Below are positions 1 through 64,000 of a stretch of 64,000 nt of DNA, piece by piece. The translations under genes were made by a program, and so were the position numbers. Within the stretch, counting starts at the first letter, position 1; each line of letters begins with the position of its first letter. The notes beneath the pieces are model-generated. The model was not told the DNA's origin. It saw only the letters and a program-made list of their open reading frames with translations, and searched no databases. The stretch is from Aurelia coerulea (Eukaryota > Cnidaria > Scyphozoa > Semaeostomeae > Ulmaridae): positions 8,036,501 to 8,100,500 of the forward strand of contig CM076958.1 of the NCBI GenBank assembly GCA_039566865.1. Reading direction: 5' to 3'.

Positions 1-639
1 ACACCACAATCTTGAAAATTTTCATTATGAAAGTAAAACAAACAAACCTCAGCAACTGGTAGCTACGATCAGCTATTTTTGAAGGCTCTCGACTGCAAAC
101 TCGAAGACACTATTCAAGATTGGAGACAACAGCAAGTCAGCAAATGGTTTGTCTCAATCGGTCCGCCATCATCATAACAGAACTGTAGTAGGCCTATGCC
201 TCTTCTTGCCAGTCACGAAGCTCAACGACAGCTTTTAAAGGCTCTTCTTCTGCTATCTCCATGTCCTAGTCGTCTTCCAAAAATGTGATTGAAGTATCAG
301 TTAAAGTAGAAGTATTACTAATAAGTAATTCCAAAGTAAAAGCGATCTTCTTTGTTGGGTTCGACGTCGCTCTGCGCTCTCGTTTCGTTCAATGCGGCTT
401 TCCCACTGATCAGTGGGCTTTCCCTGATTGAAAGGAAACGTGCATTCCCGGTATGACATCAGAGGGAGATTCGTTCCCAGTTCCCCGCATGACCCGTCCT
501 TGACACCATAAATTGCGTAGAAATCGCCCCCGTTTCCATGGAAGGAATTCGAATTGATCAAAGATTTTAATTTTATCAGATTCTACAGGCATCATTCTAT
601 CAGATAACAAAAAGTTCCTCAAACGTTTAGTGGCACTTT
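1..639. other. no recognisable gene
   Basis: I see no convincing exon, transposon end or RNA gene here. Short open frames on both strands have no family motif and look like chance. Confidence 0.4.
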
Positions 640-835
640 AATGTATGAGATCTGTTTAAAAAATCTGGCAATTGAATTGAATGATCAAAAAATCATGGGA
701 GTTCCTGCACATACAGTTAATGAACTTCTAAGAAATGGTTAAAAAACTTTCAGCACTCAAAAGCTGATAATTTTGAGAAACTTTCAGTACAGGCTCATGC
801 TCAATTTCTCAGTTTCTTAGAAAACAAATGGGCCT
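640..835 (+). repeat. interspersed repeat, R family, copy 1
   Basis: This stretch resembles 57815-58025 and 31480-31625. The shared part runs from a 'gataatttt' block through 'gaaactttcagta' to a final 'ttctcagtttctta'. A reversed copy lies at 25740-25915. It is rich in AAGAAAC words. No coding capacity is visible and the boundaries are approximate. Confidence 0.5.
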
Positions 836-1017
836 TATAACTTCAGGCTGTGCAGATAATAAACAAGGGATAGTGAATGAAATACCCCTGCTGACTCCTG
901 CTGATTGATTCATGCTACAGCTGAAAACTCTGAAACCGAATGCCAAGAGATTGCAGAAGGTTGAGAGTGCAGGTTTTGTCGTCTGTTGTGTTCCTTGGCG
1001 ATTCCTTAAACTCACAT

Positions 1018-1475
1018 TTATTCCAAACTAAAGAGATCAGGCAGCGGGCAAGTTAGGCGAGCAAAAAACTTACCTCTTGTCGTGGGGCTGCTCCATTTTA
1101 TTGAGAAGCTTTGATGTAGATTCCGACCAAGTCTTAGTATTCTTCTCAAGTCAAATATTGAAGGGTTTCTGCCGTTGAAAGGGGCTGCTTCCAAGAGACT
1201 TTCAACCAGGACACCATCTTGCGATCTTCGCCAATTTGAGGACGTCCAAAAAGCACAGTAGAAACTGCCTTTGCATGAAATAAACAGCCACGAAGCAAAG
1301 AAATACTTCATCTTGCCAAAAATGAAACCCATGTTGTCTCTGCTGTTAGCATCGTCCAAGATTTCACGGATTAGAATCGTGTTTAATTTCTTATACTACG
1401 AAATTATGGAGCTGTGTGGAGCGAGTTGCTTACTTCGCGCAAAGCATGCCGGTCAACAGTCGCTCTTTAATGGCT
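1018..1475 (-). pseudogene. decayed copy of the exon-like repeat at 55.2 kb
   Basis: Read on the minus strand, this aligns with 55232-55612 on the plus strand. Both begin with a 'gaccggcatgctttgcgcga'-like block, run through a segment for a phrase like WLFIS.KG or YLFHAKA, and end near a 'caagAGgtaagt' splice-donor-like site. The minus open frame has 113 codons, but the alignment with the 55 kb copy needs frame changes, so this copy is probably dead. I do not recognise the protein. It may be an old retroposed or duplicated first exon, or part of a DNA transposon. Confidence 0.4.
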
Positions 1476-2078
1476 GATAGCACTCCAGTTGCCTGTGTAG
1501 CACCATTGCATTACAATCAGAATGATGCAAAGACATCAGAAAGTGCAGTGCAAAATGGTTTTATCATGCATCATGAACTGAACACAACAACAATAGCAAC
1601 GATAATGCAACAAAAACGGGAAAGTGCAGTCTCGACAATAAAAATCACGCAATGATTTGGGCAAGGAACCTTTTTCCAAGAGGCTTGTAATTCTTCAACC
1701 GAATGGCTATAGAATTTGCAATTGAATTACCATCCATCGTCTTGAAAGTTTCTGCCTCTATCTTGCTGTCAACAAGCACGCATTTTGCGTGCAGCTAGAT
1801 ACTGAGCTAAATGCTGCTTCGAACCAGGGAATGGGGGGGGGGGGGTTTCTTAGCCAAATTTTTGGGATTTTGGGTAGGGATCTGTCGCGAGCATATTCAA
1901 AATGGTACCGTTAGCTAAACTAATTTTTCCGAAAATAGTACCTTGGCTAGACCAATTTGACCATTCTCTGCACCGACTTTTACGAAAATGGTACCCTTGG
2001 CTAGACAAATTTTTGCCATATTTCCTGGATCAATATTGTCAAATTTATATCAAACATGATATCATGACCGTTCGCTAA
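1476..2078. other. no gene; G homopolymer
   Basis: No coding or element signature was found apart from a 13-base G run at 1833-1845 and two loosely repeated 'gtacc.ttggctaga' phrases around 1940-2010. Confidence 0.4.
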
Positions 2079-2400
2079 TCAAGATTGCAGAAATATGCGT
2101 TGTTTTACAAAGAAATAATGCGTTCTGAGATATCCGAGATATACGAGATATCCAAGATATCCGAGATGTCCGCGTTTTCGAGTATGCATAGGGTATACTC
2201 GAAAGCGCGGACATCTCGGATATCTCGGAATGAGAGATAAATGGATAAGTTAAAGTCGAATTTGAGCTTAAGTGTGATGCATTTCATCGCTTTACTAGCA
2301 AGGCACAATGTTTCGACCGTGCTTGTCCTACCTTCCAGACAAATTACTGTGAACAGGAGGACAGAAGGGTAGAGCATCCAATCGTTCGATATCCAATCAA
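2079..2400. mobile_element. fold-back element unit 1 (partial)
   Basis: The core is a long imperfect palindrome built from 'tccgagatatccgagat' words, centred on 'gtatgcatagggtatac' near 2185-2205. It is followed by about 160 bp that matches 3409-3560 and 19143-19290 closely. No coding sequence. The same element appears with both ends at 18716-19557, where a 10-bp target duplication suggests mobilisation by a Mutator-like transposase. Here the outer arms are missing. Confidence 0.6.
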
Positions 2401-2518
2401 CTAGGTGCCTGGAGCAGGGCCACGGGCTATAGGGATAATCAAGATAGTAGAAACATGCGTCGTTTTACAAAGAAACAATGCGTTCCAAGATATCCGAGAT
2501 TTCCGAGATGTCCGCGTT

Positions 2519-3347
2519 TTCATTTTCATTTCCTTTCATTCATTTCATTTTTAATTATTTATACACGGTGGCCCCATCAATCAACGACTGCTTTACAGGG
2601 GGCCGTGTTAAAAAGCTTACAAAATTAACAATACTTTTCTAAAATAACCTAATTACAAGTGATAAAATCTAAAAAATCTAACTAGAATACTTATGATAAA
2701 AAATTAAAAAGAGTAAAATCAAAACTGGTGAATGGAGCGAAAAATCACAATCAAACGTTCAAGCAGAAGGCTGCAGATGGTTTTTTAGTTGGCATTTAGA
2801 CGAATTAAGCGAATTTGCTTGTTTTATATCCAACGGAAGCTGATTCCAAGTTTTAGCGCCACGAAAAGATATCGCTTTTTGTCCTTTGCAGGTTGTCATC
2901 CTTGGGATATAGAGATCAGTGGCTGCATTTCGCAAGCTAATATCAATATTTCGGTCAGAATGTTTTGTGAACAAATCAGAAAGATAGCTAGGTGCAAGGC
3001 CAGTTATTGCTTTATACGTAACCGTAGCTGTTTCACTTTTAATCATATCACTGACAGTAAGCCATTTAAGGTTCTTAATCAAAAGGGTCGCAGATGTATC
3101 ATAACTGCTATTTGAGACAATCCTTGCAGCTCGATTTTGCAATTTTTGCAGAGCTTGCAATCTAGCTTCGCCACAGCTTCCCCATACAGAGCAACAGTAG
3201 CAAAAGTGTGGCTCGACAATGCCTCTGTACATTTGTACCAGAGTAGGTTTCGGTACGAATTTCTTAGCATACTTGAGAAAACCTAAAGCACGAGATACTT
3301 TGCCACATAAGACTTTCATGTGCTGATTCCAGTCAAGATTACTGTCA
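2519..3347 (-). pseudogene. 5'-truncated LINE, RT C-terminal part (LINE B family)
   Basis: The minus-strand frame (2759-3345) encodes the C-terminal RT-associated region: a DSNLDWNQHMK start, IVEPHFCYCCSVWG, KLQNRAARIV and a final SFRGAKTWNQLP. It is close to residues about 280-470 of the LINE B ORF at 13687-15225. The first 13 residues of the open frame belong to the flanking fold-back element. The 3' UTR carries the hairpin at 2563-2608 and ends in T/A-rich 'tttcattt' repeats. RT catalytic motifs are absent, so it cannot move itself. Confidence 0.85.
2563..2608 (-). other. LINE 3' UTR hairpin (variant 1)
   Basis: On the minus strand the outer helix ACACGG/CCGTGT (6 bp), a 1-by-3 internal loop and an inner CCCC/GGGG helix form a long stem. 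The copies at 15243-15286 and 10798-10839 keep the same architecture with a different outer helix, suggesting selected RNA structure, perhaps an RT recognition element. Confidence 0.6.
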
Positions 3348-3847
3348 ACTTTCGAGTATGCATAGGGTTTACTCGAAAACGCGGACATCTCGGAAATCTC
3401 GGATATCTCGGAATGAGATGTAAATGGATAAGTTAAAGTCGAATTTGAGCGTAAGTTTGATGCATTTCATCGCTTTACTAGCAAAGCACAATGTTACGAC
3501 CGTACTTGTCCTATTTTCCAGACAAATTACTGTGAACAGAAGGGCAGAAGGGTAGAACAGAAGGATAAGATTGATGTGCATCAACTGTACGTTTTCGTTG
3601 ATTGTGTATTAAAGTAATGCATGCAATAGGTCAGGCAAAACGCTATCCAAACAACAAATGCCAAGCAATCATTGTCACGGCATTCAATGACGCCATTACT
3701 GTACATTTTTAACATTTCCGTGTTTTCGAGTATGGCTTATGTCTACTCGAAAACACAGAACTCTCGGAAATCACGGAAACCTCGGAACAGGTCTGTTCCG
3801 AGAGATCCGAGAGTTCTGAGAGTTCCGTGTTTTCGTCCTGGCCGTAG

Positions 3848-4200
3848 TTTTCTGGTGGATTTTCATTCATTTTACGCGCTAGTTCTTCTCGGAAGCAAGT
3901 TTCAGAGATATTTCGGTAACAACGAAAGCTAACAACTTTTGGCGGTAATCTGTCATAAGTAGTTCTGAGGATGGTATACACCATATGATGGAAGTCACTG
4001 AAACCTGTCTCAAACGTGTTGCTGCAGAAGCAACTATTCTTGCTATTTGTCATTATCAAATCGATGCATCTGCCATTTGCAGATTTAAAGCAAGTTGGAC
4101 TGTGAATAAGGTTGACCAGCCTGTTGTCTTCCATAATAGAACGTACACCAGCCTCATTTTCATCCATGTTAAAATCACCAAGCATTAGTATGGACACAGT
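3848..4200 (-). pseudogene. LINE endonuclease fragment
   Basis: The minus strand encodes the C-terminal half of an AP-type (EEP) endonuclease. LMLGDFNMD supplies the D/N pair, IDLIMTN follows, and SDFHHMVY is the degenerate SDH block. About 115 residues remain. It is cut on the 3' side by the fold-back element and lies head to head with the LINE A endonuclease fragment at about 4195. No RT is attached. Confidence 0.75.
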
Positions 4201-4512
4201 AAGCTAATATCCTTTTGTGATGTCTTCGGGCTATCAAATTTAGTGAGTGCTAAAACATGTTTTACAAAGAACAGTAGTTCTTCCACTGATGCCATCCTTA
4301 CAAATCGGCCGAGATGCTTTCAAAAAACTTCTGTTTTTGAAAGTGGCCTAAGTGACTATCACGGTCTAGTCGTGACAGTTATGAAGTCTCAACTCCCTAG
4401 ACTTAAGCCCAAAGTAATCAAGTATCGAAGTTACAAAAAGTTTGTTGCCGAAAACTTCTTGTCAGATGTAAAGCTGGCAAATTTTGGTGCTCCTGAGGAT
4501 CCTGAACAAGCT
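4195..4512 (+). pseudogene. LINE A ORF2, endonuclease part (upstream of PLE insertion)
   Basis: A plus frame reads ISFCDVFGLSNLV, then STDAILTN and SGLSDYHGLVVTV, the C-terminal EEP-endonuclease block of a LINE ORF2, and reaches PEQA at the PLE insertion. The 12-bp duplication 4513-4524 / 6885-6896 begins on a codon boundary on both sides, so the frame continues directly into 6897. The 5' end is missing, with a junction at about 4195 to an inverted LINE fragment. Confidence 0.8.
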
Positions 4513-4580
4513 TATGATAATCTTAGCAAAAATAACTGATTACTCAGCAAAATAATACTTTATCGCCATAGAAAAACGAA

Positions 4581-4616
4581 ACTAAACGTATCGGGCCGTG
4601 CCCTTCGTCAGTAGTA
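4581..4616 (-). ncRNA. decayed hammerhead ribozyme motif in PLE 1
   Basis: On the minus strand: CTGACGA, stem II AGGGC-acg-GCCC, then GATAC where a working hammerhead has GAAAC. The remaining conserved core bases are present (position 7 is free). The A14 change should abolish cleavage. Its place, downstream of the PLE stop, matches the reported position of hammerheads in PLE terminal repeats. Confidence 0.6.
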
Positions 4617-4742
4617 AAGGAACTTAGTAGAAGCGAATATTATAGAAAAAGAAAGAATGTTTAATAGAACGCTAGGATCGAGCAAGTAACGGAAGAATTA
4701 GACGAGCGAAAATGGAACGCTCAAGAGCAAGAGGAAATACAA

Positions 4743-6884
4743 TCATAAAAAGGAAAATTGCTTGTTAAGTCCTTTCGGAACACGTGTGTCCAGTTTAAAA
4801 ATTATTCTTTTCTCGAGTGTCTTTCTTTTTCGCGAGTCTATGGGGGCATCCAACAGTCCAAGAATGTTCATATCATGAATGGAATGTCCTGCCGAATTGA
4901 AATGTTGCGAGACGTTAATGCCGCCTCGGTCCTTCTTTCTTTCATCCTCGTGAAGCTCGTGCTCAACGTTCCTCATGTGCTCTCCAAATCTTTCATTTAA
5001 TTGTCGGCAGGTTTCCCCAATATATAGGATTTCACACTTGCTGCATTTAATGGCATAGATTAGGCATGTGGAAGAACAAGTAAAGCGTTTGTGGACAGTG
5101 AAAGAGTTACCAAGATTTTGAATTACAGTGGTTTGAAAAACATGGTTGCAGGTACGGCATCGTGGATGTCTACAAGGGTAGGTACCAGGGTTTTCTTCTT
5201 TTTTCTTTAATTTTGAACGAACCAAAATGTCTCTTAAGTTTGAATCACGGCGAAATGCCATCAATGGTGGTTTTGCAAAAATGGCCTTTGTGTCCTTGCT
5301 CGTCTGCAGGATGTCAAAATTCATGTAAATGATCCTCTTGATAGGCATTGATAGAGGGTGATAGGTAAGAGTTAGTGGGATCCTGTCTTCGCTGGTTTCG
5401 TTACGTTTGACTCGTAGGGCTTGCTGCCGTGAAATTCTTGATATGCGTTCAAGTGCGTTGTCAATTACATTTTTCGGATAACCACTTTCCAGGAAGAATT
5501 TGCATATTTCTTTCGCTTTATCTGCAAAGTCTGGCTTGTTGGAGCAAAGTCTCTTGAGGCGTAGTAGTTGTGAGAAAGGAATTGAGTTTTTACATTTGAC
5601 AGGATGTGAGGATGAATATGAGAGATAACGATGAGCGTCAGTCTCTTTATAGTTGACAGATGTGGAGATGATATTGTGTTTGATTGATAGTGTGATGTCG
5701 AGGAATGGTATGGATGTTTGCGTGATCTCTACTGTGAATTTGAGAGCTGGATGGAAATTGGATACGAAATCAATGAAAGCTTCAAGTTGTTCACGTGGAA
5801 GGGAAGTGGCGCCAATGATGTCATCTATGTACCGTTTAATGAGGTGAGGAAATGGACCTTGGTATTGTTGTGAAATGAGGTGTTCTTGGTATCCAACAAA
5901 CAAACAGGCATAGCTTGGGCCTAGTTCACTGCCCATGGCTACCCCACCAACCTGTACGTAAAACTGTTGATCGAAAGAAAAGCCATTGGTGGTAAGAATC
6001 AACTCAGCAAGGCGAAGCAAGGTAGATGTAGGAGGATCCTTGGTTGTGCGTTGTTCAAGAAAGTGTTTGAGAGCATGGAGACCATCGACATTCGGAATGA
6101 AAGTGTACAAAGACTTGACATCCATGGTAAAGAGATAGCGATTATCACCAGTGAAACGAAATTGATCAAAGATGCGAAGAGCATCAGATGAATCTTTGAC
6201 AAATGTAGGCAATGAGTGGACGATTGGTGTCAGAATGGCGTCAAGAAATGTAGCGATTTGTGAGGTTGGACATGAAACAGCAGATACGATGGATCTTCCT
6301 GGAATGGATGGCTTATGAATTTTAGGAAGCATGTAAAAGACAGGTGTTCTAGGATGATTAGAGAAGAGTTGACCAGCATTATCGGGTAAATGTTCCTTTC
6401 TAATTTCTTCTTTAACAGCATTGATTATTACTTTATTGAACTCCTTGGTTGGATCTCGTGCCTTTTTTATGTAGAACTCCTCATTATTCTCAAGCTGTGA
6501 TAGACCTTCTTCGACGTAGCGATCCCTATTCCAAACAACAACACGTCCTCCTTTGTCTGCTGGTTTTATAACGATATCCTCGCGAGACTTCAAATTATTC
6601 ATGGCATCAATCTCAGCACCAGTGAGGTTACTTGTTTGGATCCTTTTGCTGTAATTTATCAAAGAGATTTCATGGCGACATTTCTCTATGTAGTAATCTA
6701 AGGAATTGTGCAGACCTTGTGGAGGAGTCCATTTCGATCTTGTTGCAAAAAGGTTGTCAATCAGTGTTTCTGTCGCAGAACGGTCATCATCTGATTGTGA
6801 ATCTTGAATTTTGTTATGGAAAAAAGCCTTGAGACGTAAACGGCGGAAGAATGTCTCTATATCGTGTAGTGTTTGGTAATCTTG
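4743..6884 (-). CDS. Penelope-like reverse transcriptase with GIY-YIG endonuclease
   Basis: About 713 residues belong to the element. RT blocks in order are KADKGGRVVVWNRD, FTMDVKSLYTFIP (motif A), GVAMGSELGPSYACLF (motif B), KRYIDDIIG (motif C, catalytic DD) and IPFLDI. A linker has a Cys pattern (YPCRHPRCRTC). The C-terminal GIY-YIG domain reads LIYAIKCSKCEILYIGETCR with R..EH downstream. PLE proteins copy RNA at nicked chromosomal ends and GIY-YIG supplies the nick; that is family knowledge. No internal stop is seen, but the N-terminus is truncated, so activity is doubtful. Confidence 0.9.
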   Translation of the reverse strand, partial: QDYQTLHDIETFFRRLRLKAFFHNKIQDSQSDDDRSATETLIDNLFATRSKWTPPQGLHNSLDYYIEKCRHEISLINYSKRIQTSNLTGAEIDAMNNLKSREDIVIKPADKGGRVVVWNRDRYVEEGLSQLENNEEFYIKKARDPTKEFNKVIINAVKEEIRKEHLPDNAGQLFSNHPRTPVFYMLPKIHKPSIPGRSIVSAVSCPTSQIATFLDAILTPIVHSLPTFVKDSSDALRIFDQFRFTGDNRYLFTMDVKSLYTFIPNVDGLHALKHFLEQRTTKDPPTSTLLRLAELILTTNGFSFDQQFYVQVGGVAMGSELGPSYACLFVGYQEHLISQQYQGPFPHLIKRYIDDIIGATSLPREQLEAFIDFVSNFHPALKFTVEITQTSIPFLDITLSIKHNIISTSVNYKETDAHRYLSYSSSHPVKCKNSIPFSQLLRLKRLCSNKPDFADKAKEICKFFLESGYPKNVIDNALERISRISRQQALRVKRNETSEDRIPLTLTYHPLSMPIKRIIYMNFDILQTSKDTKAIFAKPPLMAFRRDSNLRDILVRSKLKKKEENPGTYPCRHPRCRTCNHVFQTTVIQNLGNSFTVHKRFTCSSTCLIYAIKCSKCEILYIGETCRQLNERFGEHMRNVEHELHEDERKKDRGGINVSQHFNSAGHSIHDMNILGLLDAPIDSRKRKTLEKRIIFKLDTRVPKGLNKQFSFL

Positions 6885-6896
6885 TATGATAATCTT

Positions 6897-9020
6897 GTCT
6901 GTACTTTTCGAGAAATTGTTGACAAACATGCCCCTCTAAAAACAAAAGTGCAGCGAGGAAACAGTACTCCTTTCATGACTCATGAACTAAAGAAGGGAAT
7001 TTATACCAGAACAAGACTAAAGAAGAAATTCAACAAAAATCCTACGAAAGAAAATGAAAATAATTTCAAAAGACAAAGAAATAAATGCGTTTCCTAGAGA
7101 AAAAAGGCAATCAAACAGCACTTCAAAAAAGCAACAGAAAATGGTCTCGCGTCGAATCGTGCTTTCTGGAATCTTGTTAAACCATTTCTTTCTAACAAAG
7201 GAGGATTGGCCGGTAATGATATTTCCCTTGTTAAAAACAATGAAATTGTCACTGATGACCAAAAACTGACCGAGATCTTTAATGACCACTACATTAATAT
7301 CGTGGAAAAATCTAGTGGTACAAAGCCTTGCAACATAGCTGATACAGCCGCGATCGATGATGATCGGCAACTTATTAGACTGATTCTTGAAAAATACCAA
7401 AATCATCCGAGTGTTTTAGCTATTATTCAAAACCCTGACAACAAGTTTGACTCATTTTCCTTTAACGAAGTGCAAAATTCCGAAGTTAGGAAACAACTAA
7501 GGTCTTTGGACAGTAGAAAATCTACTGGAGAAGATCAAATACCTCCAAAACTTGTTTTATTGGCAGCAGACGAGCTCACAGTTCCTCTTACAGATGCTAT
7601 TAACAGCAGCATACGTAAACATAGGTTTCCAGATAATGGAAAACGAGCCGCAGTATGCCCTTTTGATAAAGGGGAGCCTAATCGTACAGTCGAAAGAAAC
7701 TTTCGTCCAGTCAGTATTTTAAATATCTTTTCCAAAATCTATGAAAAAATTTTGAAAAACCAACTCATCCCATACCTAGATGAGACCCTTTCAATCTTCA
7801 TCGCTGCCTACAGAAAAACATATGGCACGCAACATGTCTTTATAAGAATGATCGAAGAATGGAGAGCTAAACTTGATAATGATAATATTGTAGGGGCCAT
7901 CCTTATGGATCTATCGAAAGCTTTTGATTGTATTCCACACGACCTGCTAATAGCCAAACTACATGCCTATGGCTTAGATGAAAATGCTCTTGTCCTTATC
8001 TACTCTTATCTAAAACGGCGGAAACAGTCTGTGAGAATCAATAATGTGTACAGTTCTTGCCAAACTATTTTATCAGGGGTACCTCAAGGCTCAGTTTTGG
8101 GCCCTATTCTGTTTAATGTTTACATAAACGATCTCTTTTTGTTTATCAAACAAGCAACATTGCATAATTATGCCGACGATAATACTCTGGCTTATTTTTC
8201 CAGGACCCTATCAGATTTGATTTGGGTACTGGAAGAAGAAGCTGGAGTTGCTTTGACTTGGCTGAAACAGAATCAAATGATTGCTAACCCAGAAAAATTC
8301 CATGCACTCCTTATTAGAAAGGATCAAACAAATACCTGCTGAGAGAATATCAACATCCAAGGTAAAATTATCCAGTCGGACGAAACAGTCAAATTGTTAG
8401 GTATTCAGCTAGATTATAAGCTAAATTTTGAACAGCATATCTCTGAACTTTGTTGAAAAGCAGCATCACAACTTAATGTGTTAAAAAGACTCAAACAATT
8501 CATTGGCTTTAATGAAAGGAAAATTCTTATGCAAAGTTTTGTATATTCCAATTTCAACTATTGCCCGCTAGTATGGTACTTCTCATCAGCTAAGTCTTTG
8601 CAAAAAATTGAGAAGATTCAAGAACGTGCTCTTAGATTTTTGTACAATGATCACCGATCTTCTTACAGTGAATTACTCTTGAAATCAGAAAGATGTACTA
8701 TGCATGTTTCCCGTCTGAGAGTTCTCTGTATAGAAGTTTTCAAGACCTTGAAACATCTCAACCCATCTTTCATGCGTGATATTTTCAAAATAAGATCTTC
8801 CAGATATTCATCACGAAATCCGTACGACTTCCAACATTATAGACCAAATCAAGTCACTTTTGGTTCAAACAGTCTTCGATCACTAGGACCTCAAATCTGG
8901 AATGCATTGCCAAATGAAACTAGATCTGCCGACAACTTAAATTCTTTTAAACGCATGATAAAACAATGGAATGGACCAAATTGTAAATGCAATGCTTGTC
9001 AACATTCACCCAAATTTTAG
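6897..9020 (+). pseudogene. LINE A ORF2, reverse transcriptase part (three stop codons)
   Basis: This is one continuous frame from the PLE junction to 9020, broken only by TAG at 7095 and TGA at 8340 and 8454. It shows REIVDKHAPLKTK at the endonuclease-RT linker, ILMDLSKAFDCIPHD (motif A), GVPQGSVLGPILFNVYIND (motif B), NYADDNTL (motif C) and the C-terminal NYCPLVWYFSS / KIQERALRFLYNDH region. Family: APE-type non-LTR retrotransposon, CR1/Jockey-like group by motifs. Both TGA codons could come from CGA by CpG deamination. The 3' UTR runs to about 9258 and ends in 'acaaacaaac'. Confidence 0.88.
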
Positions 9021-9267
9021 AAAATTATCTGGATTATGAAATAGTAGAAAATATTTGTATATTTGTTACGCCTGTCAATTCAATTATATCTAGTAAACCT
9101 TGCCCATATATGTCTTGAATATTTAACTTATTTAACTTATCTATTAATTTCTTCATTTCTTAATTTATATATTTGTATGTTCGATTTGGATTAGTTGTAT
9201 ATATTGTAAATATGTATAGCTAGATAAAGATAATCGAATGAAAATAAGTTGACAAACAAACAAACAT

Positions 9268-9958
9268 ATCAAACCTTTGCAAAAAAGCTGCGGCACAACT
9301 AAGCGTTCTGAAGCGACTTAAGTCATTTATTGGTTTTGCTGAAAAGGAAGTTTTGGTTCAAAGCTTCGTGTGTTCGAATTTTAACTACAATCCTTTAGTC
9401 TTGCACTTTTCATCTTCAAAATCAGTCCAGAAAATTGAGAGAATACAGGAACGCGCGCTAAGATTTCTTTACAATGATCATGAAAGCTCCTATGGTGATC
9501 TTCTTGTTAGACCAAAAGATGCACAATGCAAGTTGAGCCCTCAGTGTTGAAATATTTAAGACAATAAAAAACTTGAATCCATCTTTTATGCATAACATTT
9601 CTAGTTCAAGAACTTCAAAGCATCCATCTCGGAATCCCGACAATTTAAATCATTTTCCACCAAATCAGGTAAATTTTTCCAAGAGCCTTAAAGCCATGGA
9701 ACCTCAGATCTGGAACTGTTTGCCAAAAAACTGAAATCAGCTGACAATCTCAACAGTTTCAAGGGTGTGATAAAACAATTGAATGACCCCACCTGCCAAT
9801 GGAACGCTTGTAAATGTAATAATATCATGTAGACTTTGTTCATTTATGTCCGCGTAGTTTTAGTATTTAGCTTATGTATTTACCTTTTAATTCCCTTAGT
9901 AATTTTTCATTTGTTAGTGGATTTGATTTAGAGTAGTTGTATGTGTATATATGTATAT
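9268..9958 (+). pseudogene. LINE A-type fragment (C-terminal RT region)
   Basis: This is a divergent second copy of the LINE A C-terminus (FIGFAEKEVLVQSFVCSNFNYNP, KIERIQERALRFLYNDHESSY). A stop or frame change follows near 9540 and the rest is in other frames. It starts directly after the LINE A tail and ends at the 9962 TIR element. 5'-truncated and dead. Confidence 0.8.
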
Positions 9959-9961
9959 CTA

Positions 9962-10751
9962 CCGGGTGTCTAAAAATAGTACCCCCTTTTGACCGAACAA
10001 GGGAACAAAACGATAACATTTCGGGACTTTTTGAATTCATAGCTACAATTGTTGGTCTTCAATTTAAATGCACATACCTTGCATTTTGAAATCGACCACC
10101 AAACACCGGAGATATGAGATCACAAGGTCACAGTTTTGAGTGCGCCTGAAACCAGAAATTTTGAGGAATGGCCTTGCCATAATTTGACACCACACAGGCA
10201 TTTTGCAAACGATTTTTGAACTTTGACCTATCCTTTTCATTTTTGAAAAGATTTATACCTTGAATTATTTCAGTTGTTCTTGAAATGACTTTTCTTTTGA
10301 AGAATCGGTCCTTGCATTGCATTCGATCCCAAGTGCTTTGTATTGAAGAATAGGAAAGGAGCTCATGCACGCTTCTTTCGGAGATGTGGAACGACTTTAT
10401 CATTCTTACCACATTTTTACTGTATTTGTTTAACCAGCGCCATGTATCCATGCATCTTTTATCCTTTTCAAAAGCAAAAAACGGAAACTTAGAGTCTACA
10501 GGTACTTTGGAAAATGTCCACGATACAAATCATGCCTGGGCCTTTTTCAAAACCTCTGGTTTTTGGTGCACTGTAAATTTTGACTTTGCGAACTTGTATC
10601 TCCGGTGTTTGGTGGACGATTTCTAAATGTAAGGTATGTGCATCTAAGTTGAAAATGGATAAATTTAACTGTCAAGTTGGGGAGCAATGATATCTTATTG
10701 TTTGGTTCCTATTTTCAGTCAAAAAGGGGTACTTTTTTCTGAGACACCTGA
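9962..10751. mobile_element. 790-bp TIR element, TA target site
   Basis: The arms are about 260-bp imperfect inverted repeats beginning CCGGGTGTCT on the left and TCAGGTGTCT on the right strand. Inner matches include 'ccaccaaacaccggagata'. The flanks are TA on both sides. Open frames inside are on the arms and look incidental. The ends resemble those of the 32564-33434 element. Probably non-autonomous; superfamily not assigned beyond TA-target. Confidence 0.75.
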
Positions 10752-10769
10752 TATATATTTTCAAAAACT

Positions 10770-11235
10770 TTCATTTCATTTCATTTAATACATTTAAGGA
10801 GGGTTGCCCTTCAACAAGTTGATTTTCAAGGGGCCCTCCGATAAAAACGTTTAATTACCATTTAGAAAACAAAATAAAAAGCTATTAAATAAATTAAACT
10901 ATAAAACCTTATTTTCAATGTTCAAAACCTATTTACAGTGAAGTTGAAAATTCAAACCTAAAATCAAAATGAAAGGAAAGTTTTTAAATAGTTTTCTTGA
11001 AACTATACAAGGAGGTTGCCTGCTTTGACTCGGCTGACATGCCATTCCATAATTTTGCACCTCTATATGAGAAGCATCTCTGGCCATTTGATGACCTTTT
11101 CTTCGGTAACCTAAGGTCGGTCCCCGTATTACGAAGGCTATATGATGAGCAGAGCGAATTTCGTGTGAAAATGTCACAAAGGTATTGTTGAGCCAGTTGA
11201 TTCAGGGACTTAAGACCATTATTTTAGATTCACAG
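10770..11235 (-). pseudogene. LINE B-family 3' fragment
   Basis: The minus strand carries a short C-terminal frame reading GAKLWNGMSAESKQA and SFKKTI before a stop, then a 3' UTR with the family hairpin and a 'tgaaatgaaatgaaa' tail. It compares with the end of LINE B (KYWNSLSAESKQAVKLNSFKT). RT motifs are missing. Confidence 0.75.
10798..10839 (-). other. LINE 3' UTR hairpin (variant 2)
   Basis: Outer helix GGAGGG/CCCTCC, a 1-by-3 internal loop, then CCCTT/AAGGG. Same fold as at 15243-15286, with differing loop sequence. Confidence 0.65.
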
Positions 11236-11309
11236 GTAATCAGTTCGTCAATGGCCTTCCATCCCATCCCTTCGATAAGAGGTCTGCCTGTTACTCTTTT
11301 GCTAAAATG

Positions 11310-12576
11310 TATTAAGACATAAACAGAGAAACGTTTCGGCGCAAGCCTTCATCAGTATGACTTCTCAAATTCAACGCAGCATACATATCATTCTCGAAGT
11401 AGAAAGAAAGTACGAAAACTATATAAAGGGGGATCCTACTAAATATAATTGATTGTTAAAAGGTGTATAAGTAACCGGTGTTAACAGAGGCGGCAGTAGG
11501 AAGATGAAAGAAAGCGTAGAGTTAACTACTGCTAAAGTCGGCGGCAGTTCCGTCTCACAGGAGCTGAAAAATACGTGTGTTAGAACAAAACAAGCAATAG
11601 AAAGATCCAAGAGCGGATTGGCAGAAAGAGATCCTTAAAAAATAGCGTGTGTCCCTAACGAAAAGCTGAGCACATATATCAAAACAACGAAACAACCAAA
11701 GTTTAAACCAAAATGAAATCTATGTATCAACCTGCCTAGTGTTTAATCCCTTAGGGGCAAAGCAATCCAGCCGATATTGCTAGAAGCTTTCCCGCATCCT
11801 ATTTCCCCCCGTTAGACTATCGATTATCTTTACATTGATATCCTTTGGAAGCCCATGGTGGCCTTCTCCAGTAAAATGTCTGAAAAATTCCGCCTGGGGT
11901 ACTGAGGCCCCCGAATTAGATTTACAACTGCTCGCCTTGTAATTATTAAACCTAAACCTCAAAGCCGTGCAGGTGCTACCAACATATTGTACACCACAAA
12001 CAGTACATTCCAAAAATTACACATCCTTTGAGGAGTCACAATTTAACGAATAGTTTATCCTATATTGCTGGCTATCTATGTCAGCATGAAAATTTTCACT
12101 GTTAGTCATGACATTACACACTTGACAACGAGATTTACCACAACGAGAACATCCCTTCTTATCAGTCCCCCCCCCCCCATTTCCCTCATTACTAAGCCTA
12201 GCCCTAACAAGCGTATCCTTGAGGTTCTTAATCTCCTAAATGCTACTAAAGGTGGCTCTGGAAACACCGCCCTATGCTCCTCCGAGTTTGTGAGCATAGA
12301 ATGAAGTCTCCTGGCAACCTTTCCCAAACTATTGAGTACTGGATGGTATGTCGCAACAAGTGGAACCCTTTCCGCCCTCCCTTAGTTATTGGTCCTATTT
12401 CCCGCATTTGCTGGAAGAGTTGTCCTATCCAACTTACGTACCCTATCTATTTGCTCGTTAACTAAAAACTTTTCGTAGCCCCTGTCCTTAAGCCATCCAG
12501 CTAACTCGCCTGCCCTCCCCTGAAATTGGCGATCTTCCGAACATATCCTACGAAACCTCTTGTTCTTGTTGTTGCC
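11310..12576 (-). pseudogene. Penelope-like element 2, 3' half (RT end, zinc linker, GIY-YIG)
   Basis: From 12576 downward the minus strand encodes KNKRFRRICSEDRQFQ and GYEKFLVNEQIDRVRKLDR (end of RT). A linker follows with CSRCGKSRCQVCN, reached only by a frame change at the C10 run near 12169. A GIY-YIG region reads VCGVQYVGSTCTALRFRFNNYK. A stop replaces an expected residue at ESF*QYRLDCF. The 5' half lies at 15326-15722, separated by LINE B. A good hammerhead motif lies downstream at 11326-11366. Non-functional. Confidence 0.85.
11326..11366 (-). ncRNA. hammerhead ribozyme motif, PLE 2 3' end
   Basis: The minus strand reads CTGATGA, stem II AGGC-ttgc-GCC, GAAACGTT. The flanks GAGAA and TTCTC can form stem I with an internal loop. 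All invariant core bases are present. Stem III is almost absent, as reported for PLE hammerheads. Confidence 0.72.
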
Positions 12577-13686
12577 TTGTACAGACCTCCCTCCTAGTGA
12601 ACCCGTATGAGTCCTAGTGAACCCGTTGCCTCCTTTGATAAATTGGAGCAAATTCTTACTTTTCTTGATAGAGAAGGCAAGTCAATAACACAATTCTTCT
12701 TGGTGACACAAACTGTGATCTTTCCAAGCATGCAGTTGGTCAACAAATGGACAATGACACTAAACATATGTGTAATTTATATGAGCTGTTTAGTTTTAAA
12801 CAGCTTATCAATGAGCCAACCAGAGTGACTCTTAGTAGCTCCACTATCATCGATCATATTGCAACAACAGCTACTGGCAACATTGTACAGTCAGGTGTCT
12901 TTGAGATTTCAATGAGTGGTCACTTTATGGTATTCTGTGTGCGAAAATACTGTGGAGCTCAGAAAAAGGACCATAAAGTGATAAAAACTCGCTCAATGAA
13001 AAGTTTCAATGAAGAGGCATTCCTGGCTGATGTTGCTAGCATCGGTTGGGAGCAAATTGTTCTTGAATCAGATTAAATAGATTTGCTCGTGCAAAATTGG
13101 TCTAATATCCTTTCATGCATCATTGAGAAGCATGCCCCTATGAAAACCATTCGTGTTTCTGAAAAATATTGCCCTTGGATAAACAATGATCTCAAGGGGT
13201 TGATTAGGAGTAGAGATAAGCTCCGGAAAGCAGCTGTCAAGTCAAGGTCTTCTCTCCTGTTGGACTCCTATAAGCATGTAAGGAATAAAGTCAATAGGCT
13301 AAATGTTGATTTAAAGCGGCAACACAATTCAAAATTCTGAAGGTAACATGAAGGAGACATGGAAAACCCTAAACCAGCTGATGAATAAACGATCCAAATC
13401 CACTAATATTGACCTCTTGAAACAAGATGGAAAAGATATTAGTAACAGAAAAGAAATTTCCGATACCATGAACTAGTACTTTTGTTCGGTTGGGAAAGCC
13501 CTAGCAGAGAAGATTGAGGATACACTTAACCCTCTCCTGTCAGGCGAGTACCAACTGAACCCAAAGAACTTAAGGTTTGAATTTAAACCAATAGGGCTCC
13601 AGGATATTAGAGAAGCAATTGGCAAGATTAAAATCTCAAAGGGCTCCGGAGTTGACGGTATCTCAAGCTATTTTCTGAAACTTGCC

Positions 13687-15225
13687 TTGCCATTCATTGA
13701 GAATTCTCTTGTTCTCATGTTTAATACCTCTTTGGAAACCGGCGTATTTCCTGATAGTTGGAAGACTGCCAGGGTTACACCGATTTACAAAGATGGCGAA
13801 AAGGCTACAAAATCAAACTATCGCCCTATTTCCGTCCTTCCCGTCATATCGAAGCTCTTTGAAAAGCTAGTTTTCAATCAATTGTACCAATATCTAAATA
13901 AGAATCGCCTTCTTTACAAGGGCCAGTCTGGCTTTAGAGAACTCTTTTCCACAGTCTCCTGTTTACTTAAAAATACGGATGATTGGTACAAGGGATTTGA
14001 CACTGGACACCACGTAGGATCAGTTTTTATCGACCTCAAAAAAGCTTTTGATACAGTGGACCATAAGATCCTTTGTGAAAAACTAATGCATTACAGCGTT
14101 CGTCACAGAGAAATTAAATGGTTTGAATCATATCTTTCGAACAGAAAACAGTTCTGTCGGGTTGGTGGAATTGACTCAGAATTTGACAATATCGAAGTTG
14201 GTGTACCGCAAGGCTCATGCCTTGGTCCCCTTCTCTTCCTTGTCTACATCAATGACCTACCATGTGGTATTCAAAGCTCAACTGTGTCCATGTATGCTGA
14301 CGATACCAGCCTTTCTTATCAATCTAAGGATTTGACTCAGCTGAATGAGGCCATGAATAATGATCTCAAGAGTCTTGAATCTTGGTTGAAGGGAAACAAA
14401 ATATCGCTAAATGTCGCGAAAACTCATTCCATGCTCATTTGCTCCAAATCTAAACAGAATTTCCTAAAAAGATCCAATGGAAAATTGGATTTTAAAATTC
14501 AGGAAGATAGTTTAGAGGTAGTGGACAAGACAAAGTACCTTGGTGTACAAATTGATCAAAGCCTGGATTGGAAGGAACACATTAAATTTGTCGCGTCGAA
14601 AGTTTCGAGGGCTATTGGTTTTCTGAAACATGCGAGGAGCCTCGTCCCTTCTACCTCCTTGATTAGTTTGTACAGAAGTATTGTGGAACCACATTTTCGT
14701 TATTGTTGCTCTGTTTGGGGCTGCTGTAGTTCCACAGAAAAGAGCCGCTTGCAGAAGTTACAAAACAGAGCTGCTAGAATAATCACTGGTAGTCGTTTTG
14801 ATGCCTCCGCCATGCCCCTTATAAAAAGTCTTGGTTGGCAAACGATTGAGGAATTGATTGGTTCCGAGACCAAAGTCATGGTGTTTAAGGCATTAAATGG
14901 TCTTGCTCCTCAATATTTGACCGAACTTTTCTTGAAAAAGTCGCAGGGCTCCCTTCACATCCTCCGAAATACTTCTACTGACATAAAGATACCATTAATG
15001 AAAAGTGGAAATGGTCAAAGATGTTTTTCGTTCAGAGGAGTAAAATATTGGAACAGCCTCTCAGCTGAGTCGAAGCAAGCCGTAAAACTCAATAGTTTTA
15101 AAACAATGTTTCTTTTTTGCACTTTTTGTTTTTTTTTCTTCTGTAAATTAGAACAATTTTGTATTTTAGATTTTCATTTTGAAATCATATATTGTAATTA
15201 TTTTAATAGTAGATATATTCCATAA
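13687..15225 (+). pseudogene. LINE B reverse transcriptase ORF (512 codons)
   Basis: This is the open part of the broken ORF2. Blocks: ARVTPIYKDGEKATKSNYRPI, VFIDLKKAFDTVDH (motif A), GVPQGSCLGPLLFLVYIND (motif B), MYADDTSL (motif C, catalytic DD) and KYLGVQIDQSLDWKEHI. The C-terminal region reads VEPHFRYCCSVWG, KLQNRAARI and SFRGVKYWN. The coding frame really extends upstream, where it meets stops, so the start is not native. The catalytic residues look intact, but without a complete endonuclease the copy should not be autonomous. Confidence 0.88.
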
Positions 15226-15242
15226 ATTGTAAGATTTTTGAC

Positions 15243-15286
15243 GGAGGGCCCCTTGTAAATCAGCCTTTGCTGAAGGGTTACCCTCC
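15243..15286 (+). other. LINE 3' UTR hairpin (variant 3)
   Basis: GGAGGG/CCCTCC outer helix, 1-by-3 internal loop, CCCTT/AAGGG inner helix and a CAGC/GCTG tip helix, just upstream of the tail repeats. Confidence 0.65.
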
Positions 15287-15325
15287 TATTAATAAATGAA
15301 ATGAAAAATGAAAATGAAATGAAAA

Positions 15326-15722
15326 CCTAAGGGGATCGCTTTCTTCGTGGGCCAGGAGTGACAAGACTTCTTATGCAAGTACTGATGTGTATCAGTTGGC
15401 TTGCAAAACGAGTCTGTCGAAAGGACTCCCCCTCCCCCATGCTAACCTGAACATCTAAAAAGCTAATACTATCCCGTGAATGCTCGCTAGTAAACTTAAT
15501 GGTTTCGTGGCTACGGTTGAGATGATTGATTACAGACGTCAGCTTTTCTTCCCCGTGGCCCGTGCATCCAGATAAAGAAAGCATCATCGATGAATCTCAT
15601 CCAGATGAGGGGCTCGTCAGGTGAAGCCTCCAACAACCTCTCTCCCAATCGGATCATGAAGAGATTGGCATAGGTCGGAGCAAACTTCGTGCCATAGCCG
15701 TGCCCAATTTCTGCTTTTAAAT
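15326..15722 (-). pseudogene. Penelope-like element 2, RT 5' half
   Basis: The minus strand encodes GHGYGTKFAPTYANLF (motif B region), LIWMRFIDDAFFIW (motif C, catalytic DD), then TSEHSRDSISFLDVQV and, after a frame change, HQYLHKKSCHSWPTKKAIP. It joins directly to 12576 if LINE B is removed. Upstream of about 15722 the PLE stops and a LINE tail begins. Confidence 0.82.
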
Positions 15723-15734
15723 CCTATCATTAAA

Positions 15735-15800
15735 TGCGTATATATATGTATAGCTAGGTATCAAAATCGAATAAAGATAAGGTAACAAACAAAGGAACAC
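15735..15800 (+). repeat. LINE A-type 3' tail fragment
   Basis: 'atatgtatagctagg...aagataaggtaacaaacaaa' matches the terminal 60 bp of LINE A near 9205-9258. No coding part is attached. Confidence 0.6.
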
Positions 15801-16271
15801 AATTTTTGGGTCGCGCCTCTTGCCGGCAGAACCACCATAATTGCCGAGAATTTCCATCGCTTTCATTGTGACGTCATAAGAAATGGCGCAGAAATTCAAA
15901 ACGCAATATCAACATTCAGAATCTACATGGAAAGTTGACCTAAACAAACTCTAAGAGAGTAAAATAGGCAGAGTGGTAGGGTTCCATCTCGTTGCGCCAA
16001 GAAACGTTGTTGACAAAATGTGCTATTACATTTTTGGCCACGACTGTGTATGTTTCCCCCATATCTAGAGGAGATAGTTACAAAGAGTGTTTTTGGGTCG
16101 GATGAGGGGTGCACTTATGGCCAAAAAGGGGGTACTAAACCGAGTTTTCATCATGAAGGGAGCAGTTGCCCCTTCTGTCCCCTAACTTTGCCACTGATGT
16201 GGTTTGCGCACGGTAAGCCTTTCATCGGTTAAGAATTTTGATATAAAGATATTCTTTTATTGCTGTTGCAG
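15801..16271. other. non-coding, upstream of ABCA exon
   Basis: No element ends were recognised. The last bases (ctgttgcag) form a polypyrimidine-poor but usable 3' splice site for the exon at 16272. Confidence 0.4.
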
Positions 16272-16345
16272 ATACGAAGACCAATTGGGACTGCTTTCGA
16301 AATCATCCTTCCGGTTGCATTCGCTTCTCTTCTGCTTGTTGCAAG
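16272..16345 (+). CDS. ABC transporter subfamily A exon (first membrane segment)
   Basis: The 74-bp exon is bounded by ttgcag and gtaatt. It reads IRRPIGTAFEIILPVAFASLLLVAR. The RRP..T.FEI.LP pattern followed by about 18 hydrophobic residues is the juxtamembrane and first transmembrane segment of ABCA full transporters. It starts at phase 0 and ends at phase 2. The upstream exon with the initiator Met was not found. ABCA proteins are ATP-driven lipid exporters; the ATPase exons lie outside the part seen. The assignment rests on this exon together with the three below. Confidence 0.72.
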
Positions 16346-17697
16346 GTAATTCGTAGCACGGTATGATTTGGTATAATTACCAGCTCCATCAACGGTTTCA
16401 TTATTTTAATTGTAATTCAGTGCAGAGCTTTGCAAAACCAAGCTCTGTTCTCCGAGATAAAAGAATGAAATAGATTCTCCAACAAGACTTTTGTAGATAC
16501 TATTTTCAGCAAAGCATTGTTTGACATGATAATGAACTCTGTCGTTCGTTTAATTATTCATTATATTGTGTGTTCGAGAAAAGTACCAGCATTTGAAAAT
16601 CATTAAAATGTAATTGCACGACCCGAAAAGAACTTCACGAGCTAGACCACGCCTAGCTTCCAGAAAGCAAATTTCATGAACAAAACCATTGCTTTGTCAG
16701 TTAAAGGAGTAATTATCTTCCCAAAAACCAGTTTTTAAAATATGGCAATTCATTCATTTCTCGTGCTTTCCCGTGCTGTTTTAGTCTTTGCTTTAGGAAG
16801 TGTGAACAAGCACACTTCCACTTTTGCTTAAGGATCACGAATTTGGAATATGGAACTGAGATCAGTCATTTTACAAGCAGTATATTTTCTCAGACAACTT
16901 CAAATCCACCCCTGCTGCGTTAAGTTTTGACGGAACGATGATTGGAAAAGGATGGTGATTAGGTTACTCTAAATGAGAAATGTAGGATTCAAAATTTTCA
17001 TTTAATTTGGTATCTGGACAGTAGTCATTGCTAAAACCATAGTCAATAGAACTTAACTATGGTTTGGAAAGCGGCACTGATCAAACGTGCTTTGTTATTG
17101 TCTGCATTTTGACTTCATACCTAAATTATGGCTGCATTCGATGAAGCGCATTTCGCACAGATCCTTGTAGTTTGGGTGTTTTGCGGTGGATATTAGCGGA
17201 GACGACATGAATTTGTTATGCATTGCAGAAGAAAATACTATTATGCATGGTGAAAACTGTAAGTTACCAGAGTTTAATACTTCGCGAAAACGTAAAATCT
17301 CATAAAATTTTAAAAGTAAAGGCTCTGCTCCGATCTCGTTGGTGCACTTGACTTTCAATTGTACGAGGGTGTGCACTGCAAGACAAAAAATGTTCACCCG
17401 GCTTTATAGAAGTTTTTCCTTGAAATGATAGCCGGCTTAACAAAAAACGGCGAAAAGCATACTCCAAAGCGTAAAAATTCGTCAAAAACAATGAAATAAC
17501 GCTTTTGACTACCGGCTTTAGAAAAAATGCCTTCTTTTGATGCCCGGCTGCGGAAAAAAAGAGGCGAAAAAGATACCTGGAATGGAGTGCAGATCCCATC
17601 AGCAAAATATACCAAGTACCCCCAGGGCTCCGTTCAATGAGAAGAGCAAAGAATTGAGAGTATGTTAAACGCATTGAGCCACGTTAAGTTGGCTGCG
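16346..17697. other. ABCA intron, no element recognised
   Basis: AT-rich intronic sequence. Around 17395-17580 there are four loose repeats of an 'ccggcttta...aaaa' phrase. No coding evidence. Confidence 0.4.
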
Positions 17698-17966
17698 TAG
17701 GGTAAGACGGGGTAAAGTGAACTATTTTGGAGGTTTTTCAAGGATATCCTAAAGATGTTATAGTTGAGGGCAAACTTTTTAACGTTGTTTTGACATTATG
17801 TCATTGGGTCAGTTTATCAAAAAAAAAATATTTTCAAAATCTTTTTCCATTGTCTCACAAAAGAGCTTTCTTTTGCGACCGCTCTGCCTAGTTCACTTTA
17901 CCCCAAGCCGGGGTAAAGTGAACTACTTAGCAATTGTTCGATAAAACCAAAATAATGCTGGTAATA

Positions 17967-18391
17967 CAGTAGTGTCCCGCATATAAGAAACACAAATTTA
18001 AGAAACACAGACCCTGATTTTCAAAATGATACCCCATATTATAAGAAACTTGTTCAGGTCTGAAAGAACGCTTGTTTCTTATTTTAAAACTATGCATTGA
18101 AACCTTGGAATTTTTCAGCATTCCAGTTGTATTGAACTGTACCTATTCAAATGAAAAAATGATTTTGTTTGCAAAAAGCACCTTCCTGAAATAACTGTAG
18201 CATTTTCTGGAAGTGAAAATTTACTAATACAATTCAAAATAATAATTATCAATAGAGATCATGTCTGGTTCAACAGTATATGATTTTTGTAATAAGAAAC
18301 TTTACCCTGATTTGCAAGCTTATCTCAATTTATAAGAAATGCATCAGACCTGAAATTGAAAAAATTGTTTCTTATATGCGGGACACTACTG
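17967..18391. mobile_element. CAGTAGTG MITE, TA target site
   Basis: This 425-bp element has perfect terminal inverted repeats of about 25 bp, starting CAGTAGTGTCCCGC, with TA on each side. The interior is rich in 'ataagaaac'. The CAGT ends and TA duplication fit a Tc1/mariner-pogo (Tigger-like) MITE. No ORF. Confidence 0.8.
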
Positions 18392-18715
18392 TACCCGAAA
18401 ACATAATTTATTTTGCAACTCTCAGGAGTTCTTTGCATTCCAAAACGAAACAAACCCAAAAATTTCACATGAGTGATATTTGGAAAAAATTAAATGGTGA
18501 CCTATGTTGAGAACGATCTTTGCAGATAAAGTATCAACCAAAAACTATTGTCAAAGTAACAAATTCGAGTCAGATTGCGAGACATGAATATAATTCGATG
18601 AAAAATAATGGGAACATGCTTGGAAAATACTATATTGCTCGCCATATTGCATATAAATACCAAATCACTACAAAGAGAAACACTATTTTCAAAGTAGTTC
18701 ACTTTGCCCTGAAAC

Positions 18716-19557
18716 GGCCATGTCGAAAACACGGAACTCTCGGATCTCTCGGAACGAACCTGTTCCGAGGTTTCCGTGATTTCCGAGGGTTTTGTGTTTT
18801 CGAGTAGACATAGGCCATACTACTTATATTTACTTTTAACAATTTCTCGTGTATTTTCGCAATTACTACGTTTTTTGAAACCCTTTGTAGAAATCCTTAT
18901 TTCATTTTAAACTTTTAATTGGCAGTACAGTAACTTGTCTGGAAAGTAGGACAAGTACGGTCGTAACATTGTGCTTTGCTCGTAAAGCGATGAAATGCAT
19001 CAAACTTACGCTCAAATTCGACTTTAACTTATCCATTTACATCTCATTCCGAGATATCCGAGATTTCCGAGACGTCCGTGTTTTCGAGTGTGCATAGGGT
19101 ATACTCGAAAACGCGGACATCTCGGAAATCTTGGATATCTCGGAATGAGAGGTAAATGGATAAGTTAAAGTCGAATTTGAGCGTAAGTTTGATGCATTTC
19201 ATCGCTTTACGAGCAAAGCACAATGTTACGACCGTACTTGTCCTACTTTCCAGACAAATTACTGTGAACAGGAGGACAGAAGGGTAGAACAGAAGGATAC
19301 CATTGATGTGCATCAACTGTATGTTTTCGTTGATTGTGTATTAAAGCAATGCATGCAACAGGTCAGGCAAAACGCTATCCAGACAACAAATGCCAAGCAA
19401 TCATTGTCACGGCATTCAATGACGCCATTATTGTTTATTTTTAACATTTCCGTGTTTTCGAGTATGGCCTATGTCTACTCGAAAACACAGAACTCTCAGA
19501 AACCTCGGAACAGGTCTGTTCCGAGAGATCCGAGAGTTCCGTGTTTTCGACCCGGCC
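18716..19557. mobile_element. complete fold-back element, 10-bp target duplication
   Basis: This is an 842-bp element with arms of about 100 bp (GGCCRKGTCGAAAACACGG on both ends) and an inner palindrome of about 170 bp arms centred near 19090. It is flanked by direct repeats 'gccctgaaac' (18706-18715 and 19558-19567). No ORF. The target length and long arms point to a non-autonomous Mutator-like element. Partial copies lie at 2079-3847. Confidence 0.8.
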
Positions 19558-20097
19558 GCCCTGAAACCTCCTCCCAGAAATAGAACCAAAAATTCTTATA
19601 AATCTATAACAAGTATCAATATTCTAATTCACAGTGATGGCCATTTATCCTTTCCATGTCGATAGGTATACTTTTTTTTTTTATAAATCAATCGAATTTT
19701 ACAATACATATTACGGTCTACACTAGTTACAAGAATTACTTTACAATACTACTGGGACAAATACCCCCGGGGAGCGAAAGGCTGTGTCTACCCCAAGGGA
19801 ATTAACATAGATAAGAGAAAGAAAAACTACTTAATCTTAAAGAACACTACTACACATACGGATAATAAGAACGATTGATACCTAAGTCTGCTGCATATTA
19901 GACGTCAGATCCAGGTGATGGCGAGGAAAAGTAGCTGGTGGAGAAAAACTTATCTTGAAGTTTCCTTTAAGCATGAAAAAAAAACCACCATGCACCTGCC
20001 GTCCAACACGCAACAGACTTACAAACTTAAAGAGACAAGAAAGAAACAGACAGGGATTTAGTGGTTACGTGGTGTACATCTTTCGTTAGAAGCGACC

Positions 20098-20349
20098 TTA
20101 CTCAAACCGTCCAGTTTCGCGGATGAACTGTATAGTCAAGTTGAGAATAGTTCTATTGAGGTCGTAAGAGAACTTTTCATCGCCGTACAGTAAAAGCTGA
20201 GATAGGACCTTATTTGAAAGATTACTATGTCCAAACGGTCGTAATACATCAAAGACTCCAGCGAGAAGATCTCGTCGTTGAGCATCAAAAGAAGGGCAAA
20301 GCAACAAGAAGTGTTCCGCATCTTCAATGCCATCATTCGAAGGGCACAT
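20098..20349 (-). pseudogene. LINE C C-terminal zinc-knuckle tail, shifted frame
   Basis: CPSNDGIEDAEHFLLLCPSF is a CX9-10HX4C pattern of the kind seen at the end of such LINE ORF2 proteins. It is followed by LTIQFIRETGRFE and a stop. The homologous end at 39955-40209 has the same pattern, confirming the reading. Confidence 0.8.
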
Positions 20350-20438
20350 TGGGTTTACGGTGTCTCTAAAATTATGCTTGAATTTGTGGAAGTTTAGTTT
20401 GCTGAGACCGACCCTTATTTGGGAAAGATATGATAGGC

Positions 20439-21983
20439 CTATCGGGTCATGAATACCAAATACAGGTCTTGGCGGGGGCCAATTATTGATAGAAGCTTTG
20501 TCTTAAAAACAGCAACGGACGGTGCAAGCCTGACTTCAGGATCAAGTTTATTCCATTCGGAGATGCAGTTTGGATAGAAGCTAGATTGAAATTTTTCTGT
20601 TCTTGCCTTTATTCGCCAAATAGCATCCTGCTTGCGAAGGGAGTAATTCGACACATGAAGTGGTGGGATTGGCTCTTTTGTATACAACGGGGTGAGATTA
20701 TTCATAATCTTATAAAACAAAGTCAGGCGTCTACTCCACCTTCGGGAACTTAGTGACTCCCAGCCAAGCTCTGTGTAAAGCTTTTCACGTGATGTTCCCC
20801 TCCATGTCCCTGTTACAGCAAGAGCAGCAGAATATTGAACAGACTCTAGTTTTTCCATTAGATTTGGTAGTATGATGTTTTGACTGAATTCACATACTTT
20901 AGATGGAATATGATAGATAACGTCTCCGTAGTCCAGGTGGGGTCGTACATAGAGCTTATATAATTCGTTCAGGGTATGTCTGGGCAGATATTTGGAGAGA
21001 TATTTTAGTAGACCAATGCCCTTTCTTGTTTTAGAGATAGCAGATTTAACATGAGCTGAGAAAGAAAGCTTTGAGTCCAGGATAATACCTAGATGTTTAT
21101 GTTCATTTACTTTCTTAACGGGCATGTTATTAAAAAGGATAACGGGGTGATCTATTTCATTTCTTTTCTTTGAAAGTAGCAATTCGACAGCTTGTTTTTG
21201 TGGATCGGGATTAAATGACATCCTCCAATCATAGGCCCACTGACTTATCAACTCCAGGTCATGGTTCATATCCTCGGCAGCTGCATTAGGTTCTTGAACA
21301 ACCGTAAACAAGGATGTGTCGTCGGCAAAAAGTTTGACGCTACATTTCAAGTCTGAGGTGAGATCGTTGATGTACACAAGGAAAAACAATGGTCCTAATA
21401 TAGAACCTTGAGGCACTCCTGCTAAAATATCTCCCCACTTAGAACATTGTCCGTTCAAAACTGTTCGCTGCTTCCGATCCTTTAGGAAACTTTGGATAAG
21501 AGAAAGAAATTGTCCTGAGACGCCACATCGTTTTAGTTTATAAATAAGACCGTCATGCCATACTCTGTCAAATGCTTTGGAAATATCAAGATACACGGAA
21601 CGAACATCCAGAGGAGGGTTACAGTCAAAAGCCTCAAAAATAGTATGCGTTATTGAAATTAATTGGTTGACTGTTGAGTCACCCGGGCGAAAACCAGATT
21701 GATTGGGATTAAGTAGGTCACACGAAACAAGATGCGAGTATAGGGAATTATACATGAGTTTTTCAAGCATCTTTCCAAAAATTGGCAGAAGAGAAATAGG
21801 ACGGTAGTTGTTCTTTACATTTTTTTCATTTTTCTTATGAACAGGGACTACATTTGCACGTTTCCAAGTATCGGGGAATACGCCACGTTTCAAACAGTTT
21901 GTGAATATGATCTTAAGAGGAGTAACTAATGAGGCATCGCTTAGTTTTATCATTCTTATAGAAATTTCATCCCAACCATGTGC
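20439..21983 (-). pseudogene. LINE C reverse transcriptase
   Basis: The frame is open for about 500 codons. Blocks: ANVVPVHKKNEKNVKNNYRPI, SGFRPGDST, VYLDISKAFDRVWHDGL (motif A), GVPQGSILGPLFFLVYIND (motif B), LFADDTSLF (motif C, catalytic DD) and KHLGIILDSKLSF. A long C-terminal domain contains RWSRRLTLFYKI and ARTEKFQSSFYPNCISEWN. The frame then breaks near 20440; the last part (PMCPSNDGIEDAEHFLLLCPSF) continues in another frame at 20098-20349. The endonuclease is missing through 5' truncation. Confidence 0.88.
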
Positions 21984-22676
21984 AAAGGTATACTTGCTTC
22001 ATCAAATCCCAATAAAATTCTTCGAGCAGTAACCGTATTTTGGAATGAAGGTCAAACTTAGGCTGTCAAATTTTTGGAGGTTTTTCAGGGAGCTGGTATC
22101 AGAATATATTTCTGTGTCATCAGAGCGAAAAGTTATCCTGCAAATGATGATTTTCTGAAGGCAGAATTATGAAGCTAATGAGATTAAAAAGGTCTTCTTC
22201 ATCTGACTTCGTGTTCACATGAGAAGATCAAAAATCGTTGGTAGTTCACTTTACCCCGGTCGAAGCAAAACATCGACTGCGCGGTAGATCTTTTAGAATA
22301 TTATATTAGCTGACAAAAAAGTCTTTCTTGGTCCTTTCCTTTTGGAAGGAGTAAACACATGTTATGTGCTTCAAATCGATCAAAACAATCATAGAAATGA
22401 ATTTCGTCTTGGGGTAACAAATTAAGACCAAAGATTGGAGCCCAAACCTAACATCCATAATTTCCCGAGGTTGTTTTTACTGCCTGGGGTAACGGGATTT
22501 TTTGCAACAACAGGAAGAACTATTTTGCAAATATGTTTTCATTTTCTGTGAGCACATGTAGCAAAGCATTGGCCATAAATCATGTTTCATCATTGCATGT
22601 TTACTTTTGGAGAGAAGCGTGAATGTTCCAAGTAGTTCACTTTATCCCGTAGTTCACTTTACCCCGTCTTACCCTA

Positions 22677-23850
22677 TACCCAAACTTCAAGAATCTGCTG
22701 ACTCGTGGTTTTCGATGGCGCATCTGTTCGTGTGAAATGAAACTGATCACATGAGACATATTGTGCAACAGCAGGTCCTTTTTGTTTTTTTAGAGTGATC
22801 ACTGCTCTTTATCACATGGGTCACATGATAGACGGCAAAGCAGGTCTATTTATCATATACACTCATTCTTTCTTTTTTTACAAGAAAATTTAACTCCGTA
22901 ACTGGTAGTGAGGTTTCTTACGTTTGGGTCCAATTATTTCTGTAAAAATCCTTGAAGAGTTTCTTAATTTTTCATAAAATCGAGTTTATCAGCGACCGCT
23001 TCCTCCTACAGTTCATAAAGTTGTTTTCATCTGAAAAAATGTATTTCTGAAAGCTTTAGGACAGTAATAGTTTTTTCCTAGAGATGTTATGTTTTGAAGC
23101 GAAACCATAGTTGTTGATAACAAGGTTGACCCCAAATTTTTGAATAACCCTTGTGTTTTGTTTGTTGTTCCTTACTCAGTTCCTAATTTACGTCATTCGA
23201 AGTTGATAAGAAGCTATTTTTATGATTAAAGACTTTATTACAATGGCACAAGGTTTGATTAATGTCTATGAACTCTACGTGTCATCGTTTATTTCCTCTG
23301 ATATTCTATATTTTTTTCATTTTATCAAATAAGAATTCACTGAACCAATGCGTTTAATTTTCTTTAGATTCACCACAAGAAGTACGGTAACAGACAAATG
23401 TTTTAGTAAGTAGTATTTTATTTGTTGTTTTCGGTACCAAATCATTAAAAACACTGCTCCCATGTTGAAAGGCCAGAACCTCGTAATAACTCTTTCAATG
23501 AATTGTGTTCTCACTTCTCTGAATACCATACGTTCTTGAATACCGTAAGTCCTTGCTACTGCATTTCGTTGTTTTGCTTATTTTTACCTAATAATTACAG
23601 AATCGTTGATAACTCTCCCTGTGTCTGTTCTTACTACGTAATTATTTGCGCATTTTCCTTCTATCTCGTTTTTGCCATCGTCTTGGCAACAAAACCTGGT
23701 TAATCTAAAACGCCAAAGGTCAAATTTTACTACGTCATCGCCACAATTTATTTTCTGATCTTGTTTTTGAGAGAATTTACAAGAATAGATGGTATTACTC
23801 TCATGACTTGCCCTAAAATGAGAATAACGATACATAATTTTCCTACATCA
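22677..23850. other. ABCA intron, no element recognised
   Basis: AT-rich, with short open frames that show no family motif (a hydrophobic 66-codon frame at 23503 is probably chance). Confidence 0.4.
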
Positions 23851-23851
23851 T

Positions 23852-23986
23852 ATGGTATATGCACTGCTGATTAGCAGCTATTTGGGTCTTTTTAGTGCCA
23901 GAGACAATTTTTCTATGAATCTTATCATGCTGCTTGCTGGTGATATTGAAACAAATCCAGGCCATACGACTGCAAATTGCCTCTAA
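23852..23986 (+). pseudogene. LINE ORF2 N-terminus with 2A-like peptide
   Basis: A 44-codon plus frame ends LIMLLAGDIETNPGH..., a close match to the 2A/CHYSEL consensus D.ExNPGP except that the last proline is His. It is preceded by a hydrophobic stretch. A 2A-like motif at the N-terminus of CR1/L2-type ORF2 proteins is a known arrangement. A stop follows 8 residues later. The P-to-H change should prevent ribosome skipping. Confidence 0.65.
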
Positions 23987-24275
23987 TTTTGCTACTGGAA
24001 TTTGAATAACAGTATTTGTGCAAGGAGGGCAAGGGATGATATAAAGACCTCATTGACAGAAGCTTATAATTCTGTACGCCATTTTGATGTTATAACTATT
24101 TCGAATCCATGTTAGATCGATCAATTAGCAGTGATAAAATCTTTATTGAAGGCTTTAGTAGAGATATTCTCGGAAGTGACCATCCATGTAACTCCAAAAT
24201 TTGGGGAGCTTATGTATATTTTCGCGAAGGCCTACCCTTAAAACGTAGAAGTGATCTCGAAGAATTGCAAGAGTT
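23987..24275 (+). pseudogene. LINE endonuclease N-terminal fragment
   Basis: Downstream of the 2A-like frame, plus frames with a frame change and a stop read WNLNNSICARRARDDIKTSL, FDVITISNPC and LDRSISSDKIFIEGF. A third block is VYFREGLPLKRRSDLEELQE. These correspond to the LNxxSL, ETWLD-like and GGV.xYxR.. blocks of an EEP endonuclease. The fragment stops at a short TAA-like tract where another LINE begins on the opposite strand. Confidence 0.65.
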
Positions 24276-24704
24276 GATTATTATTATTGTTATTCAATTC
24301 TTCTCATGGTCTTGATGTTATACCGGTATCTTGTCTATTATCAGATCACCTCCCGTGGCTTGAGATAAAAGGTTATTAGTCTTTCTTGCTAAACCGTCTT
24401 TCCTTGTCTTCTAGCGTTCTATTTTTCCCTGTTTGCTGTAATCCAAAATTTTTCTAATTATCCTGGCAGTACCCAACAAACAAGCTTTCTGCAGAGGATC
24501 TAATCCTGGTTTGAAGTCAATCTTTTCAAGATATTTTTCAACATTCTTCACGACTATTCCTAAAGCGCCAATCACAATTGGTATTATGTGTAATTTTGTC
24601 ACTTCCGTCTTCCAAACCTTGAGAAGTTCATACTTCAGACCTGCATAATGCTCACACTTTTCTTTCTCCTTCTTTTCAACTCTTGTATCGAAAGGGCATG
24701 CCAT
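24276..24704 (-). pseudogene. RLE-type LINE C-terminal fragment
   Basis: The minus frame 24411-24704 reads ACPFDTRVEKKEKEKCEHYAG, then LHIIPIVIGALG and LLGTARIIRKIL. It matches the C-terminus of the element at 43327-44823 (TVPIVVGALG, LLGSAHILRRTL). The 3' UTR ends in 'aataataataatcaac' (24276-24292), again a TAA-type junction. The catalytic PD..D region is missing. Confidence 0.75.
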
Positions 24705-24714
24705 ATCAATAGTT

Positions 24715-24891
24715 TAGAAGGTTTTTCCTTTCTTTTCCTGCATTTGCTAGAAGAGTTGTCCTAGCCAACCTACGTACCCTACCTATTTGCTCGTTGACTA
24801 AAGGCTCTTCGTAGCCCCTGTCCTTAAAGTACCAATGTAACGAAATTTTCGAATCTCTTTTTTTAACCGAATCTAAGACATCTCTACGCAC
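24715..24891 (-). pseudogene. Penelope-like RT fragment
   Basis: The minus strand reads WYFKDRGYEEPLVNEQIGRVRRLARTTL, nearly the same as PLE 2 (WLKDRGYEKFLVNEQIDRVRKLDRTTL). It is a stub of about 60 codons with no RT motifs or GIY-YIG. Confidence 0.75.
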
Positions 24892-25739
24892 TGATTATCA
24901 TGCTGAAAACCGATTTAAAATCCGTGAATGTCTTTTTATTGCAAGTCAAAGTTGGAGATTTTGGCAGATCGCGTGCGAATTTTTCCTGTTAGCCCATGAC
25001 GTATGAAGTAGAACGCCGATTTGAATAGAACAATTGGATGCATTTGACTTCATCACTACAAATTCACATGGCGAGAAAAGCCGAGAGCGGAGAAAAGTCT
25101 TGGAGAAAAGCGTTGTGTTGCTGGCGATGGCCCTACTTTGATTAGCTGTGGAAATAGCCAGTACACTGAGGGAGTACCTTTTAATTTTTTTTCCGATCAA
25201 GAAAAAGCGAGACATCTAAAATAGCCCTTCGAAGATCGTAGACAGGTGAGCGACGATTTAGGCCAGTATTAGGCCAGTTGTGCGTTTGTTGTTTTTGTAC
25301 TTTTAGATTGATGTCGATCGTGGAATTTATTTTCTCTGGTTGTTTAGTTTTAATCACTTTCATTTTCAGATGATTCGAAGTGCGATGACTCCCTCAACTT
25401 CCACTTGAACAACAGCACAAATTGACAACAAATTTGATAAAGCTCTGTCAAAGGAATTGCCAATAAAGAAGGCCAAACACCCGACGAAGTCCGGAGTGGT
25501 GATTGCGAAAATTGCCAATCATACAAATCTAGCTGCAAGACATAGTCAGTAAATTGCAAAGAACAGCAAAGCTGTATGCAGAAATTGGACAGGTATTTCC
25601 TTTTCTATTCTAAGAAACAGCTTTGTGTTTTAGTCTGACACTTGCTCACAGCAAATCATCAAATCAAGTACTAAAAAAGAATAGAATGTCAAATATGCAG
25701 TGCAGTTATTTGAAGTTGTCACATTTTCAGTGGAAAACA
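24892..25739. other. no gene recognised
   Basis: Intronic sequence without clear element ends or coding motifs. Confidence 0.4.
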
Positions 25740-25915
25740 TGTCTATTGTGTGAAATGAAAAATATACACTTATTTTTCTTTAAGAAACTAAGAATTTATG
25801 CCAGTACTGATCTCTTCTTAAAATTATCAGATCTGCACCCTCCTGAACATTCCAAAAGAAGGTGTTTTGAAGCATTTCCAATGTTTAAACATTACTCAAG
25901 GACTTTCCAAGTAAT
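25740..25915 (-). repeat. interspersed repeat, R family, reversed copy
   Basis: The reverse complement matches 57815-58025: 'gagtaatgtttaaacattgg', 'tctgataatttt' and 'ttcttagtttctta' occur in the same order. Confidence 0.6.
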
Positions 25916-26013
25916 ACGATACGGGAAACGAGTGACAATAAAGACAAACATGCTGGATTTTCTTAATTTTTTGGTAATCTGTGTCTGATAGTCTTTTCTT
26001 TAAAATATTTGCT

Positions 26014-26295
26014 CCTGTACGAAAATACAAGGCCATGTAATAGCCATGTACAAGCCTTGTAGTTATGGCCTTGTAACCTTGCTGTAACCTTGTAAATGGC
26101 TTGAAAAATGCTAATTAGCCTTGTAGAAGCCTTGTGGAAACCTTGTGTTAGACTGGTTGCAGCTTGGAATCTTACTGATAGCCTTGTAATTTTCTTCCAA
26201 GGCTAGTACAAGGTCATAACAAGGTCATAATCCCCTCTACAAGGCTAAAACTTGGCCTGTACAAGGCCAAGTTTAGCCTTGTATTTTTGTACAGG
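26014..26295. mobile_element. 282-bp TIR element made of ACAAGGC words
   Basis: The ends are CCTGTACgAAAATACAAGGC and its reverse complement with one mismatch. The inside holds about fifteen copies of 'acaaggc' or 'gccttgt' in both directions, so the whole unit folds back. No ORF. The target duplication is unclear, possibly 'gct'. Confidence 0.65.
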
Positions 26296-27032
26296 CTGCT
26301 TCCTCAAGCCAGATAATCTTGGTATCAAAACTTGTTTGATTGTGATACATAATTTTTTTGCCTTCCTGACTATATTATTGGATTATTTTCCTCCACTTCT
26401 TCCACAGAAAAGGAGCAAGAATGCTCGAGTAAGGCCTAATGGAACAGGCTGTATTTAGCTACCAATACAAGGAGGAAAAGACAGCCAACAAAGAAGCACA
26501 CACATTGAAAAAATGACTTGATTTTTCTGCAGAGCACTTACTCAGCTATGATTGAAAAAACGCCTTCACTTAAACATTTAGAAGCTAAAAATGACAACAT
26601 TTGAAAATACTCAAGTCTTTCTAAACAGCCATGGAGGTTTTGAGAGCAACTGTTTTGGACAAAATGCTGGTTCAGTTAAAAAAGAGGAAAGAATCAAAAC
26701 TTTACAACTCATTTTGCATAGCTTTAATATGACTCTGATTTTCATGTTTTTATGCATGCTCCAATTTCATGTAAGGTTGTTCATTAAAAAGAATTCTGGT
26801 CAAAACATTTACTCTCCAAAATATGCGGCCTTAGTCAGCATCTGCTTAGCTAGAACCAGGTGCTGTATGGAACTTTTTCCTTATCTGATGATATTGCAAG
26901 TTGGCAGTGATGTTCTGTTGTCCCAAAAAAGCTAGCCACAGAACCAAGGAACCAGACATCTGTAGGCAATTCCACTCAAAGGTTCCTGAAAAAAAGATAT
27001 TGTGCTGATGAACAGAAGTCAATATTCCGTAA
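26296..27032. other. no gene recognised
   Basis: A 114-codon frame at 26591 lacks any recognisable motif and is interpreted as chance. Confidence 0.35.
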
Positions 27033-27068
27033 TGAGAATATATATATATATATATATATATATTCTCA
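27033..27068. repeat. TA tract with inverted flanks
   Basis: 'tgagaata', about 10 TA units, then 'tattctca': a perfect short palindrome. Confidence 0.8.
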
Positions 27069-27121
27069 TAAGCTCATTCGCAATATGTAATAAAAAAGAT
27101 ATATGTAGTCAAGAAAAACAC

Positions 27122-27168
27122 ATTCTAGTAAACGTTTCGGCGTAAGCCTTCATCAGTAATAGAAGAAT
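27122..27168 (-). ncRNA. hammerhead ribozyme motif
   Basis: The minus strand reads CTGATGA, stem II AGGC-ttac-GCC, GAAACGTT. The flanks ATTCT and AGAAT can pair as stem I with an internal loop. Core bases are intact. It probably marks the 3' end of a PLE remnant that truncates LINE D. No PLE coding sequence was found next to it. Confidence 0.7.
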
Positions 27169-28060
27169 TTGTTAGATACTCTCATTTCCTGCAAAGGGGC
27201 ATGCATCTCAACGACAAGAGACAGAGTTGTAGACCATTGCTGAACGGCATCATGGACGTTATCGCAATTACGTATAATACCATCCCAGTCAATTTGGCTA
27301 AGATCAGGTAAAAAACTTTCATATTCAAAGTTTTTCATTCTCCTACTTCTGATAAGTTTGGGTTGACGCTGTATGAAGCCCTGAAATTTTCGAATACAAA
27401 ATACTAAATAATGATCGCTAAGAGAAATTTTTAGGACACCGGATTCGACAATATTTGCAGGCGTGTTTGTTGCAACATGATCAATTAATGTAGATGTGTC
27501 CAACGTCTCTCTGGTTGGTTCTTTAATCAATTGCTTGAATCCAAACAGGTTATAAATATTGCTCATGTGCAATGAATTTCCTGCAAGATTATAAACTATC
27601 TCTTCCGAAGTCTCCTTCAAAATGTCACAGTTTGTGTCACCTAATAATAGGATTTCTTTGTTCTCTCGATCGAAAAAGTCCATATTCTTTTCAAGTTTTG
27701 TAAATGTTTCGACAGGCTCAGTCGGAGGGCGATACCAAGCTACTACCAAAAATGGTCTAGCCCCCTTTGGCTCAACCTCGATGCTTATCAGCTCTAAAGC
27801 TTTCTCAGGAAAATCATTTCTACGCGAATGCCTTAAAGAGTCACTAATGTAGACTGCAACCCCTCCCCCGTTTCTTGTTCGATCCTCCCTGTAGAGGGTG
27901 TAGCCGTCGATTCGCAACAAGTCACTGGCAATTTTGTCATCAAGTTTTGTCTCGTTAAGTGCCAATACTTGAATTTTTTTCTCTTTTATCAAATTTTTTA
28001 TTTCATCAATGTGCAGAAGCAAACAGGTGACTGCCCCCAAATTATGGAATGGATTCTGGA
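27169..28060 (-). pseudogene. LINE D endonuclease (EEP), LINE B/E family
   Basis: The minus frame runs 28040 to 27153, 295 codons. Blocks: LLLHIDEIKNLI, ALNETKLDD (catalytic Glu), NGGGVAVYISD, VVAWYRPPTEP, LLLGDTNCDI (Asp/Asn), STLIDHVAT and LSDHYLVFC (SDH block). EEP endonucleases nick the target DNA for LINE insertion. Only the endonuclease and the start of the linker (VVEMHAPL) remain; RT is cut off at the hammerhead-bearing remnant. The endonuclease itself looks intact except for its first strand, which is unusual at 28030-28060. Confidence 0.85.
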
Positions 28061-29997
28061 AACGTAGAGTTTCGGGGGTGATTTTCAGAGATGAAGAGGG
28101 AACTCAAAGGGACATTGGAAGATTGAGATCCCGGCACAGGCGACAAATTTAAACGACGACAATGGAACAATGTTATTTGGTCGTCCCGGCGTTATATATA
28201 AGATGGTAAAGTAGTAAACAAACTGAAATTTGCTGCAGATAATTCTATATCAATGTTAAATTTCTACAACTATGCACAGAAGGTGAACAAAAGAGTTAGA
28301 GGTAGTCCAGGTACCGTTAGTTCCAAATAAAGATTGATAGAAAATATGTTATTGCACGAGACTGGTTTGGAAGTTGATAAAGTTTTGATAAAGCTAAGGC
28401 ATTGGTGAAATAGGGTACGGAAGGGAAGCTTCCAAAGATAAGTGTGTAATTTAGGGGAATTAGGGGAATAAGGAGGAGGTGACATATTTGATGTCTATTC
28501 AGTATAGTTGGGATCATAGTTACATGAACGATGGGAGGTCAGTAATACTATAGTGAACGATTAGAATTTGTAGATAGATTTAGCTAATGCAAGGACTGGT
28601 CATCTTCTGTTCAACTTCAAAAATCAATATGTCGTTAACATAGAGAAGAGAATACGCTTACTTCAGTTTTAGCTTGCAAGTATTGTTACAGGGATGTGCA
28701 GTGTTGTTTGTGCTGTTGTGCTCCTTGATTACATCTTGTTTCATTTTGTTGATGGCTGAAAGGTAAGAAAACGCTGATAAGAAATTTCGATAAAGGGTGG
28801 GTTATATAATGATTCGAACGTAGATGGTGAATAAGTAGCTGCGCTTGGAGTTTTATCATAGTATGAGATAGAGGAGACGAGAGTGGTTATATTTGTACCA
28901 TGCAGTTGATTGAATATACTTCATTGGCAGTGAGAGTGAACAGTTTGGAAATGTATCGTTACAGAAATGATCTTTACCTTTTAAGGCATTGTTCAGTTTC
29001 GACTCGAAGCTATGTTCGTCCTTATTGTATGCGTTTGAAGCTAGGAAATAAGAATAGTGAAAGGAGGAGTTTGGCTTGGAATTACAAAGTTAACTCATGG
29101 ACAATTTCTAATAGTTTGTTTGATGTTTTGCTATACGTAGGTTAGGAAGACATTGCAGTGAAAAAGTGAAAAAAAGTTCAATTAAAGAATAATGTTTTTT
29201 TATGTAAAATATGAAACTCTTCCAGTTTAAAGGCAATGTAAGCAGATAAATGTGGGTCAAGCGACTTGCAGTCAAATTCTAGCGCATCAGATATAAGGAT
29301 TTCCTGTTGGCGTATATGTTGGATAGTTATTTAGTGTTTTAGATACGTTATGCATTTTGCTATGTATTTTAGTGCAAATTATCTGTTGGAAATCCTTTTG
29401 AGAATGAGCATTATTACTAAAATGATGAACTGAAAGTGAGACGGAAAGTGTGCAAATAGTGAAAGGAACAGGTTACCTGTCTTTTATTTGGAGATGCATT
29501 TGGTCATGAGCTTTTAGGGCATTTTTTGTGGATGTTATGTAAGGGTAAGTTTTTCGATCTCTCAAATTTGCCACAGGACCATTACCTTTAAAATTAGCAG
29601 ATAAAGAAAAAGAATAGTTCAATTTTGTAGCCATTAGAAAACTGATTTGTGATGATTATAGCGGAAGCAAATTTGCTGCAATGATTCTTGGATTAGGGGA
29701 ACGGTCCGGTACACCAATGGATTTATGTTGAAGGAAACTTTCATTTAGAATGTAGTTTATTTTACATTGTTTGCGTCACCGAAACTTGATGTACATGACG
29801 TCATGCAACTTAGTGAAGTGATATTTAGGATGCATTAGTAAAATATTTATGAAAATGTTTCACATTATGTAATCATGAATTGAGATGGCAAATTTTGTAG
29901 ATTAGAATTGAAAAAGCGTAATAAATAACGCTAACTATTGTCTTTTTTCATGCAGTATCGTCAATTGGGCACGACTTTTGGAGTATAATTAGCTATA
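28061..29997. other. ABCA intron, no element recognised
   Basis: About 1.9 kb, G/T- and A-rich on the plus strand. No transposon ends, coding motifs or tandem repeats recognised by eye. Confidence 0.4.
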
Positions 29998-30402
29998 CAG
30001 TAAAAACCCGCACATAAGAACCTATGATTTTGAACTCAGCCTGTTTAGGTTCTTATGCAATGAGGCACATCCAGTAATCAGGGTGTAGGTTCTTAATATG
30101 GGGAAATATGTCAATCTAAATCATAGCCAACCTTATTTGCACTCTTTGCCCTATCCATTTCGACCCAATCTTGCCCAGTTTACCCTGCCTATCAATGTTC
30201 TGTAAGTAATGGTTTGCAGTTCATGAAGGAGGTCGATTGGCAAAAATGTTGCATTTATTGCCCAATGAATGAATGATACCCTTTATTAAGAACCTAGCTA
30301 AGATATCAGCCTGAAATGGTTCTTGTTTATTGGGTACAAAATATATCATTTGAGGCTGTAGGTTCTTAATAGATGAAGGTTCTTATGTGCGAGTTTTTAC
30401 TG
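29998..30402. mobile_element. CAGTAAAA MITE, TA target site
   Basis: This 405-bp element has inverted ends CAGTAAAAACYCGCACATAA followed by gaacc, with one mismatch, and TA at 29996-29997 and 30403-30404. The interior repeats 'ggttcttat' in both directions. The ends share the CAGTA...CGCAnATAAGAA layout with 17967-18391, so the two are sister MITE families. Confidence 0.8.
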
Positions 30403-30624
30403 TATGTGTAACAAATTAGTAAATGCGTGGCATTTAACGCTATTCAGGGCAGGTGTAGCCCTCAGATCACATTAATGGAGACTCTGAAATTCATGGACTG
30501 TTCCTAAAATTTAATAGACTTTCCAATGAAGAGAATTTAAATTTGAAAAATATTGTCACGTGAGCACAACAATGCCTTATTTGGAGAGAGGTATTGAATA
30601 AAGTTGATTAAACTCCGCTAGTGG

Positions 30625-30830
30625 GTGCGCGAAAATAAGTATGCACGTTTGGAAGGCGACAATAAATCGTGCACTGGACGGATATTAACGATTCATGGCT
30701 TTAAAAGCCTGAATTAGATTCTAGGATTTTTCCAATGCTTTCAGTTTCATATTTTAGAGGTAGTAGGGAGTTTCTTAAAATTATCTTTTTGAAAACACTG
30801 AAAACGATTAAAAAAAACGTGCAAAGAACA
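30625..30830 (+). repeat. left-arm fragment of the 32.6 kb TIR element
   Basis: It matches 32564-32780 over 'gcctgaattagattctagga' and 'gtttcttaaaattatc' blocks, starting 'gggtgcgcgaaaataa'. Only one arm is present. Confidence 0.65.
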
Positions 30831-31479
30831 ATAAAAATTCAAAAATTCACAACTTTCACTCCCTAAAATTAATCAAATCCTCACATTTGCAAGAAATTGG
30901 GGAGTAAATGATCATATTGTGTCTAAAACTAAACATGACATCGTGTCCTGTATGATTTAGCTAGACTGGCTACACAATCTCTGTATGCTCCTTAGAACTG
31001 ATTTGTCGCTAATACAGAGACTTGTTGCCAAACAGTGTCTGAAATCGGACTAACTTGATAGCCTCGTTTTCATAAGCGCTACATGCGTAAAATGCGGACT
31101 ACGGAATTAATATTTGGTTGTTGCTGCTGTGATCAGTAATCATCAAAATGACTCAAGAAAACAACACATTGATACCAAGTTTTATTCATGTGAATTTGAA
31201 AGAATTTTGGACAGTTTATGACTCTGACAAAATTGAGCATGGACAGTGAACATAAATTTGAAATTTCAGAGGAGTTCAGAGTGACCAAAGATAAAGGAAT
31301 CAAAGATTTGACAAGATTAGGCATTACATCATCATTATACATTGTTATTAGCAATCAGTTAAGTGTCAGCTCACATTATCAGAAATTCAATTTTTTAGTG
31401 GAGGGCAAAGCAAGTGCAGTACATTTTCCGAGTCGAGTTAAATGTTTTTTCTTTCCAATTATCATACTGGAAAGCCTAG
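30831..31479. other. no gene recognised
   Basis: Intronic; no clear signal. Confidence 0.35.
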
Positions 31480-31625
31480 CACGGCTCGGCAATTACTTCA
31501 GTAATGTCTAAACATCGGAAAAGTATGTAAATCATCCGTTTTGAAAATCTCAGGAGCACTCAAAATCTTACAATTTTGATAACATTCAATGCTGGCTTAG
31601 ATTCTTAGTTTCTCATAGAAATAAA
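31480..31625 (+). repeat. interspersed repeat, R family, copy
   Basis: 'cagtaatgtctaaacatcgg' through 'gattcttagtttctcatag' matches 57820-58020. Confidence 0.6.
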
Positions 31626-31782
31626 TGTATTGTGACACAGAGTCTTCAAGTGAATTCGATATTAATGGAAATTAATGACGTCTTCCACACAAAATTTATA
31701 TATGTTATAGCATTTGGTATTCTTAGGAAAACAAAAGATTTTTGTGGACGATATAGCGAGGCTATTGGCAATACTATGCACC

Positions 31783-32505
31783 CTCCACCGTACTGCATGA
31801 TAGCCCTCCACCGTACTCCATAATAGCCCTCTACCGTACTTGCACCCTCCACCGTACTCCATGATAGCCCCCCACACGCAAAATGATAGCCCTCCACCGT
31901 ACTGCAAGATAGCCCTCCACCGTACTTGCACCCTCCACCGTACTGCATGATAGCCCTCCACCGTACTCCGCACCCTCCACCGTACTCCATGATAGCCCCC
32001 CACCGTACTGCACGATAGCCCTCCACCGTAATGCATGATAGCCCTCCACCGTACTTGCACCCTCCACCGTACTCCATGATAGCCCCCCACACGAAAAATG
32101 ATAGCCCTCCACCGTACTGCATGATAGCCCTCCACCGTACTTGCACCCTCCACCGTACTGCATGATAGCCCTCCACCGTACTCCGCACCCTCCACCGTAC
32201 TCCATGATGGCCCCCCGCCGTACTGCAGATGGCCCTCCACCGTACTCCATGATAGCCCTCCACCGTACTTGCACCCTCCACCGTACTCCATGATAGCCCC
32301 CCACCGTACTTCAGGTAGCCCTCCACCATACTCATGATAGCCCTCCACCATACTCCGCACCCTCCACCGTACTGCATGATAGCCCTCCACCGTACTCCGC
32401 ACCCTCCACCGTACTTCATGATAGCCCCCCACCGTACTCCAAGATAGCCCTCCACCGTACTCGGCACCCTCCACCGTACTCGGCACCCTCCACCGTACTG
32501 CGAAG
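31783..32505. repeat. minisatellite, ccctccaccgtact units
   Basis: About 35 copies of 'ccctccaccgtact' are separated by short variable linkers (gcatgatag, ccatgatag, tgca, ccgca, cggca), giving steps of roughly 23 and 18 bp. Short higher-order blocks recur, for example one ending in 'ccccacacgaaaaatgatag'. On the minus strand all three frames are open for most of the array (YGGGL, TVEGY, VRWR repeats). I regard this as a by-product, not a gene. Confidence 0.85.
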
Positions 32506-32563
32506 ACATTCCCCAGGGTGGTATCTGAAGTGCAAGGAATTTTCAAAGGAACTGTCCTTTATA

Positions 32564-33434
32564 CCGGGTGCGCCAAAATAAACTATGCACTTTTGGCAGG
32601 CCACGATAAATCTTAAACAGGACCGATTTTGAAGATTTATGACTTTATCTTTAGCAGAAAGCCTGAATTAGATTCTAGGATTTTTTATCAATTTTTCTGT
32701 TTTCAGTTTTTAGAGCTACAAGCGAGTTTCTTAAGATTTTCGTTTTCGAAAACACTGAAAACGATCAAAAAACGTCGATCAAGCTTTCTAAAGAATCGAC
32801 ATGAATCGACGTGGTGATTTGGGATTTAGAAATCGACTAATTGTAAGCTGCTGTATGAGAGTTAGTACTATCTTGGGAGAAATGTAATAATATTTTCAAG
32901 GATATAAAGAAATGTCTTTTCTTTTGTAATGTCATTGAATTTATGCTTTGGTGCAGGTTGTGTTCCTGTGTCTAGGGGGTTAAAAAGACAAGCGAGGAAG
33001 CATTATGGGGCCAGCAAGCATGGAGTCTTGTTACATTTTTGATTTTGTGACGGCTTTTGGGGTGGCACTTTATTGTAACTACTACAGAATTTTGCAACAG
33101 GCCAATCGTTGAAATAACGCTTGTGCAGAAGTTTACAATAATCAATTTACAAATCCCAAATCATGCTGAAAACGTTCTCTCTTTGTCCATTCATGTTGAG
33201 TCTTTAGAAAATTTGATCAACGTTTTTTGATCGTTTTCAGTGTTTTTGAAAACGAAAATTTTAAGAAACTCGCTTGTGGCTCTAAAAATTGAAAACGGAA
33301 AAATTTGTAAAAAATTCTAGAATCTAATTCAGGCTTTCTGCTAAAGATTAAGTCATAAATCTTCAAAATCGGTTCAGTGTACGATTTATTGTGGCCTGCC
33401 AAAAATGCATATTAGTTTATTTTGGCGCACCCGG
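32564..33434. mobile_element. 871-bp fold-back TIR element, TA target site
   Basis: The ends are CCGGGTGCGCCAAAATAAACT-like on both sides, with arms of about 245 bp that share 'gcctgaattagattctagaa'. TA lies at 32562-32563 and 33435-33436. The unique centre is about 370 bp, with no ORF. The outer CCGGGTG is shared with the 9962-10751 element. Confidence 0.8.
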
Positions 33435-33436
33435 TA

Positions 33437-33879
33437 TTTGCTCCAAGTGATTTGCTGCATCAGATAGACAATCTCTCTCCAAGAAAAGTGCCATCTAAAT
33501 GCATCCTGGTACAAGGTCTGATAATAATGAAGCAGGTATCTTGTGCAGGTAACAAACCAAACAAACCCCTATGGATTAAAGATATCAACATCAATGTGAT
33601 GAAGTAACAAATACTTGTTAAATCACAAGCAAAAAATTATATCACCCTTTCCTTTCCCTATGTGATCCAAACACGGGAGGGGGGGGGGGTTGGATTACAT
33701 AAGGAACTTCCATAGTAAAAGTACCTGGGGATTTTTAGTCATGTTCACAAAAAATAATGAAATTTTTTTACTAGAATATCTAAAGATTGTTTCATTTGGC
33801 AAATCAAGTGCATTCAAACCAAAACAACTGTTAAGGTGATAAAGTACAACAGCCCAACATTGCGAAGTAACATGCTTGC
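33437..33879. other. no gene recognised
   Basis: Contains a G10 run at about 33669-33678. No coding or element signal. Confidence 0.35.
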
Positions 33880-33887
33880 AGTTAGAT

Positions 33888-34186
33888 CAGGGCCGTCGAG
33901 AGATGGGCCGGGCCCCAGGGTCAGGGGAGGAAAGGGGCCCCCGGCGCCGAAGGCGCCGGAAAATTTTTCAGACCACGCCCTTTTATCCATGGGCCACACC
34001 CTTCTGTACACTGTTAAATCGCTGCTTTTAGATTTTATTTAGAATCTCAGTGGGCTAACGGGCCTGAAATCGTTCCCGAAAGAAAACTTCAACAAAGAAA
34101 AGATACATACCCTATTTCTTGCGGGCCCCCAAAGGCCCCGGGCCCCCTGGTAACTACCCTGGCTACCCCCCCTCTCGACGGTCCTG
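33888..34186. mobile_element. hAT-like MITE, 8-bp target duplication
   Basis: The 299-bp element begins CAGGGCCGTCGAGAG and ends CTCTCGACGGTCCTG. It is flanked by 'agttagat' at 33880-33887 and 34187-34194. CAGGG-type ends with an 8-bp duplication are the hAT signature. GC-rich interior ('ggccccgggccccc'), no transposase. Confidence 0.85.
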
Positions 34187-34194
34187 AGTTAGAT

Positions 34195-35265
34195 AATATT
34201 AGAAATTGAAATACACGAGCCAAATGTAAACGAAAAAATCACTACTAACCTGAACTTAGAGTAGGCCTACACCTACACTGCACTGCAGTTTTGTACTGAC
34301 AAATGACACTCACTGCTGTCTTGAAAATGCCTCTCGAGTATTGCAACAGCAGTACATTTTGCCATTTCCTGTTAGAGCACAAACAAATATCTCTTCTCAG
34401 TGCCCACTTTATCATGCCTAATGGCTGGTTAAATTCCTTCAGCTTCATTTGCTTCTGGTCGATCAAGCTGCGACGACAGCGCCGGTCGCCATTACTTCTT
34501 CTTGAAAAACTCAGACCAAACAGGCCTCTACTTCAAAGGGAGGTTTTCCAGTAAAAATAAGTAAAGAGAGGAAAAGTTGATTGGCTAGAAAAAATTTACT
34601 ATTGTTTTAGCCGAAATGCTCCAATCAGATTTACAATTCGGTTTTTCGTTCTGAAAATTCCGATTTGAGACACTCTCTGGCAACTAGTCCCTCATTGAGC
34701 TGGCCATCAGCAACAACAACAACAGCGAAATCGAGGGACTAGTGTAGCTAGTCTATGATTTAGCTTGAAAAAACTACTTTTTGAAGGAGAACACCTATTT
34801 TGCTGTGTAGGTCTTACTTTCGATCGTTGCCTAGGAAGCGGTCGCGTGACTATTAATAAAACAATACCGTCATTATACTCAAAAAAGGTAACTGTACATA
34901 TGCTGAAAGTGTCAATGTGTTATCACCTTCCAATTCGGAATTACGCAAGGGGGGTGAAAGGCGCCCCCTGCTGAAAAATATCGTCATTTTAGCCTGCCCT
35001 GAATAGGGTTAAGGGCGGTCATTAATGGTCGTTGATTGTGGCATTGTATTTCGTTGTGTAATTACGTCAGAAATTATAAATTACATCTATTTTTGGATGT
35101 TGCTTAGATCCCCAATGCAGTGTCATCTTGCTACCATTTCTGGTTTTTAAAAAAAAAGGGGGGCAAAGATAGCTGGGCACTCTTCGGGAAAGTAGTGAAC
35201 ATTTGACCAAGGCTAAATAGGGTTTGTGATTACGGCGTTTGAAAAGTGTTATGTTTTTCGCTAAG
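34195..35265. other. no gene; short inverted repeat
   Basis: The only structure noted is 'actagtccctc' at 34683-34693 with its reverse complement at 34733-34743, a possible hairpin around a CAA repeat. Confidence 0.4.
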
Positions 35266-36560
35266 CCGATAGTAATATAGTAAATGAACATACCTTGTTA
35301 TCTTTGGATATCGTGGTGTCGTTAGTTGTTTGTGGAGTTATTGTACCTTGGATAAAAAGGACATTCATATAAGGAGATATATTGGTGTGGTATTGCAAGG
35401 GGGAGTGGATTTTGGAGTATTTTTTGAGGAAATTGTTGAGGATTTTTCATTGGAAGTGGCTATTATTAACAGATGTAACTGTGGGGAAAGGAGCAATTCA
35501 AGGAAGTGGAATGGAAACTCTTGTATTGTATACTGCAGGGAAATTTGTAAATCTTGAATGGGAACTTGTGGCAAAAAAATTGTTGTACGTATAACCGATG
35601 GGCACTTTTTCCTTGGCAAAATATAAATATTTGTGGGCACTGAAATCAGTTCTGTACTGGGTTACATGTCTATAAAATCATTCATGGTGTCCTGCAGCTA
35701 AAGTTAGTAAAAGTAGTAAATGAACATACCTTGTCGTCTTCAGATATTGTGGTTGTGGTGTCGTTAGTTATTTATAATTATGATATCTAGAACAAAAAAG
35801 GAGATTTATATAAGGAGAGATTTTAGTTTGGTATTGCAAAGGGGAGTGGGTTGTGGAGTGAATTCCCAGAGGGGGGGCTACTCACTGACTTTCAATACGG
35901 GGGGGGGGGGGTCCATGCCAATATTTAGACAGCAGACAGCAGACAGTAGACAGCAGAACAGCATTTAGACACATTTATTTAGGTATATATTCTTAGATCA
36001 ATCTACTATGTATATAATTATGTATTTAGCTCGTAATTTATTCTCGTAGCTGAAGGGATTACGTGTATAAAGAATAGAAATGAATGAATGAATGAATTTG
36101 GGGTCCGACATTTTACGTTAAATCAATATTTGGGGTCTGTGAATTAGAACATGGACCAAAATTCAATATATGGGGTCCACAGTTCCGAAGAAAGGAAGAA
36201 TGGCGCAATTTGGCCCTGAAGTTGCGAATCATGAGATAAATGTTTTGGTATTATTTAAAAACTGAGAAAGATCAAGAAGCTTTAACTGAAATCATTCAAA
36301 AACATTTTAGGGGCCCCAGAAATAGATAGCAATATTTGGGGTCTCCAAAACATTAGACTCAATATTTGGGGTCCCCAAAACATTAGGCTTAATATTTATG
36401 GGTCAGCAAAGAAGTAGTGGCATGGACTTATTGAAAGTTAGGGAGTACCCCCCCCCCTTCGGGAGTGAATTGTGATGTTAGAGAAACTTTTGAATGATTT
36501 TTATAGGATAATCATTAACAGATGGGACTGTGGGTAGGGAAAGAGGAAAATGAAGAAAGT
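35266..36560. repeat. tandem duplication, second copy interrupted
   Basis: Copy 1 (about 35266-35560) and copy 2 (about 35700-35864 plus 36462-36560) share 'agtaaatgaacataccttgt', 'gtgtcgttagtt' and 'aatggaaactcttgta' in order, with about 80 percent identity by eye. Copy 2 is split by the element at 35865-36461. Confidence 0.65.
35865..36461. mobile_element. 597-bp TIR element, 10-bp target duplication
   Basis: It is flanked by 'ggagtgaatt' (35855-35864 and 36462-36471). The inverted ends are about 45 bp: a G-run, then TACTCnCTnACTTTCAATA and GTCCATGCC. Inside are a short 'agacagc' tandem, a 'gaatgaatgaatgaat' tract and six 'aatatttggggtc' repeats. No ORF. The uninterrupted tandem copy 1 gives the empty-site comparison. 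Confidence 0.75.
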
Positions 36561-36808
36561 TGAATGGAAACTCTTGTAACCGATCGCTCACCCGTTATGT
36601 ATAGAGATTCTTAGCTCCTTTCCCATTATTGTATAGATTTCATAAAGATTGTAAACAATGTACCAATTGTGTGATGTTCCACTTTCACTTCACTTCATCA
36701 AAAAACACGAGAATAAAACTAGTTTTCCACAAAGTGAGACATGAAACGTGAAATTAGTGAGACATGAAACAAGTTTACTATATTTTTCTAAAATCTTTAT
36801 GTCCTCAG

Positions 36809-36886
36809 GCACATTCAAGTCAGAAGCCATTTCAACAGGCTCATTGTATCCGCCAAAAGTAGCGTTTTACCCCTACAATGACTGGA
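36809..36886 (+). CDS. ABCA exon (extracellular domain 1, start)
   Basis: The 78-bp exon is bounded by cctcag and gtaagt. With phase 1 at both ends it reads TFKSEAISTGSLYPPKVAFYPYNDW(T). The final T is completed by the next exon. It corresponds to the stretch just after the first membrane segment of ABCA proteins. Phase 1 does not fit the phase-2 end of the 16272-16345 exon, so a small exon (length 3n+2) must lie between; I could not find it. Confidence 0.72.
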
Positions 36887-37636
36887 GTAAGTATTTCTCC
36901 TTTACTCTTTTTTACCGAATTTTTATTTAGTTTTAAAGCCTTGCTTTAATTTGGCTGTCCTTGGGAAAATCCAGTCAAGAGCGCGCCAAGCCTGCTTCGA
37001 TTGTAAAGTGTGACCCTTTTGAAAATAGTCAAGCGGGCCTGGTCTACGGCCTTAAAAATTTGCAATATCTTTTTCATTTTACTTCATTTGTTTGTTTATT
37101 TTACGTTCTTATACAAAGAAAATCCGTCAGCTAAGGCTGCTTTCAAGCGGCTGCAAAAAGACTGGGAATTGATTCGTATAATGTTAAAATGAATAAGGTA
37201 AATACGAAATTTTTATTTACAATCGCGGACAAAACTCGTTATGACAGATGAGTTTTGTGTTAAAAGATGTCTTTCCTGTATGTAAACTACTACCTTGCCC
37301 TGCTCATGACCCCCTCCCCCCTTTGCAATGTTGGTTGCTTAAGGTCACATACTTGTCAACTCATATATGACATTTCCACCAGCCTCCAACATTGCATTGG
37401 CGGGCGGGGGCGATCCTAACTCGAAATTTCCTCCAAAAAGCAACGTGTCTCTTGAGTTTTGTTCGCGATTGTAGAGACATAGATATTTAAACAAAAGCTT
37501 AAATGTTTTCATTTTTCCAGAAAACGCATAAAGTTGCGCCTTCTGGGAAATTTCCTCAGATCTTTTTCGGAGTTGCAATTATTTCTGCATCACTGTTTGT
37601 GCAAGTAATTTAATGATCTGTAATATTTCATTTCAG

Positions 37637-37777
37637 CAAATGCAATAATGAACCGAACGAGTGCTTCTACTGGCATAGTTCTTATTTCACGTAGTAATAT
37701 TACTGGGAATTTGTTCACTTCTGAAGATGAAGTTGCCAAAGAGGTTTCAAATTCACCACGCAACAAGTATTTTGGTG
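37637..37777 (+). CDS. ABCA exon (extracellular domain 1)
   Basis: The 141-bp exon is bounded by tttcag and gtaagc. It reads NAIMNRTSASTGIVLISRSN, ITGNLFTSEDEVAKEVSN and SPRNKYFG, phase 1 at both ends. Joined to the previous exon it gives YNDWTNAIMN, resembling the WTNxIM phrase of ABCA extracellular domains. NRT and NIT are potential N-glycosylation sites, as expected for a luminal/extracellular loop. Confidence 0.75.
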
Positions 37778-37799
37778 GTAAGCTTATTTTCATATTTTC

Positions 37800-38395
37800 A
37801 TTTCATTTTAATTCATTTAATGAGAAGAGCCCTCAAATAAAAAGTTAAATTACAATATACAGCGTAGCTCCCCGTAAAGGTGACATTTCTGTCTGTTTGC
37901 TGATCGTTTCTTTGGCAACCTCACGTCAGTCTTTGTATTACTGACGTTACGGGAGGAGCATTGCAAATTATATAGGTATTGTGGAGCAAACTCATTGAGA
38001 GACTAGAAGACCATAATCTTAGACTTTTCTAATGAGTTCTTCAATAGTCTTCCGACCCAGCCCTTTGATAAGAGGTCTCCTTGAGGGTATCAAAGCTGCT
38101 ATTCGTTATGATTCTAGCATCACGGTTTTTAAGCTTTTACAACCGATTAATTTCTGTAGGACCAGCGCAACCCCAATCAGAACCCCAGTATCAAAGGTGG
38201 GGGCTCAACAATGCCCATATGGACAGTGTTCAGACTTTCTTTTAGTAAAAACGTCTTTGCATGTTTATGAAAACTAACAACCTTAGGTACCTTGGTAGAA
38301 ACTGCCTTGATTTGTTCTTTCCAATCTAGGGAACTGTCAATTAACACGGTATTTTGTTTTGGACAACATCGTTGCATCCCAATACCACATTTTGA
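37800..38395 (-). pseudogene. LINE B-family C-terminal fragment
   Basis: The minus strand reads VLIDSSLDWKEQIKAVSTKV, VSFHKHAKTFLLKESL and VHMGIVEP, matching the LINE B region DQSLDWKEHIKFVASKVSRAIGFLKHA. The rest is decayed, and a 'tgaaattaaaatgaaatgaa'-like tail is at the low-coordinate end. The 3' hairpin is degraded. Confidence 0.7.
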
Positions 38396-39569
38396 CCTTT
38401 AAGAATGTTGTACAATATACCGGGTATTCTAAAAGAAGCAGTATATTTAATCAAGCCCTTGCGTTCAGAAACTTTCTTATAGATTTGTCTTATAATTTTT
38501 GGCCCACCCTGCATTTACCTAGAGGTAGCTCTGTTGGGATTTGTTGGAATAAAACTTTGAACATAGGAAAGTAGCAAGAATCCAGACCGCTGGAAATTTC
38601 TTGCGCGATAAACTCCTTATTTTAAATTTACAATCCATTTCCAATCAAATAGGTTGCCTTAACTTCATGTTCTTCATTGCCGCATTTCAGTAGTCCATAG
38701 CAGGTCCAGTCATTATTGCGTCACCCAATTGGCTCCAAATTTGGTACAAAATACAAATTAGGCCTGCTAATTTTAAATCTTGAGACAATTTTTAAAAACT
38801 GTTGCCAGATTCGAAATTAGCAAGTCAAAGTTTTAACAAGTGAGTCAATAAAGAGAATCCCCATTTGAAAGGTCGCGGCCCCCTGGATATCAAGACAATG
38901 ATATCGGCAACTATATAGTTTAAAGTGTCAGTAAATCCAAAAGGTTTTTTTGCATTTATGACACCACAATCATATGAATAGTTGCATAAATAATTAAATG
39001 AAGCGAAATCTCGTTATTTCCCCCTTTTTATTGACGTTTAAAAACCATGTTTTGGAGAGAAAAACGCTCAGTGAAAAGTCTGAATCAAGCCTGGTCATGA
39101 CGTAGAACCCGGGATGAACCATTTGTGATCTATTGTTAATTCCGCAGTCACCTTGGTTTCGTTGATGATCTTCAGGAGTCTTCTAATAAGATGATTGCAT
39201 TTCGAGAATGTCTGATGCAAGCTTTACTTCGACAGACATTAAAAGCAGTTCTAAAAGAAGTTCCGATTTTAGCAGTGCAGTTGAAATTGACTATGAAGCA
39301 GAGATGAAAGGTGATTCCTAGTAGGCCGAGGCTTATCGAGAAGGGAAGCCCGGCGTTGTTTTATAGAAGACGTTTAGGACGATGAGCTGAAACTCTACCA
39401 AAATACCCGAACCCGAACCAAAATACCAAGATGAGCTACTAGCAGGTAACAGATAAGAAAAAACAATTGCACAAAAAGGAATATATCTACATTTCTATCC
39501 ACGCAACTTTGTAAGCTACTGAGAAACTGTGTTTCCTAATATTTGTGAAACTGTGTGAAACTGTGTTAC
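38396..39569. other. no gene; possible TIR end
   Basis: 'ataccgggtattctaaaaga' at 38417 resembles the CCGGGTG ends of other TIR elements here, but no partner end was found. The rest has no recognised feature. Confidence 0.4.
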
Positions 39570-41780
39570 TTATTTATTTTTGGTTTATTCAAATATAAAA
39601 TTTTACAATAATCTTACATTCTACAATACCTATCTAAATTACTATACGACACTACAGGTACGTGGGGAGCGAAATACAATGACTACCCCATGGCCAATAT
39701 ATGAAAACGTGAAATATTAAACTGTATACAGACACATTACGAAACAATTAAAGATTAATTGATACTATACTAGATTCTGTTTCATATCAGATGTCAGGTC
39801 AGGGTTTAAATGGGTTGAAAGATGTCACTAGTGCAAATCATTTAATTGTTGATTTAGGAAGGTCATCTAATGTGAAACAGAATTTACAAAGGAAAGAGCT
39901 ATTTACGATAAAGGACTTGGTGGTTGCTTAGTAAATAGCTGTAATCTCAATAGATTAATCAAAGCGACCAGTTTCGTGGATGAATCGTAAAGTTAGTTCG
40001 AGTATATTTCTGTTCAACTCATCAGAAAGGTCTTGATCACCATACAATGAAGGATACGTCAAAGAATCGTTTGAAAGATTGGTGATTTGTGCAAATGGTC
40101 GTAATAATTCAACAATTCCAGCGAGAAGATTTTGTCGTTGAACATCAAAAGAAGGGCAGAGCAACAAAAAGTGCTCAGTGTCCTCAATGCCATCGTTTGT
40201 TGGGCACACTGGGTTTATTGTATCCCTAAATTATGCTTGAATTTATGGAAATTTAACTTGCTGAGACCAACCATAAGTTGTGTAAGGTAGGATAATCCTA
40301 TTGGATCGTGAATTCCAAAAACAGATTTGGCAGGGGGGCGGATTATTGATAACAGCTTTTTCTTAAAAACGGCAATAAAACGCGCAAGTCTCAATTCAGG
40401 CTCAAGCTTATTCCATTCGGATAAACAGTTTGGATAGAAGCTAGACTTGAATTGTTCTGTTCTTGCCTTTAATCGCCCAATGGCATCCTGGTCGCGAAGA
40501 CGGTACTGCGAATGATGAAGAGGGGGAATTGGTTCAACTGTATACTCAGGACTAAGATTATTTACAAACTTGTAGAACAAGGTAAGGTGTCTACTCCATC
40601 TTCGGGAACTCAGTAACTCCCAATCAAGCTCTGTGTACAGCTTCTCTCGAGATGTTCCCCTCCATGTACCTGACACAGCTAAGGCAGCAGAATACTGTGC
40701 GGACTCTAGTTTTTCCATTAAATTTGGTAAAGGGATATTTTGACTGAATTCACACACTTTGGCAGGAATATGGTAAATAGCATCATCGTAGTCTAGGTGG
40801 GGTCGAACATAGAGCTTATAATTCGTTTAGGGTATGGCTTGGCGGTATTTGGAGAGATATTTCAGCACACCAATGCCCTTTCTTGTTTTAGAGATCGCTG
40901 ATTTGATATGAGCTGAGAAAGATAGCTTTGAGTCCAGGATATTTCCTAAATGTATATGTTCATTCACTTTCTTGACTGGTGTATTGTTAAAAAGAATCAC
41001 TGGATGATCAATTTCGATTTTTTCCTTGAAAATGTTAATTCAACAGCTTGTTTCTGCGGATCAGGATTAAAGGACATTCTCCAAGCTTGAGTCCACCGAC
41101 TTATCAAGTCCAAGTCATGCTTCATGTCATTGGCAGCTGTATTTGAATCTTCTACCACTGTGAACAACGATATATCATGAGCAAATAACTTAACATTGCA
41201 CTTCAAGGCTACAGCTAGATCATTTATATACACAAGGAGAAACAAGGGTCCAAGAATAGAGCCCTGGGGCACCCCTGCGGAAATCTCTCCCCAATTTGAA
41301 CTCTGTCCATTCAGTACAGTCCTTTGCTTTCGATGCTTGAGAAAGCTTTGGATTAAAAAAAGAAGTTGTCCCGAGACACCACATCGCTTTAATTCATAAA
41401 TTAGACCATCGTGCCATATCCTATCAAATGCCTTAGAAATGTCAAGATACACAGAACGAACATCAAGGGTCACAGTCAAAAGCTTTGAACATTGTGTGTG
41501 TTATTGAGAGTAAAAAGATGTGAGTAAAGAGAATCATATATGAGTTTTTCAAGTATTTTCCCAAAAATTGGTAAAAGAGAAATAGGACGGACTTCCCCTT
41601 CAAATTGTTCTCATTTTTCTTATTAACCGGCACTACATTTGCATATTTCCAAATTTCGGAAGATAAACCACGCCTCAAACAATTTGTGAAAATTATCTTG
41701 AGTGGCAGAACGAATGCAACATCGCTCAACTTTATCATCCTTACAGATATTTCGTCCCAGCCATGTGCTTTATAGGGATT
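39570..41780 (-). pseudogene. LINE C copy 2, frame-broken
   Basis: It is the same family and truncation point as LINE C (both begin near GWDEIS.RMIKLSD). The minus-strand pieces in order are RT fingers (41463-41738), DISKAFDRIWHDGLIYELKR with GVPQGSILGPLFLLVYIND and LFAHDISLF (40997-41479), the C-terminal domain (40215-40757) and the zinc tail CPTNDGIEDTEHFLLLCPSF (39955-40209). Motif C has FAHD instead of FADD, so the catalytic site is lost. A deletion removes the SGFRPGDST block. Confidence 0.87.
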
Positions 41781-41881
41781 AAGTGATCTAATTGATGCCG
41801 AAGGCAGCCTTACTATTCTTCTTCAATCAACGAGCGAAGTTAGCCTGCCTGTCTGCCGTCAGACTATGTAGTGACGGGCCA

Positions 41882-42260
41882 GCTCACGGCTGCGGTTCGC
41901 GAATTCGCGAATTCAACGAATTCAGAGTTTTGAATACCTCTAACATTAGTTTTTGGAGATTTTTGACGTAGATTGTTGTATCTGCCTCTCTCCTTAGACA
42001 CATATCAAACGATGCATCATAGTCGTTATGGAGCACCCTTAGTGCACGTTTATGTGTTCTATTAATCTCTTTGTTTGCAGCTTTAGAAGAGAACATCCAA
42101 ATTGAAGGGCAATATTTGAAATTTGCCAACACCGTTGTATTACATAAGAGTTTAGCTTGTGTATCATCAAGATAGTTCCGAAGTCTTGCGAATGCACTCA
42201 CTTTTTTGTTTATTTTACCGCACAATTCAACAATATGCTTGTCAACATTCAACTTAGAAT
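41882..42260 (-). pseudogene. LINE F-like RT C-terminal fragment
   Basis: The minus strand reads KHIVELCGKINKKVSAFARLRNYL, NFKYCPSIWMFSS and HKRALRVLHNDYDASFD, like LINE F at 44962-45414. About 120 codons; no catalytic motifs. Confidence 0.75.
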
Positions 42261-42417
42261 CAACATAACAAACAACATAACAACAAAGTTCTCCAACAAA
42301 AGATAACTAGTTCTTCCAATTTACTTAACTACCTAACTACGTCAATGGACGACAAAGGTTTATTTCTGACAATGCAGAACTCAATATTACGGACCACGGA
42401 ATCATGGACTGCAGAAC

Positions 42418-42418
<1 letters not shown>

Positions 42419-42507
<89 letters not shown>
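42419..42507. repeat. TAA microsatellite 1
   Basis: About 29 AAT units with one substitution. Confidence 0.95.
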
Positions 42508-42508
<1 letters not shown>

Positions 42509-42546
42509 CAACTGTTAAATGCCTCATTTGAGGCATTTAACAGTTG
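42509..42546. repeat. 38-bp perfect palindrome between TAA arrays
   Basis: 'caactgttaaatgcctca', a TT loop, then the exact reverse complement. Confidence 0.9.
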
Positions 42547-42591
42547 TGTTTTTATATTTATTTTCTGTTAACACATGATGGTGGTTTAGTT

Positions 42592-42595
42592 TATT

Positions 42596-42626
<31 letters not shown>

Positions 42627-42628
42627 TG

Positions 42629-42669
<41 letters not shown>
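42592..42669. repeat. TAA microsatellite 2
   Basis: AAT units with a short 'gatgat' interruption near 42625. Confidence 0.95.
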
Positions 42670-42671
<2 letters not shown>

Positions 42672-42721
42672 GCAGAGAAAACAAGACTAGTTTGTTTGAA
42701 AATTTTCGATCTGTTTGAAAT

Positions 42722-43054
42722 GTGATTTATGCCGCTGAATGTATGAAGCATCAGCTAATATACATCGGATATACTTCCACAGCTTTAAGCCAAAGGTTTA
42801 ATAAGCACCGGAGTGATGCAAAGCATGATCCGGATGCAACGGAACTGGGCAAACATTTTCACGAGAGTGAATCATGCAATTTTGATAGGGATTTACAGGT
42901 ACATATCCTGCAGAGATTAGAGGGAGATCGTGATAAATTAGAACATTACGAAAGCTTATGGATATCACGATTAGACTCCAGAGAACCAAACGGACTAAAT
43001 TCTAGCCTTAATGAGCTCGGAAAGACATATTATAAACTATACAAGCATATGTAG
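42722..43054 (+). pseudogene. PLE GIY-YIG endonuclease domain
   Basis: The 110-codon frame reads IYAAECMKHQLIYIGYTST with LSQRFNKHRSDAKH, the GIY-YIG core with its Arg. It continues through LGKHFHES and ESLWISRLDSREPNGLN to a stop. RT and linker are missing. It is more like a different PLE clade than PLE 1 (IYIGYTSTALSQR against LYIGETCRQLNER). Confidence 0.82.
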
Positions 43055-43191
43055 CAGTTTAATAAAGTTTCGTCACATCAATCGTTCTCCGTTCTCTATT
43101 TCATTGTTAGAATTTTAGACTCCTTTTATTTATGGAACACAACATTCGCATTTGATAACGTTAGATTGTAAAACATTTATTCGAACATTAA

Positions 43192-43232
43192 TTGACTGAT
43201 GAAGGTCTACGATAGATCGAAAATTTTCAAAC
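43192..43232 (+). ncRNA. hammerhead-like motif, PLE 3 3' end
   Basis: CTGATGA, stem II GGTCT-acgat-AGATC (one G-U pair), then GAAAATTTTC. The core CUGAUGA and GAA are present, and stem III would be an A-U mini-helix. Stem I pairing is weak by eye, so function is uncertain. Confidence 0.5.
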
Positions 43233-43298
43233 AAACTAGTCTTGTTTTCTCTGCGTATTATCGACCTGAAACAAGAATACTCAATCTTACTTGACGCT

Positions 43299-43326
43299 AT
43301 AATAATAATAATAATAATAATAATAA
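43299..43326. repeat. TAA microsatellite 3
   Basis: About nine AAT units directly before the RLE-type LINE. Confidence 0.9.
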
Positions 43327-44554
43327 GGGCAAGCTCACACAAACTACAGACATCACAGTAGACACTAATACCACAATAAAGGAGCTAGAACAGGAAGGTG
43401 CTTACAAATATCTAGGGATCAATGAAGGTGATGGTATACAGCATGCCACCATGAAAGAACAAATTAGAAAAGAATACTACAGGAGAGTGAGACTGGTAAC
43501 AAAAAGTGAACTCAACGGATCAAACAAGATAGAAGCAATCAATACACTTGCTGTACCCGTATTTACTTATAGTGTCAACATTGTAAACTGGCAGATGAGT
43601 GAAATAAGAAAGCTGGATACAAAGACAAGGAAGCTGTTAACTATGGAGAGGATGAACCACCCAAAAGCTGATGTGGAAAGAATGTACCTACCGAGAGAAG
43701 GTGGCGGACGGGGCCTCACTCAGCTCGAACTCGTGTTCAAAACAACCACAGTGGGGCTAAACTCGTACCTGGAACAAACAGAAGATCCCCTTCTCAAACT
43801 TGTGTACCGGCATGAAAACAGCAAGAAGCTTTATTCTGTTGCAAAAGATGCCAGAAAATTTAAAGGAGAGTTAGAAGTACCAGACACTGCTAGAATACAA
43901 CAAGAAAAAATCACTTTATTTGCTAAAAGAGTAAAGCAGGAGACAAAGAAGAAGGCACATGAGAAGATGAGACAGATATGGGAAGGAAAACCGATGCATG
44001 GCCAGTATCCAACTAGAGTGAATAAGCCAGATGTTGAAATAGAACAGACTCACAAATGGCTTAAGAGTCCTGGACTTAAAGGAGAAACTGAGGGATTGAT
44101 AATTGCTGCACAGGATCAAAGCTTAGCAACAAGATCATACCACAATAAGATCATCAAAGACGGCACTGACCCCAAGTGTAGGATGTGCAATGAATTCGAG
44201 GAAACTATTGACCATATTGTAGCCGGCTGTCCAGTACTCGCAAAGACGGAATATATACAGCGACATGACAAGGCAGCAGGATACCTGCATTGGAGAATAT
44301 GCAAAAATTACCATTTCCCAACTGCAGATAAATGGCATGAGCACAAACCTGAGAACGTGACTGAAAATGAAGCTGCCACCGTACTATGGGACATGCCTGT
44401 AAGCACAGACAAAGAGATAAAAGCTAATAGACCTGACATAATTATCAAAGACAAGAAAGAAAAGAAATGCATTATGATTGACATGAGTATACCATCTGAA
44501 AGAAATGTATCGATTAAAGAAGTAGAGAAGCTGTCCAAGTATAAAGATCTTTAA
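43327..44554 (+). pseudogene. RLE-type LINE protein, C-terminal 409 codons
   Basis: The order is ELEQEGAYKYLGINEGDG (end of RT/thumb), IEAINTLAVPVFTYSVNIVNW and MYLPREGGGRGL. The zinc motif CRMCNEFEETIDHIVAGCP (CX2CX8HX4C) follows, then RPDIIIKDKKEKKCIMID, the RPD...D catalytic pattern of PD-(D/E)XK restriction-like endonucleases in R2/R4-type LINEs. TAA at 44552 replaces a probable GAA, since the family phrase continues IEVTKMWEMKTSTVPIVVGALG in the same frame. RT core motifs are absent. Confidence 0.82.
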
Positions 44555-44823
44555 ATTGAAGTAACAAAAATGTGGGAAATGAAGACATCGACAGTTCCAA
44601 TTGTAGTGGGAGCACTGGGACTCATCAAGAAAGGCCTTGAGAAGTACGTCAGTCAAATTCCTGGCCACATACGGATTGAAGAATTGCAGAAGATTGCTCT
44701 CCTCGGAAGCGCCCACATCCTGAGAAGAACGTTGTCCATCAAGTGAACACTGCTGTTGCCTTAGGGACATGGACTGACCTCGGCACAGTGGCGAGAACTG
44801 TACTGCATTAAAAGCAAAGAACA
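43327..44823 (+). mobile_element. RLE-type LINE 3' part, bounded by TAA arrays
   Basis: The plus frame is open from 43327 to 44554 and, past one TAA stop, to about 44745. It carries the RT-distal region, a Cys-His motif and a restriction-like endonuclease. TAA arrays sit at both edges. R4/Dong-clade elements are known to insert into TAA repeats, and this fits. 5'-truncated. Confidence 0.78.
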
Positions 44824-44830
44824 AATAATG

Positions 44831-44883
<53 letters not shown>
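44824..44883. repeat. TAA microsatellite 4
   Basis: About 19 AAT units directly after the RLE-type LINE 3' end. Confidence 0.95.
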
Positions 44884-44885
<2 letters not shown>

Positions 44886-44889
44886 ATTT

Positions 44890-46615
44890 CTTTAAAGTTG
44901 GTTATTAATACAAATAGTTTTCTCTAAAGGGAAGAGTAACTAATTAAAACCAACTATTTAACTACAAAACTAAATCTAACAAATTATTTACATATAGTAC
45001 AATTGCATTTTGTGCCCGTTCTACGTTTTGATAATTTTTTTTGAATGAGGCTATGTTTTGGTTGTTCTTTATTACATCAGGTATGGAGTTCCACAGAATG
45101 CTCCCCCTGAATATTATGGAGTTAATTCCATAGGAGGTTGTTCTCGTGTTAGGTATTTGTAAGAGATCCTTTACTCGGAGATCATATGTCATTTCTCTCC
45201 TTTTGAACATATCCCAAATAAGAATAGAATTTTGGCAGTTGAGGGACTTGTAACCCTCAATCAAAAGGTTCTGGAGATTTTTTACGTGGATTGATTTTTC
45301 ATTTACTCTCTCGAGAAGTTCCTCAAAGGAAGCGTCATAATCGTGGATGAGTATCCTCAAGGCACGTTTATGAACCCTATTTACTTCCTTGTTTGATCTT
45401 TTCCCACAGAACATCCAAATAACGGGACAGTAGTTAAAAGTTGAAATTATGAATGCATTTTATAGTAACTTTGCTTTTTGTCCATCGAGGTATTTAACAA
45501 CTCTCGAGAATGCTCCAACCTTTTTGCTAGCCTTAGTACAGATTGATTTCACATGGTCAGAGAGTATTGTATTTCCAAGAAGCTTTACGGAATCTGTTGG
45601 CTTGATGACCAAATTATCAATTTCAATACACAACTTCTGGTTTGTATTCAGACCTAGAAACATTACCTGGAATTTTCCGGGGTTCGCTACCATACGATTA
45701 GAATCAAACCATTCAAGGGTGTGCATTAGGTCAATTTCTAAAGATACAGCTACTTGTTCTATGTTTAGCCCAGAGGCAAAGATGGTATTATCATCTGCAA
45801 AGTTGCATATTTTAGACTCTTTTATGAAGAAAACGAGGTCATTTATAAAGATGTTGAAAAGTAGGGGTCCTAAAATAGAGCCCTGTGGAACTCCTGAGGT
45901 GATATCAAGCCAGTCACTAAAGGTCGAACCAATCTTAACCCTTTGTTTTCTACCAGATAAGTAGCTACAGTTCAAATGTAGACTATTATTTCCAAATCCA
46001 TAAGCTGCAAGTTTTGCTATGAGTAAGTCATGAGGTAAACAGTCGTATGCTTTGGACAAATCCATAAGAACCATTCCCATGACCCCCTTATTATCAAGAC
46101 AATTTTGATAAGATTCGATAAGTCTAATAAGGGCATGTTGCGTGCTATATTTTTCTCTGAAGCCACATTGCAGTTCTGAGAGCCCTTCATTCATAAATCG
46201 TACCATCTGGGTGTTTAGCATTCTCTCGAATATCTTTGAGAGACATGGTAACACACTAATGGGGCAAAAAATTCTTTTTGATAGCAGAATCATCATTTTT
46301 GAAGATAGGCGAAACATCTGCTACTTTAAGATCACTTGGAAAGCTGCTGTCACTGATTGCATTGTTGATATGGAAAGTGACTTCTTTATAGCAATGATTT
46401 GCGGAGAGTTTTAGCATGTCTACTGGAATATGACCACTTGTCTTTTTTGTCTTATCAAGATGCATTATCTCACTAAAAACAAGCGTAGGATCTACTTTTG
46501 AAAACTCAAAAGTTTCCCATGATGCAAATTTTTCTTTGATTTCTAATATGCTTGGGTGGTTCGCGTACGGAACCACGGAACCAAGAGCCTTGAACTCAGG
46601 AACTAGAAACAATTA
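44890..46615 (-). pseudogene. LINE F reverse transcriptase, frame-broken
   Basis: The minus-strand pieces are 46256-46612 (VDPTLVFSEIMHLDKTKKTSG, region before RT), 45460-46317 and 44962-45414. The second has CPISVLPCLSKIFERML, LMDLSKAYDCLPHDLL (motif A), GVPQGSILGPLLFNIFIND (motif B) and NFADDNTIF (motif C, catalytic DD). The third has HKRALRILIHDYDASFE and GSILWNSIPD. Two frame changes separate them. Motif A has AYD where LINE A has AFD. The endonuclease part is at 47295-47795. Confidence 0.86.
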
Positions 46616-47289
46616 CCCAACTGTTAATTCAAACATAATGCACGTTTCCTTAGCGATAATAATTGTTTTACGGTCAAACCCTTTATAACTCCAAACTAAG
46701 ATAATTCTTGACAGAAGTGAGATAAATGGATCAAATTTTCAGAGCAACCATAAACCAATAACACAATATGGAACCAACCTATTTTTTTGGTTTTTCTTTT
46801 GTATTACGTCATTCATGACGTCATATATCTAATGAATTTAGGTAATAAATATAAGTTTATAAATTTCATAATTTTTTCAAAAAATTATGTTTTTCAGAAA
46901 CTTAGATATTTTATCTCTTAATTAAAGTTATAAGAAGCATAATCTTTCTTGTAAGAAAGTTTTTACGGTTAAATCTGTAAGAGTACTGTTTTTGGCCTAA
47001 AACAAAAGAAATTGATGACTTCATCGAAAATACAACAATTAGGGTGAAATAAATTAGATATTCGGACGTTTCACATTAAGTTACATATTACGACCAAATT
47101 TCATCTTTCTAGCCCTTGTCAATTCGGAGTTCTGAGGGGGGGCTAATTTAGCCCCCCCTCGGCCTGAGGATGCTCAAAAAAGCCCGGTCCAGATGGGAAA
47201 AGGAAGTAATTCCGCTTAGCGTCCTCAATCAGTCTCGCTCCTTCAAATATCATCTTTTGCATACCTTCAAGCTTATCGTCTGGCTGACC
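46616..47289. other. insertion separating two parts of LINE F
   Basis: Non-coding, AT-rich sequence with a 'gggggggctaatttagccccccc' palindrome near 47136-47160. It splits the LINE F frame. No clear TIR or duplication was found. Confidence 0.45.
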
Positions 47290-47795
47290 ACTCATCAAAA
47301 AAGTTTTATATGCACGATTTTTTTCCTTAGAAAGTTTTTGATGGCTTGCGTTATCCAGGGAGCTTGAAGAGGCCTAATCGTTTTAACTTTGTTCGGGATG
47401 AAATTTGAATAAATGTTCAGAAGGATTTCATTGAGTAGATTTACCTGTTCATTAGGGCAAGTCATGTTGTCAAGATGTTCGTGCCAAGCAAACATTTCAA
47501 TGCTTTTCCTGATTGCTGCAAAATCTGCCTTATCGTAGTACCAAATCTTGCGGGTATATAGAGGGTGTGCTATGTTTGAAACAGATAATTTACCGTAAAC
47601 AATTTGATGGTGGCACTGCTCATGTAGCGACGGATGGACACCAGAATCGATGATGAGATTAGGCTGATCAGTAACTATCAAGTCAATGCAGGATTTAGAT
47701 TCACCCATTAAATGTGTTGGTTCTGAGATTAATTGATGAAGACCATTGTCAGACGCCAATGGCTCAAATATCTTTCCCTCGTTATTTTCGATATC
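47290..47795 (-). pseudogene. LINE F endonuclease C-terminal part
   Basis: The minus frame 47759-47295 reads LISEPTHLMGESKSCIDLIV, DQPNLIIDSGVHPSLHEQCH and HQIVYGKL (degenerate SDH block). LQAPWITQAIKNFLRKK follows, the linker to RT. It lies upstream of the RT part on the same strand, as expected. Confidence 0.8.
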
Positions 47796-49743
47796 ATGTA
47801 CTTATTTGTTGTTTACTTGTGATTTGTAATTGCTGCATGGAAATACTGGAATATAGGATAACGAAAACGAGTTTCTTAGGATACTAGAAATGTTTTTATG
47901 ATTTGAAGCAAACGAATCGTTCGTCACAAAACAACGCATGGAAATCATTTCATAAGCCATGTCTTGCTTTGAATAATCCCTTGACCATGCCTTGACAGAT
48001 CGGCGCGGAAGTGTTTCAGACACTGCTTTGGTTTGGTCTTGGCATTTGTTGTGATCTCACAGATTAGGATGAATTGCCTACAAAAAACAGTAAAGAATTC
48101 TTGAGGGGTTTGGAATGTCGTATGATATCATTACAGTCCTAATTTTTGAGTCAAGAGACGATAAAAACCATTACAAAATAGAAGAATTAAAAAGCTAATT
48201 ACCCTTTGATGTGATCCCTTTTGTGCTTTGTTTACTTCGACTCAGGCCTGTGTTCGCCTTCTGCTTACTTGTCACTTTCAAAGAAAGTATCTAAACAGAA
48301 AGGATTATTGAAATCCCTACATCGTCTGTCCTTGAAATGGCTTTCCAATGCCCTTCAAGTTTCTGGCAAAACAATTCTCAGTCTCCAAAATTTATGTCCT
48401 TTAGTTAGCTGTTGCGAGCAGCTAACGGACTTTCTTGTACAATTATTTGGGCTTGCCTCTCACGAAATCGATCAACCGCTTTCCTCCTCTCTTTGCGACT
48501 TGTCTTTCTTTCTCATAACAATTGGGTTTTATGCAGAGAGATTCCTTGTTATTTTTAATTCTTGCTGTTCTCATTCCAACACAATGCATTCATCATAATT
48601 TTTTTTTCTTTTCGAGACTTCATCACTGTGCTGCTCTTTGAATGTCAACCGCGCTGTGTATGCACAGAACGCTTTGAGCAGCGGGCATTTCATCCTGGGG
48701 TCTACTTCATGATACTCTTGCCCTAGTCTCTTTTGAAGTGCGCGACTTTTTTCAAGAAACGACGAAAATTGGGTACTGTGAACCCTCATATTTCCCAAAC
48801 GAGTGCAAATTTATCACAAAGTGTTGTGATATGTCATTTACTTGCATATTTTCTATCAATTTATGAAAAAATGTGTTGGGATTGCTGACACTTTAATGGT
48901 AGACATGTTCAAATCTACTTTAAAATCTACCCGATTGAAATCGGCCACTCCGTTTTGAAATTATGAGGGATTTTCTCGATAAAGCCTCTTCAGAACACCT
49001 TAAAAACGTGCCCAAAATCACGAACAAATTTCCCCAACATCTCTGCCTTACAATGTCATTACAGCAATGACTTCTCGCGCTTTAGCGTGCGCTATCCTCT
49101 TGGGACGATGAACAAGTCTTCCCCCTGGTATCAATAACCTATTCAGGGGGATTCCATTCTCCCAAGAGGACAAAATACATGAACACATGTGAGTGTCATC
49201 ATTTTTAGGAAGGAAAACCAAGGAAAATTTGCTCATTGTTTTCATTCGTTTTTGCAAGTTTTTGGAAGGGGCTTTCTGCAGAAAGTGTCCCATGTTCACG
49301 GGAAGGAATGGCCGATTAAAGCTGGGTAAATTACTGAGCCTAATTCAACATCTTGGCAAAAAAATGAGACACTTTCAATATCATTGCTTTGATTTTCAGG
49401 AAGCAGTATTTTTCCAAACAGGGATTCTTTTTTTTACTCACCCGGTACTGTATACCAAATGTGGAGCCAGATGACTGTTATTTTTGGTTGTATTTTTGGT
49501 GTGACGCAGAGGCTGAAAGATTTAATCAAGATGTCGGCTTTTCAATATTTCCGTTACTTCCAAAGATTGTATCTTTGATTGTATCTTTGCTTTCCTCGTA
49601 CATTTGGCTGCTGAGGTTTGAAGAAATCCGAAAATTGACTTTTTTTTGCCTGAAAACGTTTATTTTAACCTTTAGTTTGAATTCCGCTTTAGCCCTTTTC
49701 GAAAATGTCATGCTTAGTCTTCGATATTAATTTCCCATTTCAG
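47796..49743. other. ABCA intron, no element recognised
   Basis: No coding motifs. 'cctcttggga' (49096) and 'tcccaagagg' (49161) form an inverted pair. A 'cacccggtac' phrase at 49440 resembles a TIR end. The last bases tttcag are the splice acceptor of the next exon. Confidence 0.4.
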
Positions 49744-49882
49744 TTATCATATTTGAGAACGCGAACTCGAAGTCAATGCCGAAGAAGATTTCGTACAAGA
49801 TAAGGATGTCTGCTTATAGCTATCCACCAGATACAAGTCGAATTTATCCGCGATTTCCATACGCTGGACCTAGATTCACCTC
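49744..49882 (+). CDS. ABCA exon (extracellular domain 1, GPR block)
   Basis: The 139-bp exon is bounded by tttcag and gtaagt. Entering at phase 1 it reads (G)VIIFENANSKSMPKKISYKI, RMSAYSYPPDTSRIYPRFPY and AGPRFTS, phase 2 at the end. GVVFE..., LPK.LSYKIR and a closing FP..GPR are typical of the first ABCA extracellular domain. This is the strongest of the four exons. The phase join with 37637-37777 gives KYFGVIIFEN. The next exon was not found in the remaining window. Confidence 0.8.
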
Positions 49883-49969
49883 GTAAGTTATTTCAAACCA
49901 TAGAGAGCGTATTTTGCAACGAAAGTTATGTTACCTTTGGTTGACATACCAGTACAAAGTGGTGAGCAA

Positions 49970-51125
49970 CTTATGGTAACTCTGCTTTCCGCTCCAGTGA
50001 ACAGCGAGATGCCGTTTCGCAAAACCACTCTCATCAGACAGCAGTTAATTTTCCCCATATTATTCGGCCTATCGAAAAACGGTAAAAAGGATGTTTTTCA
50101 CTATAGTCTGGGCAATCGAAAGATGCATAAATAGCTATGTTTCTGTTAATTCTGGCTTCGCAAATCCTAGTTCAAATCTTTTTGCTGATTTCAGAACAGT
50201 GGATTTATCTCCTAAACTACTCGAAAAATGTTCGATTTTTTTTCGTTCCATCTTTAGCTAGGTAGTTGGTCTACAATTTTGTAAAGTCTGATTGAAAATG
50301 CTAGGCTATATTTCCTGCAATCGAATTTTATATTTCTGTTTACTTTTCGACATCGAAGGGGAAAAGCGATTGTCAACAGATTAGTATGTAGAATGAGTTG
50401 AAAGCTTTTGCAAAAAGTTTACTTTTAGATCAATGCTCACTGTGGAATCTTAAAGGAATTGATATTTTGTGAATGCTCATGAAAGTCTTGAAAGACACCC
50501 ATTGCATGGTTTTGTGAAGTTGCTGGTAACAGTCAGTAACTTTTAATCAATAGATGCAAATAATACTTTACGAGCGCACTAAGGATATCTATTGAGACTT
50601 GGGTATGGTATTCCCAATAGATGACGTTCATTTGTTTGCCTATGGAAACATTTCTGAAAGTTATTTCAAGCCTGAGCTTTTGCGAGCGTGCTTCATAGCA
50701 TGGTAATCCGTTGACCAAGGTTTCTCCCTTTCGCTGTCGAAAAGTAAACAGAAACATAAAATTCGATTACAGGAAATCTAACCTAGCTTTTTCAATCAGA
50801 CTTCGCAAAGTTGTAGATCAACTACCCAGCTAAAGATGGAGTGAAAAAAATCGAACATTTTCCGAGTAGTTTTGGAGATAAATCCACTTTTCTGAAATCA
50901 ACAAAAATATTTGAACTAGGGTTTGCGAAGCCGACGTTGACGGAAACATTGCGATTTATGCATCGTTCGATTGCCCAGACTATACAGGACAACATCCTTT
51001 TTACCACTTTTCGATAGGCCGAATAATATGGGAGAAATTAGCTGTTTTCTGATGAGATTGGTTTTGCGAAACTGCACAAACAGCGGAAAGCAGAGTTGCT
51101 CGAAGAAGTGAAGCTGTGGTCCTGC
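49970..51125. repeat. large inverted repeat with about 420-bp arms
   Basis: The left arm (about 49970-50400) and right arm (about 50700-51125) match in reverse. Shared blocks: 'atattattcggcctatcgaa', 'gtttacttttcgac', 'cgaattttat' and 'tttcgcaaaacca'. Identity is about 80-85 percent by eye; the centre is about 300 bp. Open frames on the two arms (FGLSKNGKKDV / FGLSKSGKKDV) mirror each other. Probably a fold-back TIR element; ends and target duplication are not defined. Confidence 0.7.
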
Positions 51126-52009
51126 ATATGTTGACACTAAAATCGCTTGTTTGTGCACATATGTTTGCAAAGCAGACAGAAAACACATGAAGGCAAGTAT
51201 TCAAATTTTCATGCTACAGCTACTTATCCTATCGCCTGTGGCTACAGATGATGCAGACTGCTAAAGTCACCTTCATATATATCTCGGTTGCTTTGTCGCT
51301 GCGCACTCGAAACGAAATTTTTGTGAAAAGGAATGATTATGTATCGAGAAAAAGAGGAGAGTTAGCATTTATCTAAACATTTCAAATCTCGTGTATTTTT
51401 GTGTATGTAAATTCAAAAATGTCTCGCTCAAATTCTTAATTGAATAAAAAATTTAACTTTTTATAGGTAGATGCAACCTTCTTTTTTCGATACACACGAA
51501 GTTCTTTGCCCAAAACACTTCTTCACATGCACATCGACTGAGTTACTTGACTATGTATTAGAGAAACTTGTGCAGTCTGCTTTGTTTACATCTGTTCCTT
51601 GAGTATTGTTCTGATGTGTCATTCAAAGGTAACTATTGCTGTTGTTGTTTCATAATCTGTTACCAGTGGCGTAACGCAGTTTAGGCCACCTTAGTTCATA
51701 ACTAAGGGCCCTCAACCAAAAGGCACCCCACCAAATTTTTCATATTGTGTGCTTTTTGGCCCTACTGTGATATCCCAAAACCGTTACTAATCAGTTTTGC
51801 TAACACAACACTGGACTCATTCATTCCGTTCGTATTTATTCACTATCATTAGTCTCAAAACTTTATTTCTGAAAAATCAATGAGCAAGAGCACCTAATAA
51901 CATACCGTGACTTTGCATTATGTCTTCTAAGATTCTGTTTATGAACTATTATGTTTATTCGTATGGATAGCTTTCAGGTATAAAAGGGGAAATAGTTAGT
52001 CTTTTTCTT
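51126..52009. other. no gene; lone hAT-like end
   Basis: 'cagtggcgtaacgcag' at 51665 is a typical hAT-type terminal sequence, but no opposite end was seen. Otherwise no feature. Confidence 0.4.
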
Positions 52010-52490
52010 TTTTCATATATTCCTTTAAAAATTTACAATACATGCTACGGATTACTCTACCTATAAACCACTTTACAATAATACAAGGACGATACCACGA
52101 GGAGCGAAAGACTATGACTACCCCATGACATTGTTTAAAAAAGCTAAACTACATTCAATTTACATAAATGCTACATACAATTAAAGAGGAAAAAAATGAT
52201 AGATACTGTACTGTAGTCTGTCTAACATTAGATGTAAAGTTGGGGCTGTAATAGCCTATAACCCAAAAACTGTCACGTGAAAAACTCTTCTGTTCATTTT
52301 ATTTGGATAGGATACCTGACATCTAATATGAGACATAATTTACAAACAAAAAGAAAATTTTTTACTTGGTGGTTGCATGGCGTCTGACTTAAGTTTGATA
52401 TGATTTTAATCAAACCGACCAGTATTGTGGATGAATCGTATAATCGGTTCGAGTATTTTTCTGTTTAGGAAGATCTTGGTAACCATAAAC
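52010..52490 (-). pseudogene. LINE C-family 3' end fragment
   Basis: It matches the 3' UTR of LINE C and its copy at 39570 ('ggagcgaaagactatgacta', 'catgctacgg'). It also has the last codons (RTDYTIHPQY.SV, compare LTLRFIHETGRFD). No RT. Confidence 0.7.
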
Positions 52491-53811
52491 ACAGCGAAGA
52501 AATGCAAAACGAAAACGAGGCCGTAATTGCTGACCGGCCGGCTTCAGCTTTCAAATCCGGAAAGGTACGGCCTAAAGCGGACAACTCAACACGCGCTTTG
52601 ATACTGGATGGATGTGCTTCTTTCATGAGATAATGAAAGGCTGGATTGAGTTTTAAAGGACGTCCTGGAGGCCACATGCAAATTTGGTTACTTGTTAATC
52701 CAAACAAAGAAGAAATAACTGCAAAGCAATGAAACTGAAGTGAGCAAAGCACTTTTTCAGGCCTCTCAATGCACTCACTTCGCATTTTTTTCATCGACGA
52801 TAATAATGAAGGAACACGAAACATGTTTATGCGAGCACGTCCGCTTTCCCTCCCTTCAGTTCAGATTCAAAGATATTCTTGCTGCTCTTAATTTTTGCGG
52901 CTGTGGTATGAGTAGAATATGGGTGCTCAAGGCTGGGGAACAAAAAATCAATGCAAAACAATAATCTCCGGCATAAAAATTGACCCACAAAAAAATTTTC
53001 CAAATGACTACTGTAACCCAAAAATAGCCTTTGCCAAAATGTTAGACCCAAAAAGTAACTTGAGTATCCCTATCCTAAATATACCAGAGTAGACCCCCTG
53101 AGGGGCTTAATATACCCCTTAATTCTGGGGACAGGGCAGCCATGCAAAGGGAGGGTGCTCATTCAAGAAAATACAGTCACAGTATCACTTTTTTACACTA
53201 ATAGTTTGTAAATAACAAGCTGCCTTTCTCAAAGAAATACTTCCTTGTCTCTCTACATCTACTTTGATAAATGTTTGTTGGTAATTAAAGCTAATGGGTT
53301 GTGACTTTTACAAAGGGAAAATAGTTGGAGAAAAAAATTTGATGATTTTAGATTGTTTCACTGCTGAAATCTAGAACATCCATTCAAAGGGAAGCTGCAC
53401 ACAATCTTCTCCCAGAATCTATTCTCAAAACAGCAACTCTCATCAGCAATCACAGGCAACAGAATGCAGCAGGTCATTGTTGTTGTCTGTAAATCAAAGA
53501 TACAAACCGCATTGAAGATATACAGTTGAAGATGCAAGTCCCCCAAAATTTTACATGGGGATATCATCGTGCAGCTGGAAATTCTAGTTCTTTCTAAAAA
53601 CTGCTGAGCACTGAAAATGATTTCATGACTGATTTCCAAATCCTGTACCGATATTTCTTTTAAGGGAGGGTGTGCTCAAGAGAGGGATGCAGGATCTTCC
53701 TTTCTCATTTCAAATATGCATTCATGAACAATAATGCAAAATAAAGGAAATTCTATAGGGTATAATATCTGTATGTAAATATATGAAATAGAATTATATA
53801 GTGAACGATGA
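52491..53811. other. no gene recognised
   Basis: Open frames of 119 codons or fewer have no family motif. No element ends recognised. Confidence 0.35.
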
Positions 53812-54068
53812 AGAAGAGGGACAACATCCTCAGAGAGCAGGCATCAAGTTGATCTTTGCGCTTTTTTTTCATTTATTCAGCTATCTGCTAACTAGTTTCG
53901 CCCACTAGGGCATCTTCAGAGCAACTGATTAAGTTAAAGGATCGCCCTCTATTCATAGTAAAATGTATGTCCATAAAAGGTTAATTAATTTACAAGTAAC
54001 ATTTTGTCCTTATAAGGTAAAAATGTCCTTGTCATGTGTTGTTTCTGTTGTTACCCTCGTTCTCGTTG
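53812..54068 (-). mobile_element. inverted, truncated copy of the hammerhead unit
   Basis: The reverse complement contains the end of the internal region (54068-54025, matching 54837-54888) followed by the terminal repeat (54024-53812). It adjoins the direct copy head to head at 54068/54069. An inverted truncated copy at the 5' side is typical of Penelope-type elements. Confidence 0.72.
53885..53928 (-). ncRNA. hammerhead ribozyme, inverted copy
   Basis: The minus strand has CTGAAGA, GCCC-tagt-GGGC and GAAACTAGTT. Core complete; the cleavage triplet is GTT instead of GTC and stem I is shortened to about 3-4 bp, so slower cleavage is expected. Confidence 0.6.
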
Positions 54069-54283
54069 TTATAAGGACAAAATTATTCTTGAAACTAATT
54101 AACCTTATATGGACAGACAATATACTATAAATAGAGGTAGATACTCTGAATAAATCAGTTGCTCTGAAGATGCCCTAGTGGGCGAAACTAGTCAGCACTG
54201 AAATAAAAAATAAGGCGCAAAAGACTAAATTGATGCCTGTTTTCTTCGAATGGTTAGGCCCTCTTCAACGGTACACTTTATAT
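54069..54283 (+). repeat. terminal direct repeat, left (PLE-type pLTR)
   Basis: 215 bp, nearly identical to 54889-55103 (about 97 percent by eye). Starts 'ttataaggacaaaattattc', ends 'caacggtacacttt'. Contains the hammerhead at 54155-54201. Confidence 0.85.
54155..54201 (+). ncRNA. hammerhead ribozyme, left repeat
   Basis: Stem I is TCAGT-t-GCT with AGC-ACTGA (8 bp, one bulge). The core is CTGAAGA; stem II GCCC-tagt-GGGC (4 bp); then GAA; stem III is only AC-ta-GT; the cleavage triplet is GTC. Every invariant base is present (position 7 may be any base). The very short stem III suggests action as a dimer, as proposed for PLE and retrozyme hammerheads. Confidence 0.85.
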
Positions 54284-54309
54284 AATATTTAGTCTGGACG
54301 CAGACGCGA

Positions 54310-54894
54310 ATGGCCCGCTACAAAGACTCAGGAAGCGCTTCAAAAGAATACAACTACAACATCTTCAACAAGTACGACGACAACAATAACAACAACAACT
54401 GCAACTGCAACTCACCGACACCTGACCTTACTACACAGGGAAAACATCTGACTACGAATGACACACTACAAAACGGTACGAAATCAAACAACAACAACAA
54501 CAACAGCAACAACAGCAAGACTACGAAGACACACAACCGACGTCATAGGACAAGATACTTCATAACAACAACACATGAAAGTGAAAACATCGCATTGCGA
54601 ACAACGCCAATGAAAAGAATAGAACAGAACAGAACGAACAGGGTAAAGGTACACCCGAGGTGGGATAAGATTCACGGAATCAGCCACTTGCAAAGAAGCA
54701 CCGACAATAAAATTGAAGAAGCGAAGCTCGTAGAACGATGGATGAAAGACAATCTGACGTCAAGTGACATAGCACAAACATACAACGCCATGATACGAGA
54801 ACCGACCTCTACGACAACAACGACTCAACTGAAAACAACGAGAACGAGGCTAATAACAGCAACAACAAACGACAAGAACATTTTTACCTTATAA
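54310..54894 (+). CDS. 194-aa Asn/Thr-rich protein of unknown function inside the hammerhead unit
   Basis: The frame opens just after the left repeat and its stop falls 3-6 bases into the right repeat, so the ORF fills the internal region almost exactly. The N-terminal part is low-complexity (N-rich runs around residues 25-35 and 60-70). The middle is basic (HNRRHRTRY, RIEQNRTNRVKVHPRWDK). A more complex part follows: NKIEEAKLVERWMKDNLTSSD and IAQTYNAMIRE, probably helical. The end is T-rich. No RT or GIY-YIG motifs. The coding strand is markedly T-poor and A/C-rich. I do not recognise the family. It may be a PLE N-terminal remnant or a real accessory protein. Confidence 0.5.
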   Translation: MARYKDSGSASKEYNYNIFNKYDDNNNNNNCNCNSPTPDLTTQGKHLTTNDTLQNGTKSNNNNNNSNNSKTTKTHNRRHRTRYFITTTHESENIALRTTPMKRIEQNRTNRVKVHPRWDKIHGISHLQRSTDNKIEEAKLVERWMKDNLTSSDIAQTYNAMIREPTSTTTTTQLKTTRTRLITATTNDKNIFTL

Positions 54895-55103
54895 GGACAA
54901 AATTATTCTTGAAACTAATTAACCTTATATGGACAGACAATATACTATAAATAGAGGTAGATACTCTGAATAAATCAGTTGCTCTGAAGATGACCTAGTG
55001 GGCGAAACTAGTCAGCACTGAAATAAAAAATAAAGCGCAAAAGACCAAATTGATGCCTGTTTTCTTCGGATGGTTAGGCCCTCTTCAACGGTACACTTTT
55101 TAT
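54889..55103 (+). repeat. terminal direct repeat, right (PLE-type pLTR)
   Basis: Copy of 54069-54283, offset exactly 820 bp. Differences include 'gatgacc' for 'gatgccc' in ribozyme stem II. Confidence 0.85.
54975..55021 (+). ncRNA. hammerhead ribozyme, right repeat
   Basis: As the left copy, with one C-to-A change in stem II giving an A-G mismatch. The core and stem I are intact, so reduced but possible activity. Confidence 0.78.
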
Positions 55104-55231
55104 GAAATAAAATTATTATTTATTTGCCATCCTCTTCCTCTACTTCTCAAATAAATTTTGTTCAATGCGCAGGAAACAAGAAAAATTTAAGAACAAGTAC
55201 TGCATATAATAGTTGAAGTTTACAGCTGTGC

Positions 55232-55612
55232 ACTTAAAGACCGACTATTGACCAGCATGCTTTGCGCGAAGCGAGACTTTCGCTGCTCGAAGCTCCTGAC
55301 TTTCTGACTGTCAGAAACTATTGCTCAGGAAATCCTGGCAACCCTGGCAAAGCAGATGCAACCTGGATGTTTTTTTTGGCAAAATCAAGTATTGCTCTCG
55401 TATCGTGGCTATTTATTTCACGCAAAGGCATCGTTATTCGTTCGTTTTGGACACAATGAAGGCAGATGCTGCAACGGCTCGAAAGGCTCTTACAAGAAGC
55501 CTATTTCAACGATGGAAAACCTTCAGTTATGGACTTGGATTTACACTAACAGTTGCTCAGGGAGTTGCATCGAAGATGCTAGATAGGGCGGAGCAGCCTC
55601 TGAGCGACAGGT
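55232..55612 (+). other. exon-like repeat segment, unknown protein
   Basis: A frame ending at a good splice donor (gacagGTTAGT, 55612/55613) encodes KADAATARKALTRSLFQRWK, then FSYGLGFTLTVAQGVASKML and DRAEQPLSDR from a Met at 55457. A decayed homologue is at 1018-1475 (minus). The 5' block 'gaccagcatgctttgcgcga' recurs reversed at 58984-59022. The frame has a hydrophobic stretch (YGLGFTLTVAQGV) but no known domain. Could be the first exon of a duplicated host gene or a transposon exon. Confidence 0.4.
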
Positions 55613-57337
55613 TAGTTTTTGTTTGCCATTTTCTTTGCTCAGTTTTGCCAGGGCATTTTGCCTGGGCACATGATAGACGAGCCTCGCAACGCAATACTGT
55701 CCAATACAGTACATCAAGCAGGACTATTTTTTTTGCAGATATCTTTATTTTGAAAGACATCTATCTAACCATTTTCTTCATTCTATGGCCAAAAAATTAG
55801 TTGACATACCCACCCATGGCACTGAGCTGATTGACTTGGTTAGGCCTAGAATCTAATAATACCCTTCCTTTTACTACTGACGACAGCTGATTAGTTACTT
55901 CATGCAGAATGGTTGACACTTTTGAAATGTATTTTTTGAAACAAGCCTTTCCCGTCTCCCACAAAATATGGGAGTGTGGGCACAAGGGGTCACTGACATA
56001 AATTTTTTAATGTGTCCTATTTTAAGTTTAAAAGTCCCACTATTATAGGCCTAAAATGTCACCCTGTTGGCAACTGTGCCCCCCAAGTGAGAACTGCATC
56101 CTAAATCAGGGCAATCTCATACCACATAACAGAATTTCTTCTAATCATGTAACACAGGGTACATCTCCTAGGTCCTTGGTTCAAAACTGAGATGCACCTT
56201 GTGCAGATGTTTTGATTTATGTTCTTCCTCAAACTTGAGTTTTATCACATATTTCCTTCGTTACTTTTGCAGTTTACAGCTGGAATGGGATCTTGGGATC
56301 TGATACATTCAAATTGTATGCATTCAGTGTGAATGTTACAGCTGTTCAAGGACTTCAAGTGTTGATCACAAGCAGTTACATTTATTCTGTATTAGAAGAT
56401 CAAATTTTGATATTTTCTATTCTATGTAGTGACTACATACAGTACAATATGCATTTTCTGGAAGAATCTAAGAATTTAACTCAGTACACATATTTTTTGA
56501 GAACATGACAAATTTACAAATGACTGTATAAGTTTGTGGAGTCTCAGCTGTGGGTCTAAAAGTTGTCTTTTTAATTTTTGTCAAGACCTATGCCTATCCA
56601 AATTGCTGCAGCTCTCTGGTCATGATTCATTGTGTTTCATATCTTGCATCATGTGCAATCTGATCTGATGCAACTTCTAGCTATTCTACAAAAGAGTCTG
56701 GATTGAGTGATATTTTTAGACATGCTAACTGTTTGATTGGGTAGTGCTAGATCTTATTTTACTATTGTGCACATTCAAATATTTCTACAAAATGGAGACA
56801 AATATCATTCGACTCAGATTCTTTTTCAGAATAACTGAAAGTTCTATTTGCTAGTACATGCCTAATACTGCCAATTTTTGCTAACTGCCCTCTGCCCAAC
56901 TTTCCTTTGCAAACTTGCAAACTTCCAGTCAGAAGCAAATGCGATATTTTTACATAAATGTAGAATTACATGCTTTTATATTAATGTATCAGCATCATAT
57001 ATTGCATGTAACATGATTGTTTTCTTGTGGTGAACTATTTTGTCCTAACTTGATGTTTTTCTTGGCTCTCATTGTTTAGATGAGTAATGCTGTTAAGAAA
57101 ATGTAGCCTAAATTTTCCTAAGATTGAGAAGCCCGACCATCTGGTTAAACAACCTGTAACGATTTTGTAATTTGAAGCTTCAATTTTCCAGTATCATTCA
57201 AAAAAGTTTGATACCTTTTGACTGAACAGTTTGATAGGTACTGCCTTTCTAACACACATCTTTTGATAAAGAAATTTTGTCCATGGTTGGCAGCAGTTTC
57301 TAAATTTTAGACCGTCATATAACTCAGTGCTTCTTAT
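55613..57337. other. no gene recognised
   Basis: AT-rich sequence with no further exon recognised for either ABCA or the 55.2 kb segment. Confidence 0.35.
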
Positions 57338-57456
57338 AGACTTGCCCCAAGTCTATTTCATCAACTGTAATACAGTAAATCTGTCTGAAAGTAAAATACA
57401 AATTTCTCTTTTCCTTTTTACAATTTTTTTGACGAAATAGACTAGGGGCAAGTCTC
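57338..57456. mobile_element. 119-bp MITE, 10-bp target duplication
   Basis: The ends AGACTTGCCCC and GGGGCAAGTCT extend as a 25-bp inverted repeat ('agtctatttcatcaa'). It is flanked by 'tgcttcttat' (57328-57337 and 57457-57466). It sits in an AAGAAAC-rich repeat. Confidence 0.78.
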
Positions 57457-57814
57457 TGCTTCTTATGAGTTTCTTTGAAAAAATTCACAGCATCCTAGAT
57501 GTCTATTTTCTATGCCTTGTTAAAAGCTCCATGACAAATTTCAATAAAGCTGTGCCATTGTTTATCATGAATCAAGTATATACCTTCCAAGTAATACAAT
57601 ACAAGAAAACAAGCCAACTATGTTTCTTACATGATTTTGCTCTACACATATTTTTGTTATTAGAAACTGCTCATAAGAAACTCAACTCTCAGATCGCCAA
57701 AAAATTAAGTAACTCCAGTACTGGAAGGATATAAGTGAAGAAACTATTTACTTTTATAAGGAAATCGTTGGCATATTTTTACTTTATTTTCACTTGTTTC
57801 CTGTATCATATTAC

Positions 57815-58025
57815 TCGTAGGGTACTTGAGTAATGTCTAAACATTGGAAAGGCTTAGAAAAACTTGTTTTGAAAAGTTTAGCAGGGCACAAGTAGCGAAC
57901 ATGAAGATTGTTATGGAACCTCTAAGAAACTCGTAAGAAACTTTGAGTACTCAAAATCTGATAATTTTAGGAAACTTTCAGTACTGGCTCAAATTCTTAG
58001 TTTCTTATGAAAAAATATGGGTAAT
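57815..58025 (+). repeat. interspersed repeat, R family, best copy
   Basis: This is the reference copy for the family at 640-835, 25740-25915 and 31480-31625, with repeated 'aagaaactttnagtact' words. The full element may begin upstream near 57460. Confidence 0.6.
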
Positions 58026-58914
58026 AATGAAGTTTGTTAAGTTGGTATTGATCTCAGAGTTGAATTTTCATAAAAAAGTGCATTTCTCCAGCAAAAATTC
58101 ATAGAATACAAGAAACATGTCCATAAAAAGCCTTGTCTCCATTGTTTATTTACCAAGAAGACTCACAATATGGATACTGTATGTAATGTGAGTCGCAATT
58201 GTTTATCAGAGTAAAAGTTTCCAAAAACTGCAATAATCAGGAACATGAAAAGCTGCCTTTGACATCTGAGTTCCTTGCTATCATGTAATTCTTGAAATCC
58301 ACCAGACTGTCATTACTCTGTTGAGGGAACCAGCTTTACTTGACCCTAGATCAGCAAATCAACAAATTAGACATTACCAAACCCAATAATCAATGATGTG
58401 CAAATAAAATAAGACATCAATGTGTGCTAATTTCTGAAATACAACTTCATTCTTCGATCATTTTACCTTACCCACAGAACTTTCCAAGGACTAACACAGA
58501 CAAACAACAAATATGAAAAACAAAGAATCTGTAGGATTATTCTATGCCAGCATACTAAATCCAATTCACAGTGTTCCATTCAAATATTATTTGATATCCT
58601 TTAAATAAGGCCTGAATTGTGTGGGGCCTCGTTGACCTTAGATTTTAGGCTACAGATCCTTCAGTATAAGGAAATAAACTGCAAAATGCCGTTTCTTGTC
58701 ATCATTGTTGTTGTCGGCCTAGGCCATCAGCTTATTCCAGATTAATTTACACGAGGGCAATGCTGTCATCAAGTTTCAACAAGCAATGGTGTCATAAATT
58801 TGGTCTCCTACCTGACGATGGGAGCTGGGCTGCATTGGATTTGCTTCAAACATATCTGAACCAATAACCATCTCTTTCACGTTATTCCATCGAGAAAAGT
58901 TTCTTCTGCTTTCA
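58026..58914. other. no gene recognised; upstream of LINE E
   Basis: No feature seen; the true 5' end of LINE E may lie here or near 58900. Confidence 0.35.
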
Positions 58915-59106
58915 GTGCAGTCTCGTAAGATTTCGCTACGACACAGGGACAGGGTACCGAGGAGTACAAATCCAAAAGCAAAATATAAACAAACGATCGC
59001 AAAGCATGCTGGTCAATGGTCGGTCTTTAAGCTAACTCGGAGTTTGGCTGCGACTGTGCACGTTGAACGAAAACCAGCAACGATTCACCTGAAAAATTCA
59101 TCTGAA

Positions 59107-59913
59107 ATGGATAAAACCATGCAGATTCCATCTATTGAAAGTCAGATTTATGATGCGATTGAGCACATCGAAAAGAAGAGCAAGAAAAGAACTGATTTAG
59201 AACGAATATGTAAGTTTGTTGTGAACGAGAACAGTGGCCTAAGCAAACACGATGCCGTAGAAATCCTGTCTAGGATGCACAAGGACGGGTTATTGAAATT
59301 AAAGCAGTACGACGATGGGCCTGCCTCATATAAGATCAACAAAAGTGTCAAAGAAACGAATAAATCTTGCGAAGGAAATAAAGTACAAGGGGAAGCAAAG
59401 GAAGGAGAAAATGAACGGGAGTACGAACAGTCAATTTCAACAAGCGAGGAAGATACGGAAAACGACCTTGAATCAGAAGATTATGAAAGTGGTGAAGGCG
59501 ATGACGAACTGGAAAGCGTAGAAGGTGAAATTGTTGATAAACCTACCTTGCAAGATTCTTTTCTTGAATTCTTAGATGGTGTCCGCACACCCGAGAAAAT
59601 TTCGACGAACGGCTGTCCGGAATTCTCAACTTTTGACAGGAAAACTCCTAACAATGAGTGTCATGGCTTGAAAGATCATGTAGCCAAGGCCAGGTCCATC
59701 GACGCACAATCCCCCCCTCCCTACAGAGCACACTCAGCAAGTGAATTTAGTGGCTTTGTGGACGTCATGGGCAAAATGGCGGACACCTTGAATAATCACA
59801 TCGAAATGCTGCGAGATGAAAAGATCTTGAATCGCATGCTCAGAAATACAATTGAAATTCTTAGAGATGACAACGGCTACAAGGATACTAGGATAAAGGA
59901 ACTGGAAACAATA
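59107..59913 (+). pseudogene. LINE E ORF1, N-terminal part
   Basis: I place the start at Met 59107 (MDKTMQIPSIESQIYDAIEH), after a leader. An upstream frame is open to 58915 but reads like leader. Residues about 8-75 (IYDAIEHIEKKSKKRTDLER, LSKHDAVEILSRMHKDGLLKL, SYKI) look like a winged-helix domain. A long acidic stretch follows (EEDTENDLESEDYESGEGDD), then a Pro-rich linker. A probable coiled coil spans KMADTLNNHIEMLRDEKILN and RMLRNTIEILRDD. The frame then runs into the TIR insertion. The original C-terminal continuation is at 60776. Confidence 0.75.
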
Positions 59914-60771
59914 GACCATTTGCCAATTAGGAAAAAGGGATTGAGGCGAGCGCGGCCAATTCCGACAGCCCTAGTAACATCGGGGAATCCTCTCCACTTC
60001 AGAATATCTTATTCGATGTATTTCCCACGATCGACTTGTAGAGGAGGGCACATAAACAAACGATCAGCTGATTTTGACCCCTTACTTCAAATGTAATAAG
60101 TCCAAAACTTGGGAGAAAATTTTGAAAAATCAACGAAAACTCGCCGATCGTCTTGGGCTGATTCTGAAGTGGATAAATCGAGAAACTGAAAACAAACTTT
60201 TGAAGGACCTTATTTCAACCCTTTTTCAGGTATTTAATCATTAATCTGGAGTAAGTAAGTGCATTTAGTAGGAAAACGAGCACGATCCATTTGGGAGGAA
60301 AAAGGGCCTAAGTAGAAATTTTCGGGATTTTCCCCACAGCTTTGAAAAAAGAAAGGCTCGTTATTTTGCGAATTTTAGAGATAAATTAGAGATTAATAGT
60401 GTTTTAGTGAAAGAATACGGTTTCTCGTCGATTTTTGACATGCCGAGGCCGTTTACCCCTTGCAAAACGGAGTTACGGCCCAAAATGGGGTAGGCCAAAT
60501 TTTTTCCCAATTTTCGCGGCCCCCGCGCTCCGCCCCTGGGGGCAATATTGAACCCCAAATTCGTGATAAGACTCACAAACGAGTTATCTCTTGTACATTT
60601 TTTCCTGTTTTGAAATTAGTTGAGTAACCATCGAGCATCGGCTCCAAATGCAGCTTCGGGTCAGAAAATCGGGCCGGGTCGGCTTGCCGATTATACTGTA
60701 TTGGAGAGGACTCCCCGGATTTCCGACTGTTACTAGGGCTGTCGGAATTTTTTCTTAATTGGCAAATGGTC
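59914..60771. mobile_element. 858-bp TIR element inside LINE E ORF1
   Basis: The inverted ends are GACCATTTGCCAATTARGAA, then, after a 19-bp offset on the left, 'attccgacagccctagtaac'. TA lies on both sides (59912-59913 and 60772-60773). The interior has no ORF with known motifs. The broken ORF1 on either side supports an insertion. Confidence 0.65.
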
Positions 60772-60775
60772 TATT

Positions 60776-61728
60776 AAGTCCCCAGGAGGATTCACCTGAG
60801 ACATGCAGTCACCAACCAGCTCCTGAGCCCCCCCGAGACTCAAGAAACTCAAATAACACCAAGTTTTGAATCTCAATTGCAAGCCTACGTCAAAGCGAAA
60901 AGAGAAAAATATGAAGAACACCTTGTAAAAAGTAAGGCTGAAGCAATGCATTCTCTGAAAAAACCGCAAGAAAAAGAACAAGGAAAAAATCAAAATCGAA
61001 AGAAAGGAAACAAACAAAACAAAGGAAACCTGGGGAAAGCAAATTGCCAATCAGTAAACCAGTCTGCCCACCTGGATGACAAACAACCGTACAGTCAACG
61101 TGTGCAACCTCAACAGCAACAGAACCAACAGCAGCAGCAACAACAGGTACAAAATAGTCAAAGCACCTCTGACAAGTCTCAGCAACCACAGCAAAAAGAT
61201 AACTTGCCTCCTTCGCAGAAAGGGCAGTCACAGCAACAGGGTCTCTGGAGGCCTGGAACTATTCTCATTGTTGGGAACAGTATGCTAAATGGAGTGGAGG
61301 AACGCAAAATGCCATCTAATGTCAAGGTGAGGAATTTCCCTGGTTCAACTGTCAAAGACATGCATGATTATGTGAAGCCCCTGTTGAGAAAAAAGCCGTC
61401 TCATGTAATTTTGCATGTCGGTACAAATGATGCTGTTAATTCTGATTCAAATGCCATTTTCAACCAACTCATTAGCCTGAAAGAATACATTGAGAATGAG
61501 TTGCCTAATAGCACGGTCACCTTGTCACTGCCGATGATGAGAGTTAATAATGCTAAAGCAAATAAAATTCTGGTTGCAGTCAAGAATGCAATAAAGAAGA
61601 TGTCCGCTGACATAATCAACAATGACAACATCAAGAGAGACCATCTTGGTCGTTTAGGCCTGCACCTAAACTTTTATGGGAACACAAAATTTTCAGCTAA
61701 CCTATTAAGTAAAATAAAGTTAATTTAA
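60776..61728 (+). pseudogene. LINE E ORF1, C-terminal part with SGNH/GDSL esterase domain
   Basis: The frame reads TPSFESQLQAYVKAKREKYE, then a basic K/Q/N region and a Q-rich tract (about 61110-61210). The esterase domain follows: TILIVGNSMLNGV (block I, Ser), FPGSTVKDMHDYV, HVGTND (block III) and LGRLGLHLNFYG (block V, His). The C7 run at 60829 may hide a frame change to the insertion-side sequence. Esterase ORF1 proteins in CR1/L2 LINEs bind RNA/membranes; that is family knowledge. The catalytic residues appear present. Confidence 0.8.
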
Positions 61729-61771
61729 CAACAGTGACAGAAATAACAATGTATGCAATGAAAGTCTTGAG

Positions 61772-62384
61772 TTGAATTGTTGCAATGTGGGTGATAAGGA
61801 TAGCACATCAACAGAAAGTCTAGGATTTCGTAAGGGGATGGTAGTTGCATCCCTCAATATCAATAGTTTGCTTAGACACTATGATGAGCTAAGTAACTTT
61901 CTTGTTGAGAAAGGTATCCATATACTTGCCCTCAACGAAACTAAGCTGGACAGCAAGATCTGTAAAGATCTCTTAAAAATTGAAAATTATAAAATTGAGA
62001 GATGTGACAGAAATCGAGAAGGGGGTGGAATTGCTCTCTATATCAAAGATAGCATAAAGTACCATGTACGCAAAGATTTGCCCGAGAAATCGCTTGAATT
62101 ATTGTGCATTGAGGTCGAGCCTTTAAAAGCCAGACCATTTTTCGTTATTTCATGGTACCGACCCCCTAGTGACACTGTAGAAACTTTTGATAAACTTGAT
62201 CGAATCTTGCAGTTTCTTGAGACCGAGGGTAAAGAGCTTATACTCCTTGGTGATGCAAATTGTGACTTCCTTAAGTTTTCAAGCACGTCAGATGTGTCCT
62301 GTCTGAATAATCCAAGCAAGCACATGCAACAAATCTACAGTTCGTATGAGCTTAAACAACTCATAAACAAACCTACAAGGGAAA
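61772..62384 (+). pseudogene. LINE E ORF2, endonuclease N-terminal two thirds
   Basis: EEP blocks: VASLNINSLLRHYDEL, ILALNETKLDS (catalytic Glu), REGGGIALYIKDS, FFVISWYRPPSDT and LILLGDANCDF. It ends at NKPTRE, within the 10-bp duplication of the TIR insertion. No stop before the insertion. Confidence 0.87.
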
Positions 62385-62895
62385 GCATAGGGCTCAAATC
62401 TTTCAAATCTTTAAAAAGGTCGGTGTAAAATTCTTTTGCAGTTTTCTTTGAATGGGATGGCTTGAAAGGAACTTATGGTACTTTGCTATAAATCTGCCGT
62501 GGAAATTTTTGGATATCTTGATTTTGTTCAAAATGGCGGCAATTTCATTATTTTTGAAAAAAATCATGGAAAATTCTGAAAAAATTTAAACAGTCGTAAA
62601 TCCTAAACTAATAGAGGAAACATTATATAACCTTCAAAGAAACCATAGTTTATGAACGTCTACAATATGGTGACAAGCAGAAATCTGTAACTTTGCTACT
62701 TAAGCATTCAGAAATTTTATGACGTCATGGCCTCAAATTTAATAAATGCCGCCATATTGAAACTAATCAAGATATCAATAAATTGCCACGGCAGATTTAC
62801 AGCAAAAAACCCTAAGTTCCATCCAAGTCATTTATTTCAAAGAAAACTGCAATAGAATTTTGCACCGACCTTTTCAAAGATTTGAGCCCTATGTT
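62385..62895. mobile_element. 511-bp TIR element, 10-bp target duplication
   Basis: It is flanked by 'acaagggaaa' (62375-62384 and 62896-62905). The ends are CATAGGGCTCAAATCTTT, with arms of about 110 bp (sharing 'gcagttttctttgaa' and 'aaatctgccgt'). The duplication starts on a codon boundary on both sides, so excision would restore the LINE ORF. Confidence 0.85.
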
Positions 62896-63432
62896 ACAAG
62901 GGAAACTTCTCAACAGTCTACCCTTATCGACCACATTGCAACAAGTCACATCAACAATATTACATCTTCCGGAGTTCTCGAAATCGGTCTTAGCGATCAC
63001 TACTTGGTCTACTGTGTTAGAAAGTTCCGGGGACCCCTCAAGACTAAACCTAAAGTAGTAACAACTCGCCAGATGAAAAAATTCAACGAGAGTGCATTTT
63101 TGCAGGACCTTGCATTAATTGACTGGTCATTGATTTTACAAAATGGTACTGATCTCAATGAGCAGGTAGGGAACTGGTGTGAAGTGCTTTCGATGATAAT
63201 TGAAAAACATGCTCCTTTAAGAAAACGGAGGGTTGCCGAACGATACACTCCTTGGTACACTTCAGAGCTAAGTAAGCTCTCCCAAGTAAGAGACAGAATA
63301 AAGAAAGCTGCAGTTAAAAACCAATCTGATTTGTTATTTGCTGCATATAAACAAATCAGAAATAAAGTTACTAATATGAACCAAAAGCTAAAAAGGGATT
63401 TTTTCTCTGATAAAATAAATCAGAATAAATGA
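62896..63432 (+). pseudogene. LINE E ORF2, endonuclease end and linker
   Basis: Continues TREtsqqSTLIDHIATSHINN, LSDHYLVYCVRKF (SDH block), IEKHAPLRKRRV and IRNKVTNMNQKLKRDF. It stops after an 'aataaataaa' expansion at 63414-63445 where the family reads DKINAFEGN, so microsatellite slippage broke the frame. Confidence 0.85.
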
Positions 63433-63445
63433 ATAAATAAATAAA

Positions 63446-64000
63446 TGCCTTTGAGGGTAACATAAAAGAAACTTGGAAAACCAGCAACCAGATGATAAAT
63501 AAGAGATCCAAAACTACTCATATTTCTTCTCTCGATGATGGTGACAAAGATATTACTGACTCTCAACAAATTGCCGGCGCTATGAACCAGTATTTTTGTA
63601 ACATAGGAGAAAATCTCAGCAGCAAAATTCGGAGAAATCCCCTTTTATCTGGGGATGTTAAGATAAATCAGCATTCTAAAATCTTTAGGTTCAAGAACGT
63701 TGATGAAGTGCAGATATGCAGGGCAATGAAACGCCTTAAAAAATCAAATGGATTTGGTTTAGACGGTATTTCAAGCTATTTTTTGAAAGTCGGCATGCCT
63801 GTCCTAGCTAGCTCATTGAGTACCATTTTTAATAATTCTTTGAGGCGGGGTGTATTTCCTGATTGTTGGAAAACAGCTAGGATTGCACCTATCTTCAAAG
63901 ACGGCCCTGAAAATATCAAATCTAACTACCGTCCAATTTCGGTCCTACCAACGGTTTCACGTTTATTTGAGAAAGTTTTGTATGGCCAACTTTACCAATA
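63446..64000 (+). pseudogene. LINE E ORF2, RT N-terminal part (runs off window)
   Basis: After the slippage the frame reads AFEGNIKETWKTSNQMINKR, GLDGISSYFLKVG, RGVFPDCWKTARIAPIFKDG, SNYRPISVLPTVSRLFEKVL. These match LINE B closely. The catalytic motifs lie beyond the window. Confidence 0.85.

Follow-up and report, generated by a model that had tools for sequence, protein, structure and literature searches.

A hammerhead-flanked unit in the genome of the scyphozoan Aurelia coerulea encloses an open reading frame (ORF) of 194 codons, which raises the question of what kind of element this is and whether it encodes a protein. An earlier note on the locus proposed a coding variant of the animal retrozymes or a non-autonomous Penelope-like element (PLE) with a new protein. 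We present here an analysis of the window (the whole stretch of 64,000 nt in which the unit lies) and of related copies in the genome, which was searched over 574,161,440 bases in 294 contigs. We consider it likely that the unit is a long, non-coding, non-autonomous, retrozyme-like element with a PLE-type pseudo-LTR, probably mobilized by a Penelope-like reverse transcriptase (RT).

Layout of the insertion and its family

The insertion spans positions 53798 to 55100 and is enclosed by 16-bp target-site duplications with one mismatch (TATGAAATAGAATTAT at 53782 to 53797 on the left and its partner TATGAAATAAAATTAT at 55101 to 55116 on the right). On the forward strand, it contains a pseudo-LTR-like terminal repeat, P, whose first copy (P1) lies at 54069 to 54288 and which is also found in the copies fetched from elsewhere, an A/C-rich internal region, I, with (AAC)n (54289 to 54888), and a second repeat, P2 (54889 to 55100), which runs to the 3′ end of the element, with repeat similarity extending to 55108. 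The near-identical direct repeats of the earlier note are borne out, with 97% identity over 220 nt (54069 to 54288 and 54889 to 55108) and a start-to-start spacing of exactly 820 bp. The inverted, truncated copy that it placed on the 5′ side is present as a 5′-truncated piece on the reverse strand (53798 to 54070), with its 3′ end outward; this piece is not a copy of the window unit, however, as it belongs to a second family, sharing 94.5% identity over 274 nt with the element at locus L063 and 82% with its right-hand neighbor. With two 3′ ends facing outward inside one 16-bp duplication and two family identities, two RNAs from two families seem to have entered a single target site. Head-to-head layouts are also found at loci L030, L042, L050, and L058. 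At L030, template jumping between P and PLE RNAs was considered and rejected, as (TA)n at both junctions fits a nested insertion equally well. Elsewhere in the window, a fold-back of ~1 kb (50010 to 51076) has arms that are 86 to 88% complementary, and overlapping frames of YGGG-rich repeats at 31646 to 32558 on the reverse strand are probably a minisatellite.

P1 contains a hammerhead at 54155 to 54201 (forward strand), identified by descriptor match, fold, and pairing, which reads TCAG-T-TGCT / CTGAAGA / U GCCC-UAGU-GGGC / GAAAC-UA-GUC / AGCA-CTGA. The core elements CTGAAGA, GAAAC, and GTC are present, the predicted cut site is 54193/54194, stem III has only 2 bp, and stem I, previously given as 8 bp long, consists of two blocks of 4 bp each and an extra T. 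By its predicted pairing, this is a minimal, PLE-like type I form; PLE pseudo-LTRs with a minimal hammerhead were reportedly described by Cervera and de la Pena in 2014. The hammerhead of P2 (54975 to 55021, forward strand) carries a C-to-A change at 54993 in stem II, is rejected by the search descriptor, and has a minimum-energy fold without a proper stem II; its core is intact, as the earlier note described for both repeats. An Rfam scan of the window yielded no family at its gathering score, microRNA-type matches being the only ones and all below their gathering scores, and gave no hammerhead family within 53700 to 55200 at an E value of ≤5; the exact hammerhead pattern had no match in viral_contigs. 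A separate descriptor match at 43196 to 43260 (forward strand), which may be due to chance, lies ~100 nt before an ORF at 43295 to 44554 with a weak zf-RVT match.

Across the genome, the hammerhead pattern occurs at 800 sites with ≤2 mismatches, compared with 0 for the reversed control, and the search for other copies suggested in the earlier note returned at least 62 matches to the window unit (40 of 1,484 candidates scored); on these counts, a chance repeat or a chance hammerhead can be dismissed. Of 98 copies, 90 keep an intact core and 82 a perfect stem II. Among the 94 parsed copies, most pairs are invariant and a few vary in both directions; covariation thus lends the structure slight support. 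The pairing table and the hammerhead, promoter, and tail counts omit L001 through L008, which duplicate stretches contained in other loci.

Upstream in P lies TATAAATAG (54126 to 54134, forward strand), which we take to be a putative TATA-box-like motif; its first T is 31 nt before a predicted transcription start, A 54157, in an initiator-like TCAGTT (54155 to 54160, forward strand). TATAAATAG is found upstream of 76 of the 98 hammerhead-like copies, and its distance to the A of TCAGTT is 31 nt in 73 of the 75 copies with both motifs and 30 nt in the other 2, a spacing that places the predicted start inside hammerhead stem I. Downstream, an 86-nt tail (54194 to 54279, forward strand) leads from the hammerhead cut to a fixed 3′ end (CACTTT). 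Among the 70 family-1 copies in which it could be measured, the distance from the cut to the terminal GTACACTT is 85 to 88 nt in 69; the sister families, which are outside this count, have a related yet different end sequence. Judged by these motifs, P combines a minimal hammerhead of the PLE type with a predicted promoter and a tail of 86 nt that has a fixed 3′ end.

The family, represented by 51 loci (L009 to L059) and the window, has the layout (I-P)n, with an I of ~600 nt, a P of ~220 nt, and unit sizes of 820 to 940 nt. Most copies are shortened at the 5′ side, and on the 3′ side they terminate at about positions 211 to 220 of P. Target-site duplications of at least 12 bp enclose 28 of 42 copies, compared with 48 of 1,722 mismatched flank pairs, and the flanks are often AT-rich; this count excludes L026 and the second copy at L041, which are duplicates, as well as loci with rearrangements or head-to-head copies (L020, L030, L042, L043, L045, L050, L053, L055, and L058). 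The 5′ ends, tallied in 42 rows that include L026 but not the window, are spread throughout the unit. Four of the 42 lie 3 to 8 nt before the cut (p = 0.007, for an interval picked after viewing the data), a cluster that weakly supports cut-derived ends. Three others fall at positions 85 to 91, adjoining the predicted start, and two of these (L025 and L026) count as one insertion because their flanks are identical.

At L012, six internal regions and seven P copies form one insertion of 5,257 nt, enclosed by a 21-bp duplication with one mismatch. Its units are 0 to 6 substitutions apart over 834 to 850 aligned positions, and unit pairs in L009, L011, and L013 are 3 to 6 substitutions apart; the divergence of other elements from L012 reaches about 7%, with L013 and L021 within 0.8%. 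The simplest reading of these figures is that a single template was copied repeatedly, and a multimeric transcript from a pre-existing array could also have produced the array. Tandem units are found in the sister family L060 as well (2143 to 2964 and 3077 to 3895, reverse strand). A 152-bp tandem array (L065, 347 to 1701; 8.9 copies, 98% match) has the same hammerhead and tail. Its units consist of P positions ~89 to 217 and a short linker; position 89 corresponds to 54157, and the units thus span the predicted transcription start to the 3′ end of P.

Relation to Penelope-like elements, LINEs, and retrozymes

Comparison with known elements supports the part of the earlier proposal that concerned a hammerhead-flanked, non-autonomous element with a PLE pseudo-LTR-like terminal repeat. 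The family shares with PLEs the minimal hammerhead, which occurs in PLEs and Terminons according to the accounts in PMC7229834 and PMC7761336, along with the tandem layout, insertion into AT-rich targets, and head-to-head copies. The hammerhead cut of the Anolis PLE is located 26 bp, and its RT start 111 to 118 bp, past the start codon (PMC11167929), which by subtraction gives a cut-to-RT-start distance of 85 to 92 nt; the fixed internal 3′ end found here, at 85 to 88 nt, is comparable. The Anolis protein favors AT-rich DNA and acts on both strands, cutting and extending each; the hammerhead of this PLE is active only with the protein, insertion in vitro does not require it, and RNA-seq shows no ends at the cut (PMC11167929), all of which calls for caution over an essential role of the hammerhead.

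The window element differs from PLEs in having no RT or GIY-YIG ORF inside the unit, and several findings count against a retrozyme mobilized by PLEs: no autonomous PLE with the same P was found among the sequences examined, 14 of the 42 copies are without a duplication of at least 12 bp, the 5′ ends do not coincide exactly with the hammerhead cut, and the PLEs of this genome differ in their hammerhead and in having a shorter tail. Among 13 repeat copies from these PLEs, 11 carry a TATA-like motif 31 to 32 nt before a start-like A, and the 5 in which the end motif was located have a tail of 65 to 67 nt; the motifs were chosen after inspection. In the window, a 730-codon PLE frame that includes a GIY-YIG domain is located at 4743 to 6935 (reverse strand), with a hammerhead-like sequence containing a changed GAAA ~130 nt downstream, and PLE-type pseudo-LTR hammerheads CTGATGAAGGCTT(A/G)CGCCGAAACG are found at 27156 and 11355 (both reverse strand).

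Alternatively, the unit may be a SINE-like element with a hammerhead that was mobilized by LINEs, with PLEs not involved. LINEs too show 5′ truncation, target-site duplications, and inverted 5′ pieces, as seen here, and LINE-type RT fragments are abundant in the window. The hammerhead and tandem pseudo-LTR layout, the fixed internal 3′ end without poly(A), and the two-template head-to-head insertions nevertheless fit PLE behavior, and we regard mobilization by LINEs as unlikely. Still less probable is that the unit is the remnant of one internally deleted autonomous PLE, with I as former PLE coding sequence. P does have the build of a PLE pseudo-LTR, and P copies adjoin PLE parts in L030, but a Pfam search of I gave no match, which also speaks against the region being the N-terminus of a PLE RT protein, an outcome that the earlier note had allowed for. 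In addition, the PLE protein of the window matched only L054 and L030, outside I, among 52 sequences (L009 to L059 and a 5-kb window piece), and the same I recurs at many loci, which argues that it was amplified as such.

Type I hammerheads in tandem units, low G+C content, target-site duplications, and non-autonomy are features shared with the animal non-LTR retrozymes, as is the lack of a conserved coding region, with the caveat of a rare long open frame here; the 152-bp array with the same hammerhead is a further likeness. As described in PMC7229834, animal retrozymes are RNAs of about 170 to 400 nt, mostly with canonical type I hammerheads, whereas the units here are 820 to 940 nt long and have a minimal hammerhead; that account treats PLEs only as a candidate for their mobilization. 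No earlier description of a long animal retrozyme with a PLE-like repeat was found in the freely accessible literature. Plant LTR retrozymes, among them NbRZ1 (PMC12029980), resemble the family in their similar size, a hammerhead in the terminal repeats, a promoter upstream of the hammerhead, and a possible ORF. As described in PMC7229834 and PMC7761336, they differ in their type III hammerhead (type I here) and 4-bp duplications (at least 12 bp in 28 of 42 copies here), and they have a primer-binding site and a polypurine tract.

The open reading frame

The 194-codon ATG ORF reported between the repeats is present at 54310 to 54894 (forward strand), and the selection tests lead us to judge it non-coding. 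An unbroken frame is seen in 15 of the 35 internal regions (9 of the 27 loci). Among the other 20, a premature stop or a frameshift interrupts 15, the frame shifts close to the end in 3, 1 runs past the stop, and 1 lacks a start. Only 2 of the 19 fixed differences between subfamilies A and B in the tested part of the ORF are silent, with a neutral expectation of 4.8; neutrality is not rejected (p = 0.11), and omega values of 0.5 (p = 0.005) and 0.3 (p = 0.00015) are. The pN/pS ratios, for which 24 of the 35 internal regions were used and 11 with gaps or insertions left out, are as follows, with the ORF frame given first: between A and B, 1.66 compared with 0.60 and 0.47 for the two remaining frames; within A, 0.62 compared with 0.50 and 1.37; and within B, 0.88 compared with 0.83 and 0.40. 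Differences at codon positions 1, 2, and 3 number 19, 18, and 15 between the window and L060 and 16, 32, and 20 between the window and L063, and between-family indels include lengths of 1 and 4 nt, which are not multiples of three. On the element strand, the longest stop-to-stop frame of L063 is at most 76 amino acids (aa), and the L060 units have stop-to-stop frames of 272 and 273 aa, partly in another frame than the window ORF.

A coding retrozyme, in which a short, Asn-rich, basic protein, perhaps fast-evolving, helps the element, is therefore highly improbable, although it has points in its favor. Such a frame is rare by composition, with an ATG ORF of at least 190 codons arising in 1 of 2,000 dinucleotide shuffles of I and in 0 of 2,000 order-2 Markov sequences, and frame 0 of I is free of stops, whereas the two remaining forward frames contain 14 and 10. 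The pN/pS values of 1.66 between and 0.62 and 0.88 within the subfamilies can be read in the same direction, and the plant retrozyme NbRZ1, described as potentially protein-encoding in PMC12029980, offers a precedent. Of 62 candidate predicted proteins, four proved homologous; one of them, P0001 (187 aa, from another record), is 91% identical to the ORF product over its full length, and the other three align in part. The partial alignments of P0002 and P0004, however, apparently reflect frame changes, and the flat codon positions and frame-breaking indels across families, the absence of the ORF from L063, its continuation in another frame in L060, and the rejection of omega values of ≤0.5 also argue against a protein. 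Moreover, length changes of (AAC)n are inherently multiples of three, and the predicted leader contains three upstream ATGs. The long open frame could be a former coding sequence, a chance occurrence among several families, or the product of an unknown constraint. Other copies lack the ORF or show its neutral decay, the outcome that the earlier note named as refuting its proposal, and neither its coding variant nor its new PLE protein is supported. The ORF has no selected protein role, and the element is probably non-coding.

A putative cycle and its implications

Transcription would begin at the predicted A 54157 in P and, as this position lies in stem I, the RNA would begin within the hammerhead. 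The transcript would extend across the internal region and enter the next P, and each hammerhead could cut to give RNAs of ~820 nt, which we infer may be circularized. Reverse transcription, presumably by a PLE enzyme, would start at a fixed internal place 86 nt past the cut, away from the RNA 3′ end, with priming at AT-rich nicked DNA; the fixed 3′ ends and the duplications of the copies are consistent with this step. It would then halt at variable 5′ points or continue for several rounds, possibly on a circular template, to yield tandem units such as those of the observed arrays. The arrangement and duplications of the window copy suggest that both target strands prime, so that two RNAs, even from different families, could come to lie head to head at one site.

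A broader proposal, which we offer tentatively and with some doubt, is that P, with its start site in the hammerhead, the hammerhead itself, and the ~86-nt tail, suffices on its own as a mobility cassette that a PLE enzyme reads. Whatever lies between two P copies would be cut out as an RNA, perhaps as a circle, and this RNA would be copied from the tail site and rolled into arrays, and a second RNA would pair with it head to head, since both DNA strands prime. If this is true, one cassette makes both the 152-nt and the 820- to 940-nt elements, and PLE proteins mobilize foreign retrozyme RNA in trans.

For the long, non-coding, retrozyme-like element favored here, the supposed new protein is removed. 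Its DNA copies would record the RT start relative to the ribozyme cut, with a spacing that agrees with that of the sole PLE studied in vitro, and the window copy appears to record a single insertion from two different RNAs. These two records make the idea that PLE proteins act in trans on such RNAs directly testable.
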